64,000 nucleotides of DNA from Flavobacteriaceae bacterium CRH (GTDB lineage Bacteria > Bacteroidota > Bacteroidia > Flavobacteriales > Flavobacteriaceae): contig LMAJ01000007.1 of assembly GCA_001507425.1 (NCBI GenBank), forward strand, positions 1 through 64,000, in the 5' to 3' direction. This document shows positions 1 through 64,000 of this stretch, one piece after another. Below the pieces are notes generated by a model. That model searched no databases. It was not told the DNA's origin and saw only the letters and a program-made list of their open reading frames with translations. Positions within the stretch are counted from its first letter, which is position 1, and each line of letters starts with the position of its first letter. Both the position numbers and the translations under genes were made by a program.

Positions 1-144
1 TCAATCTTAAACTATTTTGATAACAGAAGTACAAATGCTTCGGCTGAATCTTTTAATGCAAAAATAAAAGCATTTAGAAGTCAATTTAGAGGAGTCAGAA
101 ATATTGATTTCTTCTTATTCAGATTAACCAATCTTTTTGCCTAA
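1..144 (+). mobile_element. 3' end of a transposase gene (ISAon1-like), cut by the window edge
   Basis: The open frame from base 1 to the TAA at 142-144 encodes 47 residues ending in a DDE-transposase C-terminus. It contains DNRSTNASAESFNAKIKAFR, which includes the conserved E of the catalytic triad, and ends FFLFRLTNLFA. This is the tail seen in Bacteroidota transposases annotated as the ISAon1 family. The family name is from memory. The start and the left end lie outside the window. The palindrome GATCATGATC at 157-166, just after the stop, may be part of the element's right terminal repeat, but only one end is visible. No second copy was seen in the window. Confidence 0.8.
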
Positions 145-170
145 TCCCCAACTTTTGATCATGATCCTTT

Positions 171-229
171 TTAAATTCCAAATTCCAAATCTTTTGTGAA
201 TCGTTTCAAACTTGGAATTTGGAATTTAA
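171..229. repeat. Perfect 18-bp inverted repeat of the TTCCAAATTCCAA family
   Basis: TTAAATTCCAAATTCCAA at 171-188 is exactly complementary to 212-229, with a 23-nt loop. The same core recurs at 23282-23321, 30402-30437 and 42383-42423. It lies between the transposase remnant and the 3' end of pepE, where it could end transcription from either side. Confidence 0.85.
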
Positions 230-241
230 AAATATTGGAAT

Positions 242-949
242 TTATTTTAAGTTGCTCAAATCACTTTCAGTTTCTAATTCTTTGGGAGTTTGATTTTGTA
301 AAAACAAACGAGCAGACAGATCACCTTTTAAAGTGATTTTTTCTCCTTTTACTTCAAGCCAGCTTCCTTCTCTTAAACCCAAAACAGGAATAGTATTAAA
401 AGCATGAAATTCTTTAATTCGGGTTTCGCGTGTTTCTCCCATATGTTTCGATTGCGTGTCAGGATCTAAATAATGTGGATTTAAATTGAAAGGAATTAAG
501 CCCAAAGTCTGAAAACTTGGAGGGTATACAATAGGCATATCATTTGTGGTTTGCATCGATAATCCGCAAATATTGCTGCCGGCACTGGTTCCAAGATAAG
601 GAGTTCCGTTTTTTACAGTTTCAGAAAGTAATTGCATGATGTTTTGTTGGTATAATTGAGTTACCAATAAAAAAGTATTTCCGCCTCCTGTAAAAATACC
701 TTCTGCATTTTTTATGGCATTTTGTGTGTTTTCAAATTCATGAATTCCTTTTACAGAGATGTTAATTGTTGCAAATGCCTGCGCAACTTTTTCTGTATAT
801 TCAGTATGCGAAATTCCGCCCGGACGTGCATACGGAATAAAAAGTATGCTTTTACAATTTTTAAAATGAACTTGTAATGTAGGTAATAAATACTGTAAGT
901 AGCTGCCTTCGTGTAATGTAGATGTGCTGGCAATGATAATGCTTTTCAT
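242..949 (-). CDS. pepE: Dipeptidase E (alpha-aspartyl dipeptidase, peptidase family S51)
   Basis: A cytoplasmic serine peptidase of about 235 residues, the usual PepE length. The family hydrolyses dipeptides with N-terminal aspartate. The nucleophile elbow GTSAGSN puts the catalytic serine at residue 122, and NPHYLDP supplies a histidine at residue 159, close to Ser120 and His157 of the E. coli enzyme. FTGGGNTF (86-93) is the preceding conserved glycine-rich loop. I chose the ATG at 947-949. The frame can be extended to a TTG at 962-964, but that adds only five non-conserved residues. It is transcribed alone toward the transposase remnant. Confidence 0.93.
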   Translation of the reverse strand: MKSIIIASTSTLHEGSYLQYLLPTLQVHFKNCKSILFIPYARPGGISHTEYTEKVAQAFATINISVKGIHEFENTQNAIKNAEGIFTGGGNTFLLVTQLYQQNIMQLLSETVKNGTPYLGTSAGSNICGLSMQTTNDMPIVYPPSFQTLGLIPFNLNPHYLDPDTQSKHMGETRETRIKEFHAFNTIPVLGLREGSWLEVKGEKITLKGDLSARLFLQNQTPKELETESDLSNLK

Positions 950-1226
950 AAATTTTAAACTCAAATTATTACGGTTAAAGATATTAAAAACTAGTTTTCA
1001 AGCTAAAAAAGTTAGGTAAATATTTAATGGCAAGGTATGCAGAGTGTTTTTGGAAGAAATGCAAAATTTAAAAAATAAAGTTTTGCGAACCTTGCATTGT
1101 TGCTTACAGTGATGTGTGGCTAAGTAAAAATTTTAATTAACATTTTTTTACCAAGCCCTTAATACTAAATTTTGAATACATTAGGATATTTTTACATTTT
1201 AACAATAATTCTAATTTTATTTTATT

Positions 1227-1994
1227 TTGATCAATAAAGTTTTTTGTGTTTTGGTAATAGTTTTGAGTCAGACTTCATGGTCTCAAAACGAGGATCGCTC
1301 TATTATAAACGGAAAAATCATTTCTAATACAAATGATTTAGAAGGGGTTTATGTAGTAAATGCTCAAACGGAAACAATGGTGGCGACAAATGCTGATGGA
1401 TCTTTTTCGATAATGGTCAAAGCAGGGGATACGCTTGTTTTTTCATCCATTCAATTTAAAGAGAACAGAGTTTTGCTGACGGCTGAAAATTTTTCAGATC
1501 TTAATTTTACTGTAAGGTTAAGTCTGGTGATGCATCAATTGCAGGAAGTTATTATTAGAACATACGATAATATTAATGCTGTCGCGCTTGGAATTGTTCC
1601 TGCAGGACAAAAAAAATATACCGAAGCAGAAAGAAAACTTCATACTGCAACGGCTTTAAACGCTACTGCAAATGCGGGATCAATGGCCGGTGGATCTATT
1701 TCTGCAGATCCGCTATTGAATTTTTTCTCGGGACGTACTGCAATGTTGAAAAAAGAAGTTGCAGTAGAGAAAAAGGAGACTTTTATGAAGCTTTTAGAAA
1801 ATATGTTTAGTCTTGATCATTTTGTAAATCGCTTAAAAATTCCTCATGAATATGTAAAAGGATTTGAGTATTATGCTGTCGATAATGATAAGTTTACGGC
1901 AATATTAGATTCTAAAAACAGAACTTCGACAGAATTTCTCCTTGCAGAATTGGCTGTTAAATATAAAGAAATACTTGCTGTTGAAAACAAATAA
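1227..1994 (+). CDS. Secreted protein with carboxypeptidase regulatory-like domain, paralog 1 of 3
   Basis: 255 residues with a signal peptide ending near WSQ (residues 18-20). A CarboxypepD_reg-like beta-sandwich follows (about 25-110) with the characteristic run INGKI, TNADGSFSI, GDTLVFSSI and LQEVII. The C-terminal half (PAGQKKYTEAERKL, FFSGRTAML) has no function known to me. This domain is often found at the N-terminus of TonB receptors; here it stands alone. The only start that keeps the signal peptide is TTG at 1227, because the next in-frame ATG lies about 50 codons in. First gene of a tightly overlapping operon; the next two genes are diverged copies. Function unknown, probably cell envelope. 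Confidence 0.75.
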   Translation: MINKVFCVLVIVLSQTSWSQNEDRSIINGKIISNTNDLEGVYVVNAQTETMVATNADGSFSIMVKAGDTLVFSSIQFKENRVLLTAENFSDLNFTVRLSLVMHQLQEVIIRTYDNINAVALGIVPAGQKKYTEAERKLHTATALNATANAGSMAGGSISADPLLNFFSGRTAMLKKEVAVEKKETFMKLLENMFSLDHFVNRLKIPHEYVKGFEYYAVDNDKFTAILDSKNRTSTEFLLAELAVKYKEILAVENK

Positions 1995-2712
1995 AGCTCT
2001 AATCCTATTCTTGTTTCTTATTTTTCAAATTTCGTTTGGACAAACTAATGGCGCAAAAGAAATTCTGGGTCAGATATTTGAACAATCGACTTTTGTTGAA
2101 GGGGTAAATATTATTAATAATACAACACAGGTCACGACGGTTTCTGATGCAAACGGAATGTTTTCGATTGTAATTAAAGAAGGTGATGTGCTGGTTTTTT
2201 CATCTGTAAATTTAGAAACACTTCAGCGTAGGATTTCTTCAGAAGATTTAAAGTCTACTTTGCTTAAAATAAAAATGGCTGCTAAGGAAATAGAATTGAA
2301 AGAAGTTGTGGTAAATGAAAATGCAAATATTAATGCCGCAAATCTGGGCATTATTCCGCACGACCAAAAAAAATATACGCCTGCCGAAAGAAAAGTATAT
2401 ACGGCACAATCGACTCCTGGTGATATGTTATTGAATGCAATTTCAGGAAGAACAACAATGCTTAAGAAAGAGGTTAATATCGAGAAAAAAGAAGCGCTTT
2501 TTAGAAAAATGGAATATCTTTTTGATGAGAAATATTATACAGAAAGATTGCGGATTTCAGTAGAAGATATTAAAGGATTTCAGTTTTATTGTATAGAAGA
2601 TGCTGAATTTGCCGTATCTTTGGATAGTAAGAACAAAACGATGAGTATGTTTTTAATAACCGATTTAGCCAGAAAATATCTAAAAATTCTAGAAAATGAA
2701 AAAAAGCCTTAA
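1981..2712 (+). CDS. Secreted protein with carboxypeptidase regulatory-like domain, paralog 2 of 3
   Basis: The frame is open upstream, but TTG at 1981 gives a clean signal peptide, MKTNKALILFLFLIFQISFG, cleaved before QTNG, for a protein of about 243 residues. The start overlaps the previous stop by 14 nt, which suggests translational coupling. It keeps the motifs of paralog 1: ILGQIFE, SDANGMFSI, GDVLVFSSV, ELKEVVV, and then PHDQKKYTPAERKVY and ISGRTTMLKKEV. It is clearly a tandem duplicate of paralog 1. Two consecutive TTG starts in one operon are unusual. Function unknown; probably periplasmic or outer-membrane associated. Confidence 0.75.
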   Translation: MKTNKALILFLFLIFQISFGQTNGAKEILGQIFEQSTFVEGVNIINNTTQVTTVSDANGMFSIVIKEGDVLVFSSVNLETLQRRISSEDLKSTLLKIKMAAKEIELKEVVVNENANINAANLGIIPHDQKKYTPAERKVYTAQSTPGDMLLNAISGRTTMLKKEVNIEKKEALFRKMEYLFDEKYYTERLRISVEDIKGFQFYCIEDAEFAVSLDSKNKTMSMFLITDLARKYLKILENEKKP

Positions 2713-3448
2713 AATAATCGTTATATGCCTGTTTTGTCAAATTATGATGGGACAAAATTCAAGAAAACCATTGCACGGACAAGTTGTGAACAAATCTCTT
2801 GCTATAGAAAGCGGTTATGTAATGAACATAAATGCCAATGTTAGAACTTTTATTGGCGTAAGCGGATTATTTGATATTATGGCAAGACCTAAAGATACAT
2901 TGTTGTTTACAGGATTGGCTTTTCAGTCTAAAAAAATTGTTTTAACAGAAAAAGATTGTGCAGATATACTTTTTTCAGTGCCTTTAGATTTAGTAAATAT
3001 TGAATTGAAAGAAGTTTTAGTTCACAAAGAGCTTAAAGTAAAATCATTACAAGGCGGATCGCAAGGTATAACAGATATGCAATTTGAAGACGATAAGCAA
3101 TCTACCGCTAAAAATAATGTAATGTATTCTGATCAGACTATTAAATACGGAATGGATTTCGTCAGAATTTTTAAAGATGTTAAAAAACTCTTACGCAAAG
3201 ATGATGAAGTAAAAGAAGAAGTTATAAGTGATATCGCTTTTGTTGAATATGCTAAAGATAATTTTACGCCTGATTTTTATACTAAAACATTAAGTTTAAA
3301 ACCAGACGAGATAGATTTGTTTTTAATGTATTGCTCTAATGATTTAGAGTCTAAGAAACACTTAAAACCAGAGGATAAGTTTGAATTGATCGACTTTATG
3401 ATTAATAAAAACAAAGAGTTTAAAAAAATTGAGATGAGTCAAAAATGA
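2696..3448 (+). CDS. Secreted protein with carboxypeptidase regulatory-like domain, paralog 3 of 3
   Basis: 250 residues from an ATG overlapping the previous gene by 17 nt. Signal peptide to about MMGQ (residue 19). The regulatory-like domain is recognisable (HGQVVN, SGLFDIM, DTLLFTGLAF, IELKEVLV), but the QKKYT and SGRT segments of the first two paralogs are gone. They are replaced by a Lys/Asp-rich C-terminal half. It is the most diverged of the three copies. Its stop overlaps the start of the DUF6702 gene (ATGA), so all four genes are probably one mRNA. Function unknown. Confidence 0.72.
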   Translation: MKKSLKIIVICLFCQIMMGQNSRKPLHGQVVNKSLAIESGYVMNINANVRTFIGVSGLFDIMARPKDTLLFTGLAFQSKKIVLTEKDCADILFSVPLDLVNIELKEVLVHKELKVKSLQGGSQGITDMQFEDDKQSTAKNNVMYSDQTIKYGMDFVRIFKDVKKLLRKDDEVKEEVISDIAFVEYAKDNFTPDFYTKTLSLKPDEIDLFLMYCSNDLESKKHLKPEDKFELIDFMINKNKEFKKIEMSQK

Positions 3449-3951
3449 AAAACAGATTAATTTATCCTTTAATAGGGATATTGTTTTTATCACTTTCAGC
3501 TTTTTCATTCCATAAATTTTATATGGGTGTTTTTCAGGTCAATTATGCCGCCGAGAAAAAAATGATTCAAATTACTTCCCGAATTTTTATCGATGATTTG
3601 AATAATGGAATGGAAAAGAAATACCATCAAAAAACATTTATTGGTACAGACAAAGAAACCCTGGCAGATGTTGATTTATTGAAAAAATACCTTTCTGAAA
3701 ATTTCCTTATAAAAATAAACGGACAAGCAAAACCTATTACTTTTTTGTCTAAAGAAGTTGAGGCCGGAGACGTTTTGGTTTGTTATTCAAGGATTAAGGA
3801 TATTGATAAATTGAAAACAATAGAAATTTCAAATACTATTTTGGTCGACTGGAATGCTGAGCAACAAAACATTACACATATTTCAGCATTTGGAACCAAA
3901 AAGAGCGTTCTCTTTACAGAATCTTCAAGGAAAGAAGTGTTAAAGTATTAA
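3445..3951 (+). CDS. DUF6702 family exported protein
   Basis: 168 residues with an N-terminal hydrophobic signal segment (about 6-20) followed by HKFYMGVFQVNYAAEKK and the conserved ITSRIFIDDLNNGM, which I recognise as DUF6702, a Bacteroidota family of unknown function. The C-terminal part is beta-rich, with TILVDWNAEQQNI. The ATGA overlap with the upstream gene and 67 bp to the M1 peptidase suggest one operon. A DUF6702 gene directly before an M1 metallopeptidase is a common arrangement in flavobacteria (from memory). No catalytic residues are apparent. Confidence 0.8.
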   Translation: MKNRLIYPLIGILFLSLSAFSFHKFYMGVFQVNYAAEKKMIQITSRIFIDDLNNGMEKKYHQKTFIGTDKETLADVDLLKKYLSENFLIKINGQAKPITFLSKEVEAGDVLVCYSRIKDIDKLKTIEISNTILVDWNAEQQNITHISAFGTKKSVLFTESSRKEVLKY

Positions 3952-4018
3952 TGAATAGTTAAAATTACTATTTTAATTATTATTTTCACACCCTGACAAA
4001 ACTACCTATTCAATATTT

Positions 4019-6265
4019 ATGAAAAAACTTTCATTATTATTACTTTTTCCTGCTTTTTTGATGGCTCAGGAGAAAACCACAACTACAGCAGCTCCAAAAC
4101 AACAAGGAAAGTACGATACTAACAAATTCAGTCAGATGTATGACTTGTTAGCAACGCCTAATATGTTTCGAACAGCTTCCGGAGCGCCGGGTCCTGCTTA
4201 TTATCAACAACAGGCAGATTACAAAATTGACATCGAATTAGACGATAAAAATTCAAAATTAACAGGATCTGAAGTTATTACTTACTCAAACAATTCTCCG
4301 GATAGTTTAGAGTATTTATGGATTCAGTTAGATCAAAATCAAGCAAAAGCAAATACACAGTCGACTTTAGCTGAAAGTGAAAAAATAAATCAGGTTTTGC
4401 CACTTGATGGTTTTTCAACAAAATACCTAAGAAAAGACTTAGAGCGTGGTTTTAATATTGAACAAGTAAAAGATGTAAAAGGAAATCCAATGTCATATAC
4501 CATCAACGAAACGATGATGCGTATTAATCTGGCAACTCCTCTTAAGCCGGGTGAAAAAATTTCATTGGCTATAAAATGGTGGTACAATATCAATAATTAC
4601 AGAAAAGAAGGCGGACGTTCCGGTTATGAATTGTTCGAGAAAGACGGAAATAAATTATACGTAATTGCACAGTTTTATCCAAGAATGGCCGTTTATAACG
4701 ACGTTGAAGGCTGGCAAAATATGCAATTTTGGGGAAGTGGAGAGTTTGCTCTTCCTTTCGGAAATTTTGACGTAAATATTACAGTTCCTGCAGATCACGT
4801 AATTGATGCTACAGGAGAATTGACAAACAGAGCTGAAGTTTTTACAGCAGAACAGGTAAAACGTTACGAACAAGCTCAAAAATCATTTGACAAACCGGTT
4901 GTTATTGTAACTCAGGCTGAAGCTGAAGCCACAGAAAAAGGTTTTTCTGAAAAGAAAAAAACATGGAAATTTAGCGCTAAAAATGTTCGTGATTTCGGAA
5001 TTGCTTCTTCAAGAAAATTCATTTACGATGCAATGGCGGTAAAATTAGGCGGTAAAATTGTGATGGCAGAATCTGTTTATCCAAAAGAAGCAAATCCGCT
5101 TTGGGGAGAAACTTCAACCATGACCGTAGCTCATACTTTAAAAAGTTATTCATCTCATACATTCGATTATCCTTATCCGAAAGCAGTATCAGTTTCTGCT
5201 GAAGATCAGGGAATGGAATATCCAATGATTTGCTGGAATTTTGGTCGTCCTGATGAAAAAGGAGTGACAAGCAAAGAAGTTAAAAACGGAATGATTGGTG
5301 TTGTAATTCACGAAGTTGGACATACTTTTTTTCCAATGATTGTAAACTCAGATGAGCGTCAATGGACCTGGATGGATGAAGGTTTGAACTCTTTTCTAGA
5401 ATATTTGGCAGAACAGGAATTAGATCCAAGCTTTCCTTCAAGACGTGGGCCGGCAAAAAATATTGTGCCTTACATGAGCGGAGATCAAAAATTTTTAGAA
5501 CCAATTATGTCTAACTCAGAAACAATAGCTCAATTTGGTAATAACGCTTACGGAAAACCGGCTACAGGTCTTAATATTTTAAGAGAAGTAGTTATGGGGA
5601 AAGATTTGTTTGATTATGCCTTTAGAACGTATGCAAACAGATGGAAATTCAAACATCCAACACCTGAAGATTTTTTTAGAACTATGGAAGATGCGTCTGC
5701 GGTAGATTTAGACTGGTTTTTTAGAGGATGGTTTTATTCAACAGATTTTGTAGATATCGGAATTAAAGAGGTTAAACAATATTATGTGTCTGATACTCCA
5801 ACCGCTGATATTAAAGATGTAAAAGTGAGAAAAGGACGTTTTGGATTTGATAAAGGACCATTCGTTTATTTAGTTTCAGGAGATAATGCAGAAGTAAATG
5901 CATCAAAGAAAAAAGCATTAAAAGTAGAAGAAGTAAAATTATTGGCTGATTATGTAGATCAGACTTTTACAGCAGATGAAAAAGCAGGTTTAAAATCGCC
6001 TAAATATTTCTACGAAGTGGAGTTTAATAAACCAGGCGGAATGATTATGCCAATTTTAGTAGAGATTACTTATGAAGACGGTTCAAAAGATAATTATCAA
6101 TATCCGGCTCAAATCTGGAGAAAGAATAATGATACCGCTAAGAAAGTTTATGCAACTTCAAAAGCAATTAAAAGCATACAGATTGACCCAAAATTAATGA
6201 CTGCCGATATTGATGTAACCAATAATTCTTGGCCAAAAGTAGAAGAAAAGTCAAAATTTGACTAA
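4019..6265 (+). CDS. M1 family zinc metallopeptidase, exported
   Basis: 748 residues with a signal peptide ending at LMAQ (16). The catalytic zinc site is intact: HEVGH with His431, Glu432 and His435, then Glu454 in WMDEGLN at the canonical 18-residue spacing. The preceding EDQGMEYPMI replaces the GAMEN substrate loop, as in many bacterial M1 enzymes. The N-terminal beta-saddle domain spans about 60-300. The enzyme should act as an aminopeptidase in the periplasm or at the cell surface. A terminator follows immediately. The substrate cannot be told from sequence. Confidence 0.93.
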   Translation: MKKLSLLLLFPAFLMAQEKTTTTAAPKQQGKYDTNKFSQMYDLLATPNMFRTASGAPGPAYYQQQADYKIDIELDDKNSKLTGSEVITYSNNSPDSLEYLWIQLDQNQAKANTQSTLAESEKINQVLPLDGFSTKYLRKDLERGFNIEQVKDVKGNPMSYTINETMMRINLATPLKPGEKISLAIKWWYNINNYRKEGGRSGYELFEKDGNKLYVIAQFYPRMAVYNDVEGWQNMQFWGSGEFALPFGNFDVNITVPADHVIDATGELTNRAEVFTAEQVKRYEQAQKSFDKPVVIVTQAEAEATEKGFSEKKKTWKFSAKNVRDFGIASSRKFIYDAMAVKLGGKIVMAESVYPKEANPLWGETSTMTVAHTLKSYSSHTFDYPYPKAVSVSAEDQGMEYPMICWNFGRPDEKGVTSKEVKNGMIGVVIHEVGHTFFPMIVNSDERQWTWMDEGLNSFLEYLAEQELDPSFPSRRGPAKNIVPYMSGDQKFLEPIMSNSETIAQFGNNAYGKPATGLNILREVVMGKDLFDYAFRTYANRWKFKHPTPEDFFRTMEDASAVDLDWFFRGWFYSTDFVDIGIKEVKQYYVSDTPTADIKDVKVRKGRFGFDKGPFVYLVSGDNAEVNASKKKALKVEEVKLLADYVDQTFTADEKAGLKSPKYFYEVEFNKPGGMIMPILVEITYEDGSKDNYQYPAQIWRKNNDTAKKVYATSKAIKSIQIDPKLMTADIDVTNNSWPKVEEKSKFD

Positions 6266-6276
6266 ATACAAAACGA

Positions 6277-6304
6277 AAGGACTCTGAAAAGAGTCTTTTT
6301 TTTT
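6277..6304 (+). terminator. Rho-independent terminator after the M1 peptidase
   Basis: Hairpin AAGGACTC / GAGTCTTT with a 6-nt loop, followed by a T run. It ends the operon that starts at 1227. Confidence 0.85.
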
Positions 6305-6340
6305 AAGGAAATTTTAAAGTTCATGAGCTACAAAATTTAA

Positions 6341-6348
6341 TATCTTTG
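6341..6348 (+). promoter_or_regulatory. Bacteroidota -7 box TATCTTTG before tatA
   Basis: Exact match to TAnnTTTG, 21 nt before the tatA ATG at 6370 and just after a terminator, so a new transcript probably starts here. No convincing -33 TTG is visible. Confidence 0.7.
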
Positions 6349-6369
6349 TGGCACACAAAAATAAAAGAT

Positions 6370-6729
6370 ATGTTTGGTATAGGAGGAGGAGAATTAGTTT
6401 TTATACTTTTTATAGTACTTATGCTTTTTGGTTCAGACAAAGTGCCGGAAATTGCTCGTACAATGGGTAAAGCGATGGCGCAATTAAAAAATGCAACCAA
6501 CGATATTAAAAGTGAAATTCAAAAAGGAGCCGAAGCTAATGGTTATGATGCTAAAGCTTTGACAGATATCACCGGAAATATCAATGCTCAGATTAATGAG
6601 GCAAAAACCAACCTATTAGGGGATACTACTAATCTATCTGGTAATCTATTAGGCGATACTGCTACAGAAATCGACAAAGTAAAAGAAGATATAGATACAA
6701 TCTCAGGACCTGTAAAACGCCAAAGATAA
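6370..6729 (+). CDS. tatA: Twin-arginine translocase TatA/TatE-like subunit
   Basis: 119 residues from the ATG at 6370. The frame also opens at a GTG upstream, but that start overlaps the -7 box. The short hydrophobic helix ELVFILFIVLMLFG (about 6-19), hinge Gly-Ser-Asp and amphipathic helix KVPEIARTMGKAMAQLKNA follow the TatA pattern, including the conserved Phe-Gly before the amphipathic helix. In the family, TatA oligomers form the pore for folded Tat substrates in the inner membrane. The polar, Asn/Asp-rich C-terminal tail (about 60-119) is longer than in E. coli TatA. The gene overlaps the PAP2 gene by one base (TAATG). Confidence 0.88.
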   Translation: MFGIGGGELVFILFIVLMLFGSDKVPEIARTMGKAMAQLKNATNDIKSEIQKGAEANGYDAKALTDITGNINAQINEAKTNLLGDTTNLSGNLLGDTATEIDKVKEDIDTISGPVKRQR

Positions 6730-7301
6730 TGCTTGAAAATATAAAAGAATTAGATACCAATTTACTTGTGTATCTGAATGGTTTAGGTTCTGAAACTTAC
6801 GATGGATTTTGGCTGTTTATTACCAATCAACTTTATTGGACACCATTTTTCTTATTTCTTTTTTATATTATTTATAAAAAAATAGGAGGTAAACAAACTT
6901 TATATATTGTACTTTTTATAGCGATCCTGATAATATTTACAGATCAGGTAACAAATTTGGTTAAATATAATTTTCAACGTTTACGTCCGTGTAATAACCC
7001 TGAAATCAACACCCATATTCGTCTTGTGCTGATTCGAAAATCGTATAGCTTTTTCTCTGGGCACGCTGCTAATACAATGGCGGTTGCAACCTTTTTATAT
7101 TTGATTCTAAAAGGCCGTATTAAATATTTTGGATTTCTATTTTTATGGCCGTTAATTTTTGCTTACAGCCGTGTTTATTTAGGTGTGCATTATCCTGGAG
7201 ATATTCTAACAGGTTATTTCTTTGGAGCGCTGTTCGGATTTTTACTGTTTTTGGTTTATAGAAAATTGAAACCGCAGTATTTTCCGGAAAAGGTTGTGTA
7301 A
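6729..7301 (+). CDS. PAP2-family membrane phosphatase
   Basis: 190 residues with about six membrane helices and all three PAP2 signatures: KYNFQRLRP (KX6RP), FSGHAA (variant of PSGH) and SRVYLGVHYPGD (SRX5HX3D). The two catalytic histidines and the aspartate are present. Family members dephosphorylate lipid phosphates such as phosphatidic acid or undecaprenyl diphosphate at the membrane. Which substrate applies here cannot be read from the sequence. Co-transcribed with tatA. Confidence 0.9.
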   Translation: MLENIKELDTNLLVYLNGLGSETYDGFWLFITNQLYWTPFFLFLFYIIYKKIGGKQTLYIVLFIAILIIFTDQVTNLVKYNFQRLRPCNNPEINTHIRLVLIRKSYSFFSGHAANTMAVATFLYLILKGRIKYFGFLFLWPLIFAYSRVYLGVHYPGDILTGYFFGALFGFLLFLVYRKLKPQYFPEKVV

Positions 7302-7412
7302 AAAGTTCTGAGGTACTAGTCGATAAGGTTTTTAGAGAGAAATTTAAGCGGTTTTTATTCATTTATCCTCCATAGAAATTGACATAAAATAGAATATAAA
7401 ACCGAATAAAAA

Positions 7413-8171
7413 TCAATTCTCAGAAATCATTTTTTCGCTCCATTTCAATCCATCAGGAAGTTGCTGATTGCTAAATTCTATATGAATTACTCTCCTTCTT
7501 TCATTATTTGTGGTTTTATTTGAAGCATGAAATAACAAAGGTTTCATAATCATGATTCCGCCTTTTTCAACTTCGCATATTGTTTCTTTTTCGTTTTCAA
7601 ATTTTAGATTTTCAATTCTCAGAATCCCTTTAGAGTGCGAATTGTTTATTACTTTCAAGGCACCATTATCTTTTGTGGTCTTGTCGATATGAATTCTGAT
7701 TGTAAAATTCTTTTCAAGAACTTCTTTTGGTGGCTGAACCGCAAACTGATTTTGTTTTACAGTCCAGTTTTCAAAACTTTCTATTTCAACTTTTTTATCG
7801 ACCGAGATTGTTAAATCCTGATGGTAAGCAACAAACCAATTCGATTTCTCAGGTTTGTCAAAATATATTGATTTGGTTATGAAATAATCTTTTCCAAAAT
7901 TAGATTCTATTATGTTTTGTAAATTCTTATTAAAAATAAATGACAAGGTTTCCGGAATCTCTTTGTGAAATTGTCTAATAGCAAACAAATCCTGAGATTG
8001 TCTGAAAGTAGCTGCATCATTTTTGCTTTCAGTAGCATTTTCAATTAAAGAAATTAGTTTTGTAATTTCATTTTCATTGTAAACGTTGTTGATAATCGTA
8101 AAACCCTCATTATTTATTTCATTTAGATTGTTCATTCTGAAATCAGTTTTTTTAAAATTAATGTAGCTCAT
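7413..8171 (-). CDS. Phytanoyl-CoA dioxygenase (PhyH)-like Fe(II)/2-oxoglutarate oxygenase
   Basis: 252 residues with the facial triad of PhyH-type oxygenases: YHQDL gives His117 and Asp119, and LLFHASN gives the distal His215. The Arg225-227 run ten residues later can bind the 2-oxoglutarate carboxylate. Family enzymes hydroxylate small molecules. The substrate here is unknown. Met1 and Met13 are both possible starts, and conserved sequence begins only after about residue 20. It lies 29 bp downstream of the O-methyltransferase on the same strand, probably one operon. Confidence 0.85.
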   Translation of the reverse strand: MSYINFKKTDFRMNNLNEINNEGFTIINNVYNENEITKLISLIENATESKNDAATFRQSQDLFAIRQFHKEIPETLSFIFNKNLQNIIESNFGKDYFITKSIYFDKPEKSNWFVAYHQDLTISVDKKVEIESFENWTVKQNQFAVQPPKEVLEKNFTIRIHIDKTTKDNGALKVINNSHSKGILRIENLKFENEKETICEVEKGGIMIMKPLLFHASNKTTNNERRRVIHIEFSNQQLPDGLKWSEKMISEN

Positions 8172-8200
8172 TTTAAAATCTTAGAATCTTAGGGCCTTTT

Positions 8201-8842
8201 TTACAAAACCCTACTCACTGTCAACCCATCACGAATAGGCAATAAAACAGTCTCTACCCGCGGATCATTTTTAAGCAGTAAATTATATTCTAAAAGTACT
8301 TTTGTACTAACATCATTCGGGTGAACCGGCTCTAATATTTTTCCACTCCATAAAACATTATCAGATAAAATAATTCCCCCTTTATTCATTTTCGGAACAA
8401 TCATTTCCCAATAATTCAGGTAGTTTTCCTTATCAGCATCAATAAAAACCAAATCAAATTTTACATCCAAATTTGGGATAATATCAATAGCTTCTCCTAA
8501 ATGCTGAAAAATTTGTTTTCCCCAAGGCGAAGCATCAAAATATTTACGTTGAAAATCGACTAATTCTTCTTTAATATCAATAGTATGAAGTTGTCCGGTT
8601 TCCTGCATTCCTTCGCATAAACACAAAGCAGCATAACCGGTATAAGTACCAATTTCAAGAATATTGACCGGACGAATTAATTTAGATAACATACTTAAAA
8701 CACGGCCCTGAAAATGACCGCTTAACATTCTTGGCAAAAGTATTTTCTGGTACGTTTCCTTATTTAGTTTTGCTAATAATTCTGGTTCGTTTTCAGAATG
8801 TTGTTCAATATAATCTTCTAAGTCTTGTGAAATAAAATGCAT
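8201..8842 (-). CDS. SAM-dependent O-methyltransferase (COMT-like)
   Basis: 213 residues, the normal length for the caffeoyl-CoA/catechol O-methyltransferase-like family. The SAM site ILEIGTYTGYAAL, the acidic ribose contact TIDIKEE, and the metal-binding region FIDADKENY plus LSDNVLW are all intact. It should methylate a hydroxyl on a small molecule using a divalent metal, in the cytoplasm. The substrate is not deducible. A -7 box lies 25 nt upstream at 8867-8874. Confidence 0.93.
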   Translation of the reverse strand: MHFISQDLEDYIEQHSENEPELLAKLNKETYQKILLPRMLSGHFQGRVLSMLSKLIRPVNILEIGTYTGYAALCLCEGMQETGQLHTIDIKEELVDFQRKYFDASPWGKQIFQHLGEAIDIIPNLDVKFDLVFIDADKENYLNYWEMIVPKMNKGGIILSDNVLWSGKILEPVHPNDVSTKVLLEYNLLLKNDPRVETVLLPIRDGLTVSRVL

Positions 8843-8866
8843 CTTGTAAGTGTTCTAATTTAAGAG

Positions 8867-8874
8867 CAAAAATA
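8867..8874 (-). promoter_or_regulatory. Bacteroidota -7 box for the O-methyltransferase operon
   Basis: On the minus strand this reads TATTTTTG, matching TAnnTTTG, about 24 nt from the ATG at 8842. Confidence 0.55.
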
Positions 8875-8905
8875 CAAAAAATATCTGCTTACTTTTTTGC
8901 ATAAA

Positions 8906-8934
8906 AAAACCATTCGCGTTAACGAATGGTTTTA
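8906..8934 (-). terminator. Terminator downstream of the Ala/Lys-rich lipoprotein gene
   Basis: AAACCATTCG / CGAATGGTTT hairpin with a short loop and A/T tracts on both sides. It lies just past the minus-strand stop at 8954. Confidence 0.8.
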
Positions 8935-8953
8935 ATTTTGAATTTAAATAGAA

Positions 8954-9319
8954 TTATTTTTTCAAAGCTTCATTTACATCTTTAGCAGTTTTTACAGTTC
9001 CGTCTTTAGCGGCTTTTGCAGCAGCTTCGGCTTTATCAGCAGCTTTTTTAGAAGCTTCTTTTACGTCTGCAGCTGTTTTTTTAGCCGCATCTTTTACCTC
9101 TTCAACAGTTTTATTAGTAGCATCTTTTGCTTCAGTAGCAGCGTTTTCGACTTTAACTACAGCAGTATCTTTTGCTTGTTCAATATCTGTTGTAAGCGTA
9201 TCAACTTTGTTTCCAAGTGTTAATTCTTCTTCTCCAGGTTTAGGTTCTTTTTTCTCGCATGATTGTACAGCGAATGCTAATAAAGCAACAACAGCTAAGC
9301 TTAAAATTTGTTTTTTCAT
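8954..9319 (-). CDS. Small Ala/Lys-rich helical lipoprotein
   Basis: 121 residues from the ATG at 9317-9319; the frame is open further upstream without a plausible start. The N-terminus has a lysine pair, a hydrophobic stretch and a cysteine at VQSC, consistent with lipidation. The rest is a low-complexity amphipathic helix built on imperfect 11-residue units such as AAKKTAADVKE and ASKKAADKAEA. This resembles LEA-type or apolipoprotein-like repeats. Function unknown; an envelope or stress role would be inference. A terminator follows and no partner gene is evident. Confidence 0.75.
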   Translation of the reverse strand: MKKQILSLAVVALLAFAVQSCEKKEPKPGEEELTLGNKVDTLTTDIEQAKDTAVVKVENAATEAKDATNKTVEEVKDAAKKTAADVKEASKKAADKAEAAAKAAKDGTVKTAKDVNEALKK

Positions 9320-9568
9320 AATGAAATTAATTTTTTTAGGTTGATAAAATATAAAGGTTATAAAGCTGAAAAAATAAAAGTACAAACTTTAAAATTAAGC
9401 GCTCTTCGTAAGATTATTTTTCTTTTCAGAGCAAGACAATTCTCGTGCCAAAAAATATTTTTTTCTGATCTGATCAATAATTTTTTTTCACCAGTGTTAT
9501 TATTAATTGTGCAAACCAAAATCTACAACGATTTAATCTTTTGCTGTTTAGTGTTTTTGCCATTTTTA

Positions 9569-10162
9569 TTATTTAATCACTAAGACATTATCATTTTTAG
9601 TAAAATCATTCAAAGTAATATTAAAAATTAAACTCAGTTCTTTTCCGGCTTTAACAACCCCAAGAGCCGCTGTTGGAGGTGACATACCAAAATCAGCAAA
9701 AGTAATTTGGTTAGATCCCTTCAAAATAAAAGTTCCGTTGCCAGCCGTTACATTTACCACAGTTTTGTAATCTTTACTGATTCCTGCAATCGTATAAGTT
9801 CCGGTTAAATTCCAGGTTGTTTCGTTTATTTTACTGGCAAATTTTAGAACGTACTTAATATTTTTGTATGTTTTTGTGTCGAGAGTTTCATAAGCCACGT
9901 CATCCATACTTGTTTTACTGCTTTTAATGCTTTCTGCTGGCAACATAATCGTTAAGTTGTTTATATCCGCTAGTTTAGAATCTATAATGGTTAAATTAGC
10001 AGTGCCGTTTCCTTCTGTAGATTTCATTACCCAATCATGAATGTTTGAAGTTCCGGCAACTTCAAAAGTTGATTTTGCAACACTATAGTTTCTTTGTGCA
10101 TTTGTCTGTAATGACAATGTTATAAAAATCACTGTCAATAAAATTGATTTAATTGCTTTCAT
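9569..10162 (-). CDS. YceI family periplasmic protein
   Basis: 197 residues with signal peptide to TNAQ (22). The YceI pattern is present: YSVAKSTFEVAGTSNIHDW near the start, then TANLTI, AESIKSSKTSMDD and ITFADFGMSPPTA. YceI proteins form a lipocalin-like beta-barrel that binds isoprenoid or amphiphilic lipids in the periplasm. The ligand cannot be read from the sequence. It faces away from rlmN, with a 287-bp divergent region between them. Confidence 0.9.
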   Translation of the reverse strand: MKAIKSILLTVIFITLSLQTNAQRNYSVAKSTFEVAGTSNIHDWVMKSTEGNGTANLTIIDSKLADINNLTIMLPAESIKSSKTSMDDVAYETLDTKTYKNIKYVLKFASKINETTWNLTGTYTIAGISKDYKTVVNVTAGNGTFILKGSNQITFADFGMSPPTAALGVVKAGKELSLIFNITLNDFTKNDNVLVIK

Positions 10163-10245
10163 TTTGATATGGTATTAGTTTGTTTTTGGAAAAGGGAAAA
10201 CGTCAATTAAGTTTTGAATTAAAATCCTGCCCTTATTTCTTAGAT

Positions 10246-10253
10246 CAAATTTA
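10246..10253 (-). promoter_or_regulatory. Possible -7 box for the YceI gene
   Basis: Minus strand TAAATTTG fits TAnnTTTG but would give a leader of roughly 80 nt. Tentative. Confidence 0.3.
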
Positions 10254-10437
10254 TAGCGAACTCATAACACAGAGAATGATAAAAATCATAGTTGGTAATT
10301 TATTAAATAATTATAATTATTAGGATGATTTCAGGACACGTTATCTGGAAAAATGACTGACTTAAAAAAAATAGAAAATGAATATTTCTAAGTACTAAGC
10401 CTCAGTACATCATCAGAAGTTTTAAGAAAAAAAATAG

Positions 10438-10445
10438 TAACTTTG
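10438..10445 (+). promoter_or_regulatory. -7 box TAACTTTG immediately before rlmN
   Basis: Exact TAnnTTTG with only 4 nt between the box and the ATG at 10450. Transcription should start at or near the A of the start codon, giving a leaderless mRNA. Confidence 0.65.
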
Positions 10446-10449
10446 CACC

Positions 10450-11493
10450 ATGCAAATTGAGAAAAAAGATATAAGAGCCTTATCAAAAGATCAGTTGCGC
10501 GATTTTTTTGTCGAAAACAATGACAAAGCATTTCGTGGCAATCAGGTTTATGAATGGTTATGGAGCAAGGGAGCGCACAGTTTTGAGGATATGACAAATG
10601 TTGCCAAGACAACACGTTCTATGCTCGAAGATAATTTTGTAATTAATCATATTAAGGTCGATACCATGCAGCGCAGCAGCGACGGAACGGTAAAAAATGC
10701 GGTTCGGTTGCATGATGGTTTAGTAGTAGAATCTGTTTTAATTCCAACAGAAACCAGAACAACAGCTTGTGTTTCAAGTCAGGTGGGCTGTAGTTTAGAT
10801 TGTAATTTTTGTGCAACATCAAGATTAAAAAGAATGCGAAACCTGGAACCGGGAGAAATCTACGATCAGGTAATCGCAATTGATAAAGAAAGCCGTTTGT
10901 ATCACAATCATCCGCTTTCGAATATTGTTTTCATGGGAATGGGAGAGCCTTTAATGAATTATAATAATGTCATTAAAGCAATTGATATGATTACTTCGCC
11001 GGAAGGCTTAGGAATGTCACCAAAACGTATTATGGTGTCTACATCAGGAATTCCGAAAATGATTAAAAAAATGGCCGATGATGATGTAAAATTCAAATTG
11101 GCAGTTTCTTTGCATTCGGCAATTGATGAAATTCGCGCCAGAATTATGCCTTTCAGCAAGAACTTTCCTCTGGCAGATTTGCGGGAAGCATTAGAATATT
11201 GGTACAGAAAGACAAAAAATAAGATTTCATACGAATATGTTGTCTGGAAAGGAATTAACGACGATAAAGCTTCTATTGATGCCTTGGTTAAATTTTGCAA
11301 ATACGTGCCTTGCAAAGTCAATTTAATCGAATATAACCCAATTGATGACGGAGAGTTTCAACAAGCTTCAGAAGAGTCTATTATGGCTTATATAAAAGCA
11401 CTTGAAAATATTGGAATAGTGGTAAAAGTACGTCGCAGCCGCGGAAAAGATATTGACGCCGCCTGCGGACAACTGGCCAATAAAGAAGGATAA
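10450..11493 (+). CDS. rlmN: Dual-specificity RNA methyltransferase RlmN (23S rRNA A2503 C2)
   Basis: 347 residues. The radical-SAM cluster motif is Cys114, Cys118 and Cys121 in GCSLDCNFCATS. The two mechanistic cysteines of the RlmN/Cfr reaction are also present: Cys107 in ACVSSQVG and Cys339 in AACGQL. GMGEP is the SAM-binding glycine motif. The enzyme methylates C2 of A2503 in 23S rRNA, and in E. coli A37 of some tRNAs. Single-gene unit with its own promoter and a strong terminator. Confidence 0.97.
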   Translation: MQIEKKDIRALSKDQLRDFFVENNDKAFRGNQVYEWLWSKGAHSFEDMTNVAKTTRSMLEDNFVINHIKVDTMQRSSDGTVKNAVRLHDGLVVESVLIPTETRTTACVSSQVGCSLDCNFCATSRLKRMRNLEPGEIYDQVIAIDKESRLYHNHPLSNIVFMGMGEPLMNYNNVIKAIDMITSPEGLGMSPKRIMVSTSGIPKMIKKMADDDVKFKLAVSLHSAIDEIRARIMPFSKNFPLADLREALEYWYRKTKNKISYEYVVWKGINDDKASIDALVKFCKYVPCKVNLIEYNPIDDGEFQQASEESIMAYIKALENIGIVVKVRRSRGKDIDAACGQLANKEG

Positions 11494-11510
11494 AATCAAA
11501 CACTAAAATA

Positions 11511-11556
11511 AAAAGCATTAAAGACAAGAATTTAACTTGTTTTTAATGCTTTTTCT
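11511..11556 (+). terminator. Rho-independent terminator of rlmN
   Basis: Long hairpin AAAGCATTAAA ... ACAAG / CTTGT ... TTTAATGCTTT followed by TTTCTTT. Confidence 0.85.
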
Positions 11557-11743
11557 TTGGGCAAAAAGGATTCTTATTTATTCCATTCAACTTGTTTTCA
11601 TTAAATAATTTAAATGTTTTAAATTTAATTAGTGAACTCAAATTAGTCTTTAAATAGAGAATGTTTTTGGTCTGCTTTCTTAATTATTATATAAAATATT
11701 GATATACTAACATAAGTAAAGAACGTTTTTTTATTTAAAATAG

Positions 11744-11751
11744 TATATTTG
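11744..11751 (+). promoter_or_regulatory. -7 box TATATTTG before the polyprenyl synthase gene
   Basis: Matches TAnnTTTG and lies 8 nt from the ATG at 11760, so the 5' leader would be a few nucleotides at most. Confidence 0.6.
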
Positions 11752-11759
11752 GAATCGAA

Positions 11760-12737
11760 ATGAATATTACTTCTCAAATAAAACAGCCCATTTTTAACGA
11801 GATGGAACTTTTTGAAACAAAGTTCCATGAATCGATGACCTCAAAGGTTGCATTGCTAAACCGCATAACGTATTACATCGTAAACCGAAAAGGAAAACAA
11901 ATGCGTCCGATGTTTGTTTTTCTAACTTCAAAAATGGTTTCCGGTGGAATTGTAAACGAAAGAACATATCGTGGAGCCTCAGTAATAGAGCTTATCCATA
12001 CTGCTACTTTAGTGCACGATGATGTGGTTGACGACAGTAATCGCCGCCGCGGATTTTTCTCCATAAATGCACTCTGGAAAAATAAAATTGCCGTTTTAGT
12101 TGGCGATTATTTGCTTTCAAAAGGACTATTGCTTTCTATAGATAATGGCGATTTTGATTTGCTTCGAATTATTTCTGTAGCCGTTCGCGAAATGAGCGAA
12201 GGAGAATTACTCCAGATAGAAAAAGCCAGAAGACTGGATATTACAGAAGACATTTATTACGAAATCATCCGGAAAAAAACCGCAACACTTATTGCAGCTT
12301 GTTGTGCTCTTGGCGCAAAATCAGTAATTGAAGATGATATTCAGGTCGAAAACATGCGTAAGTTTGGTGAGCTTATCGGAATGGCTTTTCAGATCAAAGA
12401 TGATTTATTCGATTACAGCGAAGAAGCCATTGGCAAACCAACCGGGATTGATATTAAAGAACAAAAAATGACTTTGCCTTTAATTCATGTTTTAAATACA
12501 TGTACGCCGCAGGAAAAAAAGTGGTTGATAAACTCCATCAAAAACCACAATAAAGACAAAAAACGCGTTAAAGAAGTAATTGCTTTTGTAAAAGATAATA
12601 ATGGTTTGGCTTACGCCGAAAATAAAATGGTCGAATTTCAACAAGAAGCACTTTCGCTTTTAGGCAATTACCCTGATTCTGAGTTCAAAGCAGCATTGAT
12701 CTTAATGGTAAACTACGTTATCGAAAGAAAAAAATAA
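11760..12737 (+). CDS. Trans-polyprenyl diphosphate synthase
   Basis: 325 residues with both aspartate-rich motifs of the family: DDVVD at 87-91 (first, allylic substrate) and DDLFD at 214-218 (second, IPP side). The basic GKQMRP and RRRG segments are present too. It condenses isopentenyl diphosphate onto an allylic primer to make a long all-trans chain, probably for the menaquinone tail given the organism group. Chain length is set by residues before the first motif and I cannot assign it. A 60-bp gap leads to lemA, which is unrelated in function. Confidence 0.93.
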   Translation: MNITSQIKQPIFNEMELFETKFHESMTSKVALLNRITYYIVNRKGKQMRPMFVFLTSKMVSGGIVNERTYRGASVIELIHTATLVHDDVVDDSNRRRGFFSINALWKNKIAVLVGDYLLSKGLLLSIDNGDFDLLRIISVAVREMSEGELLQIEKARRLDITEDIYYEIIRKKTATLIAACCALGAKSVIEDDIQVENMRKFGELIGMAFQIKDDLFDYSEEAIGKPTGIDIKEQKMTLPLIHVLNTCTPQEKKWLINSIKNHNKDKKRVKEVIAFVKDNNGLAYAENKMVEFQQEALSLLGNYPDSEFKAALILMVNYVIERKK

Positions 12738-12797
12738 TTCGCTTGCTAATTTCAGTGTATTTATTACTAAATTCGACATGAATTTAATAATAAAAAT

Positions 12798-13352
12798 ATG
12801 ATTATACTGATAGGAGTGTTTGGAGTTCTAATTATCTTAGCTATCTACCTGATAGTGCTTTACAATGGTTTAGTTTCGAAAAGAAATGTGCTCGAAGAAG
12901 CTTTGAGCGGTATTGACGTTATTTTAAAAAAACGATTCGATTTAATTCCTAACCTTATAGAAACCGTAAAAGGATATCTAAATCACGAAAGAGAAACACT
13001 TGAAAGTATAGTAAATATTCGTAACCAGGCTTTAAATGCGGGCAGTGCAGATGAAAAACTGCAGCTTGACAAAAAACTCGGCAATGCGGTTGGAACTATT
13101 TTTGCATTGGCAGAAAACTATCCTGACCTAAAAGCCAATACAAATTTTCTTAGCCTGCAATCAGAATTGAGTGAAATTGAAACTGAAATCGAACGTTCAA
13201 AAAGATATTATAACGGAACTGTCAGAGATTACAATATTGGTGTTGAATCTTTTCCGGGTAACTTGTTTGCTAAATCCTTAGGTTTCTCCAAAAGAAACTT
13301 CCTTGAATTAGAAGATGCGGCACAACGAGAAACACCAAAAGTTCAGTTTTAA
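12798..13352 (+). CDS. lemA: LemA family membrane protein
   Basis: 184 residues with one N-terminal membrane helix (2-23) followed by the conserved YNGLVSKRNVLEEALSGIDV, LKKRFDLIPNLIETVKGY and ENYPDLKANTNF. LemA proteins have a cytoplasmic helical bundle and an unresolved role in the envelope. The gene is 12 bp upstream of a DUF2207 gene, a pairing common in many bacteria, so the two products probably work together. Confidence 0.94.
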   Translation: MIILIGVFGVLIILAIYLIVLYNGLVSKRNVLEEALSGIDVILKKRFDLIPNLIETVKGYLNHERETLESIVNIRNQALNAGSADEKLQLDKKLGNAVGTIFALAENYPDLKANTNFLSLQSELSEIETEIERSKRYYNGTVRDYNIGVESFPGNLFAKSLGFSKRNFLELEDAAQRETPKVQF

Positions 13353-13364
13353 TTCCTTTATTAT

Positions 13365-15272
13365 ATGCGACTAAAAAATATATTTTTTGTTCTATTTTCT
13401 ATTTTCGTTTATCAACTTCACGCTCAGGAAAGAATTTTAGATTTTGACGTTAAAGTTCAAATCGAAAAATCAGGAACCATTGAGGTTGTCGAAAATATTA
13501 CGATAAAAGCAGAAGGAAATGTTTTTAAACACGGACTTTTAAGAACTTTTCCGGTAACCCGAAAAGATAAAGACGGTAATAATATCGATGTAAAATATTC
13601 GATAAATTCCATTAAAAAAGACGGAGCAACCGAAGATTATTTTACAAAAGAAGAAGGAAATTATTGGAAAATTTACATCGGAGACGCAGCTGTTGAATTA
13701 GAAAACGGAACGTATAAATACCAGATCAGTTACAGCGTTCCGTTTCAGATTGGATATTTTGACAATTATGATGAACTGTATTGGAATGTAACCGGAAATG
13801 GCTGGGATTTTCCTATTGATAAAGCAACCTGCCAGTTTTATCTCCCATCTGAAAACAATAAATTTGAAAATTTACATTGTTATACCGGTAGCGAAGGATC
13901 TTCGGCCTCAAATTGTATTAGTTCGTTAAATGACAGCAAAACAATCGTTACTTTTTCGGCAGTCCAACTTCGATCAAATGAAGGCTTAACTGTTGCAGCT
14001 TCATTTCCTAAAGGAATTATTGACCCTCCAACTCTTGTTCAAAAATCAAATTCTTTTTACAAACAAATCAAAACCTATTTGTGGTCTGTTGTTTTTGGAA
14101 TTGCAATGTTTCTTTTTTTCTTTTTTAGTTGGAGAAGACATGGAAAAGATCCTGTTAAAAAAACTGTAATACCGGAATTTTTGCCTCCTTTTGATTGGTC
14201 TCCTGCGCTTGTAGGGTATGTCTATCATAGAAAGCTCAATGCAAAAATACACATGGCCTCACTTATAAATAGTGCAGTAAAAGGTGCTATTAAAATTTGT
14301 TCTACCATAGAAAGCGGCATTTTTGTAAACGAAAACAAATACGAAATTGAAGTTGTAGAAAAAGAATCAAAATCTTTAAGTTCTGAAGAATCAGCGATAG
14401 TAGATAGTTTTTCTAAAAAAGCAAAAATAAAAGTGGAGGATTCTAACTATAGAATTTTTGAGAAAGCTTATTCTAAATGGACTAAAGCGATAGAAAATCA
14501 AATTAAGTTAGAGGAAATTTACCAAAACAATACGCGATTAAAATGGATTGGTTTTGCAGTTTTTGTAATTGGAGGATTGATCTATGAGATATTGTCTAAA
14601 AACAAAGGATTCGTAAATTATACTTTTTATACAGGATTAATTTGTGCTGTGGCGGCATTAACCTATTGGTTTTTACAAAAAGAAGAGAGAACTGGTTTAG
14701 TCATTTTAAGATTCATTTTAGCTTTCTTTACTTATCCAATGGCAGTTGGAATATTTTTAATGACAATTCCTTTTTTAAGCACAATACAAATTGTAGTTAT
14801 TGGTGTCGTTTTTTTAATGTATATTTTCTACGTAGTGAATTTGGGGAAATTTACAGAAAAAGGGGCCGAAGCATTTAATCGATTAGAAGGATTTAAATTA
14901 TATCTCGAAACGGCAGAGAAAGACAGGATGAATATGTTGAATCCGCCTGAGCTGACACCTCAATTATTCGAAAAATTGCTTCCGTACGCAATAGCATTGG
15001 GAGTCGAAATAAAATGGGGAAAACAATTTGAAGAAATTTTAGAACTCGCAAAATATAATCCGGATTGGTATCAAGGAAACGATACTTTTTACAGACAGCC
15101 AACACTATTTTTATCTGGTTTTGGAAATTCTGTAAGTGCAGCAGGAACCGATCCAACTCCCTCTAAATCATCGAACTCCTCATCAGGAAGTAGTGGCAGC
15201 TGGAGCAGCGGCAGCTCTGGTGGCGGAAGTTCCGGCGGCGGTGGCGGTGGCGGTGGAGGCGGCGGTTGGTAA
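13365..15272 (+). CDS. DUF2207 domain membrane protein with Gly/Ser-rich tail
   Basis: 635 residues. Signal peptide to LHAQ (21), extracytoplasmic DUF2207 domain (about 22-225, with HGLLRTFP and [18 protein letters not shown]), a membrane helix near 238-256, a cytoplasmic region, then further helices (about 395-490). The last 45 residues are Ser/Gly-rich and end in an oligoglycine run plus Trp, a tail often seen in this family. The domain order matches LemA-associated DUF2207 proteins. Function unknown. Confidence 0.88.
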
Positions 15273-15317
15273 AACTTGCCCGTAAAATGTTATTATCAAA
15301 AATATTTTATTTTAAAG

Positions 15318-15350
15318 AACCTTGCAATAGTTTTATAGCAAGGTTTTTTT
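15318..15350 (+). terminator. Terminator of the lemA operon
   Basis: AACCTTGC / GCAAGGTT stem with a 12-nt loop and seven following T residues. Confidence 0.85.
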
Positions 15351-15538
15351 ATTGTATTTTTTCTTGGTTTTAGCCGGATGCTGTTTTTTTTCTAAAATTA
15401 AAATAAATTTAAGTATCAGTAAATCAATGGTTTGAATTATTTATTGATTTTTTTTCTACTTAGATGCAACCATTTTAAAACGATACTCGTCTATGCTAAT
15501 AGAAGTCTGTTAGTAAAACAAAATTTGAACGCTTATTA

Positions 15539-16099
15539 ATGAAAATTATTCATTTACATCAGGAAGAAACCGAAATTATCAGGTTGGCTGTCGAACATAA
15601 TCGACAAGCACAGCAACAGATATATAGTAGGTTTTCATCAAAAATGTTAAGCGTTTGCCGACAATACATAAAAGACATTCAACTGGCAGAAGATGTAATG
15701 ATAACCGCTTTTATGAAAGTATTTACCAACCTGAACAAATTTGAACATAAAGGAAGTTTTGAAGGCTGGATTCGCAGAATCATGGTTAACGAATGCATTT
15801 CGTATTTAAGAGTTCAGAAAAAAGTAAAATTCACAGAAGATGAAATATATGTTGAAGAAAGTTTTAACGCCATAGATATACAGTTTTCTATAGATCAGAT
15901 TCAGTTTTTAATTGATGCCTTGCCGGACGGCTACAAAATGGTTTTCAATTTATACGCAATTGAAGGTTATAAACACAATGAAATTGCAAAGATGCTGGGC
16001 ATTAATGAAGGAACATCGAAATCGCAATTATCCCATGCCAGAAGAATGCTGCAAACTCAAATTAATACATTAAAAAAACAAGATAATGGAACCGAATAA
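15539..16099 (+). CDS. ECF-type RNA polymerase sigma factor
   Basis: 186 residues in the sigma-70 region 2 / region 4 layout. Region 2 includes QAQQQIYSRFSSKM, DVMITAFMKVF and GSFEGWIRRIMVNECISYLR. Region 4 includes LPDGYKMVFNLYAIEGYKHNEIAKMLGINEGTSKSQL with a clear helix-turn-helix. It should direct transcription of a small regulon from the cytoplasm. The stop overlaps the next gene by 14 nt; that gene encodes a one-helix membrane protein which may be its anti-sigma factor. The cue is unknown. Confidence 0.93.
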   Translation: MKIIHLHQEETEIIRLAVEHNRQAQQQIYSRFSSKMLSVCRQYIKDIQLAEDVMITAFMKVFTNLNKFEHKGSFEGWIRRIMVNECISYLRVQKKVKFTEDEIYVEESFNAIDIQFSIDQIQFLIDALPDGYKMVFNLYAIEGYKHNEIAKMLGINEGTSKSQLSHARRMLQTQINTLKKQDNGTE

Positions 16100-16805
16100 T
16101 TTTGAAAAGGATTTCCGTGATAAATTAAATCAACGCAAAATTGAGCCAAGCCATAAAGCATGGGATCGATTAGATGCGATGTTGAGTATTGCTGAAGAAA
16201 GCAAGCCCCAAAAAGCTTCAAAAAACAAATGGCTTTATATCGCTGCCAGCATTGTTGGGTTTTTATTGGTTGGAACTTTCTTTTTTAACCAGAAGAAAAA
16301 TAACATTGAAACTCCGAAAGAAAATGTCGTAATAAAAGAAAATGTAAAGAAAGATTCAATTGTAAAACCAAGTTTGAACGCAATAGATACTTCTAAAACA
16401 GAAATTGCAAATTCAGATAAAAGTTCAGGCCAAATTTTAAAGAAAGAAGAAAAAATAAATCCAAATCAGAAATCACATAAACGAATAAAAAATCAAGAAA
16501 ATCAAATAGCGGAGTCTTCAGTCATCATCAAAAACAATCAGGAAAAACAATCAATCAGTAATCAAGCTACAACAGTCGAAACTTCTAAAAATGAAAACGT
16601 CGATCAGTTGATAACTTCAGCAGAAAAGACCGTTGTAGCAGAAAATTCAACGAAAGCAAAAAAAATAAAAGTCAATGCCAGCGATTTACTCAATCAGGTC
16701 GACGGGGAATTAGAACTTTCGTTTAGAGAAAGGGTAATTACCAAAGTCAATAAAAACTACCAAACGGTTAAAGTGGCGGTTACAAATCGGAATCAAAAAG
16801 AGTAA
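16086..16805 (+). CDS. One-pass membrane protein, putative anti-sigma factor
   Basis: 239 residues. A short cytoplasmic N-terminus (EKDFRDKLNQRKIEPSHKAWDRLDAML) is followed by one membrane helix at about 48-66 (WLYIAASIVGFLLVGTFFF) and then a Lys/Asn/Ser-rich periplasmic region with no recognised domain. Position and topology fit the anti-sigma partner of the ECF factor, which is inference: no zinc-binding anti-sigma motif (HxxxCxxC) is present. The stop codon lies inside the first unit of a 7-bp tandem repeat that continues for 63 bp. Confidence 0.65.
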   Translation: MEPNNFEKDFRDKLNQRKIEPSHKAWDRLDAMLSIAEESKPQKASKNKWLYIAASIVGFLLVGTFFFNQKKNNIETPKENVVIKENVKKDSIVKPSLNAIDTSKTEIANSDKSSGQILKKEEKINPNQKSHKRIKNQENQIAESSVIIKNNQEKQSISNQATTVETSKNENVDQLITSAEKTVVAENSTKAKKIKVNASDLLNQVDGELELSFRERVITKVNKNYQTVKVAVTNRNQKE

Positions 16806-16863
16806 AGAGTAAAGAGTAAAGAGTAAAGAGTAAAGAGTAAAGAGTAAAGAGTAAAGAGTAAAG
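16801..16863. repeat. Tandem 7-bp repeat, nine units of AGTAAAG
   Basis: Nine perfect consecutive AGTAAAG units, beginning at the TAA stop of the anti-sigma-like gene. A degenerate tract of ACAATTCAC-like words follows to about 16906. Together they fill nearly all of the 141-bp spacer before the beta-barrel gene. Confidence 0.97.
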
Positions 16864-16946
16864 AATTTACAACTCACAATTCACAATTCACAACTCACAA
16901 TTCACCATTAAATAATCATCAATCAACAATCAAAAAAAAATCAATC

Positions 16947-17996
16947 ATGAAAAATTTTACCGTTTACCTCGTAATTTTAGTTTTCTTATTTGTCAGCAAA
17001 GTGCTTGGACAGGAAACTTTTGAATCTAGAGCCAGAGAAATTGCCGATAAAATCGAGAAAATCACCAAAGAAGAAAAAGAAGCTTTGAAACAAGAAATCG
17101 AAGCCGTAAATGTTCAGTTGTCTAACGGAAAAATAACGATGGAAGTGGCCGAAAAACGCAAAAAAGAATTGGCCGAAGCAAGAGCTGTTATTATTGAAGA
17201 AAAAGTGACTTTGGCTCAGAATGAACTTAATGATTTAGTACAACAAAAAGTTGATGGAAAAATCAAAGAGCAGGATTCAACAAAAAAACATGCTCTGGTA
17301 ATTCACTGGAATGATAAAAACTGGAATAGTAAACGACATAAAGATTCTATTTATGGCGAGAAAAGAACCACTTCGCAGTTTGTTTTTGCGATGGGTTTAA
17401 ACAACATGATGGTCGACGGAAAACTTCAGGATTCAAATTATAGTTTTATGGGTTCGCATTTTTACGAATGGGGTTTAACCTATAATTCAAGATTAATGAA
17501 AACAAATAATTTATTGCACGCCAAATATGGGCTTTCATTAATGTACAACAATATTCGTCCAACAGATAACAGAACTTTTGTTGTAAACGGAGAACAGACT
17601 AATTTACAAATTAATGCTACACATTTGAATGAATCTCGCTTTAGAAATGTGTATTTAGTTGCGCCTGTACATCTGGAATTCGATTTTTCGAAACCTAAAT
17701 TCAGCAACGGAAAAACCTATTTCAGAACACATGAAAGTTTTCGTTTCGGAATTGGGGGTTATGCCGGAATCAACGTAAAATCGAAACAAATCCTAAAATT
17801 TGAAGAAGAAGATTTAAAATATAAAACAACGATAAAGGGCGATTACAATGTTAATAATTTCATTTATGGTCTTAGTTCTTATATTGGATACAAAGCGGTT
17901 AGTTTGTATTTAAAATACGATTTAAACCCATTGTTTCAGGATAATTTAGTGGAAGAAAAAAATATTTCATTAGGATTACGTTTAGATTTAAATTAA
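16947..17996 (+). CDS. Outer-membrane beta-barrel-like protein with N-terminal coiled coil
   Basis: 349 residues. Signal peptide to VLGQ (21), then a charged coiled coil (about 25-115, repeated KEEKEALKQEIEAV and KRKKELAEAR patterns). The C-terminal 220 residues have alternating aromatic strands and end in SLGLRLDLN, as outer-membrane barrels do. A sigma factor / membrane protein / barrel series is a recurrent layout in flavobacteria (from memory). It may share the upstream transcript despite the repeat-filled spacer. Specific function unknown. Confidence 0.7.
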   Translation: MKNFTVYLVILVFLFVSKVLGQETFESRAREIADKIEKITKEEKEALKQEIEAVNVQLSNGKITMEVAEKRKKELAEARAVIIEEKVTLAQNELNDLVQQKVDGKIKEQDSTKKHALVIHWNDKNWNSKRHKDSIYGEKRTTSQFVFAMGLNNMMVDGKLQDSNYSFMGSHFYEWGLTYNSRLMKTNNLLHAKYGLSLMYNNIRPTDNRTFVVNGEQTNLQINATHLNESRFRNVYLVAPVHLEFDFSKPKFSNGKTYFRTHESFRFGIGGYAGINVKSKQILKFEEEDLKYKTTIKGDYNVNNFIYGLSSYIGYKAVSLYLKYDLNPLFQDNLVEEKNISLGLRLDLN

Positions 17997-18021
17997 AAAT
18001 TGAGTTGAGATTAGTTAGTAG

Positions 18022-18051
18022 AAAAAGTGCTTCGAAAGAGGCACTTTTTTT
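18022..18051 (+). terminator. Terminator after the beta-barrel gene
   Basis: AAAGTGC / GCACTTT hairpin with a 10-nt loop and a T run. Confidence 0.85.
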
Positions 18052-18124
18052 GTGTAAAATTTTCAGATTTCAAGATTGATTTGTGTACTTTTACAGGCTC
18101 TCAACTTTAAAAATATTTTACGTT

Positions 18125-20188
18125 TTGATTTCACAAAATACAATTGATACTGTTTTTGAAACCGCTCGTGTAGAGGAGGTTATTGGTGATTTTGTAAATT
18201 TAAAACGCGCCGGAAGTAACTTCAAAGGGCTGAGTCCGTTCTCAGATGAACGCTCTCCATCGTTTATGGTGTCGCCTGTAAAACAAATCTGGAAAGATTT
18301 TAGTACAGGAAAAGGAGGGAATTCTGTAAAATTCCTGATGGAACATTCACAATTTACCTATCCGGAAGCTATTCGGTATCTGGCCAGAAAATACAATATC
18401 GAAATTGAAGAAACGGAACAAACAGATGAAGAAAAAGCAATAACAGATGTACGCGAAAGTATGTATCTGGTTTCTGAGTTTGCATCAAAGTATTTTCACG
18501 ATGTACTTTTAAATTCTGAAGAAGGAAAAGCCATTGGTTATTCTTATTTTAAAGAAAGAGGTTTTACCAATGAAATCATAAAGAAATTTAATTTAGGATA
18601 TTCTCCTGAAACCTGGGATGCATTTACGAAAGAAGCACTTGGAAAAGGATATAAATTAGAATATTTAGAAAGTACAGGTTTAACCATAGCAAGAGAAGAT
18701 CGTCCTTTTGATAGGTTCAAAGGACGTGTTATGTTTCCGATACAGAGTATGTCGGGACGTGTTTTAGGTTTTGGTGGACGTATTCTAACCAATGATAAAA
18801 AAGCAGCAAAATACCTGAATTCACCCGAAAGTGATATTTACCATAAAAGTAAAGTGCTTTACGGTATTTTTCATGCAAAACAAGCTATCGCAAAACAAAA
18901 TAATTGTTACTTGGTAGAAGGTTATACCGATGTTATTCAGTTTAATCAGGCCGGAATTGAGAATGTTGTAGCATCATCAGGAACAGCTTTAACGCCAGAT
19001 CAGATTCGGTTAATTAATCGTCTGACAAGAAATATCACTGTACTTTTTGATGGTGACGCTGCAGGGCTACGCGCTTCTATTCGGGGAATCGATTTGATTC
19101 TGGAAGAAGGAATGAATGTTAGAGTTTGTTCTTTTCCTGATGGAGAAGATCCTGACAGTTTTGCACGAAAAAATTCGCACGACGATTTAGTAGCTTATTT
19201 AGAAGAAAACAGCAAAGATTTTATTCAATTTAAAGCTTCGATCCTAATGGGCGATGCTAAAAACGACCCTATAAAAAAGGCCGATTTGATAAGGGATATG
19301 GTTAGTAGTATTTCTAAAATCCCGGACCGTATTCAGCGTGAAGTTTATATTCAGGAATGTGCCAGAATTATGGATATTTCTGAGCAGGTTTTGGTAAGTA
19401 CTCTGGCTCAGTTGATTCAAAAAGATGTTGCAGAAGCTAATAAGAAGCAAAAACAGGAGCAAAAACCTTTTGAAGTTTTTAGAAACCAAAATCCAAAACA
19501 AACCGGATATTCAGGAGGAGATCCGGAAGATCCAAGAACAGGGCCGCCGGAAGGTTATTCAGATGAGCCGGGATATCCGCAGCAACAGACAGAAAAAGTA
19601 GATATTTTATACGGTTTCGAAAGAAAAATTATCGAAATATTATTGCTTTACGGAAGTGTTTTAGAAGATTTTGAAGATGTTTTCCTAAAAGCAGATGAAG
19701 AAGGAGTTATAAAAGAAGTTTCGGAAAAAAGAAAATATAAAGTTTACGAAAAAGTATATTTAAGTCTTCAGGAAGACGAAGTAGAATTGTCAAATCAGCT
19801 CTTTCAGGATATTTTTAAAGGTTTGATCGATTTTTACAATCAAAATGAAAGTTTTAGTTTAGATAAATATTTAATGCACCTGCATCCTGATTTTGCTCAG
19901 GAAGTTACTAATATTTTAATGGAAGATGAAAAAGTAACCATTCATAATTGGGAAGGGCAAAATATATTTCCGAAGCATAAAAACGCAACAATCGAACAAA
20001 ATGTTTCAGATACTATATTTTCAATGCGGTGGTATTTAGTTTCAAAAATTATCCATGAATTAAAAAATTCATTGTTGTCTGATCCGCAAGAAGATAATTC
20101 AGAATTATTATCAATGGTTGTAGACTATTCAAAATTGCTGAATAATTTTTCAAGAAAACTAGGCAGAGTAGTAGTTCCGTATCATTAA
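18125..20188 (+). CDS. dnaG: DNA primase DnaG (zinc-ligand-deficient N-terminus)
   Basis: About 687 residues. It makes RNA primers at the replication fork with DnaB helicase. TTG at 18125 gives the usual start ISQNTIDTVFETARVEEVIG; a GTG at 18083 is possible but adds 14 unlike residues. The Toprim domain is intact (LVEGYTDVIQF, SSGTALT, LFDGDAAG, FPDGEDPDSFA). In the CHC2 zinc domain the four expected ligands read Ser37, Ser40, Asp58 and Thr61 (GLSPFSDERSPSF, IWKDFSTGKGGN), although the fold's other residues are kept. I recall this in other flavobacterial primases. The C-terminal helicase-binding region follows a Pro/Gly-rich linker near residue 455-490. Confidence 0.95.
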   Translation: MISQNTIDTVFETARVEEVIGDFVNLKRAGSNFKGLSPFSDERSPSFMVSPVKQIWKDFSTGKGGNSVKFLMEHSQFTYPEAIRYLARKYNIEIEETEQTDEEKAITDVRESMYLVSEFASKYFHDVLLNSEEGKAIGYSYFKERGFTNEIIKKFNLGYSPETWDAFTKEALGKGYKLEYLESTGLTIAREDRPFDRFKGRVMFPIQSMSGRVLGFGGRILTNDKKAAKYLNSPESDIYHKSKVLYGIFHAKQAIAKQNNCYLVEGYTDVIQFNQAGIENVVASSGTALTPDQIRLINRLTRNITVLFDGDAAGLRASIRGIDLILEEGMNVRVCSFPDGEDPDSFARKNSHDDLVAYLEENSKDFIQFKASILMGDAKNDPIKKADLIRDMVSSISKIPDRIQREVYIQECARIMDISEQVLVSTLAQLIQKDVAEANKKQKQEQKPFEVFRNQNPKQTGYSGGDPEDPRTGPPEGYSDEPGYPQQQTEKVDILYGFERKIIEILLLYGSVLEDFEDVFLKADEEGVIKEVSEKRKYKVYEKVYLSLQEDEVELSNQLFQDIFKGLIDFYNQNESFSLDKYLMHLHPDFAQEVTNILMEDEKVTIHNWEGQNIFPKHKNATIEQNVSDTIFSMRWYLVSKIIHELKNSLLSDPQEDNSELLSMVVDYSKLLNNFSRKLGRVVVPYH

Positions 20189-20199
20189 ATAAAAATTAA

Positions 20200-20240
20200 A
20201 AAGCTCTATATAACTGATAAATCAGATAATACAGAGCTTT
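20200..20240 (-). terminator. Terminator between dnaG and the LuxR-type regulator
   Basis: AAAGCTCT / AGAGCTTT outer stem with an inner CTGAT/ATCAG stem. The U-rich stretch lies on the minus-strand 3' side, so it mainly serves the regulator. Confidence 0.7.
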
Positions 20241-20303
20241 CGTCTACGGTTTTTGGATTATTCGCTGATATTTGGAAGATATCAGAAGAGTAATTTTACA
20301 CCA

Positions 20304-20933
20304 TTAAATAATTTCTAATGTCTTAGCTTTATTAACTAAGTCTACTAAATTAGTAACATTTAATTTAGTCAATAATCTCAATTTGTAAGTACTGATCGTT
20401 TTTTCGTTCAGGTTTAAAATTTTTGAGATTTCATTGTTTTTCTTACCGTCGCTTAAGTAGCGTAAAACTTCAATCTCACGATTAGAAAGTTTTCGGTACA
20501 AACGTTCGCTCTTGCTTTGTTTAGCAATTAGGGCCATGTTTTTGCGAACTGTTTCATTGATAATAATTTTTCCTTCATGCACTTTGATAATAGAAAGACC
20601 TAAAGTTTCAAGTTTTTCTGTTTTGTGCACGTAACCAGAGACTCCTGCTTTAATCGCGTTTGGAGCATACATCTGTTCAGCGAGGTCACTAAAAATTACA
20701 ATTTTTGTTTTTGGAAAATTTTTCAGAATAGATTTCACTTCGAAGATGCTCGAAAGACCTTCTAACTCTAGATCTAGAATTAGGATGTCAATCTCCTTCG
20801 TCTGAAGAATATCTCTAACCATTGAAAAATTGCCTACGTTGGCAACAATTGAAATTTGATCGTGGTCTTTGAAATAAGACTTAACGCCAAAGTGAGTCAC
20901 AGGATGATTGTCTGCAAGACATACTTTAATCAT
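20304..20933 (-). CDS. NarL/LuxR-family response regulator
   Basis: 209 residues: receiver domain (1-120) and LuxR-type HTH (about 145-205). Asp54 in LILDLELEG is the phosphoacceptor. The acidic pocket keeps only one of the usual pair (ADNHP, Asp8-Asn9). Lys in VHKTEK is the signalling lysine. The DNA-binding part reads LSNREIEVLRYLSDGKKNNEIS and KTISTYKLRLLTKL. No histidine kinase lies next to it, so it is an orphan here. Targets unknown. Confidence 0.92.
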   Translation of the reverse strand: MIKVCLADNHPVTHFGVKSYFKDHDQISIVANVGNFSMVRDILQTKEIDILILDLELEGLSSIFEVKSILKNFPKTKIVIFSDLAEQMYAPNAIKAGVSGYVHKTEKLETLGLSIIKVHEGKIIINETVRKNMALIAKQSKSERLYRKLSNREIEVLRYLSDGKKNNEISKILNLNEKTISTYKLRLLTKLNVTNLVDLVNKAKTLEII

Positions 20934-21027
20934 AATTTTACCTTTTTAGAATTATTATCATGTTTTTTGGAGTTGTAAAATTAATAAATAAATTCTGTAA
21001 TTAATGACAGACAAATGTTAAAAAGTT

Positions 21028-21834
21028 TTATTTTAACGTTTTTGGTATTAAACAAACAGGTATGGCATCCATTTTATGCTTGTTGCTGGTGTTTAAACGT
21101 TTATAAATTTCAAAGACAGATTTTTCTCTCCCATTAAAGTCAGCTACCGTATTTCCTGACTCCGCTGCAAGCATCGCCCATTCAAGTTCATCATAACTAG
21201 CTCCTAATTGGTCCTCATCTGTTCGATTATCACCAAATAAACCATCTGTAGGGGCTGCTGTTAAAATTGAGTTTGGAATTGTTAAATATTCGCCAAGAGC
21301 ATAAACATCAGACTTCATTAAGTCAGCAATTGGGCTTAGGTCAACTCCTCCATCTCCGTACTTTGTATAGAAACCTACACCAAAGTCTTCTACTTTATTG
21401 CCCGTCCCTGCTACTAAAAGCCCGTGAATACCAGCTAGATAGTATAAAGAAGTCATGCGTAAACGTGCTCTGGTATTCGCTAACGATAAATTAACTTTTG
21501 TTGAATCTTTTGATGTTGGCACAGAACCCTTAAAAGCCTCAAAAGTGGTTGTCAAATCAGTTTGCACGTTTGAAACATTCGGAAAACGCTTTTTTAATTG
21601 TTCAATATGCTCTCTTCCTCTCAAAACCTGATTTTCGGCCTGATGTATTGGCATTTCTACACATAAAACGTCTAAACCTGTTTGCGCACATAAGGTCGAG
21701 GTTACTGCAGAGTCAACTCCACCGGAAATTCCAATCACAAAACCATTTACTTTTGCATTGTTAGCATAATTTTTCAACCACTCTACAATGTAGGTATTTA
21801 CTTTTTCTGTCTGAATCGTACTTTTTTTAGCCAT
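21028..21834 (-). CDS. nadE: NH3-dependent NAD+ synthetase
   Basis: 268 residues, the length of the ammonia-dependent form without a glutaminase domain. The PP-loop SGGVDS is at 37-42. GTGNKVEDFGVGFYTKYGDGGVD is the conserved substrate and metal region, and PTDGLF and DQLGASYDELE are also family motifs. It amidates nicotinic acid adenine dinucleotide to NAD+ with ATP in the cytoplasm. It is divergent from gldB across a 99-bp spacer. Confidence 0.95.
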   Translation of the reverse strand: MAKKSTIQTEKVNTYIVEWLKNYANNAKVNGFVIGISGGVDSAVTSTLCAQTGLDVLCVEMPIHQAENQVLRGREHIEQLKKRFPNVSNVQTDLTTTFEAFKGSVPTSKDSTKVNLSLANTRARLRMTSLYYLAGIHGLLVAGTGNKVEDFGVGFYTKYGDGGVDLSPIADLMKSDVYALGEYLTIPNSILTAAPTDGLFGDNRTDEDQLGASYDELEWAMLAAESGNTVADFNGREKSVFEIYKRLNTSNKHKMDAIPVCLIPKTLK

Positions 21835-21863
21835 AATAGTTCAAGTTTTAAAATACAGGGATG

Positions 21864-21871
21864 TATATTTG
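21864..21871 (+). promoter_or_regulatory. -7 box TATATTTG for gldBC
   Basis: Matches TAnnTTTG; it gives a leader of about 60 nt before the gldB ATG. Confidence 0.5.
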
Positions 21872-21933
21872 CATAAAATTTTTAAGTATACGTTTTACTT
21901 AAATTCCAGCAACACAAATCTAATTAAAATAAA

Positions 21934-22893
21934 ATGAAAATATATCGCTTTGCAGTGGTTCTGTGCTTGTTTTTTTTGTCTTGTGATCAAAAAAGTAAGG
22001 TCGAAAAAGCAGTTGAGGAAATTCCTGTTGATATTAAAGTAGAACGTTTTGATAAAGTATTTTTTGAAACCAAACCAGAAGATCTGGCTAAAGTAAAAAA
22101 ACAATATCCTTTCTTTTTTCCTCCGGGAAATGATGATACAGTTTGGTTAAATAAAATGCAGGACCCGATTTGGAAAGAAGTTTATACAGAGGTACAAAAA
22201 AAGTACGGCAATTTTGAACCGGTTCGTGAGGAATTCAATGCTCTGTTTCAACATGTAAAATACTATTTTCCAAAAACAAAAACACCTAAAGTAATTACCG
22301 TAATTGCAGAAATGGATTATAATGCCAAAGCAATCTATGCAGACAGTTTGGTCATAGTTGCATTAGAGTTGTATTTGGGTAAAGATCATAAGTTTTATCA
22401 GTTTCCAAATTACCTGAAACAAAATTTCGAAGAAAAACAAATCATGCCAGATGTGGTTTCTAGTTTTGCTTACAGAAACATTCCGCTTTCTGCAGATAAA
22501 ACGTTGCTTTCTCAAATGATTTTTGAAGGAAAACAATTGTATGCAAAAGATTTGCTTTTGCCGGATTATACAGATGCGGATAAAATGGGCTATACGCCGG
22601 AACAAATAAAATGGTGTGAAGAAAATGAAAATTATATGTGGCGTTATTTTCTTGAAAAAGAAATGTTATACAGTGCAGATCCTAAATTAAATACACGTTT
22701 TATTGCACCAGCACCATTTTCTAAATTTTATTTAGAATTAGATAACGATTCGCCGGGAAGAGTTGGGGCCTGGATCGGCTGGCAAATGGTGCGTTCGTAC
22801 ATGAAGAATAATAATAATGTTACGTTGCCGGAATTATTAAAAACAGATGCAAAAGAAATTTTCGAAAAGTCAAAATATAAACCTAAGAAATAA
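21934..22893 (+). CDS. gldB: Gliding motility lipoprotein GldB
   Basis: 319 residues with lipoprotein signal CLFFLSC (lipidated Cys at 17). Conserved GldB features are VDIKVERFDK near the start, QYPFFFPPGNDD, PDVVSSFAYRNIP and the C-terminal SPGRVGAWIGWQMVRSYM. In F. johnsoniae gldB is required for gliding and for the type IX secretion machinery to function. It should be anchored in the envelope. The last base of its stop overlaps the ATG of gldC (TAATG), matching the known gldB-gldC operon. Confidence 0.96.
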   Translation: MKIYRFAVVLCLFFLSCDQKSKVEKAVEEIPVDIKVERFDKVFFETKPEDLAKVKKQYPFFFPPGNDDTVWLNKMQDPIWKEVYTEVQKKYGNFEPVREEFNALFQHVKYYFPKTKTPKVITVIAEMDYNAKAIYADSLVIVALELYLGKDHKFYQFPNYLKQNFEEKQIMPDVVSSFAYRNIPLSADKTLLSQMIFEGKQLYAKDLLLPDYTDADKMGYTPEQIKWCEENENYMWRYFLEKEMLYSADPKLNTRFIAPAPFSKFYLELDNDSPGRVGAWIGWQMVRSYMKNNNNVTLPELLKTDAKEIFEKSKYKPKK

Positions 22894-23228
22894 TGTCAGA
22901 TACAATAAACTCAGAAATTAAATTCAATATAGAATTAGACGAAAACCGTGTGCCGGAAAAATTAACATGGAGCGCTCAGGATGGCGGTGTACAAGCCGAA
23001 GAAGCAAAAGCTATCATGTTGTCAATTTGGGACAGTAAAGCCAAGGAAACGATGCGTATCGACTTGTGGACAAAAGATATGCCGGTTGATGAAATGAAAA
23101 TTTTCTTTCACCAGACATTAGTTGCAATGTCAGACACTTTTAAACGTGCTACCGATGACGAAAAAATGGCAGATACAATGAAAGACTTCTGTGATTATTT
23201 TGCGGAAAAACTGGAACTTACAAAGTAA
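22893..23228 (+). CDS. gldC: Gliding motility protein GldC
   Basis: 111 residues without signal peptide. The sequence LTWSAQDGGVQAEEAKAIML, LWTKDMPVDEMK and FFHQTLVAMSDTF is characteristic of GldC. In F. johnsoniae loss of gldC reduces gliding without abolishing it. Translationally coupled to gldB. A strong inverted repeat ends the operon. Confidence 0.96.
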   Translation: MSDTINSEIKFNIELDENRVPEKLTWSAQDGGVQAEEAKAIMLSIWDSKAKETMRIDLWTKDMPVDEMKIFFHQTLVAMSDTFKRATDDEKMADTMKDFCDYFAEKLELTK

Positions 23229-23281
23229 ATTCCAATTTTTTAAAATTCCAAATTCCAAAAATTTAGGAGTTGTAAATATAA

Positions 23282-23330
23282 AAATCCCAAATTCCAATTG
23301 TAAGGTTGGAATTTGGGATTTTTTATTTTT
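23282..23330. terminator. Perfect 16-bp hairpin with T run after gldC (TTCCAAATTCCAA family)
   Basis: 23282-23297 is complementary to 23306-23321 (AAATCCCAAATTCCAA type) with an 8-nt loop and then TTTTATTTTT. More copies of the same words surround it from 23229 to 23378. It probably ends gldBC, and engB from the other side. Confidence 0.8.
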
Positions 23331-23378
23331 TGAAATTTATTTTTCAGGTTGGAATTTGGAATTTTAAAAATTTGGAAT

Positions 23379-23999
23379 TTAAAACTCACTATTGTTTTTA
23401 AAAACCTCCTGATTTACTTCGTCTATATAATTTAAAACTTCATCTTTTCCGGTTTGTTCTGTTGCAGAAGTCACAAAATAATGTGGCATTTCTTCCCAGT
23501 TATTGGCAAACATTTGCTTTTTATATGCAGCAATATGAGAGTCAATTTTTGTCTTGCTGATTTTGTCTGCTTTGGTAAAAATAATGCAAAACGGAATTTC
23601 GCTTTCTCCCATGTAAGACATAAATTCAATATCAATTGCTTGGGCTTCGTGACGAATATCAATCAAAACAAAAGCGCAAACAAGTTGTTCTCTGGTTTCA
23701 AAATAATCGGTAATAAATTGCTGAAAAACCGATTTTGTTTTTTTAGAAACTTTAGCATAACCGTAACCAGGCAAATCGACAAGAAACCAGTTGTTGTTAA
23801 TCTTAAAGTGATTAATAAGCTGTGTTTTTCCAGGTCTTCCTGAAGTTTTAGCTAAATTTTTATGGTTGGTAAGCATGTTGATCAACGATGACTTACCTAC
23901 GTTCGAGCGACCGATAAAAGCATATTCCGGCAAAAAATCCTTGGGACATTTTGCAACTTCAGAATTACTGATAATAAATTCGGCGGTATTAATTTTCAT
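23379..23999 (-). CDS. engB: Ribosome biogenesis GTPase EngB (YihA/YsxC)
   Basis: 206 residues with all G motifs: G1 GRSNVGKSSL (30-39), G2 threonine region ending in GKTQLINHF, G3 DLPGYGYAK, G4 TKADK and a G5-like TSA. EngB binds the assembling 50S subunit in the cytoplasm and is usually essential. The alpha/beta hydrolase gene lies 41 bp upstream on the same strand. Confidence 0.96.
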   Translation of the reverse strand: MKINTAEFIISNSEVAKCPKDFLPEYAFIGRSNVGKSSLINMLTNHKNLAKTSGRPGKTQLINHFKINNNWFLVDLPGYGYAKVSKKTKSVFQQFITDYFETREQLVCAFVLIDIRHEAQAIDIEFMSYMGESEIPFCIIFTKADKISKTKIDSHIAAYKKQMFANNWEEMPHYFVTSATEQTGKDEVLNYIDEVNQEVFKNNSEF

Positions 24000-24040
24000 G
24001 TGTTTTGTTTTTTAAACCTCCTGAAATCGAAAGTTAGATG

Positions 24041-24805
24041 CTATAAATTCTTCTTAACAAGCCATTCTTCAAGAATTTTGTTGAATTCTTCAGGATGTTC
24101 CATCATAGCAGCGTGTCCACATTTGTCAATCCAGTATAAACTTGAATTAGGCAATAATTTGTCAAATTCTTCCGCAACATTTGGTGGCGTAACGGCATCA
24201 TTTTTACCCCAAATGATACAGGTTTCAGCTGTCATTTTTGGTAAATCTTTTGCCATATTATGACGAATGGCGCTTTTAGCAATCGTTAAAGTTTTGATCA
24301 GTTTAATGCGGTCATTTACGGTAGCATATACTTCATCAATTAGTTCAGGAGTTGCGATTTTAGGATCATAAAATACAGCTTCAGCTTTTTTTCTGATGTA
24401 TTCGTAATCGCCTCTTTTTGGGTAACTGTCTCCCATAGCACTTTCGTAAAGTCCGGAACTTCCGGTAATTACAAGTCCTGCTACTTTTTCGGGATATAAT
24501 TTTGTATGATAAAGAGCGATATGTCCTCCTAACGAATTACCTAATAAAATTACTTTGTCAAAGCCTTTAAAAGTAATAAAGTCCTTAACGTATTTTGCAA
24601 AACTTTTTACGTTTGTTTTTAAAATACTTTGGGTATATATTGGCAAATCAGGAATTACAACTTTATATCCTTTTGTTGGGAAATATTCTGCTACAGCATC
24701 AAAGTTACTTAGGCCTCCCATTAAGCCGTGTAAAATAACGATAGGAGTTCCTTCTCCAGCTTCATAATAGCTGTACTTGCCTTCTTTTTTGTAGTTTTTG
24801 TCCAT
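24041..24805 (-). CDS. Alpha/beta-fold hydrolase
   Basis: 254 residues without signal peptide. The oxyanion region is HGLMGG, the nucleophile elbow is GNSLGG with Ser91, the acid lies in WGKNDAVTP and the histidine in DKCGHAAMMEHP, so the triad is complete. The fold resembles the MhpC/menaquinone-pathway type hydrolases, but the substrate cannot be assigned. It lies upstream of engB, and its start faces the mraZ control region. Confidence 0.9.
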   Translation of the reverse strand: MDKNYKKEGKYSYYEAGEGTPIVILHGLMGGLSNFDAVAEYFPTKGYKVVIPDLPIYTQSILKTNVKSFAKYVKDFITFKGFDKVILLGNSLGGHIALYHTKLYPEKVAGLVITGSSGLYESAMGDSYPKRGDYEYIRKKAEAVFYDPKIATPELIDEVYATVNDRIKLIKTLTIAKSAIRHNMAKDLPKMTAETCIIWGKNDAVTPPNVAEEFDKLLPNSSLYWIDKCGHAAMMEHPEEFNKILEEWLVKKNL

Positions 24806-25092
24806 CTAATCTAATGCCAATTTCAATTTGGACAAATATAGGGTTAAATAAATAAAAATGGATTTTTGCTACCGTTTTTTAACTAGATAATTTTAGTCGA
24901 ATATCTAAGTGATTAAAAATCAGTATTTATTGGAGGTATTAAAGGAATGACAGAATGTTAAAATTTTTATATAATAGTTATGTTTTTAAGAGAATTGCTG
25001 TGTATTTTTTACAATTCCTCAACAATATTCTTTTTAGAATAATTAATGTCTAATGCATTGATTGTCTATTAATTAATTCTTTTAAGTCAAAA

Positions 25093-25138
25093 GTGGTTAA
25101 ACTTATTAACAAAGTGGTATTTAGTGGTAAAATGTGGT
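25093..25138 (+). promoter_or_regulatory. MraZ operator: GTGGT direct repeats at 10-bp spacing
   Basis: GTGGT occurs at 25114, 25124 and 25134, exactly one helical turn apart, with a further copy at 25093. MraZ in other bacteria binds several short G-rich direct repeats separated by 5 bp in its own promoter. The array ends 11 bp before the -7 box, so binding should block the promoter. Autoregulation is an inference from the family. Confidence 0.75.
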
Positions 25139-25149
25139 AATATTTTTTA

Positions 25150-25157
25150 TATTTTTG
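25150..25157 (+). promoter_or_regulatory. -7 box TATTTTTG of the dcw cluster promoter
   Basis: Matches TAnnTTTG, 26 nt before the mraZ start. The expected -33 region falls inside the GTGGT repeats. Confidence 0.6.
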
Positions 25158-25183
25158 CTGTATAACATATTAATGTAATTTTT

Positions 25184-25657
25184 TTGAACACAATTGTCGG
25201 AACATATGAGTGTAAAGTCGATGCTAAAGGGAGGCTAATGTTGCCTGCGCCCTTAAAAAAGCAGCTGGCTTCATCTCTTCAAAACGGTTTTGTTTTGAAG
25301 CGCTCTGTTTTTCAACAGTGTTTAGAATTGTATCCAATCGATGAATGGGATTTGATGATGCAAAAAATCAACAAACTGAATCGTTTTGTAAAAAAAAACA
25401 ATGATTTCATTCGAAGATTTACGGCTGGAGTTAAAGTGGTAGAGATTGATGCATTAGGCAGGTTATTGGTACCAAAAGATTTGGTGTCATTTTCAGGTAT
25501 TGCGAAAGATGTTGTTTTTTCATCTGCGGTTAATATTGTTGAGATTTGGGATAAAGATTTATATGAAAAATCAATAAGCGGCGAAGATATGGATTTTGCA
25601 GATTTAGCCGAAGAAGTAATGGGAAATATTAATGACGACGACAATGGAATATCATAA
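25184..25657 (+). CDS. mraZ: Transcriptional regulator MraZ
   Basis: 157 residues with two SpoVT-AbrB-like halves, each with the family core: YECKVDAKGRLMLPAPLKKQ and VVEIDALGRLLVPKDLV. Starts at TTG (25184); there is no ATG in a suitable place and the protein begins directly with the conserved NTIVGTYECK. In other species MraZ represses the dcw operon, binding as a ring to repeats upstream of itself. First gene of the cluster; it overlaps rsmH. Confidence 0.95.
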   Translation: MNTIVGTYECKVDAKGRLMLPAPLKKQLASSLQNGFVLKRSVFQQCLELYPIDEWDLMMQKINKLNRFVKKNNDFIRRFTAGVKVVEIDALGRLLVPKDLVSFSGIAKDVVFSSAVNIVEIWDKDLYEKSISGEDMDFADLAEEVMGNINDDDNGIS

Positions 25658-26540
25658 TCCGGTTTTGCTTCATCCTACAGTTGATGGTTTAAATATTAAG
25701 CCTGACGGAATATATGTAGATGTTACGTTTGGCGGCGGTGGTCATTCAAAAGAAATTTTGAAACGATTAGGACCAAACGGAAAATTATTTGCTTTTGATC
25801 AGGATGAAGATGCTTTAGCAAATGCATTACCAGATGAGAGGTTTACCTTAATTAATGAGAATTTCAGATTTATAAAAAGGTTCTTGCGTTTTCATGGTGT
25901 AAAAAGTGTGGACGGAATTCTGGCAGATTTAGGCGTTTCATCACATCAGTTTGATGTTCCCGAACGAGGTTTCTCGACAAGATTTGATGCCGAACTCGAT
26001 ATGCGAATGAGTCAGAAAAATGATTTAAATGCTTACAGGGTTGTCAATGAATATGAAGAACAGGATTTACGTCGTGTTTTTTTTGATTATGGAGAGTTGA
26101 AAAACGCACCACTTTTGTCAAGAACAATTGTAGAAGCAAGAGAACATCAGCCAATTAAAACGACAGATGAATTAAAAGAAGTTTTGGCTAAATATTTACC
26201 GGAAAGAGTTCGAAATAAAATATTAGCCCAGATTTATCAGGCGATTCGTATTGAAGTAAATCAGGAAATGGATGTTTTAAAAGAATTTATCGAGCAGTCG
26301 TTAGAAATTCTTAATCCGGGAGGAAGATTCTCTGTAATCTCTTATCATTCTCTGGAAGACAGATTGGTAAAAAGGTTTATTAAAAACGGAATGTTTGAAG
26401 GAGAACCGGAACGCGATTTCTTCGGAAATTTTTCAGTTCCTTTTAAAACAATCGGAAAATTGATTGTTCCTGATGATGCCGAAATCAAAATTAATAACAG
26501 AGCAAGAAGTGCAAAATTAAGAATTGCAGAAAAGATATAA
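25632..26540 (+). CDS. rsmH: 16S rRNA (cytosine(1402)-N4)-methyltransferase RsmH
   Basis: 302 residues. SAM-binding VDVTFGGGGHSKEIL (29-43), LADLGVSSHQFD and the C-terminal VISYHSLEDRLVKRF are the RsmH signatures. It methylates N4 of C1402 in 16S rRNA. ATG codons at 25632 and 25644 are both possible; conserved sequence begins at MEYHNPVLL (second ATG). It overlaps mraZ, as is usual for this cluster. Confidence 0.96.
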   Translation: MTTTMEYHNPVLLHPTVDGLNIKPDGIYVDVTFGGGGHSKEILKRLGPNGKLFAFDQDEDALANALPDERFTLINENFRFIKRFLRFHGVKSVDGILADLGVSSHQFDVPERGFSTRFDAELDMRMSQKNDLNAYRVVNEYEEQDLRRVFFDYGELKNAPLLSRTIVEAREHQPIKTTDELKEVLAKYLPERVRNKILAQIYQAIRIEVNQEMDVLKEFIEQSLEILNPGGRFSVISYHSLEDRLVKRFIKNGMFEGEPERDFFGNFSVPFKTIGKLIVPDDAEIKINNRARSAKLRIAEKI

Positions 26541-26555
26541 TAATAAGGTAGAAAA

Positions 26556-26903
26556 ATGAAAGGCGGAGTATTTAGCATATTAAAAGCAAGATTTCTATTA
26601 AACGATGACGCGGTGAAAAACTGGCGTTTCATTGTTTTTATCATTTTGCTTGCCATAATAATGATTGCAAATACACAGCGATACGAACAAAAGGTTTTTG
26701 AAATTGCAAAATTAAACAATGATGTAAAAGAATTGCGATCAGAGTTTGTAGACCGACGTTCAGAATTAATGAAGTTAAAAATGGAGTCAACGATATCGGA
26801 TAAAATGCTCGAAAAGCAAATTTTTCCATCAACAGTTCCTCCGGTGAAAATAGAAGTTACAAAAGAAGAAGAAAAAAGTTTCCTTAAAAGAATATGGCAG
26901 TAG
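26556..26903 (+). CDS. ftsL: FtsL-like division protein
   Basis: 115 residues: a short basic N-terminus, one membrane helix (about 25-43, FIVFIILLAIIMIANTQ) and a periplasmic coiled coil (KVFEIAKLNNDVKELRSEFV). Sequence similarity among FtsL proteins is weak, so the call rests on size, topology and position between rsmH and ftsI. With FtsB/FtsQ it would help recruit FtsW and FtsI to the septum. It overlaps ftsI by 10 nt. Confidence 0.85.
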   Translation: MKGGVFSILKARFLLNDDAVKNWRFIVFIILLAIIMIANTQRYEQKVFEIAKLNNDVKELRSEFVDRRSELMKLKMESTISDKMLEKQIFPSTVPPVKIEVTKEEEKSFLKRIWQ

Positions 26904-28906
26904 ACGATAAACATATATCCTACAGAATTTACCTCGTAGCAGTTTTCATCTTTTTGATGGCAATTGCTATTGTCGTTAAATTGACTAATATTCAATGGGT
27001 TCAGGGTGATCACTATAGACAACTTGCGAAACAGCGTACCGTTAGAAATTTTGTAATTCCGGCTAACAAAGGAAATATTTATTCGGCTGACGGAAGTTTG
27101 CTTGCAACATCAATTCCTAATTATGAAATTAGATTTGATGCAAAAGCACCAAAAACAGAAACTTTTGAAAAACATGTAAAAGCATTATCAGATTCATTAG
27201 TAACTGTTTTAGGAAAATCAGAAAGTTATTTTGAAAAAGAATTAAGAAAAGCCAGATCAAATAAAAATCGTTATTATTTGATTGCCCGCAATTTAAGTTA
27301 TACCGAATATGTAAAAATAAAAGGTTTTCCATTATTTAATTTAGGTGCTTTTAAAGGCGGAATTATAATTGAACAGGAAACCGTTAGAAAACATCCAATA
27401 GGAAAAATTGCTGAAAGAACAATTGGTTACGACCGTATCGATCCTGCAACCGGAGTAGAAGTTGGTAAAGGAATCGAGTGGGCTTTTAAAAGTTATCTGA
27501 ACGGAAAAGATGGTAAGATTTTAAAACAAAAAATTGCAAAAGGACAATGGAAACCTATTCGTGATATAAACGAAGTAGATCCAATTGACGGTTACGATGT
27601 TATTTCGACAATAGATGTTTTTATTCAGGATATTGCACATCATGCTTTATTGAAACAACTTCAGGATTATGAAGCAGATCATGGCTGTGTTGTGGTAATG
27701 GAAACAGAAACGGGTCACGTAAAAGCAATTTCTAATTTAGGAAGAGCAGAAGACGGATCGTATTATGAAACAACCAATTATGCAATTGCTGAGTCTCACG
27801 AACCCGGATCGACTTTTAAACTAGTTGATTTGATGGCCATTTTAGAAGATAAAGTTGCTGATACAAGTACGGTTTATGACAGCCATGGCGGTGTAGTAAA
27901 GTATTACGGACGTTCTGTTCGTGACTCGCATAATGGAGGTTACGGAAAAGTTTCATTAGCCCGTGGATTCGAACTTTCGTCAAATACGGTAATGGTTCAG
28001 GCAGTTTATGAAAACTATAAAAACAATCCGGCAAAATTTGTAGATCATATCAAGAGCTTTGGATTAAATAAAACATTAGGATTGCATTTTAAAGGAGAAG
28101 GAAGAGCAATCATTCCGCATCCAAAAGATAAAAACTGGTCAGGAGTTTCACTTCCGTGGATGGCTTTTGGATATGGAGTTTCGGTCACGCCAATGCAGAC
28201 TTTAACATTATATAATTCAATTGCAAATAATGGTGTAATGGTAAAACCACAATTTGTATCTGAAATAAAAGAATGGAATAAAACCATTAAAAAGTTTGAT
28301 ACAGAGGTAATCAATCCACAGGTTTGTTCACCGGAAACGCTTAAAAAAGTAAAAGCAGTTTTGCAAAATGTGGTAAAAAAAGGAACAGGTTCTAAGTTGT
28401 ATTCGAAAGATTTTTCGATGGCAGGAAAAACAGGAACAGCTATGGTAAATTATGGTAAAGCAGGAAGAGAAGGAATGTATTATGCTTCTTCTTTCGCTGG
28501 GTATTTTCCGGCTGATCATCCAAAATATTCTTGTATTGTGGTAGTTCATAAACCCAATACAGCTAATAATAATTATTACGGAGCAGACGTTGCGGGGCCA
28601 GTTTTTAAGAGAATAGCCCAAAAAATATTTACAGATGCACCATCAACAAATAAAATTAAAAAGCTGGATTCTAAAATTCCAAAACAAGAAATCAGTTATG
28701 ATAAGTTTGATAAAGAATCCAATAAAAAAATAAATCAGATTCCAAATTTAAAAGGAATGCCGGGAATGGATGCCGTTGCTTTATTAGAAAATCTTAGCAC
28801 AAAGATTAAAGTGAAAGTAATAGGAGTAGGAAAAGTAAAAAAACAATCTATTCAGGCAGGACAAAATATTAGTAAAAACACAACCATAGTATTAGAATTA
28901 TCGTGA
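26894..28906 (+). CDS. ftsI: Penicillin-binding protein 3, septal transpeptidase FtsI
   Basis: 670 residues. Membrane anchor at about 11-30, dimerisation domain, then the transpeptidase domain with SxxK at Ser306-Lys309 (EPGSTFK), SxN at 362-364 (SSN) and KTG at 512-514. A PASTA domain occupies about 605-670 (IPNLKGMPGMDAVALLENL), less common in Gram-negative FtsI but usual in this phylum. It cross-links septal peptidoglycan in the periplasm with FtsW. Its stop overlaps the GTG of murE. Confidence 0.95.
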   Translation: MAVDDKHISYRIYLVAVFIFLMAIAIVVKLTNIQWVQGDHYRQLAKQRTVRNFVIPANKGNIYSADGSLLATSIPNYEIRFDAKAPKTETFEKHVKALSDSLVTVLGKSESYFEKELRKARSNKNRYYLIARNLSYTEYVKIKGFPLFNLGAFKGGIIIEQETVRKHPIGKIAERTIGYDRIDPATGVEVGKGIEWAFKSYLNGKDGKILKQKIAKGQWKPIRDINEVDPIDGYDVISTIDVFIQDIAHHALLKQLQDYEADHGCVVVMETETGHVKAISNLGRAEDGSYYETTNYAIAESHEPGSTFKLVDLMAILEDKVADTSTVYDSHGGVVKYYGRSVRDSHNGGYGKVSLARGFELSSNTVMVQAVYENYKNNPAKFVDHIKSFGLNKTLGLHFKGEGRAIIPHPKDKNWSGVSLPWMAFGYGVSVTPMQTLTLYNSIANNGVMVKPQFVSEIKEWNKTIKKFDTEVINPQVCSPETLKKVKAVLQNVVKKGTGSKLYSKDFSMAGKTGTAMVNYGKAGREGMYYASSFAGYFPADHPKYSCIVVVHKPNTANNNYYGADVAGPVFKRIAQKIFTDAPSTNKIKKLDSKIPKQEISYDKFDKESNKKINQIPNLKGMPGMDAVALLENLSTKIKVKVIGVGKVKKQSIQAGQNISKNTTIVLELS

Positions 28907-30366
28907 AAATACTGAAAGACATATTATATAAAGTAGCTATTGAATCAGTAACAGGTTCAACAGAAATCGGTGTGCATAAAATTGATTTTGATTCAAGAAA
29001 AATTGAAGCAAACGATGTTTTTGTTGCAATTCGAGGATCTCTTTCGGATGGGCATGATTATATCGAAAAAGCAATTCAGTTAGGTGCTACAGCAATTATT
29101 TGCGATACACTTCCTGAAAATGTTGCCAAAGGAATTACTTATATTAAGGTAAAAGATACGAATACAGCATTGGCTTTTATGGCGGCTAATTATTTCGGAA
29201 ATCCTTCTGAAAAACTAAAATTAGTTGGCGTTACAGGTACAAACGGAAAAACAACAATTGCTTCGTTATTGTTTCAGTTGTTTCAAAAAGCAGGTTTTAA
29301 AGTTGGTTTATTATCAACCGTAAAAATTGTGGTTGATGAAACTGAATATAATGCAACACATACAACACCGGATTCATTAACAATCAATCATTATTTAAAT
29401 GAAATGATCGAAGCCGGAGTAACACATTGTTTTATGGAAGTGAGTTCACACGGAATTCATCAAAAAAGAACAGAAGCATTGCATTTTGTTGGCGGGATTT
29501 TTACGAATCTATCGCACGATCATTTAGATTATCATCCAACATTTGCAGAATACAGAGACGTTAAAAAATCATTTTTTGATTCATTGCCAAAAACGGCTTT
29601 TGCTTTATCAAACATCGATGATAAAAACGGAACCGTAATGTTGCAAAATACGGTTGCCAGAAAATTTACATATGCTCTAAAAACCTATGCAGATTTTAAG
29701 GCACAAATTTTAGAAAGCCAATTGTCAGGATTATTATTGAAGGTTAATGATAATGAAGTTTGGGTAAAACTTATTGGAACTTTTAATGCTTACAATGTTT
29801 TGGCAATTTACGGTACGGCTGTAGAATTAGGAATGGATAGTCTTGAGGCTTTGCGTTTACTATCTGATTTAGAAAGTGTTTCGGGGCGTTTTCAGTATAT
29901 AGTTTCACAAGGAAATATTACTGCAATTGTAGATTATGCACACACGCCGGATGCTTTAGAAAATGTTTTAAAAACCATTGACGACATCCGAACTAAAAAC
30001 GAACAATTAATTACGGTTGTAGGTTGCGGAGGAAACAGAGATAAAACCAAAAGGCCAATTATGGCTAAAATCGCAGCAGATTTAAGTGATAAAGCAATTT
30101 TAACATCTGATAATCCAAGAAATGAAGATCCGGAAGTTATTTTGGATGAAATGGAAAAAGGCATAGAAGCGCACAATTATAAAAAAATGTTGAGAATTAC
30201 AGATAGAAAACAAGCTATAAAAACTGCTTGTCAACTAGCGCAGTCAAACGATATCATATTAATTGCCGGAAAAGGGCATGAAACATATCAGGAAATAAAT
30301 GGTGTTCGTCATCATTTTGATGATATGGAAACAGTAAAAGAAATTTTAGATCAATTAAACAAATAA
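28903..30366 (+). CDS. murE: UDP-MurNAc-tripeptide synthetase MurE (meso-DAP type)
   Basis: 487 residues from a GTG that overlaps the ftsI stop (GTGA). ATP loop GVTGTNGKTT (109-118), the lysine-containing central domain (HTTPDS, SHDHLDYH) and the substrate motif DNPRNEDP. DNPR indicates meso-diaminopimelate rather than lysine as the third amino acid. It adds that residue to UDP-MurNAc-L-Ala-D-Glu in the cytoplasm. Confidence 0.96.
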   Translation: MKILKDILYKVAIESVTGSTEIGVHKIDFDSRKIEANDVFVAIRGSLSDGHDYIEKAIQLGATAIICDTLPENVAKGITYIKVKDTNTALAFMAANYFGNPSEKLKLVGVTGTNGKTTIASLLFQLFQKAGFKVGLLSTVKIVVDETEYNATHTTPDSLTINHYLNEMIEAGVTHCFMEVSSHGIHQKRTEALHFVGGIFTNLSHDHLDYHPTFAEYRDVKKSFFDSLPKTAFALSNIDDKNGTVMLQNTVARKFTYALKTYADFKAQILESQLSGLLLKVNDNEVWVKLIGTFNAYNVLAIYGTAVELGMDSLEALRLLSDLESVSGRFQYIVSQGNITAIVDYAHTPDALENVLKTIDDIRTKNEQLITVVGCGGNRDKTKRPIMAKIAADLSDKAILTSDNPRNEDPEVILDEMEKGIEAHNYKKMLRITDRKQAIKTACQLAQSNDIILIAGKGHETYQEINGVRHHFDDMETVKEILDQLNK

Positions 30367-30401
30367 TAACAATAAATTTTTAAGTTCAAATACCACCAGA
30401 A

Positions 30402-30437
30402 CAATTGGAATTTGGAATTTCAAAATTGGAATTTAAA
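30402..30437 (+). repeat. Half copies of the GGAATTTGGAATTT repeat in the murE-mraY spacer
   Basis: TTGGAATTTGGAATTT and a second TTGGAATTT fill most of the 83-bp gap. The inverted partner is absent, so no hairpin forms and the operon need not be interrupted. Confidence 0.7.
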
Positions 30438-30449
30438 AAATAGAAAAAT

Positions 30450-31682
30450 ATGCTATACTATTTATTTGAATACTTGAGAAAAACATTAGACATGCCGGGA
30501 GCCGGAGTTTTTCAGTACATCACTTTTAGATCAGCTTTAGCATTTATGCTTTCGTTACTTCTGTCAACCATTTACGGAAAAAGAGTTATTAACTTTTTGC
30601 GTAACCAACAAGTGGGAGAAACAGTTAGAGAGCTTGGGCTTGCAGGTCAAAATGAAAAAGCAGGGACGCCAACAATGGGTGGGCTGATCATTATTTTTGC
30701 AACTCTTTTGCCGGTTTTATTATTTGCCCGTTTGCAAAACATTTATATAGTATTGCTTATTGTAACCACACTTTGGATGGGAACAATTGGTTTTATTGAT
30801 GATTATATTAAGATTTTCAAAAAAGACAAACAAGGATTAAAAGGTATTTTTAAAGTTATAGGACAAGTTGGTCTAGGAATAATCGTAGGTGCCGTTTTGT
30901 ATTTTAACCCTGCAGTTACCGTAAGAACAGATGTAGGAAGAACAGATATATACAAATCATCTGTAAATTCTACTGTAGTTATGCCGGCTCCGGTTGAAGA
31001 AAAGTCTACAGCAACAACAATCCCTTTCATAAAAAACAATGAATTTGATTATGCTGAAGTTTTATCTTTTTTAGGTGATGGATACGAAAAATGGGCTTGG
31101 TTGATTTTTATTCCGGTTGTAATTTTTATTATCACAGCAGTTTCTAACGGAGCTAATTTAACAGACGGTATCGATGGACTGGCCGCAGGAACCTCGGCAA
31201 TTTCCGTTCTCGCACTCGGGATTTTTACATTTGTTTCAGGGAATATTATTTTTTCGAATTACTTAAATATAATGTATATACCCAATTCGGGAGAAATGAC
31301 GGTTTTTATATCTGCTTTTGTGGGCGCATTAATTGGGTTTCTCTGGTACAATTCCTATCCCGCCTCCGTCTTTATGGGCGATACAGGAAGTTTAACTATT
31401 GGTGGAATCATAGCCGTTTTAGCAATTGCGGTTCGTAAAGAAATATTGATCGTTTTCTTCTGTGGAATTTTCTTAGCAGAAAGTGCTTCTGTGATTATTC
31501 AGGTATTTTATTTTAAGTATACTAAAAAACGTTTTGGCGAAGGCCGAAGAGTTTTTCTGATGTCACCATTGCATCACCATTATCAGAAAAAAGGATATCA
31601 CGAAAGTAAAATCGTAACCAGATTTTGGATTGTTGCCATCATGTTAGCCATATTGTCAATTGTTACTTTAAAACTGAGATAA
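30450..31682 (+). CDS. mraY: Phospho-N-acetylmuramoyl-pentapeptide transferase MraY
   Basis: 410 residues, about ten membrane helices. Family motifs: [19 protein letters not shown] (catalytic Asp pair), [20 protein letters not shown] and the histidine loop [10 protein letters not shown]. It transfers phospho-MurNAc-pentapeptide to undecaprenyl phosphate, making lipid I. It is about 50 residues longer than E. coli MraY because of an extra hydrophilic loop near residues 155-210 (VRTDVGRTD ... FLGDGYEKW), which I believe is usual in Bacteroidota. A foreign-looking gene follows before murD. Confidence 0.96.
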
Positions 31683-31686
31683 GTTC

Positions 31687-32140
31687 AATTAAAAATTAAG
31701 AATTAAAAATTAAAAGATTGCCCGTTCTTGTAGATGAAGGAGAATATTGTTCAGGAGAAATCATTTCTCTTTGCGGTTAGAATAATCAATTTATATAAAT
31801 ATCTAACTGGTAAAAAAAAGGAATTTGTTTTAAGTAAACAGATTTTAAGATGTGGAACTTCGATAGGAGCAAATATTGAAGAATCAATTGGAGGACGTTC
31901 AGATAAAGAGTTTTTGTTTAAGCTTGAAATTTCATATAAAGAAGCTAGAGAAACGATTTATTGGTTAAAATTATTGAAAGCAACAGATTATATCTCTGTA
32001 AATGAATTTGAAAGCATCTATGGCGAGGCTGATGAAATTTGCAGAATATTAGCAAAAATTATAATAACCCTAAAAGGAAAATAGGAATTCAATTAAAGGT
32101 CACAACTGATTTTTAATTTTTAATTCTAAATTTTTAATTA
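31687..32140. repeat. Cassette bounded by about 31-bp imperfect inverted repeats, enclosing a four-helix-bundle gene
   Basis: The left arm 31687-31717 (CAATTAAAAATTAAGAATTA...) matches the reverse complement of 32107-32140 with one gap and a few mismatches. The arms flank exactly one gene and sit between mraY and murD. No obvious target-site duplication was found. Confidence 0.65.
31734..32084 (+). CDS. Four helix bundle protein (23S rRNA-intervening-sequence protein family)
   Basis: 116 residues with the family's conserved segments: SFLFAVRIINLYKYL, LSKQILRCGTSIGANIEES, KEFLFKLEISYKEARETIYWL and EADEICRILAKII. The family is named after ORFs in 23S rRNA intervening sequences and forms pentameric four-helix bundles. 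Its function is unknown, although similar proteins are encoded by diversity-generating retroelements. Here it stands alone inside the dcw cluster, flanked by inverted AT-rich repeats, which suggests later insertion. Confidence 0.9.
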   Translation: MKENIVQEKSFLFAVRIINLYKYLTGKKKEFVLSKQILRCGTSIGANIEESIGGRSDKEFLFKLEISYKEARETIYWLKLLKATDYISVNEFESIYGEADEICRILAKIIITLKGK

Positions 32141-32148
32141 AATAGAGT

Positions 32149-33480
32149 ATGAGATTAGTTGTTTTAGGCGGAGGAGAAAGTGGTGTTGGAACTGCTATTC
32201 TTGGTAAGAAGCAAGGATACGAGGTTTTTGTATCTGATTTTGGAAAAATAAAAGAAAGCTATAAAGAAGTTCTTATAATTAATGGAATTGCCTGGGAAGA
32301 AGAAAAACATACAGAAGACCTGATTTTAAATGCCGATGTCGTCATGAAAAGTCCGGGGATTCCGGAGAAATCTCCCATCGTAAAAAAGCTGATTGGAGCA
32401 GGAGTAAAAGTGATTTCTGAAATTGAATTTGCAAAACCTTTTACAGAAGCATTAACAATTGGGATAACAGGAAGCAACGGTAAAACAACCACGACAATGC
32501 TAACGCACCATTTGCTAAAATCCGCAGGTTTGAATGTTGGTTTAGGAGGAAACATCGGTAAAAGTTTTGCCTGGCAGGTAGCCGAAAATAAATACGATGC
32601 GTATGTTCTTGAATTAAGTAGTTTTCAGCTCGACGGAATTATAGATTACAGGCCGGATATTGCCATTATAACCAATATTAGTCCGGATCATTTAGACCGA
32701 TACGAATATAAATATCAAAATTATATCAATTCAAAGTTTCGAATAACAATGAATCAAACCGAAAGCGATTATCTTATTTACGATGCAGACGATGAGACAA
32801 TTGCAGAATGGTTAAAAAATAACAAAACAAAAGCAAAATTAATTCCTTTTTCACTGACTGAAAAATTTGACGAAGGAGCTTCTATAAATAACAACAAAAT
32901 GGAAATAAAGATCAACCAAGAAGAGTTTACAATGGAAACAGAATACATTGCGTTAGAAGGAAAACATAATATGAAAAACGCAATGGCAGCAAGCTCTGTA
33001 GCGAAGTTGATGCAAATTAGAAATGCAACAATACGCGAAAGTTTATCGAATTTTCAAGGTGTTGAACACCGTTTAGAGAAAGTACTTAAAATTCAAAATG
33101 TACAATATATCAACGATTCTAAAGCAACAAATGTAAACGCTACATTCTTCGCATTAGACAGTATGAACGTTCCAACTGTTTGGATTGTTGGTGGAGTTGA
33201 TAAAGGAAACGATTACAATGAATTAATGTCATTAGTTCGTGAAAAAGTAAAAGCAATTATTTGTCTTGGGGTTGACAACCATAAAATAATTAACGCATTT
33301 GGAGATGTAGTTGATATTATGGTTGAAGTGAATAACATGAACGATGCGGTAAAAACAGCGCAAAGATTAACAGAAAAAGGCGATGCTGTTTTATTGTCTC
33401 CTGCCTGCGCAAGTTTCGATTTATTCGAAAACTACGAAGACAGAGGAAAACAATTCAAACAAGCAGTACATAACTTGTAG
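32149..33480 (+). CDS. murD: UDP-MurNAc-L-alanine:D-glutamate ligase MurD
   Basis: 443 residues. N-terminal UDP-binding GGGESGVGTAIL (6-17), ATP loop GITGSNGKTTTT, NISPDHLDRY, EGKHNMKNAMAA, GVEHRLE and NDSKATN are all typical of MurD. It adds D-glutamate to UDP-MurNAc-L-Ala in the cytoplasm. The last 20 residues include LLSPACASFDLFENYEDRG, a MurD hallmark. Confidence 0.96.
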   Translation: MRLVVLGGGESGVGTAILGKKQGYEVFVSDFGKIKESYKEVLIINGIAWEEEKHTEDLILNADVVMKSPGIPEKSPIVKKLIGAGVKVISEIEFAKPFTEALTIGITGSNGKTTTTMLTHHLLKSAGLNVGLGGNIGKSFAWQVAENKYDAYVLELSSFQLDGIIDYRPDIAIITNISPDHLDRYEYKYQNYINSKFRITMNQTESDYLIYDADDETIAEWLKNNKTKAKLIPFSLTEKFDEGASINNNKMEIKINQEEFTMETEYIALEGKHNMKNAMAASSVAKLMQIRNATIRESLSNFQGVEHRLEKVLKIQNVQYINDSKATNVNATFFALDSMNVPTVWIVGGVDKGNDYNELMSLVREKVKAIICLGVDNHKIINAFGDVVDIMVEVNNMNDAVKTAQRLTEKGDAVLLSPACASFDLFENYEDRGKQFKQAVHNL

Positions 33481-33486
33481 AAAAAA

Positions 33487-33533
33487 GTTTCATGTTTCAA
33501 GTTTCACGTTAGGAGGGACTTGAAACATGAAAC
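33487..33533. repeat. Perfect 16-bp inverted repeat between murD and ftsW
   Basis: GTTTCATGTTTCAAGT at 33487-33502 pairs exactly with 33518-33533 across a 15-nt loop. An A-rich sequence follows it, not a T run, so it is a poor terminator on the plus strand. No other copy was seen in the window. Confidence 0.9.
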
Positions 33534-33561
33534 AAGAAAAACCTGAAACAAATCTAAAATT

Positions 33562-34881
33562 ATGAAAGAGCTCGTAAACAAACTAAAAGGAGATAGAGTA
33601 ATATGGTCATTCGTGGCTTTATTAGCGCTGTTTTCGTTTATGCCTGTTTTTAGTGCGAGTAGTAATTTGGCATATATTGGGCACGGAACGGGAAATACGT
33701 TGGGTTATTTAGTAAAACATTTAGCGCATATATGTATTGGTTTTCTGATAATTTATTTGGTTCATAAAGTTCCGTATCATTATTTTAGAGCGATCTCAAA
33801 AATTGCACTTCCGGTGGTTTGGCTTTTGTTGCTTTATACATTATTAAAGGGTACTGTAATTGCCGGAGCAAATGCAAGTCGTTGGATTCAGGTCCCGTTT
33901 ATCGGAATCACATTTCAGACTTCGACTTTGGCGTCTAGCGTTTTGTTTATTTATGTAGCACGTTATTTATCTAAAACCAAAGAAGAAAATGAACCATTTC
34001 AAACTTCATTAATTCAACTTTGGCTACCGGTATTTATCACTTTGGCCCTTATTTTACCAGCGAATTTCTCGACCACTGCGTTAATTTTTTCAATGGTAAT
34101 TATGCTGGCGTTTATTGGTAAATATCCATTAAAATATATAGGATTTATTATTGGTTCAGGAGTGGCAATGCTGTTGTTTTTCCTTTTGGTAGCCAAAGCT
34201 TTTCCGGATTCAGGATTCTTCAGCAGGGTATCAACTTGGGAAAGTCGTATTATGAACTTTACCACAGACAAACCAGATGAAGATGATTATCAAATTGAAA
34301 AAGCCAAAATTGCTATTGCATCAGGAGGATTAGGAGGATTAGGACCAGGGAAAAGCGTTCAGAAAAACTTTTTACCACAATCTTCTTCCGATTTTATTTA
34401 TGCTATTGTAGTTGAAGAATATGGACTTGTAGGCGGAGTTTCGATATTGTTATTGTACTTATTGCTTTTGTTCCGATTTGTAATAGCTTCTCATAAAGCC
34501 AATACATTATTTGGAAAATTAGTCGTCGTTGGGCTCGGTTTCCCCATGATATTTCAGGCCATGATTAATATGGCAGTTGCAGTAGAATTATTGCCGGTAA
34601 CAGGGCAAACGCTTCCGCTGATAAGTAGTGGAGGTAGTTCAATCTGGATGACGTGTTTCTCTTTGGGAATTATCATTAGCGTGACTAAAAAAGATGAAGA
34701 AATCGTAGAAGAGCTACAGGAAAAAGAAAGAAGAAAAGAAGCACTTCAAAGATTAATTGACAAAGAACTGTCCGAAAAAGATTTGCCGGTTGATGAAAAA
34801 GAAGCGATTTACGATGGAGAGCCAATGTATTCAATCGAAGATAATTCCAGAAATCCGATGAATGCAGTATTAAACAAATAA
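33562..34881 (+). CDS. ftsW: Septal peptidoglycan glycosyltransferase FtsW (SEDS family)
   Basis: 439 residues with about ten membrane helices. SEDS motifs: NASRWIQVPFIGITFQTS near 106-123, GLGPGKSVQKNFLPQSSSDFI, VVEEYGLVGG and LPLISSGGSS. FtsW polymerises lipid II at the septum with FtsI. The 70-residue cytoplasmic tail rich in Glu/Lys is longer than in E. coli. Position after murD is standard. Confidence 0.95.
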   Translation: MKELVNKLKGDRVIWSFVALLALFSFMPVFSASSNLAYIGHGTGNTLGYLVKHLAHICIGFLIIYLVHKVPYHYFRAISKIALPVVWLLLLYTLLKGTVIAGANASRWIQVPFIGITFQTSTLASSVLFIYVARYLSKTKEENEPFQTSLIQLWLPVFITLALILPANFSTTALIFSMVIMLAFIGKYPLKYIGFIIGSGVAMLLFFLLVAKAFPDSGFFSRVSTWESRIMNFTTDKPDEDDYQIEKAKIAIASGGLGGLGPGKSVQKNFLPQSSSDFIYAIVVEEYGLVGGVSILLLYLLLLFRFVIASHKANTLFGKLVVVGLGFPMIFQAMINMAVAVELLPVTGQTLPLISSGGSSIWMTCFSLGIIISVTKKDEEIVEELQEKERRKEALQRLIDKELSEKDLPVDEKEAIYDGEPMYSIEDNSRNPMNAVLNK

Positions 34882-34918
34882 AAAAAACAGTTTTTAGAGC
34901 GTTAAAACTTTTAAAAAT

Positions 34919-36004
34919 ATGACAAATTATAAATTCATATTAAGCGGTGGCGGAACAGGTGGACATATCTATCCTGCAATTGCTATTGCCAATGAGTTAA
35001 AATTACAATTTCCTGATGCTGAATTTCTTTTTGTAGGTGCCAAAGATAAAATGGAGATGCAAAAAGTACCTCAGGCAGGATATGAAATAAAAGGTCTTTG
35101 GATTGCCGGTTTGCAAAGAAAACTGACATTACAAAATATGATGTTTCCACTAAAATTGGCAACAAGTTTGCTAGAGTCAAGAAGAATCATCAGGCAATTC
35201 AAGCCAAATGTTGTGATAGGGACAGGAGGTTTTGCCAGTGGACCTTTATTACAGGCGGCAGGCGGGGCAGGAATTCCAACTGTGATTCAGGAGCAGAATT
35301 CGTTTCCAGGAATCACAAATAAATTGCTAAGCAAGAGAGCAAATGCTATTTGTGTTGCTTATGAAAATTTAGAGCGTTTTTTTCCAAAAGAAAAAATTGT
35401 TTTAACAGGAAATCCGGTTCGTCAGGATTTAATTGATATTGATAGTAAAAGAGATGAAGCAATTGCTTTTTATGGTTTAGACCCAAATAAAAAAACACTT
35501 TTGGTTTTAGGTGGGAGCTTGGGTGCCAGAAGGGTAAATCAGTTAATAGAGAAAGAATTGCAAAATATGCTTTCGCAAGATGTTCAGGTAATTTGGCAAT
35601 GTGGAAAACTATATTTTGAAGACTATAAAAAATACAATCAACAAAACGTAAGAGTAGTTGATTTTATTGAAAGAATGGATTTTGTGTATGCTGCTGCAGA
35701 TGTTATAATTTCGCGTGCCGGGGCATCATCTGTATCAGAATTATGCATTGTTGGAAAACCGGTTATTTTTATTCCGTCGCCAAATGTAGCTGAAGATCAT
35801 CAGACTAAAAATGCGCAGGCAATTGTTGATGCAAAAGGAGCTATTTTATTGAAAGAATCAGAATTAGATGCAGAGTTTTCGTTAGTTTTTGAAGCTTTAT
35901 TGAAAGATCACGGAAAACAAAGCCAGCTAAGTGAAAATATAAAAAAAATAGCAAGGCCAGATGCAACAAAAGTTATTGTAGAAGAAATAAAAAAGTTGTT
36001 ATAA
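34919..36004 (+). CDS. murG: UDP-GlcNAc transferase MurG
   Basis: 361 residues. [11 protein letters not shown] (10-20) is the N-terminal glycine-rich loop. [42 protein letters not shown] and [14 protein letters not shown] make up the family pattern. It converts lipid I to lipid II on the inner face of the membrane. A 154-bp spacer with a small hairpin separates it from murC. Confidence 0.96.
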
Positions 36005-36047
36005 TATAACTTTTTCACAAAATTATAGAACACAATTAAAAAATTAG

Positions 36048-36069
36048 AACGCTATTTTTAAGCGTTTTG
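36048..36069 (+). terminator. Weak hairpin between murG and murC
   Basis: AACGCT / AGCGTT with a 7-nt loop and only a short T run; possibly an attenuator rather than a full terminator. Confidence 0.35.
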
Positions 36070-36158
36070 AGTTATTAAAATAAGAAAAATACAAAGGCTT
36101 AATTACTAGTTTTTTATAAAATAAATTAACCTGTAAATAGCTCAAAATTAAATCGAAA

Positions 36159-37508
36159 ATGAATTTAAATCAAATACAAAACGTTTATTTTATTGGCATC
36201 GGAGGAATCGGTATGAGCGCCTTGGCCCGATATTTTAAATATATCGGAAAAGAAGTTTCCGGTTATGATAAAACGCCTTCGATGTTAACCAGCGAGTTGA
36301 TCGAAAGTGGTATTGATATTCATTTTGAAGATAATATTGGTTTAATACCAAAAGATTATTTTGTAGAAAACACATTAGTAATTTTTACGCCTGCAGTGCC
36401 TAAAACACATTCAGAGTGGAATTATTTCATCGAAAGAAATTACGAAATTAAAAAACGTGCCGAAGTTTTAGGGATTATCACAAAAGGCACGTTTAGTTTC
36501 GCAGTTGCAGGAACCCACGGTAAAACAACAACATCCAGTATTTTAGGCCATATTTTATACGAAAGTGGTGCCGATGTTACTGCTTTTGTTGGAGGAATTG
36601 TAGAAAATTACAATTCAAATTTAATTGGAAACGGAAAAACAGTAACCGTTGTAGAAGCCGATGAATTCGACAGATCATTTTTGCACCTTCATCCAAACAT
36701 TGCCTGCGTAACATCTATGGATGCGGACCATTTGGATATTTATGGAACAAGCGATGCAATTGAAGCTTCTTTTTTGGAATTTGCCTTAAAAGTTGAAGAT
36801 AAAAATAAGTTGTTTATCACTACAGAATTGCCTTTAGAAGGAGTTCAATGTGCTATAAATGAAGATGCAGCATACAAAGCATTTAACGTAAGAATAGAAG
36901 ACGGAAGTTATGTTTTTGATGTGCAAACGCCATCAGAAATTATGAAAGATTTGCGTTTTGGTTTGCCTGGAAAACACAATTTGATGAATGCATTAATGGC
37001 TATTGCAATGTCAAAAACATACGGTACATCAACCGATGCAATAGCGAAAGCTTTAGCTTCATTTAACGGCATCAGAAGGCGTTTTTCTTATCAGATTAAA
37101 TCTGAAAAATTAGTTTATATAGATGATTATGCGCATCATCCAACAGAAATAAATGCAGTTCATCAGGCAGTTACAGAATTGTATCCGGGACGTAAAGTTT
37201 TAGCAATTTTTCAACCGCATTTGTTTAGCAGAACAAGAGATTTTGCTGAAGGGTTTGCAGCGAGTTTATCTCAATTTGATGAAGTGTTTTTAATGGATAT
37301 TTACCCGGCTCGCGAATTACCGATGGAAGGGATTACATCAGATTGGCTGCTGGGAAAAATGACGAATTCGAACAAAAAAATTGTTGCAAAAAATGATTTA
37401 TTAGCGGAGATCAAAGCCAGTGATGCGCCAATAATTGTAACAATAGGAGCTGGTGATATTGGAGAAATGATACCGTCAATTAAAAAAATGCTAAATGAAA
37501 ATATTTAA
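36159..37508 (+). CDS. murC: UDP-MurNAc:L-alanine ligase MurC
   Basis: 449 residues. N-terminal FIGIGGIGMSALARYF (11-26), ATP loop GTHGKTTTSSILG, EADEFDRSFL, DADHLDIYG, LPGKHNLMNALMA and DDYAHHPTEI are MurC signatures. It attaches L-alanine to UDP-MurNAc, the first step of the stem peptide. It overlaps ftsQ by 14 nt. Confidence 0.96.
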   Translation: MNLNQIQNVYFIGIGGIGMSALARYFKYIGKEVSGYDKTPSMLTSELIESGIDIHFEDNIGLIPKDYFVENTLVIFTPAVPKTHSEWNYFIERNYEIKKRAEVLGIITKGTFSFAVAGTHGKTTTSSILGHILYESGADVTAFVGGIVENYNSNLIGNGKTVTVVEADEFDRSFLHLHPNIACVTSMDADHLDIYGTSDAIEASFLEFALKVEDKNKLFITTELPLEGVQCAINEDAAYKAFNVRIEDGSYVFDVQTPSEIMKDLRFGLPGKHNLMNALMAIAMSKTYGTSTDAIAKALASFNGIRRRFSYQIKSEKLVYIDDYAHHPTEINAVHQAVTELYPGRKVLAIFQPHLFSRTRDFAEGFAASLSQFDEVFLMDIYPARELPMEGITSDWLLGKMTNSNKKIVAKNDLLAEIKASDAPIIVTIGAGDIGEMIPSIKKMLNENI

Positions 37509-38217
37509 TTGGATAAACATTCGATTATTGCTCATTTTTGTGCTGGTACTTTTTTTGTATTCGTTCGCTCAGCATCGAAATGGAAATAGAAAACTGAAGA
37601 AATCAATCGTTGTTTTTGTAGGAGAAAATACATTATTTATAAAGCCGGAATCGGTTAATAAATTGTTAATAGAAAATAAAAAAGACGCTTCCAGTATCCG
37701 AAAAGTTGAACTAGATTTGAATAAGATAGAAAAAAACCTTGATACGCAAGACATGATTGAAAAGTCGGATGTTTTTGTAAGTATCGATGGCGTTCTAAAA
37801 GCACTAGTAAAACAGAAGACACCAATAGCGAGAGTTTATGATGGTGATAACTCTTTTTATATTGACTATGAGGGAAATAAAATGCCTTTATCAGACAATT
37901 TTACGGCGCGCGTTCCTCTTGTTTCTGGGACAATAAATAAAAAAAATAACGAAGATTTAGCTGCCCTGTTTCGCACAATTTATGACGATGGGTTTTTGAA
38001 AAAAAACATCATTGCAATCCAAATTATGCCTAATGGTAGCCTAAAAATGTTTAATAGAAATTATGATTACTTCATCGATTTTGGGAGAACGATGAATGTT
38101 GATAAGAAATTTAGAAACTATAAAGCGTTTTTTCAAAAAGCAGTTTTAGATAGTTCGTTATACAAATACAACAAGATTGACCTGAGGTTTACGGAACAAG
38201 TAGTTTGCACAAAATAA
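37495..38217 (+). CDS. ftsQ: Cell division protein FtsQ
   Basis: 240 residues: one membrane helix (about 8-24) and a periplasmic part with a beta-rich domain (VEVD-like VELDLNKIEKNL, YIDYEGNKMPLS, YKNYKAFFQK-like end). Similarity to E. coli FtsQ is low. The call rests on topology, the DIVISION-protein motif PIARVYDGDNSFYID and the position between murC and ftsA. FtsQ scaffolds FtsL/FtsB/FtsW/FtsI at the septum. Confidence 0.9.
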   Translation: MKIFNWINIRLLLIFVLVLFLYSFAQHRNGNRKLKKSIVVFVGENTLFIKPESVNKLLIENKKDASSIRKVELDLNKIEKNLDTQDMIEKSDVFVSIDGVLKALVKQKTPIARVYDGDNSFYIDYEGNKMPLSDNFTARVPLVSGTINKKNNEDLAALFRTIYDDGFLKKNIIAIQIMPNGSLKMFNRNYDYFIDFGRTMNVDKKFRNYKAFFQKAVLDSSLYKYNKIDLRFTEQVVCTK

Positions 38218-38223
38218 TAGAAA

Positions 38224-39645
38224 ATGGAAAAAGATAACATTGCAGTAGGTCTAGATATTGGAACAACCAAAATAGTTGCCATGATAGGCAAGAAGAACGA
38301 GTATGGTAAGTTGGAAATTTTGGGTATTGGTAAATCCAAAAGCCTGGGTGTGGCGCGAGGTGTTGTAAACAACATTACGCAAACTATTCAGTCAATTCAA
38401 CAAGCTATTTTAGAAGCAGAAAATAATTCAGGTTATAAAATAAAAGATGTAGTTGTGGGTATCGCCGGGCAGCACATTAGAAGTATTCAGCATACAGATT
38501 ACATCAGCCGTAGCAATCCGGAAGAAGTAATTGGAGAAAATGATATCCAGCTTTTGATCGATCAGGTTAATAAACTGGCGATGTTGCCGGGAGAAGAAAT
38601 TATTCACGTTTTGCCACAGGAATTTAAAATCGACGGACAATCGGAAATTAAAGAACCAATCGGAATGTACGGCGGAAGATTAGAATCTAGTTTTCACGTA
38701 GTAGTTGGACAGGCATCATCAATCAGAAATGTTGGAAGATGTATTCAGAGTTCAGGAATCGAATTATCTGGTTTAACATTAGAACCGTTGGCTTCTGCAG
38801 ATGCCGTTTTAAGTCAGGAAGAAAAAGAAGCCGGAGTTGCACTTATCGATATTGGTGGTGGAACAACGGATTTAGCCATTTTTAAAGATGGAATTATTCG
38901 TCATACTGCAGTTATTCCTTTTGGAGGAAATGTAATTACAGATGATATTAAAGAAGGATGTTCGATTATTGAGAAACAAGCTGAGCTTTTAAAAATAAAA
39001 TTCGGATCTGCATGGCCGGGAGAAAATAAAGACAACGAAATTGTTTCTATTCCGGGATTAAGAGGAAGAGAGCCAAAAGAAATTTCGCTTAAAAACTTGT
39101 CTAAAATTATTCATGCCCGTGTAGTAGAAATAGTAGAACAGGTTTTCGGTGAAATTAAAGCTTACGGGCACGAGGATCCTCGTAAAAAGTTAATTGCAGG
39201 AATTGTTCTTACAGGTGGTGGAGCTCAACTAAAACATATTAAACAATTAGTGGAGTATATTACCGGAATGGATACCAGAATTGGATATCCAAACGAGCAT
39301 TTAGCAGGAAATTCAAGCGAAGAAATTTCAAGTCCGTTATTTGCAACTGCTGTAGGTTTAGTAATGAATAGTATAGAAAATAGCACTCAAAGTGCTGTTA
39401 GAATGGAACTTGTAAATGAACAGCCAAAAGTGGTGTACAGAAACGTTCCGCCGCAAGTGCAACAACCTGTACAGCCGCGATACGAAGTTGAAGAAAACTA
39501 CGTTGAAAGAGTAGAAACTTTTGAACAGCCGAGAGAAGTTAGAACGACTGCGGTTAAAGAAGAGTCTACAGAAACAAAAATAAGAAGATCATTTTTTGAT
39601 CGTTATGTTGATAAAATCAAAGATTTTTTAGACAACGCAGAATAA
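38224..39645 (+). CDS. ftsA: Cell division protein FtsA
   Basis: 473 residues, actin/Hsp70 fold. Phosphate-1 GLDIGTTKIVAMIG (about 9-22), phosphate-2 DIGGGTTDLAIF from Asp209, adenosine loop GIVLTGGGAQLKHI. The C-terminal extension carries a basic and hydrophobic amphipathic end (SFFDRYVDKIKDFLDNAE), the usual membrane-targeting helix. FtsA tethers FtsZ filaments to the membrane. Confidence 0.96.
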   Translation: MEKDNIAVGLDIGTTKIVAMIGKKNEYGKLEILGIGKSKSLGVARGVVNNITQTIQSIQQAILEAENNSGYKIKDVVVGIAGQHIRSIQHTDYISRSNPEEVIGENDIQLLIDQVNKLAMLPGEEIIHVLPQEFKIDGQSEIKEPIGMYGGRLESSFHVVVGQASSIRNVGRCIQSSGIELSGLTLEPLASADAVLSQEEKEAGVALIDIGGGTTDLAIFKDGIIRHTAVIPFGGNVITDDIKEGCSIIEKQAELLKIKFGSAWPGENKDNEIVSIPGLRGREPKEISLKNLSKIIHARVVEIVEQVFGEIKAYGHEDPRKKLIAGIVLTGGGAQLKHIKQLVEYITGMDTRIGYPNEHLAGNSSEEISSPLFATAVGLVMNSIENSTQSAVRMELVNEQPKVVYRNVPPQVQQPVQPRYEVEENYVERVETFEQPREVRTTAVKEESTETKIRRSFFDRYVDKIKDFLDNAE

Positions 39646-39729
39646 AATAGTAATAAACGAAAAGGATTACTTTTTGCCCCAAGTCAAGAAGTAAAAAATG
39701 TATTTAATAAGAATTTCAAAACCAAAAAG

Positions 39730-41715
39730 ATGATGAGCAACTCAGAATTTGGAAGTATTTCATTTGATTTACCGAAAAACCAATCAAATGTAATCAAAGT
39801 AATAGGTGTCGGTGGAGGCGGAAGTAACGCCATAAACCACATGTTCAAGCAAGGTATTAAAGGGGTAGATTTTATCGTTTGTAATACAGATTCGCAAGCA
39901 CTACAAAATAGTGCTGTGCCAAATAAAATTCAATTAGGGGTAAACTTAACAGAAGGTCTTGGAGCAGGGGCAAACCCTGACGTAGGACAGCAATCTGCTA
40001 TAGAAAGTATTGCTGACATCGAAAAAATGTTAGACCGTGGTACTAAAATGGTGTTTATTACCGCTGGTATGGGTGGTGGAACAGGAACTGGTGCAGCTCC
40101 GGTAATTGCACAATTGGCAAAAGAAAGAGAAATCCTGACAGTTGGTATCGTAACTATTCCGTTTCAGTTTGAAGGGAAAGTACGTCAGGAACAAGCACTT
40201 TTAGGAATCGAAAAATTGCGTAAGCAAGTCGATTCATTAATTGTGATCAATAATAATAAATTAAGAGAAGTATACGGAAATCTTGGTTTTAAAGCAGGAT
40301 TCTCAAAAGCGGATGAAGTTTTAGCAACAGCCTCAAGAGGTATTGCTGAAGTAATCACGCACCACTATACTCAAAATATCGATTTACGTGATGCAAGAAC
40401 TGTTTTAGCGAACAGCGGAACTGCTATCATGGGATCTTCTGTTGCTTCGGGTGAAAACAGAGCAAAAGATGCGATTGTTTCTGCATTGGATTCTCCGTTG
40501 TTAAACGACAACAAAATTACAGGAGCCAAAAACGTATTGTTGCTTATCGTTTCTGGATCAAATGAGATTACGCTTGATGAAATTGGAGAAATCAACGATC
40601 ATATTCAGGTAGAAGCAGGTCATAATGCAAATATTATCATGGGAGTTGGTGAAGACGAAACTCTTGGTGATGCTATTGCCGTGACTATTATTGCTACTGG
40701 TTTTGATGTTGAACAACAAAACGAAATCGTAAATACAGAGCCTAAAAAGATCATTCATACGTTAGAAGACGAGCAAAGAAGTGTTCATAATTTAACGAAC
40801 AGATCACTTACTTCTTTTGATTTAAATGCAGAATCATCTACAGCCAGATCAGAAGAAAAAATTGTTTTTGAATTGCTGGAAGATACGGTTGCTCCCGTAA
40901 CGCATACACCTGTAGCAGTTGCTCCGGTTGCTCCGTCAATCAATCAGGAAGAATTAGTGGTAATGTCAGAGTTTATTAAAAACCTTGATGTTACTTTTGA
41001 AATCGTTTCGCCAATTACAGATATCGATTTTACTATTTCGTCTCCTCAGGTACAATCTTTTCAGGAAGTAAAACCTGTTCAGCAAAGAACTTTTGAAAGA
41101 GAAGAACAAACGACTTTCTCTTTTGATTTACCTCTTTTTAGAGCAGAACCAGAAGTTAAAAAAGAACCTGTTGTTGAGCAAGAGACTAAAATTTTGTTTG
41201 AGTTAACAAACGAAACCCGTAATATAAAAGTGAATGATCCGGTACAATTTGTTCCGGTAACTGAAGTTTCTGAAAACGGAATTATCAAATATTCACTAGA
41301 AGAATATATGGAGGTTGAAAATGAGCTTGTAACATCAAAACCTGTTGATAAAGTGGTAGAAGACATAATTCCTGCGGAATTAAATATCACCATGAAACCA
41401 AGAGTTGATTTTGCTCAGGAAGCTTCGTTTACAACAACAGACCATGTGTCTCCGTTAGAATTAACTATCGAAGAAACATTGCGTTTAAGAGCAGAAGAAA
41501 GAAGAAAGAAACTAAAAGAATTTAATTATAAATTCCATAATAATGTTTCAAGAATTGATGAACTTGAAAAAGAGCCTGCTTACAAAAGATTAGGTATTGA
41601 TCTTTCAAACAATCAATCTGGTACAACCAATTCAAGAATATCTGTTGGTACTGATAGTAATAACGATTTACAATTGCGCTCAAACAATTCATTTTTGCAC
41701 GATAACGTAGATTAA
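39730..41715 (+). CDS. ftsZ: Cell division protein FtsZ with long C-terminal linker
   Basis: 661 residues against about 380 in E. coli. The GTPase core (about 20-325) is intact: GVGGGGSNAINHM, the tubulin signature GGGTGTGAAPV near 117-127, and the synergy loop NIDLRDARTVLANSGTAI. After it comes a Glu/Val/Pro-rich linker of roughly 240 residues and a conserved tail with ETLRLRAEERRKKLKEFN and YKRLGIDL, probably the FtsA-binding end. Long linkers are common in Bacteroidota FtsZ. ATGs at 39730 and 39733 are both possible starts. Confidence 0.96.
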   Translation: MMSNSEFGSISFDLPKNQSNVIKVIGVGGGGSNAINHMFKQGIKGVDFIVCNTDSQALQNSAVPNKIQLGVNLTEGLGAGANPDVGQQSAIESIADIEKMLDRGTKMVFITAGMGGGTGTGAAPVIAQLAKEREILTVGIVTIPFQFEGKVRQEQALLGIEKLRKQVDSLIVINNNKLREVYGNLGFKAGFSKADEVLATASRGIAEVITHHYTQNIDLRDARTVLANSGTAIMGSSVASGENRAKDAIVSALDSPLLNDNKITGAKNVLLLIVSGSNEITLDEIGEINDHIQVEAGHNANIIMGVGEDETLGDAIAVTIIATGFDVEQQNEIVNTEPKKIIHTLEDEQRSVHNLTNRSLTSFDLNAESSTARSEEKIVFELLEDTVAPVTHTPVAVAPVAPSINQEELVVMSEFIKNLDVTFEIVSPITDIDFTISSPQVQSFQEVKPVQQRTFEREEQTTFSFDLPLFRAEPEVKKEPVVEQETKILFELTNETRNIKVNDPVQFVPVTEVSENGIIKYSLEEYMEVENELVTSKPVDKVVEDIIPAELNITMKPRVDFAQEASFTTTDHVSPLELTIEETLRLRAEERRKKLKEFNYKFHNNVSRIDELEKEPAYKRLGIDLSNNQSGTTNSRISVGTDSNNDLQLRSNNSFLHDNVD

Positions 41716-41738
41716 GGTTACATTCATAATATTAGGAT

Positions 41739-41777
41739 AACCCGAAAATTGGATTTAATTTTCGGGTTATTTTTTTT
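41739..41777 (+). terminator. Terminator of the dcw cluster after ftsZ
   Basis: AACCCGAAAATT / AATTTTCGGGTT, a perfect 12-bp stem with a 6-nt loop and eight T residues. Confidence 0.9.
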
Positions 41778-41916
41778 ATCTTCGCACAGAATTTAGAAAT
41801 TTGACTTCTTTTTTGACTTTTAAAGTAAATCTTATTGTCAGTTCGAGCGGAGTCGACAACAACTATTCAAAATAATATATCAATTATAAGCATTAGCTTA
41901 TTCAAATAAAAATAAA

Positions 41917-42366
41917 ATGAGTTTACAAACATTAATCATGGACGAGATTAAAACCGCCATGAGAGCAAAAGATACTGTAGCCTTAGAAGCTTTAAGAGCT
42001 ATTAAATCAGAAATGTTATTGGCAGCTACATCTTCAGGTTCTAAAGAAGAATTAACGGAAGACGATGAAGTAAAATTACTTCAGAAATTAGTTAAAACGC
42101 GTAAAGAAAGCGCAAGAATTTTTACTGAGCAAAACCGTCCTGATTTAGCTGAACCAGAATTAGCTCAAATCGCTGTAATCGAAAAATTCTTACCAGCTCA
42201 ATTAAGCGAAGAAGAAGTAGAAGCAGTAATTGCTAAAATCATTGCTGAAACCGGAGCTTCAGGAATTGCATCTATGGGTAAGGTTATGGGATTAGCATCT
42301 GCACAATTAGGCGGAACTGCTGAAGGAAAAACGATTTCTACTATCGTTAAGAAGTTGTTAGTATAA
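41917..42366 (+). CDS. GatB/YqeY domain protein
   Basis: 149 residues: MDEIKTAMRAKDTVALEALRAIKSEML, then ELTEDDEVKLLQKLVKTRKES and EKFLPAQLSEEEVEAVI, and a C-terminal GKVMGLASAQLGGTAEGKTIS. This is the stand-alone YqeY family, related to the C-terminal tRNA-binding domain of GatB. Proposed tRNA or glutamine-related roles are not settled. Placement after ftsZ is frequent in flavobacteria (from memory). Confidence 0.92.
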   Translation: MSLQTLIMDEIKTAMRAKDTVALEALRAIKSEMLLAATSSGSKEELTEDDEVKLLQKLVKTRKESARIFTEQNRPDLAEPELAQIAVIEKFLPAQLSEEEVEAVIAKIIAETGASGIASMGKVMGLASAQLGGTAEGKTISTIVKKLLV

Positions 42367-42382
42367 TAAAATTCCAAAAAAT

Positions 42383-42423
42383 AAATTCCAAATTCCAATT
42401 GTAAAGTTTGGAATTTGGAATTT
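42383..42423. repeat. Perfect 16-bp inverted repeat of the TTCCAAATTCCAA family
   Basis: AAATTCCAAATTCCAA at 42383-42398 pairs with 42408-42423 across a 9-nt loop, followed by TTAAAAAATTG. It lies between the YqeY-like gene and the tRNA and may terminate the former. Confidence 0.85.
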
Positions 42424-42449
42424 TAAAAAATTGAATTTTTCAAAATATT

Positions 42450-42523
42450 GACCGCGTAGTTCAACTGGATAGAATATCAGATTTCGGCTCTGAGGGTTGG
42501 GGGTTCGAACCCCTCCGCGGTCA
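42450..42523 (+). tRNA. tRNA-Arg (anticodon TCG)
   Basis: A 74-nt cloverleaf. Acceptor stem GACCGCG/CGCGGTC, D-stem GTTC/GAAT, anticodon stem TCAGA/TCTGA with loop TTTCGGC (anticodon TCG at positions 34-36, reading CGA and, with wobble, other CGN codons), variable loop GGGTT, T-stem GGGGG/CCCTC with TTCGAAC loop, discriminator A. CCA is not encoded (CAAA follows). A terminator follows closely. Confidence 0.95.
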
Positions 42524-42534
42524 CAAAACAAAAA

Positions 42535-42563
42535 AACCTATTTCTATGAAATAGGTTTTTTTT
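42535..42563 (+). terminator. Terminator of tRNA-Arg
   Basis: AACCTATTTC / GAAATAGGTT with a 3-nt loop and a T run. Confidence 0.9.
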
Positions 42564-42697
42564 ATGTCTTTTTCTAGGTATCTGGTAAGATTTGTTTTAA
42601 AATATTAACGGTTTGAAAATCACATGAAGTTGGTTTGATGGATTAGAATCATTTTTAAAAAGACTATGTGAACAAAAGATATCCCTAATAGTTATTA

Positions 42698-43462
42698 TTA
42701 ATCTATCTGTATGTTGTTAATCAGTCTTTCTAATTCTTTTATGTCACCTTTATATCTACTAAGTTCAGTAGTCATTTTTAAAAACCATTTGTTAACTCCT
42801 TTTCTAATGAACCAAATTTTCACGGGTGTCCAATTTTTCGTTTTTACGACAAGAATTAGATAGTTTTCAAATTCATGTCGCTCAACCATTAAATCTTCAA
42901 TATTATAATACAATTCCGTTTCTTTAATCCAGAGGTCGATGCAAAATTTGTCATTGTCAAATTGAGCTGAGGGGGAGTCTGTTATTAGATTCACAATACA
43001 ATTATTGCTTTTACCAATTTGAAAACAGTAATTACTTTTGTTTTCAGAGATTATCTCAATCAAAGTCCATGGCTTAGGTATTTTGTCTATAGAAATGCCT
43101 ATATCTAATTTTAAACTGGTTAACTTTTGTTTCTTTGTTTTATTTTGAGTAAACGATTTACTTTGTAATGGATTAAGATATTCAAATAACTGTTCTACAT
43201 TGGCTAAAATTTCGCAATCACAAAAACCACCATTATCAGCCAGCCATTGAAATACATCTGTTGAGTTTGAAACTTCCTTTTTGTCTAAAAACCGCCTTGT
43301 TAATATAGCTGTATGGTTACAGTCGTTTTTACCTAATTCAACATCTAAATAATCAAACAATTTTGAGAATATATTTTCATCAATTGGCAAATTTTTTCTA
43401 AAATCTACTAATTCTTTTTCAGCAATTTGTTTATGTATTTCTTTTCGTTGATTCTTATTCAT
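42698..43462 (-). CDS. DUF2695 domain protein
   Basis: 254 residues. Residues about 48-95 (CNHTAILTRRFLDKKEV ... WLADNGGFCDCEILANVE) fit DUF2695, a short Cys/His-containing domain of unknown function. The conserved CDHTLR-like and GGYCDCEV-like motifs are clear and may bind metal. The C-terminal 150 residues are not recognised. No operon partner is evident; it faces the tRNA. Confidence 0.75.
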   Translation of the reverse strand: MNKNQRKEIHKQIAEKELVDFRKNLPIDENIFSKLFDYLDVELGKNDCNHTAILTRRFLDKKEVSNSTDVFQWLADNGGFCDCEILANVEQLFEYLNPLQSKSFTQNKTKKQKLTSLKLDIGISIDKIPKPWTLIEIISENKSNYCFQIGKSNNCIVNLITDSPSAQFDNDKFCIDLWIKETELYYNIEDLMVERHEFENYLILVVKTKNWTPVKIWFIRKGVNKWFLKMTTELSRYKGDIKELERLINNIQID

Positions 43463-43606
43463 ATTTAATTTCTGTTTGAATAATTACAAAAATGTACTTT
43501 AGCTTAGTTTTCTATTTTAAAATAGGTAAAACTTCCTGATTTTGAGATGGGCTCTTTTATAAGCTAAATTTGCAAATGGAGACAGGAAATCTGTTCTATC
43601 CTGTAA

Positions 43607-44074
43607 TTATTTTTTCCACTTCGTATAATTTGTTATTCCGTTTTTATCCCAATTAATTTGTAAAGTGTCTTTGGTTGCCTTTTGAATTATTCCTACGCTA
43701 GTATAATCATTATAGAAAACTTTAATTGTGTCTTTGTTTATGATGTATGGCATATCTCCATCGCCATTATAATCTACAACATAAAAAGATTTTTTTGTCA
43801 AATCAAAATCTGCGTGTGGACCTTCAGGGTCGTATGTCCAAATTCCAAAAAGTAATGCCAGATCAAATTTTGACTCGATTATTTTACTTTGTTTTGGGCG
43901 ATCGATATTTTGTTTGCTGATACTATCAGTGTTTTTTTCAGAAACAGTTTCTGTAGTCTTTTTTTCTTTTTCCGGCAATTTTAGATTCTCAATAGTTGCT
44001 GTTTTTACACTTTCTTTTTTTTCGCAAGAAATTGTCATTAATACACAAATAAGCAATAAGTATTTTTTCATCAT
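43607..44074 (-). CDS. Small lipoprotein of unknown function
   Basis: 155 residues. Lipobox MTISC puts the lipidated Cys at residue 17. A Lys/Glu/Thr-rich linker (about 20-65) precedes a small globular part (LLFGIWTYDPEGPHADFDL, YVVDYNGDGDMPYIIN, DTLQINWDKNG) that looks like a compact beta-barrel of a type seen in other flavobacterial lipoproteins. No catalytic residues seen. ATG codons at residues 1 and 2 are equivalent. Confidence 0.7.
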   Translation of the reverse strand: MMKKYLLLICVLMTISCEKKESVKTATIENLKLPEKEKKTTETVSEKNTDSISKQNIDRPKQSKIIESKFDLALLFGIWTYDPEGPHADFDLTKKSFYVVDYNGDGDMPYIINKDTIKVFYNDYTSVGIIQKATKDTLQINWDKNGITNYTKWKK

Positions 44075-44204
44075 TTTAATTTTCTATTTATCGAATGCAA
44101 CTTGTTTTTACTCGCTAAAAAGAGCTCTAATCTTCTAAATTTAAGAAGACTTTGTTTTGCGAGCACTAATTTACTTCTGGCGAATATAGAAAATAACTTT
44201 ATTA

Positions 44205-44234
44205 TAGTTAATTAAAAATTGTAGTTAATTAAAA
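44205..44234. repeat. Direct repeat TAGTTAATTAAAA, two copies 17 bp apart
   Basis: Exact copies at 44205-44217 and 44222-44234 in the 276-bp gap upstream of the lipoprotein gene. This could be an operator; otherwise the gap shows nothing I can support as a gene. Confidence 0.5.
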
Positions 44235-44350
44235 GTACTATAATGAGAAATTATTTTCATAGACTTGTTTTTAGAACTGATAAAAAGAACGTTTTTTAAG
44301 TATTTTTTTTAGCTTAAAAATTTTGAAACGCCATAATAATAACAACCGAA

Positions 44351-46729
44351 TTAATGACGATTTGTATCATTAGCCTGTCGAATCATTTTTTGATCCGTCA
44401 GGTTAAAACGATAGACAAAACTCAGTCGGTAACGTGCCGCATTTGGAATACTGTTTTGAGTAAACAAATAATCTGTTCCGGTTGTGGTGCTCTTGTTTTG
44501 GCGTAAGTTAAAAGCATTTGTCACATCAAATACAAGAGTAGCTTTGTCTTTTAATAAAATCTTGCTCAGACCAAAATCTAGCGATTGCAATGCTTTGTTT
44601 GTAGTTTGTGCATTTTGCTGAGCGCCACGAAAGTTATAACGGCCCTGAAAACTGAATTTAAAAGGAAGCTTAATCTGTGAGCTTACACGTCCGGTAAAGG
44701 TTTCTCCACTATAAGCAAGGTTTTTTTGCATATAACTTCCTTTTTGTTCAAAGCGATAAAAATTCATTTCAGTATTTACCTGCAACCATTTTAGCGGATT
44801 GTAAAGCGTCGAAAGTTCAATTCCGCTACGAGTTTCATAATCAATATTAATAGGAGTTGTAAAAAAAATATCATTCTCACGATACGTAAAATCCTGAATA
44901 TAGCCTTTCTCTCTTTGGTAATAAACGGATGGATTTAGGGTTAATTTTTTCCAGGTTTTTAGAAAAGCCAGTTCAAACACATCCGAATAAGAAGGATTAA
45001 GTTCGGGATTGCCAACATATTGTGCATTTAAATCTGTTAATTCATTAAAAGGATATAACGCATATAAAGACGGGCGGTTAATACGTTTGCTGTAATTTAG
45101 TTGTAAAGTTGCGGCATCAAACTTATAACTCAAATTTACGGTAGGAAACAGTTTGTCATAATCTTTCTCATCATTATAAGTGTTTTTAATATCTGAAATT
45201 GAGATCTGTGTAAGTTCTGCACGCAAACCCAGCATATAATTAAACTTGCCAGCCTGGTTGCTAAACTGTGTATAAGCGCTATTAATGGTTTCGCTATACT
45301 TCAAATCGTTATCGATATCCTGATAGATTGTCCATATATTGTCCTGTTCCTCTTCCGCTAAAAAATCACTGGATACTTTACGAATCTCAGTTTTAATTCC
45401 AAACTCAAATATTGCAATACTATCTATCGGTTGTATAAAATCGCTCTGAACAAGTAAATCCTTGCTGTTGCCAATTGAATTTGTTCTAATGCCGGGATAA
45501 TACAATGGACTTGGAGATAAACGCTCTGTAGAAAGATTCCAGTTTTTATTGCTGTTCCACCAATCATACTGCACATCAATAGTCCATTTTTTTGCAGCTC
45601 GTTTAAATGTTCGGGTATAATTAAATTCTAGCTGGTTGTAATCTCGTTTTTCCAATGATTTTCCGCTCCTTGTCAAAATACTGTCCTGAACAGAAGTATT
45701 TGCATTTTTGTAATCGTACAATAAATGCGTTTTATCATTATCGTGCGTGGCATTCTTTAAAAAAGCGGCGGTAATGGTTTGATGTTCATTAATAAAATAA
45801 TCAGCACCAAAGTAAATTAATTTACCGTCGTCATGACGGTCCTCATTTTGCACACGATTCATTAAGGTTGGAGTTCCATTATTAATACTCGATTGATTGG
45901 TAGTATAAAGCCCGACATAATCAGAAGAACGTATGCTAAAATTAGAAAATATATTAATCTTGTTCGATTTATAATTGATGCTTGGGTTGACCCGACTATC
46001 GTTTGGCGAGCCGGCAACCAATCGTATTTGTCCATTAAAACCACTTTTTTTATTTTTCTTTAAAATAATATTAATTATACCTGCAGAACCAGAAGCATCA
46101 TATCTTGATGAAGGGTTTGTAATTACTTCTATGCGTTCAATCTGGTCGGCCGCGAGCTGATCTAATGCATTACTTTGCGTAAGGCCAGACTGACGGCCGT
46201 TAATCAAAACCAACACGCTACTATTGCCTCGAAGGCTTACCGAACCGGTTGGACTTACAGCAACAGATGGCACACTATTTAAAACATCATGTGCAGAGCC
46301 ATTTTGAGAAAGTACATCTTTACCAACTTCAAAAACTTTTTTATCCAGTTTTAAGCTAACATTAGGCTTTTCGTTATTAATTTCTATTGCATTCAATTGT
46401 ATGGCATCGGCAATTAAATCAATGGTTCCCAGTTCTGTTTTTGTTTTGTTCTGAACAATCTCCAAAGGCTGGCTGTAAGTTTGATAACCTATAAAACTAA
46501 AAGTGATTGTCATTTTACCAAGGGGTAAATTTTCAAGTTGAAAAACGCCATGAGCATCCGTAATACTAACAGCTATTGTTTTTAACGAACTATCTTTTAC
46601 CGATACTGTTACATACGGCAATGTTTCTTTGCTTGTATTATCCTGTACTTTACCAGTAACGGTGGTTTGTTGGGCAGTCGCTGAAAAGTAAAAAAATAAG
46701 ATAAGAATATTGGTTATTAGTGTTTTCAT
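44351..46729 (-). CDS. TonB-dependent-receptor-like outer membrane protein (OMP_b-brl_3 type)
   Basis: 792 residues. Signal peptide to ATAQ (19), CarboxypepD_reg-like domain (about 22-105: VTGKVQDNTSKETLPYVTV, ITDAHGVFQLENLPLG), plug domain (about 130-220: DVLNSVPSVAVSPTGSVSLRG, VLINGRQSG, IERIEVITNPSSRYDASG), then a large barrel ending YRLSFVYRFNLTD. Lacking a clear TonB box, it resembles outer membrane beta-barrel family proteins that may import peptides or metals. The start faces the histidine kinase gene, so the pair may regulate it. Confidence 0.9.
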   Translation of the reverse strand: MKTLITNILILFFYFSATAQQTTVTGKVQDNTSKETLPYVTVSVKDSSLKTIAVSITDAHGVFQLENLPLGKMTITFSFIGYQTYSQPLEIVQNKTKTELGTIDLIADAIQLNAIEINNEKPNVSLKLDKKVFEVGKDVLSQNGSAHDVLNSVPSVAVSPTGSVSLRGNSSVLVLINGRQSGLTQSNALDQLAADQIERIEVITNPSSRYDASGSAGIINIILKKNKKSGFNGQIRLVAGSPNDSRVNPSINYKSNKINIFSNFSIRSSDYVGLYTTNQSSINNGTPTLMNRVQNEDRHDDGKLIYFGADYFINEHQTITAAFLKNATHDNDKTHLLYDYKNANTSVQDSILTRSGKSLEKRDYNQLEFNYTRTFKRAAKKWTIDVQYDWWNSNKNWNLSTERLSPSPLYYPGIRTNSIGNSKDLLVQSDFIQPIDSIAIFEFGIKTEIRKVSSDFLAEEEQDNIWTIYQDIDNDLKYSETINSAYTQFSNQAGKFNYMLGLRAELTQISISDIKNTYNDEKDYDKLFPTVNLSYKFDAATLQLNYSKRINRPSLYALYPFNELTDLNAQYVGNPELNPSYSDVFELAFLKTWKKLTLNPSVYYQREKGYIQDFTYRENDIFFTTPINIDYETRSGIELSTLYNPLKWLQVNTEMNFYRFEQKGSYMQKNLAYSGETFTGRVSSQIKLPFKFSFQGRYNFRGAQQNAQTTNKALQSLDFGLSKILLKDKATLVFDVTNAFNLRQNKSTTTGTDYLFTQNSIPNAARYRLSFVYRFNLTDQKMIRQANDTNRH

Positions 46730-46826
46730 GTTGCAAGATTAGCAGATAAAACAAAATGCTATATTCTAAAACATGCCAACGGCTCGATGAGCTTTTGAAA
46801 TGCATTTCTTCATTCGATAATTATAT

Positions 46827-46834
46827 TATCTTTA
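46827..46834 (+). promoter_or_regulatory. -7 box-like TATCTTTA just before the histidine kinase
   Basis: Seven of eight matches to TAnnTTTG, 4 nt before the ATG, the same geometry as rlmN; candidate leaderless start. Confidence 0.4.
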
Positions 46835-46838
46835 TCTC

Positions 46839-48482
46839 ATGTACCGTTTTCCACTTTTTATCGCTTTTCTGTTACTTCTGTTCACGTCATGTAAACAGGA
46901 TGTAGATTACACAGAGTCAGATCCAATCTATTTTAATAGTAACGGATCTGAACAAAATTATACAGGGAAAACTAATGATTCGATCTTTCAGGCTCGAATA
47001 GAATTAAAATTGCTAAAACGCGATCAATCTGAACCGCTTGGTTTACAGGTTAATGCTTTTGGGGCTTTTAACGTTTATTGGGATGGTGTTTTAATAGGCA
47101 GCAATGGGCAAATGGCAAAATCAGGTCGAACTGAAGTATCAGGAACAGAAACAAGCTACTATCAGGTACCCGGGCAATTAGCCAAAGTTGGCAAGCACAT
47201 TGTCACGATCAGCGGAACACAAATGTCACTAAAACAAGAACATCGTGGTATTGATGTAAAGTTAGAAGGTTATTTGCGACTTCTTCGTGCGCCACTCATT
47301 ATAATGTCTTTTATGAATCTCATGGCAGGAGCTTTTCTCATAGCTTCGATCTATTATTTTTTTATGTACATCAACAGTAGCCGTAGGGAAATAACAGTAT
47401 TGCTTTTCGGAATAATTTGCCTGCTTTTCTTTAGCCTCTTAATTATAGAATACCTCAAGTTTTATGTCAACATTCCATACCCAAAGTTTTATGTTCGTAT
47501 GGAGATTATTGGCTGGCTTACTTTTGCAATCTCATTATTGGTTCCTTCGTATTTCATGCTGCAGTTTGGTTTTGAAAAAAAACGATTGTTTATACTTCTT
47601 TTATTTGCTGCTCTTATCGCGATCTATAGTAGTAATTACCATCATTATGATATTACAGCCATGCGATTTAGTTATGCCATGTGGCTTGCTTCTATGATAA
47701 TTGCAATCAATGCGGTATTCAAAAAAATTAAAGGCGGATTAATCGTAGTAACCGGATTATTGTTCAGTGCTATAGTTAATTACTATTTGGTGTATGATTT
47801 TGGGCTGTTTATCACTTTTACGATCATTGTACTTTCTATGCTTTATCTGCATACCATTCGGGCAAAAGCTATAGAAGAGGCTCATAACGCATCTTTATTG
47901 TTGTCATCGAGATTGCAATTAGAGTTGATTAAGAAAAATATTCAGCCGCATTTTCTTCGTAATACACTTACTTCTTTGATTGATTGGATAGAAGAATCAC
48001 CGCAACAAGGAGTTGTGTTTATTCGCGCACTGGCAGACGAGTTTGATATTATGAATGCTATTGCCGAAGACACACTTATTCCTGTTCGGCAAGAGATCGA
48101 ATTGTGCCAAAAACATTTGCAGGTAATGTCTTTTCGTAAAGAGATTAGTTATGATTGGAAAGAAAATAATATCGATGAAAATGAAACAATTCCGCCTGCT
48201 ATTATTCACACTATTATTGAAAACGGAATAACACACAGCCTTCCGCCAAATGAGGGTTGTATCTCTTTTAATTTAAGTTTTAGTAAAGGAACTAATTATA
48301 AACAATATACGTTGCTGACCTTGGCAAAAAGCAGAAAAACAAAAAAAGACAGCAGTAACGGAACGGGTTTTAAATACATCAAAGCCAGATTAAATGAAAG
48401 TTACGGCAGCAATTGGTATTTTGATTCTTTTGCGGTAGAAGAAGGTTGGCAAACAATAATTAAAATTTTTGATAAAAAATGA
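46839..48482 (+). CDS. LytS-type sensor histidine kinase with extracytoplasmic sensor domain
   Basis: 547 residues. Lipobox-like LLLLFTSC at the N-terminus, a beta-rich periplasmic domain (about 25-145), seven or eight membrane helices (about 150-345), then a His_kinase domain. NIQPHFLRNTLTSLIDWIEE carries the phosphorylated His371, and IIENGITHS is the N-box. The ATP-lid region is unusual: the D-box DNG is not visible before NGTGFKYIKARL. A 4-nt overlap with the LytTR regulator gene shows they form one system. Confidence 0.9.
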   Translation: MYRFPLFIAFLLLLFTSCKQDVDYTESDPIYFNSNGSEQNYTGKTNDSIFQARIELKLLKRDQSEPLGLQVNAFGAFNVYWDGVLIGSNGQMAKSGRTEVSGTETSYYQVPGQLAKVGKHIVTISGTQMSLKQEHRGIDVKLEGYLRLLRAPLIIMSFMNLMAGAFLIASIYYFFMYINSSRREITVLLFGIICLLFFSLLIIEYLKFYVNIPYPKFYVRMEIIGWLTFAISLLVPSYFMLQFGFEKKRLFILLLFAALIAIYSSNYHHYDITAMRFSYAMWLASMIIAINAVFKKIKGGLIVVTGLLFSAIVNYYLVYDFGLFITFTIIVLSMLYLHTIRAKAIEEAHNASLLLSSRLQLELIKKNIQPHFLRNTLTSLIDWIEESPQQGVVFIRALADEFDIMNAIAEDTLIPVRQEIELCQKHLQVMSFRKEISYDWKENNIDENETIPPAIIHTIIENGITHSLPPNEGCISFNLSFSKGTNYKQYTLLTLAKSRKTKKDSSNGTGFKYIKARLNESYGSNWYFDSFAVEEGWQTIIKIFDKK

Positions 48483-49174
48483 ACATTCTAATTATTGAAG
48501 ACGAGGCCCGAATTGCCAAACGAATAGAAAGAATGACCCGCGATTTCTTCGATAAAGACGTGCACATTTTGCTTTCTGATTCGCTTGAGAATGGATTAAC
48601 AATTATAGAAAAACAATCGATCGATCTTCTTTTGTTAGATTTAAATTTAAACGGCGAAGATGGGTTTGATATCCTGAAAAATTTTATGGTCAGGTCTTTT
48701 CAAACTATTATTATTTCGGCCTATACTGATAAGGCAATTACTGCATTTAATTATGGAGTACTCGATTTTGTGCCCAAACCGTTTGATGAAATCAGGCTGG
48801 CACAAGCTTTTACGCGTTTTACAACACCAGGAAAAGAATTAGGTCGGGACATTCAGTATTTGGCAGTAAAAAAAGGAAAAACGATTAAACTGATAAGTAT
48901 TAAAGATCTCCTGTACATTAAAGGTGCTGGAATTTATACTGAATTACACTTGTCAGACGGCCATATCGAACTGCATGATAAATCGTTGGAATCATTAGAA
49001 AAATTACTTCCCCCAACATTCGAGCGAATTCATAAATCGTTTATCCTTTGTTGGAACGAGGCCGATAAACTCGTAGTAGAACCCGGTGGAAAATATAGCA
49101 TGTTACTTAAAAATGGCAAAATGTTGCCGGTAGGACGTTCTAAATATAAAGAAATCCGGCTTAAACTCATCTAA
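48479..49174 (+). CDS. LytTR-family response regulator
   Basis: 231 residues. Receiver domain (1-118) with Glu7-Asp8 acidic pair, phosphoacceptor Asp54 (LLLLDLNLNGEDG) and signalling lysine in FVPKPFDE. LytTR DNA-binding domain (about 130-230) with LYIKGAGIYTELHL, RIHKSFIL and LPVGRSKYKEI. It is the partner of the overlapping kinase. The divergent outer-membrane receptor gene is a plausible target. Confidence 0.94.
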   Translation: MNILIIEDEARIAKRIERMTRDFFDKDVHILLSDSLENGLTIIEKQSIDLLLLDLNLNGEDGFDILKNFMVRSFQTIIISAYTDKAITAFNYGVLDFVPKPFDEIRLAQAFTRFTTPGKELGRDIQYLAVKKGKTIKLISIKDLLYIKGAGIYTELHLSDGHIELHDKSLESLEKLLPPTFERIHKSFILCWNEADKLVVEPGGKYSMLLKNGKMLPVGRSKYKEIRLKLI

Positions 49175-49195
49175 AATCTTAAAGGGTTTATTTTC

Positions 49196-49609
49196 TCAAA
49201 TTCTCTTCTTTCTTGATTCATATATACTTTCAACTTCAATAAAAAGTATAGCATTTATGAAGATAAAAATGATCATATACCAAAAGCTGTAATATTGACT
49301 CAACCAGGTTGATGCTCCAAAAGAATGAACAATTAAAACAAAGAGAGCAAAAATTTTCAGTTTTTTATCTGACAGATAATAACCTATGATTCCTATTAAT
49401 ACAAGCCATAGCGCACTAATTATAAATAATCCGGAAGTATGATGTGCCATCACAAATGCTCCAATCGGATTTCCTTCATTTGCTTTGCTTAAATCCCCTT
49501 TCCAATATGCATCAGATTGATTTACAATTGTAATAATTTCATCAAATAAACAAGCCCAGTATGCTGGAATTAATAGAATAAATTTTGAGTTGAGTAATTT
49601 TTCTTTCAT
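49196..49609 (-). CDS. Small integral membrane protein, unknown
   Basis: 137 residues with four predicted membrane helices and no recognised domain. Helices lie at roughly 9-25, 53-75, 80-98 and 105-125. The loop after helix 1 has IVNQSDAYWKGDLSKANEGN. First of several unrelated unknown membrane proteins on this strand up to 52 kb. Not in an obvious operon with the next gene (55-bp gap). Confidence 0.6.
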   Translation of the reverse strand: MKEKLLNSKFILLIPAYWACLFDEIITIVNQSDAYWKGDLSKANEGNPIGAFVMAHHTSGLFIISALWLVLIGIIGYYLSDKKLKIFALFVLIVHSFGASTWLSQYYSFWYMIIFIFINAILFIEVESIYESRKKRI

Positions 49610-49664
49610 TCTTGATATTTTATTTATTATTTATAAAACCTTCTCTTTATCGGATTAAGATTAA

Positions 49665-50684
49665 TTAATTTTCATCATCCACACCCTTCTTTAAATAAGA
49701 TGTGATACCGTAAATACTGAACAAAAAGAAGAATAAACCAAAGATCCCGAATATGCCAAAATTCCAATATCTATCGTCCAATATACTAGCGTTGTTCTCA
49801 GATAAATACAAATAATCTTTTTTTGCCGATCTTACACTTTCAACGCTAATATTTTCATTAAAAAAATATTTATCACTAAAAGATAAGGAATCTGTTTTAA
49901 CTATTTTTGATCTGTAATCTGCTTTATCGATACCAATAAATAGCGTATCTCCTTGTTTGATATCATTCAATAAATCTTCTACAAAAGTTGCTTTCAAAGC
50001 ATTACTGCTTATATAAAAATCTAAATCAGGAGTATTTTTTAATTTAATTGAGATAGAATTTTGCTTTTTTCGAAGGTATTTAATCTTTACTATTTCATCG
50101 CCAAAAACAACAATGTCTTTAGGATTTATGGTTTTAACATTCAAAGCATTATTTGCGCCGATAAAAAATAAAATACCAATCATTATAAAGATTATAGAAA
50201 GCTGTAAATTGATTTTTTTTTCGATTAATTCTTCAATTTTTAAACTTCGTTGTTTGTCTTTTGTTAGTTCAGCTTTTATTTCCAGATAATTAGCATATCT
50301 ATCACTCGATATTTTTATTTTTTTCCCTGTTCTGAGGTATAGTGTTAATACTTCCCATCGAACAAATTTTCCTTTGTATTGTTTTTCAGTCCAACTTGTG
50401 ATTTCATCAAGATGATAACTTTTAGTTGCTCGCTTAAAAGATGATATTTGAATTGTTTTACCATTTACAATGCAATAGCTTTTTATTGTGATCCAATTAT
50501 AAAGACAACCTAGTGCTCCAATTAAAAGAAATATGGATATAACTAAACTAATGTTGTCTGAATGTTTTTCATTTATATATACTGTTAAGGAGAATATTAA
50601 TGTAAGTAAAAAAAACAAAATACCAACAACATAATCGCTCCAATAATCGCCTTTCTTCTTTGATTTCAAATGTATATCTGTCAA
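49665..50684 (-). CDS. Membrane protein of unknown function, four helices
   Basis: 339 residues. Two N-terminal helices (about 17-38 and 44-63), a cytoplasmic beta-rich stretch (about 65-130) reminiscent of bacterial PH-like domains (TIQISSFKRATKSYHLDEI, GKKIKISSDRYANYLEI), a central helix (about 154-172), a second soluble beta-rich region and a C-terminal helix (about 307-330). The PH-like reading is only a guess from the pattern. No catalytic motif seen. Confidence 0.55.
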   Translation of the reverse strand: MTDIHLKSKKKGDYWSDYVVGILFFLLTLIFSLTVYINEKHSDNISLVISIFLLIGALGCLYNWITIKSYCIVNGKTIQISSFKRATKSYHLDEITSWTEKQYKGKFVRWEVLTLYLRTGKKIKISSDRYANYLEIKAELTKDKQRSLKIEELIEKKINLQLSIIFIMIGILFFIGANNALNVKTINPKDIVVFGDEIVKIKYLRKKQNSISIKLKNTPDLDFYISSNALKATFVEDLLNDIKQGDTLFIGIDKADYRSKIVKTDSLSFSDKYFFNENISVESVRSAKKDYLYLSENNASILDDRYWNFGIFGIFGLFFFLFSIYGITSYLKKGVDDEN

Positions 50685-50782
50685 TTATTTTTATTTAATA
50701 TTAATGAATGTTGTAGTGAGGTATTTTGACTAAAGCAGCCCTTAATTTTTACTAAAACTGAAAGGTATTACCGTATTGAAAA

Positions 50783-51127
50783 TTATGCACTTTTAATCTT
50801 TAGCTTCATTTCAAACCAGTCATGAAAATAAATTACCAAACCAACAACTATATGATAAATAATGAAAATTTCGCCAATCCATCCAGATTGTTGCAATTCC
50901 CCAAAATGGGTAATGGCAGTCAACAAGTGAAAGATTGCCAATATTAATAATGCAGTATTAGATTTTCTGAAAATAATAAATCCGATTAAAATGATATGAG
51001 TTACAACCCTCAAAAATTGCGAAGGTAATCTTTCAAAACCAACTTCATTATACACTAATATGATGATTATGAGTTCGGCCAATAAATTTAAAATAAGGGT
51101 TATAAGTAAAATAGGCCTGTTTTTCAT
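50783..51127 (-). CDS. Small four-helix membrane protein, unknown
   Basis: 114 residues, almost entirely hydrophobic, with four likely membrane helices. A short motif AIFHLLTAITHFGELQQSG with two histidines lies between helices 3 and 4. No family recognised. The next gene on this strand starts 114 bp away. Confidence 0.55.
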   Translation of the reverse strand: MKNRPILLITLILNLLAELIIIILVYNEVGFERLPSQFLRVVTHIILIGFIIFRKSNTALLILAIFHLLTAITHFGELQQSGWIGEIFIIYHIVVGLVIYFHDWFEMKLKIKSA

Positions 51128-51240
51128 GGTTTTTTTATACTGTTTGGATTAGTCAAAAGCATTGTTCTGATAGCTAATATAATAAGTTTCACACAATTCA
51201 CGAACTATTTTAGAATGACATTTTGTAAAAATCAAAACCC

Positions 51241-51987
51241 TTATTCCTCAAATACTTTTTCAGTATCAACAGGATTATTTTCCTGATATAGTTTTCGCCC
51301 AATTTCGCCCTGATCACCTAAAGCACGGCCTTTTATCAACCATGCGATTCCGAAAGCAAAAAGTGCCAACGCCTCAAAAACCAAAGTTGAATACCGAAAC
51401 AGTTTAAACGTTTCTGAAACAGGAACCATAACAACAAAAAACAATATCGAATAACCGCAAACCCTGTAAATGTTGTTTTCGTTTAAAATACTTTTAGGAT
51501 CTCTGGTCTCATTTTTTTGACCAATAGTAAAAACGTTAATGGCCAGCAATGCCATAATTAAAAAGAGTAAAGCTGCAAAACCATAATGAAGCCATCCTAA
51601 CCATTTTTCAGGATACGGAAACAAAGTATAAATTTTAATAGCAAAATCATCAGGATTCACCGGAACCAAAGCTACGCCAATAGCCATAATTCCGGCAATA
51701 TTGGTTAAAATACTGTCATTTTTGAATAAAGAAGCATTGCTGTTTCCTTTATAACAAATCAAAAACAATCCCACCGCAGACAAAGTTCCCGTGAAAATTT
51801 CTCTTAAATTAGTAAAATAGTATTCACTTATCGAAGGTTGAAGCTGCGTTTTGAAAAGAGAAATGAAAGATAAGCCAACCAAAAGCAGCGGCAGACTTAT
51901 TCCCAAATAGCCAATCGCACGCCTGATTCTTCTGTAAGTAAAAATATCGTAACGTTCAATTTGAATCTCTTTGTTATCTATTTTCAT
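51241..51987 (-). CDS. Multi-helix membrane protein, unknown
   Basis: 248 residues with about seven membrane helices. N-terminal cytoplasmic YDIFTYRRIRRAIGYLG, then QPSISEYYFTNLREIFTGTL, VALVPVNPDDF and HYGFAALLFL. The layout, with conserved Ser-Tyr-Tyr and a His in a late helix, is reminiscent of DUF998-type membrane proteins, but I am not sure. The C-terminus is soluble and charged. No operon partner. Confidence 0.55.
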   Translation of the reverse strand: MKIDNKEIQIERYDIFTYRRIRRAIGYLGISLPLLLVGLSFISLFKTQLQPSISEYYFTNLREIFTGTLSAVGLFLICYKGNSNASLFKNDSILTNIAGIMAIGVALVPVNPDDFAIKIYTLFPYPEKWLGWLHYGFAALLFLIMALLAINVFTIGQKNETRDPKSILNENNIYRVCGYSILFFVVMVPVSETFKLFRYSTLVFEALALFAFGIAWLIKGRALGDQGEIGRKLYQENNPVDTEKVFEE

Positions 51988-52080
51988 AATTCTTGAATGA
52001 TTTGGAAATCTTAAAGTTAGTTATTGTTTTGAAAAATAGAAAGATAAGATAAATATTGTAGGCCAGTTCGCCCCAATTTG

Positions 52081-52181
52081 TGTCATTTCGACGGAGGAGA
52101 AATCTCTGCAAGAAGCTTTACAAAGATTGGATTTTCGTTGCTTAGATACTTGCGGAGATTTCTTCTTCGTCGAAATTGACA
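52081..52181. repeat. Long imperfect hairpin of the GTCATTTCGAC dispersed repeat family
   Basis: Arm 52081-52112 (TGTCATTTCGACGGAGGAGA...) pairs with 52149-52181 over about 32 bp with one bulge and a few mismatches. Related half copies occur near 41836 and 62777, and a sister type is at 54396-54491. Such elements are frequent between genes in Bacteroidota. Confidence 0.85.
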
Positions 52182-52198
52182 AATCTTAGAGAAAAGCG

Positions 52199-52672
52199 CT
52201 ATAAACCCTTCTTCCCGGAAAACAAATTATCCACAACCCAGGCCGGGCCAATCATTAAAAACTGAAGATCTTTTAAGAACGAAGGTTTCTTTCCTTCAAT
52301 ATTATGTCCGTAGAATTGCCCGATCCAGGCGATGACAAAAACACCAATAGAGAAAGCCCATAACGGAACAACTTGCCCAACATAATAATTTACAACAAGA
52401 CAAATGGCAGAGAAAACAGCAATCTTAATCGCCATAACAACTGATAATCTTATATAGAAAACAAGCACAAAAAGTAAAACCACAACAGCCCAATTTTCGA
52501 TAATTGGAGCGTTCAGTTGTATTGTATTTGCAATAAAACCACTCGGAATACTCATTAACAATCCCACGATAGAAAAGTAAATTGCCGGAACACATATATA
52601 GTGTATCGCTTTGTTGGTTGGGTTTTGATAGCTAACAGCATATTCATCAAACCATTGTTCTAATGTTCTCAT
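52199..52672 (-). CDS. Mpo1-like (DUF962) membrane protein
   Basis: 157 residues with about four membrane helices. The family start TLEQWFDEYAVSYQNPTNKAIHYICVP and the end IGQFYGHNIEGKKPSF and MIGPAWVVDNLF are conserved, including the His residues (HxxxxP, GHxxxE) thought to bind iron. Yeast Mpo1 is a dioxygenase in 2-hydroxy fatty acid alpha-oxidation. A lipid role here is inference from that. It is 86 bp downstream of the gasdermin-like gene on the same strand. Confidence 0.9.
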   Translation of the reverse strand: MRTLEQWFDEYAVSYQNPTNKAIHYICVPAIYFSIVGLLMSIPSGFIANTIQLNAPIIENWAVVVLLFVLVFYIRLSVVMAIKIAVFSAICLVVNYYVGQVVPLWAFSIGVFVIAWIGQFYGHNIEGKKPSFLKDLQFLMIGPAWVVDNLFSGKKGL

Positions 52673-52758
52673 TTTTTTTGGTTTAGTTAGATAGATAACA
52701 AAGCTATGTAAATTTTTCTGAGTTTGTTGAACCCCGAAAAATTTACACAGCTATGGCA

Positions 52759-53460
52759 TTAAAATATATTTGTATTATCAGTTATCATTATTAATTTTTG
52801 AAATCGGCTTCTGTCGTAATCTATTCTGCTTGCTTTCACGGCAATAGGGAAATAAATTCCAACATTCGAAATCATTTTTAGTTTACTCTGGCTACTCATT
52901 GTAAATTCAAGTTTACCTTCTGCAACTGCATTTAGGCTCGCAATTAAAGAGGCGTCTAATGTAAAATCAGTTTCAATATTCACCACAAGGTTTTTGGCAA
53001 AAACAGTTCCCGTTATAAGCAGGATATTATTTCGGTTTGCATTTTTTAAAAGAGAAGGATTTGGATGCAGAAAATCCGCAGCAAATAAATAATCTTCTAG
53101 ATTACCAATAGCATATTCCTTTGTAATAGAGTTTTCATAACTGATCGTAACCGTTTTTCCCGATTTTATTTTTGCAGAAATTTCAAAAGTACCAAGCCCG
53201 AGTGTTTTTAAGATTTCTTCTAAAAGTGTAATACCAATATTAAAACCATAATCATCTTTTTGAGTAGCATCGACACTTAGCGCCGGATTTTCAATTTCAG
53301 TTAAAACAACATCACTTTTAAAGGCATGTTCGATACTGGCATAATAAAGCTGGGCCTCATCAAAAGGTTTTTTGAGCCATAATTGCAGCGGTTTGTGGCT
53401 TCTTACAGGACCTTCGATTAAATCGTAACCTTGTCCGCTTAAATACTTAGTAAGTTTCAT
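52759..53460 (-). CDS. Soluble protein of unknown function, possibly gasdermin-like
   Basis: 233 residues, no signal peptide, no cysteine. The order of features resembles bacterial gasdermins as I remember them: an N-terminal helix then GYDLIEGPVRSHKPLQLWL (11-29), a central NIGITLLEEILKTLGLG (74-90), strands ISAKIKSGKTVTISYEN, LEDYLFAADF, ILLITGTVFAKNLVVNIET, and a last strand YFPIAVKASRIDYD near the C-terminus. Bacterial gasdermins usually carry a lipidated N-terminal Cys, a C-terminal inhibitory peptide and a neighbouring protease. None is clear here, so it could be a non-defence relative or an unrelated fold. Confidence 0.4.
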   Translation of the reverse strand: MKLTKYLSGQGYDLIEGPVRSHKPLQLWLKKPFDEAQLYYASIEHAFKSDVVLTEIENPALSVDATQKDDYGFNIGITLLEEILKTLGLGTFEISAKIKSGKTVTISYENSITKEYAIGNLEDYLFAADFLHPNPSLLKNANRNNILLITGTVFAKNLVVNIETDFTLDASLIASLNAVAEGKLEFTMSSQSKLKMISNVGIYFPIAVKASRIDYDRSRFQKLIMITDNTNIF

Positions 53461-53672
53461 TTTGTTGGTTTTTAAAGTTTTACAAATAGTTTGGGGTTGT
53501 TATTATATTTATTCGGTAATAATTTTCAAAAGATTATACTTACAAATTTATTAAATATTATGGAGTTTATGTTCTGGTTTAGGATAGGATTATGTTAAAT
53601 CATCAGCTAAAATTTATTTCAAATTGTGAATATCTATTTTGCCAAATGGGCTATTTTATTTTCTTTAAAATC

Positions 53673-53680
53673 TATCTTTG
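53673..53680 (+). promoter_or_regulatory. -7 box TATCTTTG before the DUF4494 gene
   Basis: Exact TAnnTTTG, 22 nt before the ATG. Confidence 0.7.
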
Positions 53681-53702
53681 GCATCCTTAAAATAATATAG
53701 AG

Positions 53703-54257
53703 ATGAGCGCAGTTTGGTACGAATGCAAAGTAAAATATAGAAAAACAGATGATATAGGAGCACAAAAGGTTACAACAGAACCTTATTTGGTAGATGCTAT
53801 ATCGTATACAGAAGCTGAAAGCAGAATAAATGAAGAAATGGCAGCTTATGTTAGCGAAGAATTTAAAATAACAAATATAAAAGTGGCCAATTACGCTGAA
53901 ATTCATCCTTTTGAAAACGCAGATCGTTGGTTTAAATCGAAAGTTTCATTAATTGCCTTTGACGAAGAAAGCGGCAAAGAACGCAAAACAAACATGTATT
54001 TGTTAGTTCAGGCCAACGACGTAAAAGAAGCATACGATAATACAGTTTCGGTTATGAAAGGCACAATGGGAGATTACACAATTCCTGCAATTTCTGAATC
54101 GCCAATTATGGATGTTTTCCCATATTTTAGCGGAGAAGAAGGAGAGTTGGAGCAATTAGAAAGATTCAACGCACTAAAAGGCTCAAAACCGGAATTAGTA
54201 GCTGTTGGAGATATGGGCGAAAACATAGAAGATCTTGTAGCAGCAGATAATGAATAA
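53703..54257 (+). CDS. DUF4494 domain protein
   Basis: 184 residues, cytoplasmic. WYECKVKYRKTDDIGAQKV, YLVDAISYTEAESRINEEM and the C-terminal VMKGTMGDYTIPAISESPI match DUF4494, a Bacteroidota family of unknown function. The acidic C-terminus is typical. It has its own promoter and terminator, so it is a single-gene unit. Confidence 0.9.
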   Translation: MSAVWYECKVKYRKTDDIGAQKVTTEPYLVDAISYTEAESRINEEMAAYVSEEFKITNIKVANYAEIHPFENADRWFKSKVSLIAFDEESGKERKTNMYLLVQANDVKEAYDNTVSVMKGTMGDYTIPAISESPIMDVFPYFSGEEGELEQLERFNALKGSKPELVAVGDMGENIEDLVAADNE

Positions 54258-54280
54258 TTTATCTATAATCAAAAATAGGG

Positions 54281-54310
54281 AAGAGGGCTTTTAAGTCCTC
54301 TTTTTTTTTA
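54281..54310 (+). terminator. Terminator of the DUF4494 gene
   Basis: AAGAGG / CCTCTT hairpin followed by nine T residues. Confidence 0.85.
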
Positions 54311-54395
54311 TGAAAATTTCAAGTATCCATAAAGTTTGTGTCATCAGGAGGAACGGGAAGATTGTGCAAAATTTAAGTTACTCACAAAGTTTGTG

Positions 54396-54491
54396 TCATC
54401 CCGAGGAACGAGGGATCACACGCGGGATTCGACACAAATTGTCGATTTTCTTTGCAGAGTTTCATGCGTGATCCCACGTTGCTCGGGATGA
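54396..54491. repeat. Imperfect hairpin of the GTCATCCCGAGGAACGAGGGATC family
   Basis: Arm TCATCCCGAGGAACGAGGGA... from 54396 pairs with GCGTGATCCCACGTTGCTCG... ending at 54491 (about 26 bp, a few mismatches). A partial copy precedes it at about 54338 (GTGTCATCAGGAGGAACGGG). Confidence 0.85.
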
Positions 54492-54557
54492 TAAAATTAT
54501 AAATATAACGGATTTCAATCCGTTGAAAAGATTTTTTGAATTCAATAAGAAACCTAA

Positions 54558-55784
54558 TTACTTATTATAATCAAAAACACCATCCCATAATTCATCAATT
54601 TGAACAAGTGCTTTATCTAACGGAATAACTTCCCATTTTCCGTTTGTTTCTACACCAAGACCAATGCTTTTTAATTTGAGCAAAGCATCAGTAACATCAA
54701 AATCGAGTTCAGTATTTAACTTCGTTTTAAACCAGGATTCAATTTGATTGTCAAGTTCTTCAGCCGTTAGCGGACTATTATTTTTGTATAAAAAAGTATA
54801 AGCCAGAATGGTTTCCTTCAACACTTCTTCTTCAGATGAGTTTAACAACGAATAAAAAGCGCCGCTGTTGTTTCCGAGATTCTTAAAGTACAAACTATCC
54901 GAAAGCATTTTAGAATACCTGATTTTCTTGTTTACAAAATTATTATACTGGCGAAAGCAATAAGCAGATAAAATTCCTAAAGCAATTAAACCCTGGTTCA
55001 ATGACGTTTTACTGTTTAATAAATCGATAGTTTCGCCCGTTTCATAAGCATCATACATGTTTATAAGGGCCGGAATTACTTTGGCACTCAACAACGAAAT
55101 TCCACCAAAAAGCCCCGGAACCCAAAGTAACAATTTATCTTTCAGGGACATCTTCGGCACCGCATTTGGAAAAATGGTTTCGACGTCATTTTTAGGAACA
55201 CGCTTAAAAATCTTTAACGCAATAGTTCCCGGATCAATAGGCATTTTTCCTAATTTGACCCTTTTCTCACTCAAATAATCGGCATCGTTATAATTTAGGT
55301 AAATCATAACGCGATCATAATATTCGATCTCAATTTCTTTTGTCCAGAAAATATATTTTTTGACCTTTTCTTTTGCCTGATGATGACCACGAACATACAA
55401 TTCATAATCTCTAAAAGCATTAAAATCAATAGAAAGGTTTAAGCCTATTAAGTCAGAATCCTTAAAAGATTTATCTAAAGTTTCCTGATCTAAACGACGA
55501 TAATTACCATGTTCTAAAACCGTTAGGAGCGTTTCTTTAAAAACAGAAAAATTACTTTTGCCCAAAAATATTTCACGCTCGCTTACGCTTAAATCAGGAT
55601 CAAAAAGAGCGTAATTTTGTTTTAAATTTCTATTAAGATTAAAAGCTTCATAATGATAATAATGTTCGATAATATCAAATAGTTTTTTAAAATCATCTAC
55701 CTTTTGTTTCTCTTCGGCGAAAGCTGCTATTTGTTGCTCGAGTAAGAATTCCTTATTAAAGGGAATGTATTGTTCTCGTGTCAT
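54558..55784 (-). CDS. DUF3754 (TMEM143-like) membrane protein
   Basis: 408 residues. N-terminal FIPFNK-like YIPFNKEFLLEQ, a soluble domain to about 225 with FKRVPKNDVETIFPNAVPKM, then two membrane helices (about 230-250 and 268-285) and a cytoplasmic C-terminal part. FKxVPxxDLExLxP is the hallmark of the DUF3754/TMEM143 family. Its human member is mitochondrial. Function unknown. It stands alone. Confidence 0.8.
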   Translation of the reverse strand: MTREQYIPFNKEFLLEQQIAAFAEEKQKVDDFKKLFDIIEHYYHYEAFNLNRNLKQNYALFDPDLSVSEREIFLGKSNFSVFKETLLTVLEHGNYRRLDQETLDKSFKDSDLIGLNLSIDFNAFRDYELYVRGHHQAKEKVKKYIFWTKEIEIEYYDRVMIYLNYNDADYLSEKRVKLGKMPIDPGTIALKIFKRVPKNDVETIFPNAVPKMSLKDKLLLWVPGLFGGISLLSAKVIPALINMYDAYETGETIDLLNSKTSLNQGLIALGILSAYCFRQYNNFVNKKIRYSKMLSDSLYFKNLGNNSGAFYSLLNSSEEEVLKETILAYTFLYKNNSPLTAEELDNQIESWFKTKLNTELDFDVTDALLKLKSIGLGVETNGKWEVIPLDKALVQIDELWDGVFDYNK

Positions 55785-56055
55785 GTTTTGTAGGTTCTTG
55801 GGGTACTAAGCTCCAAATATACAAAGGTTTTTTAAAAGGTTGAGAGAGACAATTTATTACTTGAGTCAAAATTTTTTATTGTCCAAAAATATAATATTCT
55901 AATGTCTATAAGTTTTTGGTTTTAGTAGTATTTCTTAAATGCAAAAATACCACCCAAATTTGATTTCAGGTGGTAATTATATTTTTCAGATTCAATTTGA
56001 TAACACTTTATTGCTTAATGTAATTGTTTCTTTAAAACTTGCTTGTGGTTTTCGT

Positions 56056-57354
56056 TTAATAGGCAACCATGATAAATGTTTCACCATACAAAGTGGTACC
56101 TCCTAAAGTAACTGAATTTGAAGTTGAGTTAGCCGAACCTCCAAATGTAAGCCATACATAATAGGTCTGATTGCTTTCTGTTGTATTATTTGTATACCAC
56201 GTTAATTGTCCTGCGCTTTTATCTGTTACCACCGTAAACCCAGAATAGTTAGGGACTACACCTTGTGGTTGGATAAAAGAAGTAGGACTGGTAGAAAGTC
56301 TAGCAGTTGTATAGCCAAGCATGTTACTTGATACGATAAGTCCTGCGGTTACAGTTGCTCGCCCAGGAGGTACTGAAATGCTAAAACCTGTATAGCGCGG
56401 CGAACCGTTTGGGCTCCAAGTCTGGTTAGCTGCCGGCACGGTACCTTGAATGGTTTGTGGCCCTTTGGTTTGCCATGTAGCAACACCGTTGGCGTCTGAT
56501 GTAAGTACTCTTCCGTTACCCTGTGTACCATCTATTATTTTTAGAGCACCATTAGAAGAACCATTATTAATCTCTACTAAAGTAGTTGGGTTAGATGCAC
56601 CTGTACCTATACCAATTGCTCCAGTTCTATATATACTTCCTGTCTTATTAGACGTAGCATCGGTATTTGTTCCTCCCAAAAGCCATTCTGTACCTGAAAC
56701 TAATCCAGGAAGGGTAGCAGGGTTTTGCCATTTGATATTACCAGCATCATCAATAGATGTTGCAATGTAATTAGGCTGAGGCAGCCCACCATCTGTACCT
56801 TTCGCAATTTGTGCTGATGTCAGAGTGGTTTTATTTGTTGTCTCGTCAATAGTCAGCGCATTGGTGCTTTTTATATTATTCCAAATTCCAAATAATCCAT
56901 TGTTTTTATAGATACCAAAATAGTTGGTGTTTGAAGTTACACGATCTGCTATTTGTGCCTCATTTTTAATGTAGGCATTAAAAATGTTTGTAATGTTTTT
57001 ATTAGACATATTTAAATCCATTGTGGCAATATGATTTCCTAAGTTATCAGCACCCGTAAAACTTGCTCTTGGTACATATTTTAGAACACCGTTAGAATCG
57101 TTCACTAATACATTGTCAGTAGCAGCTCCTGCCTGCAATCCCTGGATTGCTAAAGTATTAGAAGATGTTGTTGTTAAAACGGACGCTTTTGTTAAAGCGC
57201 CACCCAATTGCGTGAAGCCATTATTTTGTGATAATCCGTTGTTTGCAAAAGGGCTAATGGTTACCTTTTCACCATTTGGTGTAACAACTGTTTTCGTTTG
57301 CGCTATCATAAATCCACCGTGGATCAATAAAAGCATACAGGTAATTTTTTTCAT
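56056..57354 (-). CDS. Secreted fibre-like repeat protein, paralog A
   Basis: 432 residues with signal peptide to MIAQ (19). Low-charge Asn/Thr/Gly-rich sequence follows, resembling phage tail-fibre or adhesin stalks (VNDSNGVLKYVPR, TTLTSAQIAKGTDGG, GSIYRTGAIGIGTG, ALKIIDGTQGNGRVLTSDAN). The C-terminal 135 residues form a beta-sandwich-like head with no charged active site. Repeated phrases such as VLxSDANGVxxW occur in many flavobacterial cell-surface proteins. The middle segment (about residues 110-190) is nearly identical to paralog B, while the head differs. Function probably adhesion or surface binding (inference). Confidence 0.65.
   Translation of the reverse strand: MKKITCMLLLIHGGFMIAQTKTVVTPNGEKVTISPFANNGLSQNNGFTQLGGALTKASVLTTTSSNTLAIQGLQAGAATDNVLVNDSNGVLKYVPRASFTGADNLGNHIATMDLNMSNKNITNIFNAYIKNEAQIADRVTSNTNYFGIYKNNGLFGIWNNIKSTNALTIDETTNKTTLTSAQIAKGTDGGLPQPNYIATSIDDAGNIKWQNPATLPGLVSGTEWLLGGTNTDATSNKTGSIYRTGAIGIGTGASNPTTLVEINNGSSNGALKIIDGTQGNGRVLTSDANGVATWQTKGPQTIQGTVPAANQTWSPNGSPRYTGFSISVPPGRATVTAGLIVSSNMLGYTTARLSTSPTSFIQPQGVVPNYSGFTVVTDKSAGQLTWYTNNTTESNQTYYVWLTFGGSANSTSNSVTLGGTTLYGETFIMVAY
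56784..57024. repeat. 241-bp patch nearly identical to 58626-58866
   Basis: Ungapped match at a constant offset of 1842 bp with only 4 differences by eye, whereas the flanking homologous sequence is about 75-80 % identical. This is the pattern of gene conversion or very recent exchange. Confidence 0.9.
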
Positions 57355-57843
57355 TTTAAATCATTTATATTTTTTTTTCAGAACTTTGATTATGAGTCGC
57401 ATAAGACTAAAGATTAAAACCTTCATTATCTTCCCATAAGAATCGAGTGCAAAATTAATCACATGATAATGAAGCTTTAGCCTTTAAAAGTTCTAGTTAT
57501 AACAAATTAAGACGAATCATAAATTATCTGTAAACAAATGATTGTTAACAGAAAGAGAAAAGTAATTATTTAGGTTATTTTATTATTGCATGAATTAAAA
57601 ATATAATTTAAAATGACTGACTCAAATAGCAAAAAATAATAACGGTGCTTTTTTTCTTTTTAGAATAAATGAAGAAATTATGTTTTTTAAAAACTGAAAA
57701 ACCAAAGCAATGAATAGTATTAGGATAAACAATCCGCTTAAATCTTTAATTGAAAATTTTGCATTTTCAACAAATAAACTTTGTATACGATTTTTTACGT
57801 TTTGAGGAAAATAAAAAATTTTATTAATCGAAAATTTTTAAAG
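57355..57843. other. 489-bp spacer between the fibre-like genes
   Basis: No gene supported. It must hold the promoter of paralog A; the minus strand has TAATTTTG (TAnnTTTG) at 57450-57457, about 95 nt from the start. Otherwise AT-rich without repeats or hairpins I can defend. Confidence 0.5.
57450..57457 (-). promoter_or_regulatory. Possible -7 box of fibre paralog A
   Basis: Minus strand TAATTTTG; isolated motif match only. Confidence 0.3.
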
Positions 57844-59196
57844 TTAATGAACAGACTGAAATATTATACTGTCTTCTCCGTAAACTGTACCTCCAAACCA
57901 GGCAAGGTTGCCTGTCCTGCCGGATCCGTCAAGATAACCTGCAATGTAGTTATATGTTTTGTTACCAGAACCAGTATTTGAAATAACAACGCTTCCGCTC
58001 ACTAAGCCATAATTACAACTTGAACTCAAAGCCCCACTAATAAGATTATTTGAACCTTGAATATCACGACTAGGACCACTAGTGCCACCATCGCTAAAAG
58101 TTGATCTTACCCACCAGGATTCGCTATTGCCTGTAACTGAGTTTCCAACTTTAGTTATAATCATATTTACGGTTACAAGCCATTTTCCCGGAGGTAAAGT
58201 TACAGAGGAACCAGTGCTTAAATAGTTAGTTATTCCAGTAGTAGTAGATGGAATATTTACTCCTCCACCCAGAACTCCTGTTGCAAGTGTGATTCCCGCT
58301 GCTTCCCATCGTGTAACTCCATTAGCATCAGAAGTAAGCACTTTATTTGCTCCTTGTGTTCCATCGACTATTTTAAGTGCAGGACTTACAGCTGTAGTAG
58401 TTCCACCACTATTAATATCTAATGTGGTAGTCGGATTAGTATTTACGCCAATAGCCACTTTCCCGGTTCTGTATATAGATCCAGTCTTATTATCTGTGGC
58501 ATCAGTAGTTGTGTTAGCCAAATACCATTCTGTACCTGAAATTAATCCAGGAACGGTAGCAGGGTTTTTCCATAGTATATTTCCGGCACCATCAGCAGAT
58601 ACTGCAAGGTAATTGGGCTGAGGTAGCCCACCATCTGTACCTTTGGCAATTTGTGCTGATGTCAGAGTGGTTTTATTTGTTGTCTCGTCAATAGTCAGCG
58701 CATTGGTGCTTTTTATATTATTCCAAATACCAAATAATCCATTGTTTTTATAGATACCAAAATAGTTGGTGTTTGAAGTTGCACGATCTGCTATTTGTGC
58801 CTCATTTTTAATGTAGGCATTAAAAATGTTTGTAATATTTTTATTAGACATATTTAAATCCATTGTAGCAATGTGATTACCTAAGTTGTCAGCGCCGCCA
58901 AAACCTGATCTCGATACATATTTTAAAACACCATTTGCATCGGTTACTAATATATTGTCAGAATCAGTTCCTGTCTGCAATCCTTTTATTGCCAAAGTGA
59001 AAGAAGCTGTGGTCGTTAAAACTGACTGTTGTGTTAATGCGCCTCCTAATTGTATAAAACCATTATTGGTTGATAACCCATTATTTGCATACGGGCTAAT
59101 AGTTACTTTTTCTCCAAATTGTGTTACTACTGTTTTTGTCTGAGCCATTATTAAACCACTTTGGATCAATAATAAAAGGCAGGTAAATTTTCTCAT
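57844..59196 (-). CDS. Secreted fibre-like repeat protein, paralog B
   Basis: 450 residues, same architecture as paralog A: signal peptide to IMAQ (19), TKTVVTQFGEKVTISPYANN, VTDANGVLKYVSR, an 80-residue middle segment almost the same as in A, and SIYRTGKVAIGVNT. The C-terminal head (from about 300) differs completely, with GVNIPSTTTGITNYLS, LPPGKWLVTVNM and GDSIIF-like ending YGEDSIIFQ, reminiscent of C1q/TNF-type jelly-roll heads. It is divergent from HTH repressor 1 across a 221-bp control region. Confidence 0.65.
   Translation of the reverse strand: MRKFTCLLLLIQSGLIMAQTKTVVTQFGEKVTISPYANNGLSTNNGFIQLGGALTQQSVLTTTASFTLAIKGLQTGTDSDNILVTDANGVLKYVSRSGFGGADNLGNHIATMDLNMSNKNITNIFNAYIKNEAQIADRATSNTNYFGIYKNNGLFGIWNNIKSTNALTIDETTNKTTLTSAQIAKGTDGGLPQPNYLAVSADGAGNILWKNPATVPGLISGTEWYLANTTTDATDNKTGSIYRTGKVAIGVNTNPTTTLDINSGGTTTAVSPALKIVDGTQGANKVLTSDANGVTRWEAAGITLATGVLGGGVNIPSTTTGITNYLSTGSSVTLPPGKWLVTVNMIITKVGNSVTGNSESWWVRSTFSDGGTSGPSRDIQGSNNLISGALSSSCNYGLVSGSVVISNTGSGNKTYNYIAGYLDGSGRTGNLAWFGGTVYGEDSIIFQSVH
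58626..58866. repeat. Second copy of the 241-bp conserved patch
   Basis: Partner of 56784-57024; it encodes the invariant stalk segment of paralog B. Confidence 0.9.
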
Positions 59197-59338
59197 GAAA
59201 TTGAGGATTTCGGTTTATAATTTATTGACTTGATTCTTGATTGCTTTTAGAATTTGTTGTTAAGTGGTGGTATTGGGTAATCTTTAGGACATCTTACTTG
59301 TAACTTAGCTTAGTTTTCTTACTTTTGTCCGTTTCTTT

Positions 59339-59408
59339 ATTTGTATTAACAACAATACAAATTTAGAGTAAAATCTTACAAATACAAATATTTAACGTAA
59401 AATATTAC
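59339..59408. promoter_or_regulatory. Operator region of HTH repressor 1
   Basis: Contains the palindrome ATTTGTATT-N6-AATACAAAT (59339-59362) and two palindromic dodecamers GTAAAATCTTAC (59368-59379) and GTAAAATATTAC (59397-59408), starts 29 bp apart. About 70 bp align with the region before repressor 2 (61593-61661). Confidence 0.65.
59358..59365 (-). promoter_or_regulatory. -7 box directed toward fibre paralog B
   Basis: Minus strand TAAATTTG inside the operator region; the equivalent box is conserved before the small gene at 61380. It gives a leader of about 155 nt to paralog B. Confidence 0.45.
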
Positions 59409-59417
59409 ACTATTTTT

Positions 59418-59795
59418 ATGGGGGCTACTGAAAGAGTAAAGGAGTTTATTGATTATAAAGGGATTACAAGATATAAATTTTGTCAGATGCTTGGGTTTTC
59501 CAATAAGTTTTTGGACAATACCAGTAATATTGGTACAGATAAAGCAAGTAAAATTTTACATCATTTTCCGGATCTTAGTGCAGAATGGCTTTTATCCGGC
59601 AAAGGAAATATGCTAAAATTAGATATCTTAAATGAAACACCTGCAGTTTATAATAAAACGAAAAATGAAGATTTAGAAGATAACGTTAATTACAAACAAC
59701 TGGCCGAAACCCAAAAAGAAACCATCGAAAACCTTAAAAATAAAATCGTATATCTGGAAGCTCAATTAGCAGCATACAATCAAAATAAAAATTGA
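59418..59795 (+). CDS. HTH repressor-like protein 1 (truncated CI-type, coiled-coil tail)
   Basis: 125 residues. N-terminal helix-turn-helix (about 5-65: RVKEFIDYKGITRYKFCQML ... IGTDKASKILHHFPDLSAEWLLSGKGNML), clearly a paralog of repressor 2 at 61679 (shared WLL.G.GNML). Instead of an S24 domain the C-terminus is a coiled coil (about 88-120, ETIENLKNKIVYLEAQLAAY), probably for dimerisation. A DNA-binding regulator. It should bind the palindromic sites just upstream and may control the divergent fibre gene (inference). Confidence 0.8.
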   Translation: MGATERVKEFIDYKGITRYKFCQMLGFSNKFLDNTSNIGTDKASKILHHFPDLSAEWLLSGKGNMLKLDILNETPAVYNKTKNEDLEDNVNYKQLAETQKETIENLKNKIVYLEAQLAAYNQNKN

Positions 59796-59823
59796 GAAAC
59801 AGATTTGAATTTTTTCAAACCAT

Positions 59824-59860
59824 AAAAAAGCGCAAACGTCTTAGACATTTGCGCTTTTTT
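59824..59860 (+). terminator. Terminator of repressor 1
   Basis: AAAAAAGCGCAAA / TTTGCGCTTTTTT, a strong 13-bp stem, with a 12-nt loop. Confidence 0.9.
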
Positions 59861-60013
59861 AATAAAACAATTTCCCAAAGCATACAGCAACACTATTATA
59901 TGGATATTACACAACCTTTTGGTGAGAAAATTGAAAAGTACTTACTCCTTAATATTGTAAATTTGAATAAGGTTAAACGCAAAATTATATCCTTATAAAT
60001 AATTACATCAGAT

Positions 60014-60433
60014 ATGGAAAACATACAAACTACCAAAACCCAAAATTTCTTTAGAATATTGTTGGGAATCTTTATGATAACGGCCGCTTTTGGTCATTTT
60101 ACTTTTCAGAGAGCCGATTTTCAGGCACAAGTTCCAAATTGGGTCCCTTTAGATAAAGATCTGGTAGTAATACTTTCCGGAATTGTAGAAATTGCACTAG
60201 GCCTTGGTATGTTGTTTCTAAAAAAGTACAGAATATACGTAGGGTTCGCACTGGCTTTATTTTACGTATTAGTTTTTCCGGGTAACATCGCACAATATAT
60301 AAACGGAACTTCTGCCTTTGGTCTCGATACAGATCAGGCCCGTTTGATTCGATTGTTTTTTCAGCCCGTTTTAATTTTTCTGACGTTATGGTCTACCGGA
60401 GCCATTGCTTTTTTAAGACAAAAAGCTTCTTAA
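60014..60433 (+). CDS. DoxX family membrane protein
   Basis: 139 residues with four membrane helices. FFRILLGIFMITAAFGHFTF, IVEIALGLGMLFL and a last helix after RLIRLFFQPVLIFLTLW fit the DoxX-like family. These are inner-membrane proteins of uncertain, possibly redox-linked, function. Single gene; 142 bp to the next. Confidence 0.85.
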   Translation: MENIQTTKTQNFFRILLGIFMITAAFGHFTFQRADFQAQVPNWVPLDKDLVVILSGIVEIALGLGMLFLKKYRIYVGFALALFYVLVFPGNIAQYINGTSAFGLDTDQARLIRLFFQPVLIFLTLWSTGAIAFLRQKAS

Positions 60434-60575
60434 AAAGCATATTAGATTTATAAATTTTAAAAGTTCAAAATTATAAATCTCAAAACGCAAAGCTTGCCAT
60501 TGGTATATTTATAATCATAATAAAAATACTAATCTGCCATTAGCCATTTCTATTAGCCTACCTTACAAAAAAAAG

Positions 60576-61184
60576 ATGGCCATAGAAGAGAAGGTAAGGC
60601 AGGTTGAAGCATTGTTTGATCGTCTTGAAATTGAAATTAAAACCTTTCAGTCTCAAACCCATTTGTCTTGTAATGCCGGTTGTGGCAAATGCTGTTCGAC
60701 GCCCAACATCGATGCTTCGCCATTAGAGTTTTTGCCGTGGGCATTTCATTTATTTTTGAATGGAAAAGCTGAAGAAACCTTAGCATTATTAAATAACACC
60801 ACAACTAAAAATTGTTTTTTATACCAGTCACTTTCCGTTATAGAATACCATAAAGGCAGTTGCAGCAACTACCGTTATCGCGGTTTAATATGCCGTCTTT
60901 TTGGCTACGGTGCCAATACCGATAAATTTGGAAAACTACGACTGGTAACCTGCAAAATCATCAAAGAAGAACAATACCAGAACTTCAACAAAGCCGAAGA
61001 AGCCATTAACAAACAAACATAGGTGCCCATTTTTTCTGATTATTATATGCAATTAGCGCAAATTGACCTTAGATTAGGAATTGCTTTACTCCCCGTTAAT
61101 GAAGCACTAAAAATAGCCATAGAAGAAGTCCTGCATTATTATGCTTACAGGCCCTTTCCGGGTGGGCTTGAGCATATTGCTTAA
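60576..61184 (+). pseudogene. YkgJ family cysteine cluster protein, interrupted by an in-frame TAG
   Basis: The open frame stops at TAG (61020-61022) after 148 residues. The same frame continues for 53 codons of clearly protein-like sequence (VPIFSDYYMQLAQIDLRLG ... LHYYAYRPFPGG) to the TAA at 61182. The first part carries the cysteine cluster CNAGCGKCC (residues 32-40) and further cysteines (NCFLY, GSCSNYR, GLICRLFGYG) that bind a metal or Fe-S centre in this family. The continuation matches the normal C-terminus as I remember it. Options are a nonsense mutation, a sequencing error or readthrough. A terminator follows at 61224. Confidence 0.75.
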
Positions 61185-61223
61185 AAATGCTTCAACTAAA
61201 TTCGATTCCTCAAACTAAATAAA

Positions 61224-61256
61224 AAAGCCGTAAAGAAAAATCCTTACGGCTTTACT
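61224..61256 (+). terminator. Terminator after the YkgJ-family gene
   Basis: AAAGCCGTAA / TTACGGCTTT perfect stem with a 10-nt loop. It lies 40 bp beyond the downstream TAA, consistent with the longer reading of the gene. Confidence 0.75.
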
Positions 61257-61379
61257 TCCCTGAAGAGGAAAAGATAATACATGATCAAGTGCATTATCTA
61301 CAGGTATAATTATTTTGCACTTCTAAAAAATCCAGGCTATATTTATCGTAATGATTGTCTAGCGTGTCCTAAATTTTGG

Positions 61380-61586
61380 TTATAATTCGTTGGCCCGATT
61401 TTCAATTGCCTTTTCATATTCACTCGTAAGTTTGTTATATTCTGATTTTAAAACATCACAAATAACCCCAACACGATCGCCGCGAATGCACTTTCTGATG
61501 TAATCGTGCGAATATCCATGTCTTTCTTTAATAATCTTTAACACATCTTGATTATAACTTGGTTTAGTTTTTATATTTTTGCTCAT
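61380..61586 (-). CDS. Small basic protein divergent from repressor 2
   Basis: 68 residues, helical, charged. KERHGYSHDYIRKCIRGDRVG has the spacing of a helix-turn-helix and may bind DNA. The position, divergent from an S24 repressor with overlapping control sequences, resembles a phage CI/Cro pair, but no phage genes are nearby. Not a recognised family. Confidence 0.6.
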   Translation of the reverse strand: MSKNIKTKPSYNQDVLKIIKERHGYSHDYIRKCIRGDRVGVICDVLKSEYNKLTSEYEKAIENRANEL

Positions 61587-61592
61587 TGCTTA

Positions 61593-61661
61593 ATTTGTAT
61601 TAAAAGTAAGACAAATATAAGTAAGATATTTCTTAAAACAAAATAAAATATAAGACATTAC
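61593..61661. promoter_or_regulatory. Operator region of repressor 2
   Basis: ATTTGTATTA at 61593 and dodecamer-like GTAAGATATTTC (61621-61632) and ATAAGACATTAC (61650-61661), again 29 bp apart, align with the region before repressor 1. Confidence 0.6.
61612..61619 (-). promoter_or_regulatory. -7 box of the small divergent gene
   Basis: Minus strand TATATTTG (TAnnTTTG), 25 nt from the ATG at 61586, inside the operator region. Confidence 0.5.
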
Positions 61662-61678
61662 CTAAAAAATAAGTTTTT

Positions 61679-62371
61679 ATGACAGATAACACTTTAAAAA
61701 GAATTAAACAATACTTAGATTTAAAAGGCATTAAAGTTAGTGCCTTCGAAAGAGAAGTTGGCATGTCTAACGGTTCCTTTGCCAGTCAGCTAAAGCACGA
61801 CAAAACGATTGGTGTAGATAAATTAGAAAATATCTTAATCAAATATCCGGATGTAAACCTCGACTGGCTTTTAAAAGGTACAGGAAACATGCTAAATTTT
61901 GATGTACTAAGTGAAAATCCTGAACTCTACGAAAAATTAGAAAAGATTCAAAAACTCGATATTCCGGTTTATGACATTAAAACAACCGGCGAAATTGTCG
62001 ACTTGTTTGGCGACAACCGCGAACAAATGCCCGTTAGTTACATCAGGATCCCTAAAATTACAAGGTGCGACGGAGCTTTGTATGTAACAGGCGATAGCAT
62101 GTACCCGCTATTAAAAGGCGGAGATATAGTAGTATACAAGAAAATTAATAATCTCGAAAACAATATCATTTGGGGCGAAATGTACCTTATTTATGTCCAT
62201 AATGACGATAATGATTTTTTCTTTATCCGATTTTTAAAGCAATCAGAACGCGAGTCTTACGTGCAGTTTGTATCTCAAAACCCAGATCACGAAACAATAG
62301 AATTTCCAATAAGCAGCATAAAAGGACTTGCCATAATTAAAGCTTCTGTAAGGATCAATACGCAGTTTTAA
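61679..62371 (+). CDS. LexA/CI-like repressor with HTH and S24 domain
   Basis: 230 residues. HTH about 5-70 (KGIKVSAFEREVGMSNGSFASQL, IGVDKLENILIKYPDVNLDWLL), linker, then a LexA-like C-terminal domain with Ser140 in VTGDSMYPLLKGGD. The second catalytic residue should lie about 37-44 residues later; FFFIRFLKQ places Arg184 where Lys is expected, and no clear Ala-Gly cleavage site is visible before the serine. It may therefore dimerise without self-cleavage. Divergent from the small gene at 61380. Confidence 0.88.
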   Translation: MTDNTLKRIKQYLDLKGIKVSAFEREVGMSNGSFASQLKHDKTIGVDKLENILIKYPDVNLDWLLKGTGNMLNFDVLSENPELYEKLEKIQKLDIPVYDIKTTGEIVDLFGDNREQMPVSYIRIPKITRCDGALYVTGDSMYPLLKGGDIVVYKKINNLENNIIWGEMYLIYVHNDDNDFFFIRFLKQSERESYVQFVSQNPDHETIEFPISSIKGLAIIKASVRINTQF

Positions 62372-62467
62372 TTTTAGATTTTAGATTTTAGATTTTAGAT
62401 TGTTGGATTTTTGGATTTTAGATTTTTGGATTTTAGATTTTAGATTGTTGGATTTTTAGATTTTAGG
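62372..62467. repeat. Tandem GATTTTA/GATTTTTG tract after repressor 2
   Basis: About twelve imperfect 7-8-bp units (TTTTAGA, with TGTTGGA variants) directly after the stop codon. It would form a variable-length AT tract. Confidence 0.85.
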
Positions 62468-62477
62468 AATGAAGCCT

Positions 62478-62853
62478 TTGTTCCTTTGCACCTTTGTCCC
62501 TTTGAACCTCAAAAAAAATATATAAACAAAAAATGAGATTTCGAAGCCCCCCCAGGTTTGAAATCTCATTTAATTGCTCCAAAAAAAATAACATCTTAAA
62601 TAATCTCCTTCCCAGGAAATTATAATTTTTTGACAAAAATTATTCAGAGCAATTTTACCACAAAATAAAATACTGGCAATACGTATTTATACCTGTTTTT
62701 GAGTTTTTTTTTTGAAGGTTCAAAGGGGCAAAGGTTCAGAGGGACAGAGGAAAAAAGCGCAAATGGCACTTCATTTTGTCCTCCTGAGCGAAGTTGAAGG
62801 ACACGTTCAGAAAGACAATATTGTAAAAACCTTTGTCCCTCTGAACCTCTTTA
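62478..62853. repeat. Scattered copies of a CCTTTGTCCCTTTGAACCTC word, in both orientations
   Basis: Plus-strand forms at about 62478-62509 and 62828-62853 and inverted forms at 62714-62752 (GGTTCAAAGGGGCAAAGG, GGTTCAGAGGGACAGAGG). The last copy overlaps the 3' end of the CxxC protein gene. Confidence 0.75.
62531..62571. repeat. 12-bp hairpin with a C-rich loop
   Basis: AAATGAGATTTC pairs with GAAATCTCATTT; the loop contains seven consecutive C residues. It has little T run, so it may be a processed RNA end or a regulatory structure rather than a terminator. Confidence 0.6.
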
Positions 62854-63298
62854 ACCCAATTATTTTATGAATATACAATATGAGGTTTTCTTTTTCTACT
62901 GAATACAGCGCCTGGTCATCCTCAGTATTCAGATATAATTCGGCAATACTTTCAGCATCCATATCCTCGTGCAGGTGGTGATATTCGACATATTTTATGA
63001 GATTGTCTATAAAAAGTTCCTGACGTTTTCCTTTTTCTACAGCCTCTTCATCGCCATTTTTTATTTTTTCGATTTCAGATTCCGGTAAATCGATCGTGAG
63101 GTACGTAGTATCTACAGCCAATTTCGAGAGCAATTCTTCAGTAACTTTTCCCGAAGCATTACAATAAGCGCAAGGACCCGGCGCCCATTTTAACTGTTTA
63201 TCTAAGCGTCGTATATCTTCCGAATCAACAAAACCTTTTCCCAAACATCTGGGGCATTCTAAATGTGATTTTTTAAGCAGGAAATTAAAAATGGTCAT
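62807..63298 (-). CDS. Protein with two CxxC zinc-finger motifs, unknown
   Basis: 163 residues. Near the N-terminus CPRCLGKGF (15-23) and CAYCNASGK (43-51) form a DnaJ-type CxxCxGxG pair that likely binds one zinc. The remainder is acidic and helical (LPESEIEKIKNGDEEAVEKGK, EDMDAESIAELYLN). The family is common in flavobacteria without a function. The last 14 codons (KRFRGTKVFTILSF) fall within a dispersed repeat, so the natural C-terminus may have been changed by it. Confidence 0.7.
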   Translation of the reverse strand: MTIFNFLLKKSHLECPRCLGKGFVDSEDIRRLDKQLKWAPGPCAYCNASGKVTEELLSKLAVDTTYLTIDLPESEIEKIKNGDEEAVEKGKRQELFIDNLIKYVEYHHLHEDMDAESIAELYLNTEDDQALYSVEKENLILYIHKIIGLKRFRGTKVFTILSF

Positions 63299-63632
63299 TC
63301 TTCTAAAATTTGGGGGTTAACGTTTCGTGACTATGCGAAGATAATTATTTATGTAAGAAAATTATTTTAATCTCGATTATTTTTTGCAATACAAGGTTTG
63401 TAGGGCAGTTTTTGGTTATTATCGTTCCTCAAAATAACCAAGAAAATCACCACCCAGCATGTAATCATTCGTACCTCAGGATGACAAACAACCCCATTGT
63501 TCATATAACAAAACAAAACCTCTCCCTTTACTTACAAAGAAAAACCACACTGCACATATGAAGTGTAAGAATTAATTACCGTTATTTTTTTGATTGATGA
63601 TGAAAACCGCAGTAATTGCAAGGGTTTTTTAA
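63299..63632. other. Intergenic stretch without a supported gene
   Basis: AT-rich. Contains a fragment of the GTCATCC repeat family near 63470-63490 (TACCTCAGGATGACAAAC). Nothing else recognised. Confidence 0.5.
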
Positions 63633-63640
63633 TATCTTTG
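63633..63640 (+). promoter_or_regulatory. -7 box TATCTTTG before the Trp-rich small ORF
   Basis: Exact TAnnTTTG, 20 nt before the ATG at 63661. Confidence 0.6.
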
Positions 63641-63660
63641 GAGTCCTAAATGTTAAGATT

Positions 63661-63774
63661 ATGAACTCAGAAAAAATTTTTGCCCGTGTGGTATGGTGGC
63701 GGTATTGGAAACAACTGCAACGCTCTCTTAACAGCGTAGGACACCTTAGCTATGCGGGTTTTATATTTCCCTAA
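63661..63774 (+). CDS. 37-residue Trp-rich small ORF (possible leader peptide or small protein)
   Basis: ATG to TAA, 37 codons: MNSEKIFARVVWWRYWKQLQ and then RSLNSVGHLSYAGFIFP. Three Trp in five residues and five basic residues make it amphipathic. The sequence GTTAAGATTATGA around its start is repeated exactly around the start of the following gene at 63785. It lies between a good -7 box and that gene. It could be a real small protein, a leader peptide, or chance. Confidence 0.45.
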   Translation: MNSEKIFARVVWWRYWKQLQRSLNSVGHLSYAGFIFP

Positions 63775-63784
63775 AGTTAAGATT

Positions 63785-64000
63785 ATGAGTACAAACACCC
63801 TTTCAAAAGAAGCCGAATTAAGGCTTACAGATTTCTTCAACAAAACTGTAGATCCTAATACTATGGCCAAGACCATACGGCGTTTCAACCATTTAGTAGC
63901 GCTAAGCCTAATGAGAGAAAACGAAACTTTTCAACTAGATATGACCAATCTCGAAAATGGTTTTTATTGGCTCAATGAATTAGCCGAAATCTTAAACCCT
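63785..64000 (+). CDS. Conserved hypothetical protein, cut by the window end
   Basis: 72 residues visible from ATG: MSTNTLSKEAELRLTDFFNK, VDPNTMAKTIRRFNH, LVALSLMRENETF and FYWLNELAEILNP. No stop within the window. Predicted helical, no signal peptide. Similar short proteins occur widely in Flavobacterium with unknown function (from memory). Shares its initiation sequence with the small ORF just upstream and probably its transcript. Confidence 0.75.
   Translation, partial: MSTNTLSKEAELRLTDFFNKTVDPNTMAKTIRRFNHLVALSLMRENETFQLDMTNLENGFYWLNELAEILNP

Follow-up and report, generated by a model that had tools for sequence, protein, structure and literature searches.

The closest described relatives of the locus analyzed here occur in Mu-like phages of Bacteroidota (Winogradskyella phage Peternella_1, Porphyromonas phages and TCUEAP3), which likewise combine a repressor, one or more divergent small genes and an early operon, and in which the repressor is of an S24 type related to repressor 2 of our locus and, in the case of TCUEAP3, the small gene is related as well. 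Their early operon, however, opens with a transposase and a B protein, whereas region 1 of our locus carries fibre-like genes, a broken small gene and a repressor 1 that lacks an S24 domain. The same general gene order appears in the excerpted description of the F. columnare prophage fF4 (PMC7761591). The CI/MOR switch of phage TP901-1 is similar in layout, with two divergent promoters within less than 1 kb, a small antagonist and three repressor operators in the excerpted account (PMC7250872), but in our locus the repressor gene itself contains the third site, and the switch has a host surface gene as its cargo. In mycobacteriophage BPs, gp33 has one operator between the early-promoter hexamers and a second beside the repressor gene, but the excerpted source gives other site rules and a switch that needs integration inside the repressor gene (PMC4557955). 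Finally, XRE regulators of adhesin development in Caulobacter and phage phiCbK are repressor-type HTH proteins that occur in both phage and host and control attachment to surfaces; the excerpted report has neither a divergent repressor/Ner switch nor an attached fibre operon (PMC10688885). Among the matches listed from open-licence PMC, by title and beginning of abstract, no paper places fibre genes under such a switch.

The window analyzed comprises bases 1–64,000 of a 306,597-bp contig, in a 5.83 Mb genome of 92 contigs. It contains two repressor loci, regions 1 and 2 (Table 1), bounded by gene p408 (54558–55784) on one side and by a gene at 62807–63298, with no family above cut-off, on the other. 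The interval between the two loci contains a DoxX-like gene at 60014, which does not reach the Pfam cut-off, and at 60576 a gene with a CxxCxxCC domain.

Table 1. Features of regions 1 and 2, in window positions.
Feature	Position	Strand	Description or basis
surfB	56056..57354	-	432 aa, predicted exported fibre-like, surfA paralogue; ORF
surfA	57844..59196	-	450 aa, predicted exported fibre-like, variable C-terminal head; ORF, 12-sequence family alignment
Small Ner-position gene remnant	59215..59332 (ends approximate)	-	Shuffle-tested match, DNA alignment with intact L105
TTTGTnTTA element, region 1	59340..59348	.	Candidate site of Ner-like protein
-7 box (TAnnTTTG), predicted leftward promoter P_L1	59358..59365	-	Motif match
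Operator O1 region 1, GTAA-N4-TTAC (predicted)	59368..59379	.	Motif and class matrix
Operator O2 region 1, GTAA-N4-TTAC (predicted)	59397..59408	.	Motif and class matrix
rep1 (repressor 1)	59418..59795	+	125 aa, class-1 HTH and coiled-coil-like tail, without S24 domain
O3, operator-like, inside rep1	59548..59559	.	Matrix score, conservation
Small Ner-position gene, intact	61380..61586	-	68 aa, three predicted helices
TTTGTnTTA element, region 2	61594..61602	.	Motif
-7 box (TAnnTTTG), predicted leftward promoter P_L2	61612..61619	-	Motif match
Operator O1 region 2, TAAGA-N4-TCTTA (predicted)	61622..61635	.	Motif and class matrix
Operator O2 region 2 (predicted)	61651..61664	.	Weaker match, matrix score 9.3
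rep2 (repressor 2)	61679..62371	+	230 aa, class-2 HTH and S24 domain
O3, operator-like, inside rep2	61823..61837	.	Matrix score, conservation

A first-pass annotation of the window had described repressor 2 as an S24 protein and repressor 1 as a short version with a coiled coil, and both descriptions stand. Repressor 2 matches PF00717 (S24) with 40.6 bits against a cut-off of 23.3, while repressor 1 is an HTH protein whose tail is coiled-coil-like by sequence, with no match in Pfam (S24 included) and with weak PHROGs matches to transcriptional regulators (1.6e-4) in its HTH part only. Self-cleaving repressors of the S24/CI type have a cleavable Ala-Gly in the linker. Repressor 2 has the GDSM motif and a linker that reads Thr-Gly-Glu; Ala-Gly is present in the repressors of loci L094, L107, L117 and L255, and is also missing from some prophage repressors that precede a transposase (L265, L268). 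We note two unusual repressors elsewhere: that of L125 (227 aa, with a fibre-like gene behind it) has GDNM in place of GDSM and seems to have lost the peptidase serine, and that of L108 is split into ORFs of 59 and 60 aa and is apparently broken.

Among repressors of Mu-like phages, the best match to repressor 2 is in Porphyromonas phages (39.7% identity over 97%), with Winogradskyella phages matching too, and the annotated order in both groups is repressor, small gene(s), transposase and B protein. Locus L123 of F. frigoritolerans has a repressor of the class of repressor 1 (class 1, see below), the same small gene as our locus, a transposase (phrog_310, 2.1e-32) and a DNA transposition protein (phrog_296, 3.4e-33). 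Transposase A/B genes follow the small gene in L123 and other prophage modules, and are absent from this place at both window loci. What both loci have is a repressor gene and a divergent small gene with predicted operators between them, intact in region 2 and with the small gene broken in region 1. From this homology and gene order, we consider it likely that both regions descend from the immunity switch of a Mu-like phage.

The upstream regions of the two HTH genes can be aligned, as initially proposed, with a local alignment score of 29, where 2000 dinucleotide shuffles averaged 11.6 and reached 21 at most, and ATTTGTATTA is present in both, at 59339 and at 61593. The opposite-strand TAnnTTTG box reported for both regions was likewise found in each, and corresponds to the sigma-A -7 box consensus of Flavobacterium given in the excerpted source (PMC9723704). 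The distance from the center of O1 to the start of this box is 16–17 bp in 35/35 loci, and a -33 TTG lies at a usable distance in 26/36, which is weak evidence in A+T-rich DNA. A search for promoters of the repressor genes themselves found none: there is no exact TAnnTTTG in region 2, and the one in region 1 (59320) overlaps the small-gene remnant. The GTAA-type dodecamers first assigned to both regions hold for region 1 alone: GTAA-N4-TTAC occurs exactly five times in the 64 kb, including O1, O2 and the site inside rep1, whereas the corresponding dodecamers of region 2 (61621 and 61650) carry one mismatch each, and the window contains 44 such one-mismatch sites. The true palindrome of region 2 is TAAGATATTTCTTA at O1, a site type unlike that of region 1, and comparison with relatives places the TAAGA-N4-TCTTA palindrome at the equivalent position. 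Nor is the operator spacing fixed at exactly 29 bp as first stated, being 29 bp in region 1 and 28–31 bp across the 26 loci with both sites resolved.

The difference in site type has a counterpart in the proteins. The HTH domains of repressors 1 and 2 are 43% identical, and repressor HTH domains as a whole fall into two classes, rep1-like (class 1) and rep2-like (class 2), which are separated by a four-residue gap in the recognition region. Leave-one-out class matrices assigned the correct class in 35/35 loci, many of which are related, in a test that is not fully blind, since the training sites were chosen by class consensus; L126, whose HTH belongs to neither class, and L129 were excluded. 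Operator class goes with repressor HTH class. When conservation of the dodecamers was checked in orthologous loci, the sites were found to be kept, but as two classes rather than one. In region 1 no class-2 site scores above 0.9, and in region 2 no class-1 site scores above 6.1, compared to 18.2 and 19.7 for each region's own best site; with such low cross-class scores it is unlikely that the two repressors share sites, contrary to the cross-regulation that had been proposed. Large-genome congeners (L003–L011 and similar) have a class-1 S24 repressor with operators approximately 31 bp apart and without the small gene, a different gene of 91–92 aa lying further upstream in those examined.

Each repressor gene also contains an operator-like site, O3, which the first-pass annotation did not note. 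O3 of rep1 has the third-ranked class-1 score in the 64 kb (13.2, behind O2 and O1), and O3 of rep2 the second-ranked class-2 score (14.8, behind O1). At coding position 131, GTAAAATnTTAC is present in 30/30 distinct class-1 genes, a set in which 25 genes are without the small gene and mostly seem to represent one orthologous locus, and TTAGA[AG]AATAT[CT][TC]TA is present at coding position 145 in 25/28 class-2 genes, while in L102 O3 is missing from its usual place. Class-1 codon 44 encodes Cys in 26 genes, Gly in three and Ser in one, and ends in GT in all of them; Lys45 is AAA in 30/30, compared to a 15 to 15 split of the Lys42 codons. Class-2 Ile52 is ATC in 25/28 genes, compared to 0 to 7 in four other Ile columns, although Ile18 is likewise invariant. 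This codon choice within O3 points to constraint on the DNA. The five least variable five-codon windows of class 2 all overlap O3, and in class 1 the O3 window is second lowest in variability, the window from codon 11 being lower. Against 300 synonymous shuffles per gene, O3 gave p ≤ 0.05 in 27/35 genes and values of 0.05–0.41 in the other eight. As read from these alignments, O3 is held at synonymous positions in both classes.

The 68-aa gene divergent from rep2 has its only good match in this genome in itself (next E-value 0.115), and its relatives at 29 named loci belong to Flavobacterium in 28 cases and to [Flexibacter] sp. ATCC 35103 in one; a further relative (48.5%) precedes MuA/MuB in the Elizabethkingia phage TCUEAP3. 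Its predicted structure (three helices, pLDDT 87.8) matches a phage protein of unknown function (E-value 4.4e-4, TM 0.85/0.92), while the search against PDB folds returned 64 matches at E ≤ 10 and none at E ≤ 0.001, and no significant link to known Ner proteins was found in Pfam, PHROGs or PDB. The protein may be a DNA-binding one, and the label Ner is given to it by position only. Two weak PADLOC matches (E-values 0.002 and 0.007) were disregarded.

A TTTGTnTTA or TTTGTnCTA element lies 18 bp from the -7 box in the 27 loci with a motif-recognized small gene, as well as in L122 and L125, where the small gene was found by BLAST, and at rep1 of the window; it is absent from the 25 class-1 loci without the small gene and from three class-2 loci without a small gene of this type. 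The repressor sites thus track the repressor, and TTTGTnTTA the small gene. Loci with other small-gene families have, by eye, a similar layout and different sequences. In five loci (L240, L244, L249, L251 and L095), the stretch from repressor to fibre gene contains two different small Ner-position genes, one after the other.

The divergent partners had been given as a 68-residue protein in one region and a fibre-like surface gene in the other. The former is correct; in region 1, however, the neighbor was originally the same small gene, and its remnant precedes surfA. The remnant aligns to the small gene with a score of 54, compared to at most 42 in 300 shuffles. On the minus strand it keeps the beginning of the gene and a short piece of its end, having lost the start codon and approximately 90 nt and acquired one stop. 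On either side of it the DNA can be aligned to the intact L105 locus, at 81.6% over 521 nt and at 77.1% over 393 nt, and the -7 box and TTTGTnTTA element are still present.

The genes behind the remnant, surfA and surfB, share 82% identity over their first 229 residues and are the only members of their family in this genome. Among 12 aligned family members, most share the first ~230 residues and differ in their C-terminal heads. SurfA itself has no match in Pfam, PHROGs or NCBIfam, and its predicted structure (mean pLDDT 46.6) was rejected for fold searching. The family occurs in 22/398 congeners (E ≤ 1e-12), and in four congeners (G213, G453, G261 and G371) an intact small gene is followed by a surfA-family gene after 15, 30, 40 and 29 nt, respectively. 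Together with the phage matches of repressor 2, these four arrangements bear out the earlier suggestion of a phage-derived switch placed before a surface gene.

We consider it probable, as predicted from sequence, that region 1 is such a descendant of a Mu-like switch, in which repressor 1 shuts off the promoter that reads leftward into the surface genes. Exported fibre-like genes would here stand in place of phage early genes, and repressor 1 would most likely bind O1 (beside the P_L1 -7 box), O2 and O3, keeping surfA, and perhaps surfB, off. Joined by its tail, repressor 1 would occupy these three sites, the centers of which are at 59374 (O1), 59403 (O2, 29 bp beyond O1) and 59554 (O3, 151 bp beyond O2). 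With a coiled-coil-like tail and without an S24 domain, this repressor would not be released through damage-linked self-cleavage of the S24 type. Where the small gene is intact, it would be transcribed together with the fibre gene from P_L, and its product could hold the ON state, which could give a two-state switch. As the local small gene is dead, region 1 would now be under one-repressor control, with the local two-gene circuit incomplete, although the intact 68-aa protein of region 2 possibly acts on region 1 in trans through TTTGTnTTA.

To place this arrangement in the genus, two further small-gene families were each searched in 398 genomes and found in 27 and 18 of them, and contexts were taken for 36/36 places of the first family and 14/19 of the second. 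After removal of repeats by repressor sequence, the module table comprised 85 entries, 72 with a called repressor; the 13 entries without one, which still hold repeats and tandem second small genes, were not used. A gene was called "fibre-like" when BLAST matched it to surfA, surfB or one of three larger fibre proteins; a simple scripted rule decided on export, and one 1073-aa fibre has Ig-like domains. The next gene in the 72 modules is fibre-like in 29, a transposase in 13, p408 in 11, and another gene or none in 19; the two fibre-neutral searches taken by themselves give 18 fibre and 12 transposase modules. Repressors are short in 19 and long in 10 modules before a fibre gene, compared to two short and 11 long before a transposase (Fisher P 0.006, relatedness ignored), and the two short forms among the 13 transposase modules indicate that a short repressor marks more than capture. 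Among five loci on viral contigs, a module was found in L129, while L130–L133 had no match to the query set.

It is conceivable, although we offer this tentatively, that captured Mu-like switches are widespread in Flavobacterium and serve as heritable ON/OFF control of fibres that are exported and swap heads; the small-gene families, at least three in number, would be interchangeable, HTH/operator sets would move together, and a further operator would lie in the repressor coding sequence. If true, this would be a repeated natural takeover of a viral decision circuit for bacterial surface display, of which intact, half-decayed and phage-borne versions could be compared, and it would make testable both the joint change of repressor and operator specificity and the role of an operator inside the repressor's own gene.

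An alternative that we judge unlikely is that the repressors are kept mainly for immunity to Mu-like phages of the same class, the surface genes being passengers or prophage morons. Eleven of the 72 modules consist of a repressor and small gene with p408 330–503 nt behind and no fibre gene, so that the switch is evidently kept without need of a fibre, and the operators of the Mu-like prophage at L123 are of class 1, as in region 1. For immunity, however, a repressor alone would suffice, and yet the small gene is intact in all 11 of these p408 modules; moreover, fibre genes recur behind unrelated small-gene families.

Silencing by repressor 1 must also be weighed against surfA and surfB being read from their own promoters, with region 1 a dead, functionless leftover, which we regard as quite improbable. 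The small gene is indeed broken, surfB has its own leftward -7-like box (57450), and 17 of 20 further surfA-family contexts have no switch nearby: it adjoins the fibre gene in three (L175, L178 and L185), lies further off in L172, and was not found in the remaining contexts. On the other hand, the P_L1 box is the sole exact leftward TAnnTTTG between surfA and rep1, both operators and O3 are intact, and rep1 compared to its L105 relative has a dN (0.17) well under dS (0.75), values that average over time before the loss of the small gene.

The two regions had originally been read as a local duplication, which the nearest relatives do not support. In L100 and L101, the loci with the most similar repressor 2 (92% and 93%), the repressor-1/surface block is missing between p408 and the DoxX-like gene, and window DNA from 55785 to ~59895 has no counterpart, the match of 59278–59377 in L101 being to that locus's own switch region. 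Over its full length, repressor 1 has its closest match in a protein of another species, L105/G213 (69%, residues 1–124), and its HTH alone is close to S24 proteins found in many congeners. It is therefore probable that the shared control region did not arise by local duplication, although an older duplication followed by exchange may have occurred. A single control region copied in place, with each repressor acting on the region of the other, would account for the alignable regions and their common -7 box layout and TTTGTnTTA element, but is hardly credible given the differing site types, the low cross scores, the four-residue difference in the recognition region and the missing repressor-1 block in both relatives.

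Two minor observations concern neighboring sequence. The CxxCxxCC-domain gene (60576–61184, +) comprises 148 aa followed by a 53-aa ORF in the same frame, compared to a single ORF of 202 aa in L100 and L102, and thus looks stop-interrupted. Further downstream, after the gene at 62807–63298 and ahead of a small ORF, positions 63682–63761 (+) match the Rfam c4-2 RNA (RF02944) with 72.2 bits against a gathering score of 41, and a trp-leader-like reading of 63616–63774 was abandoned in favor of this match.
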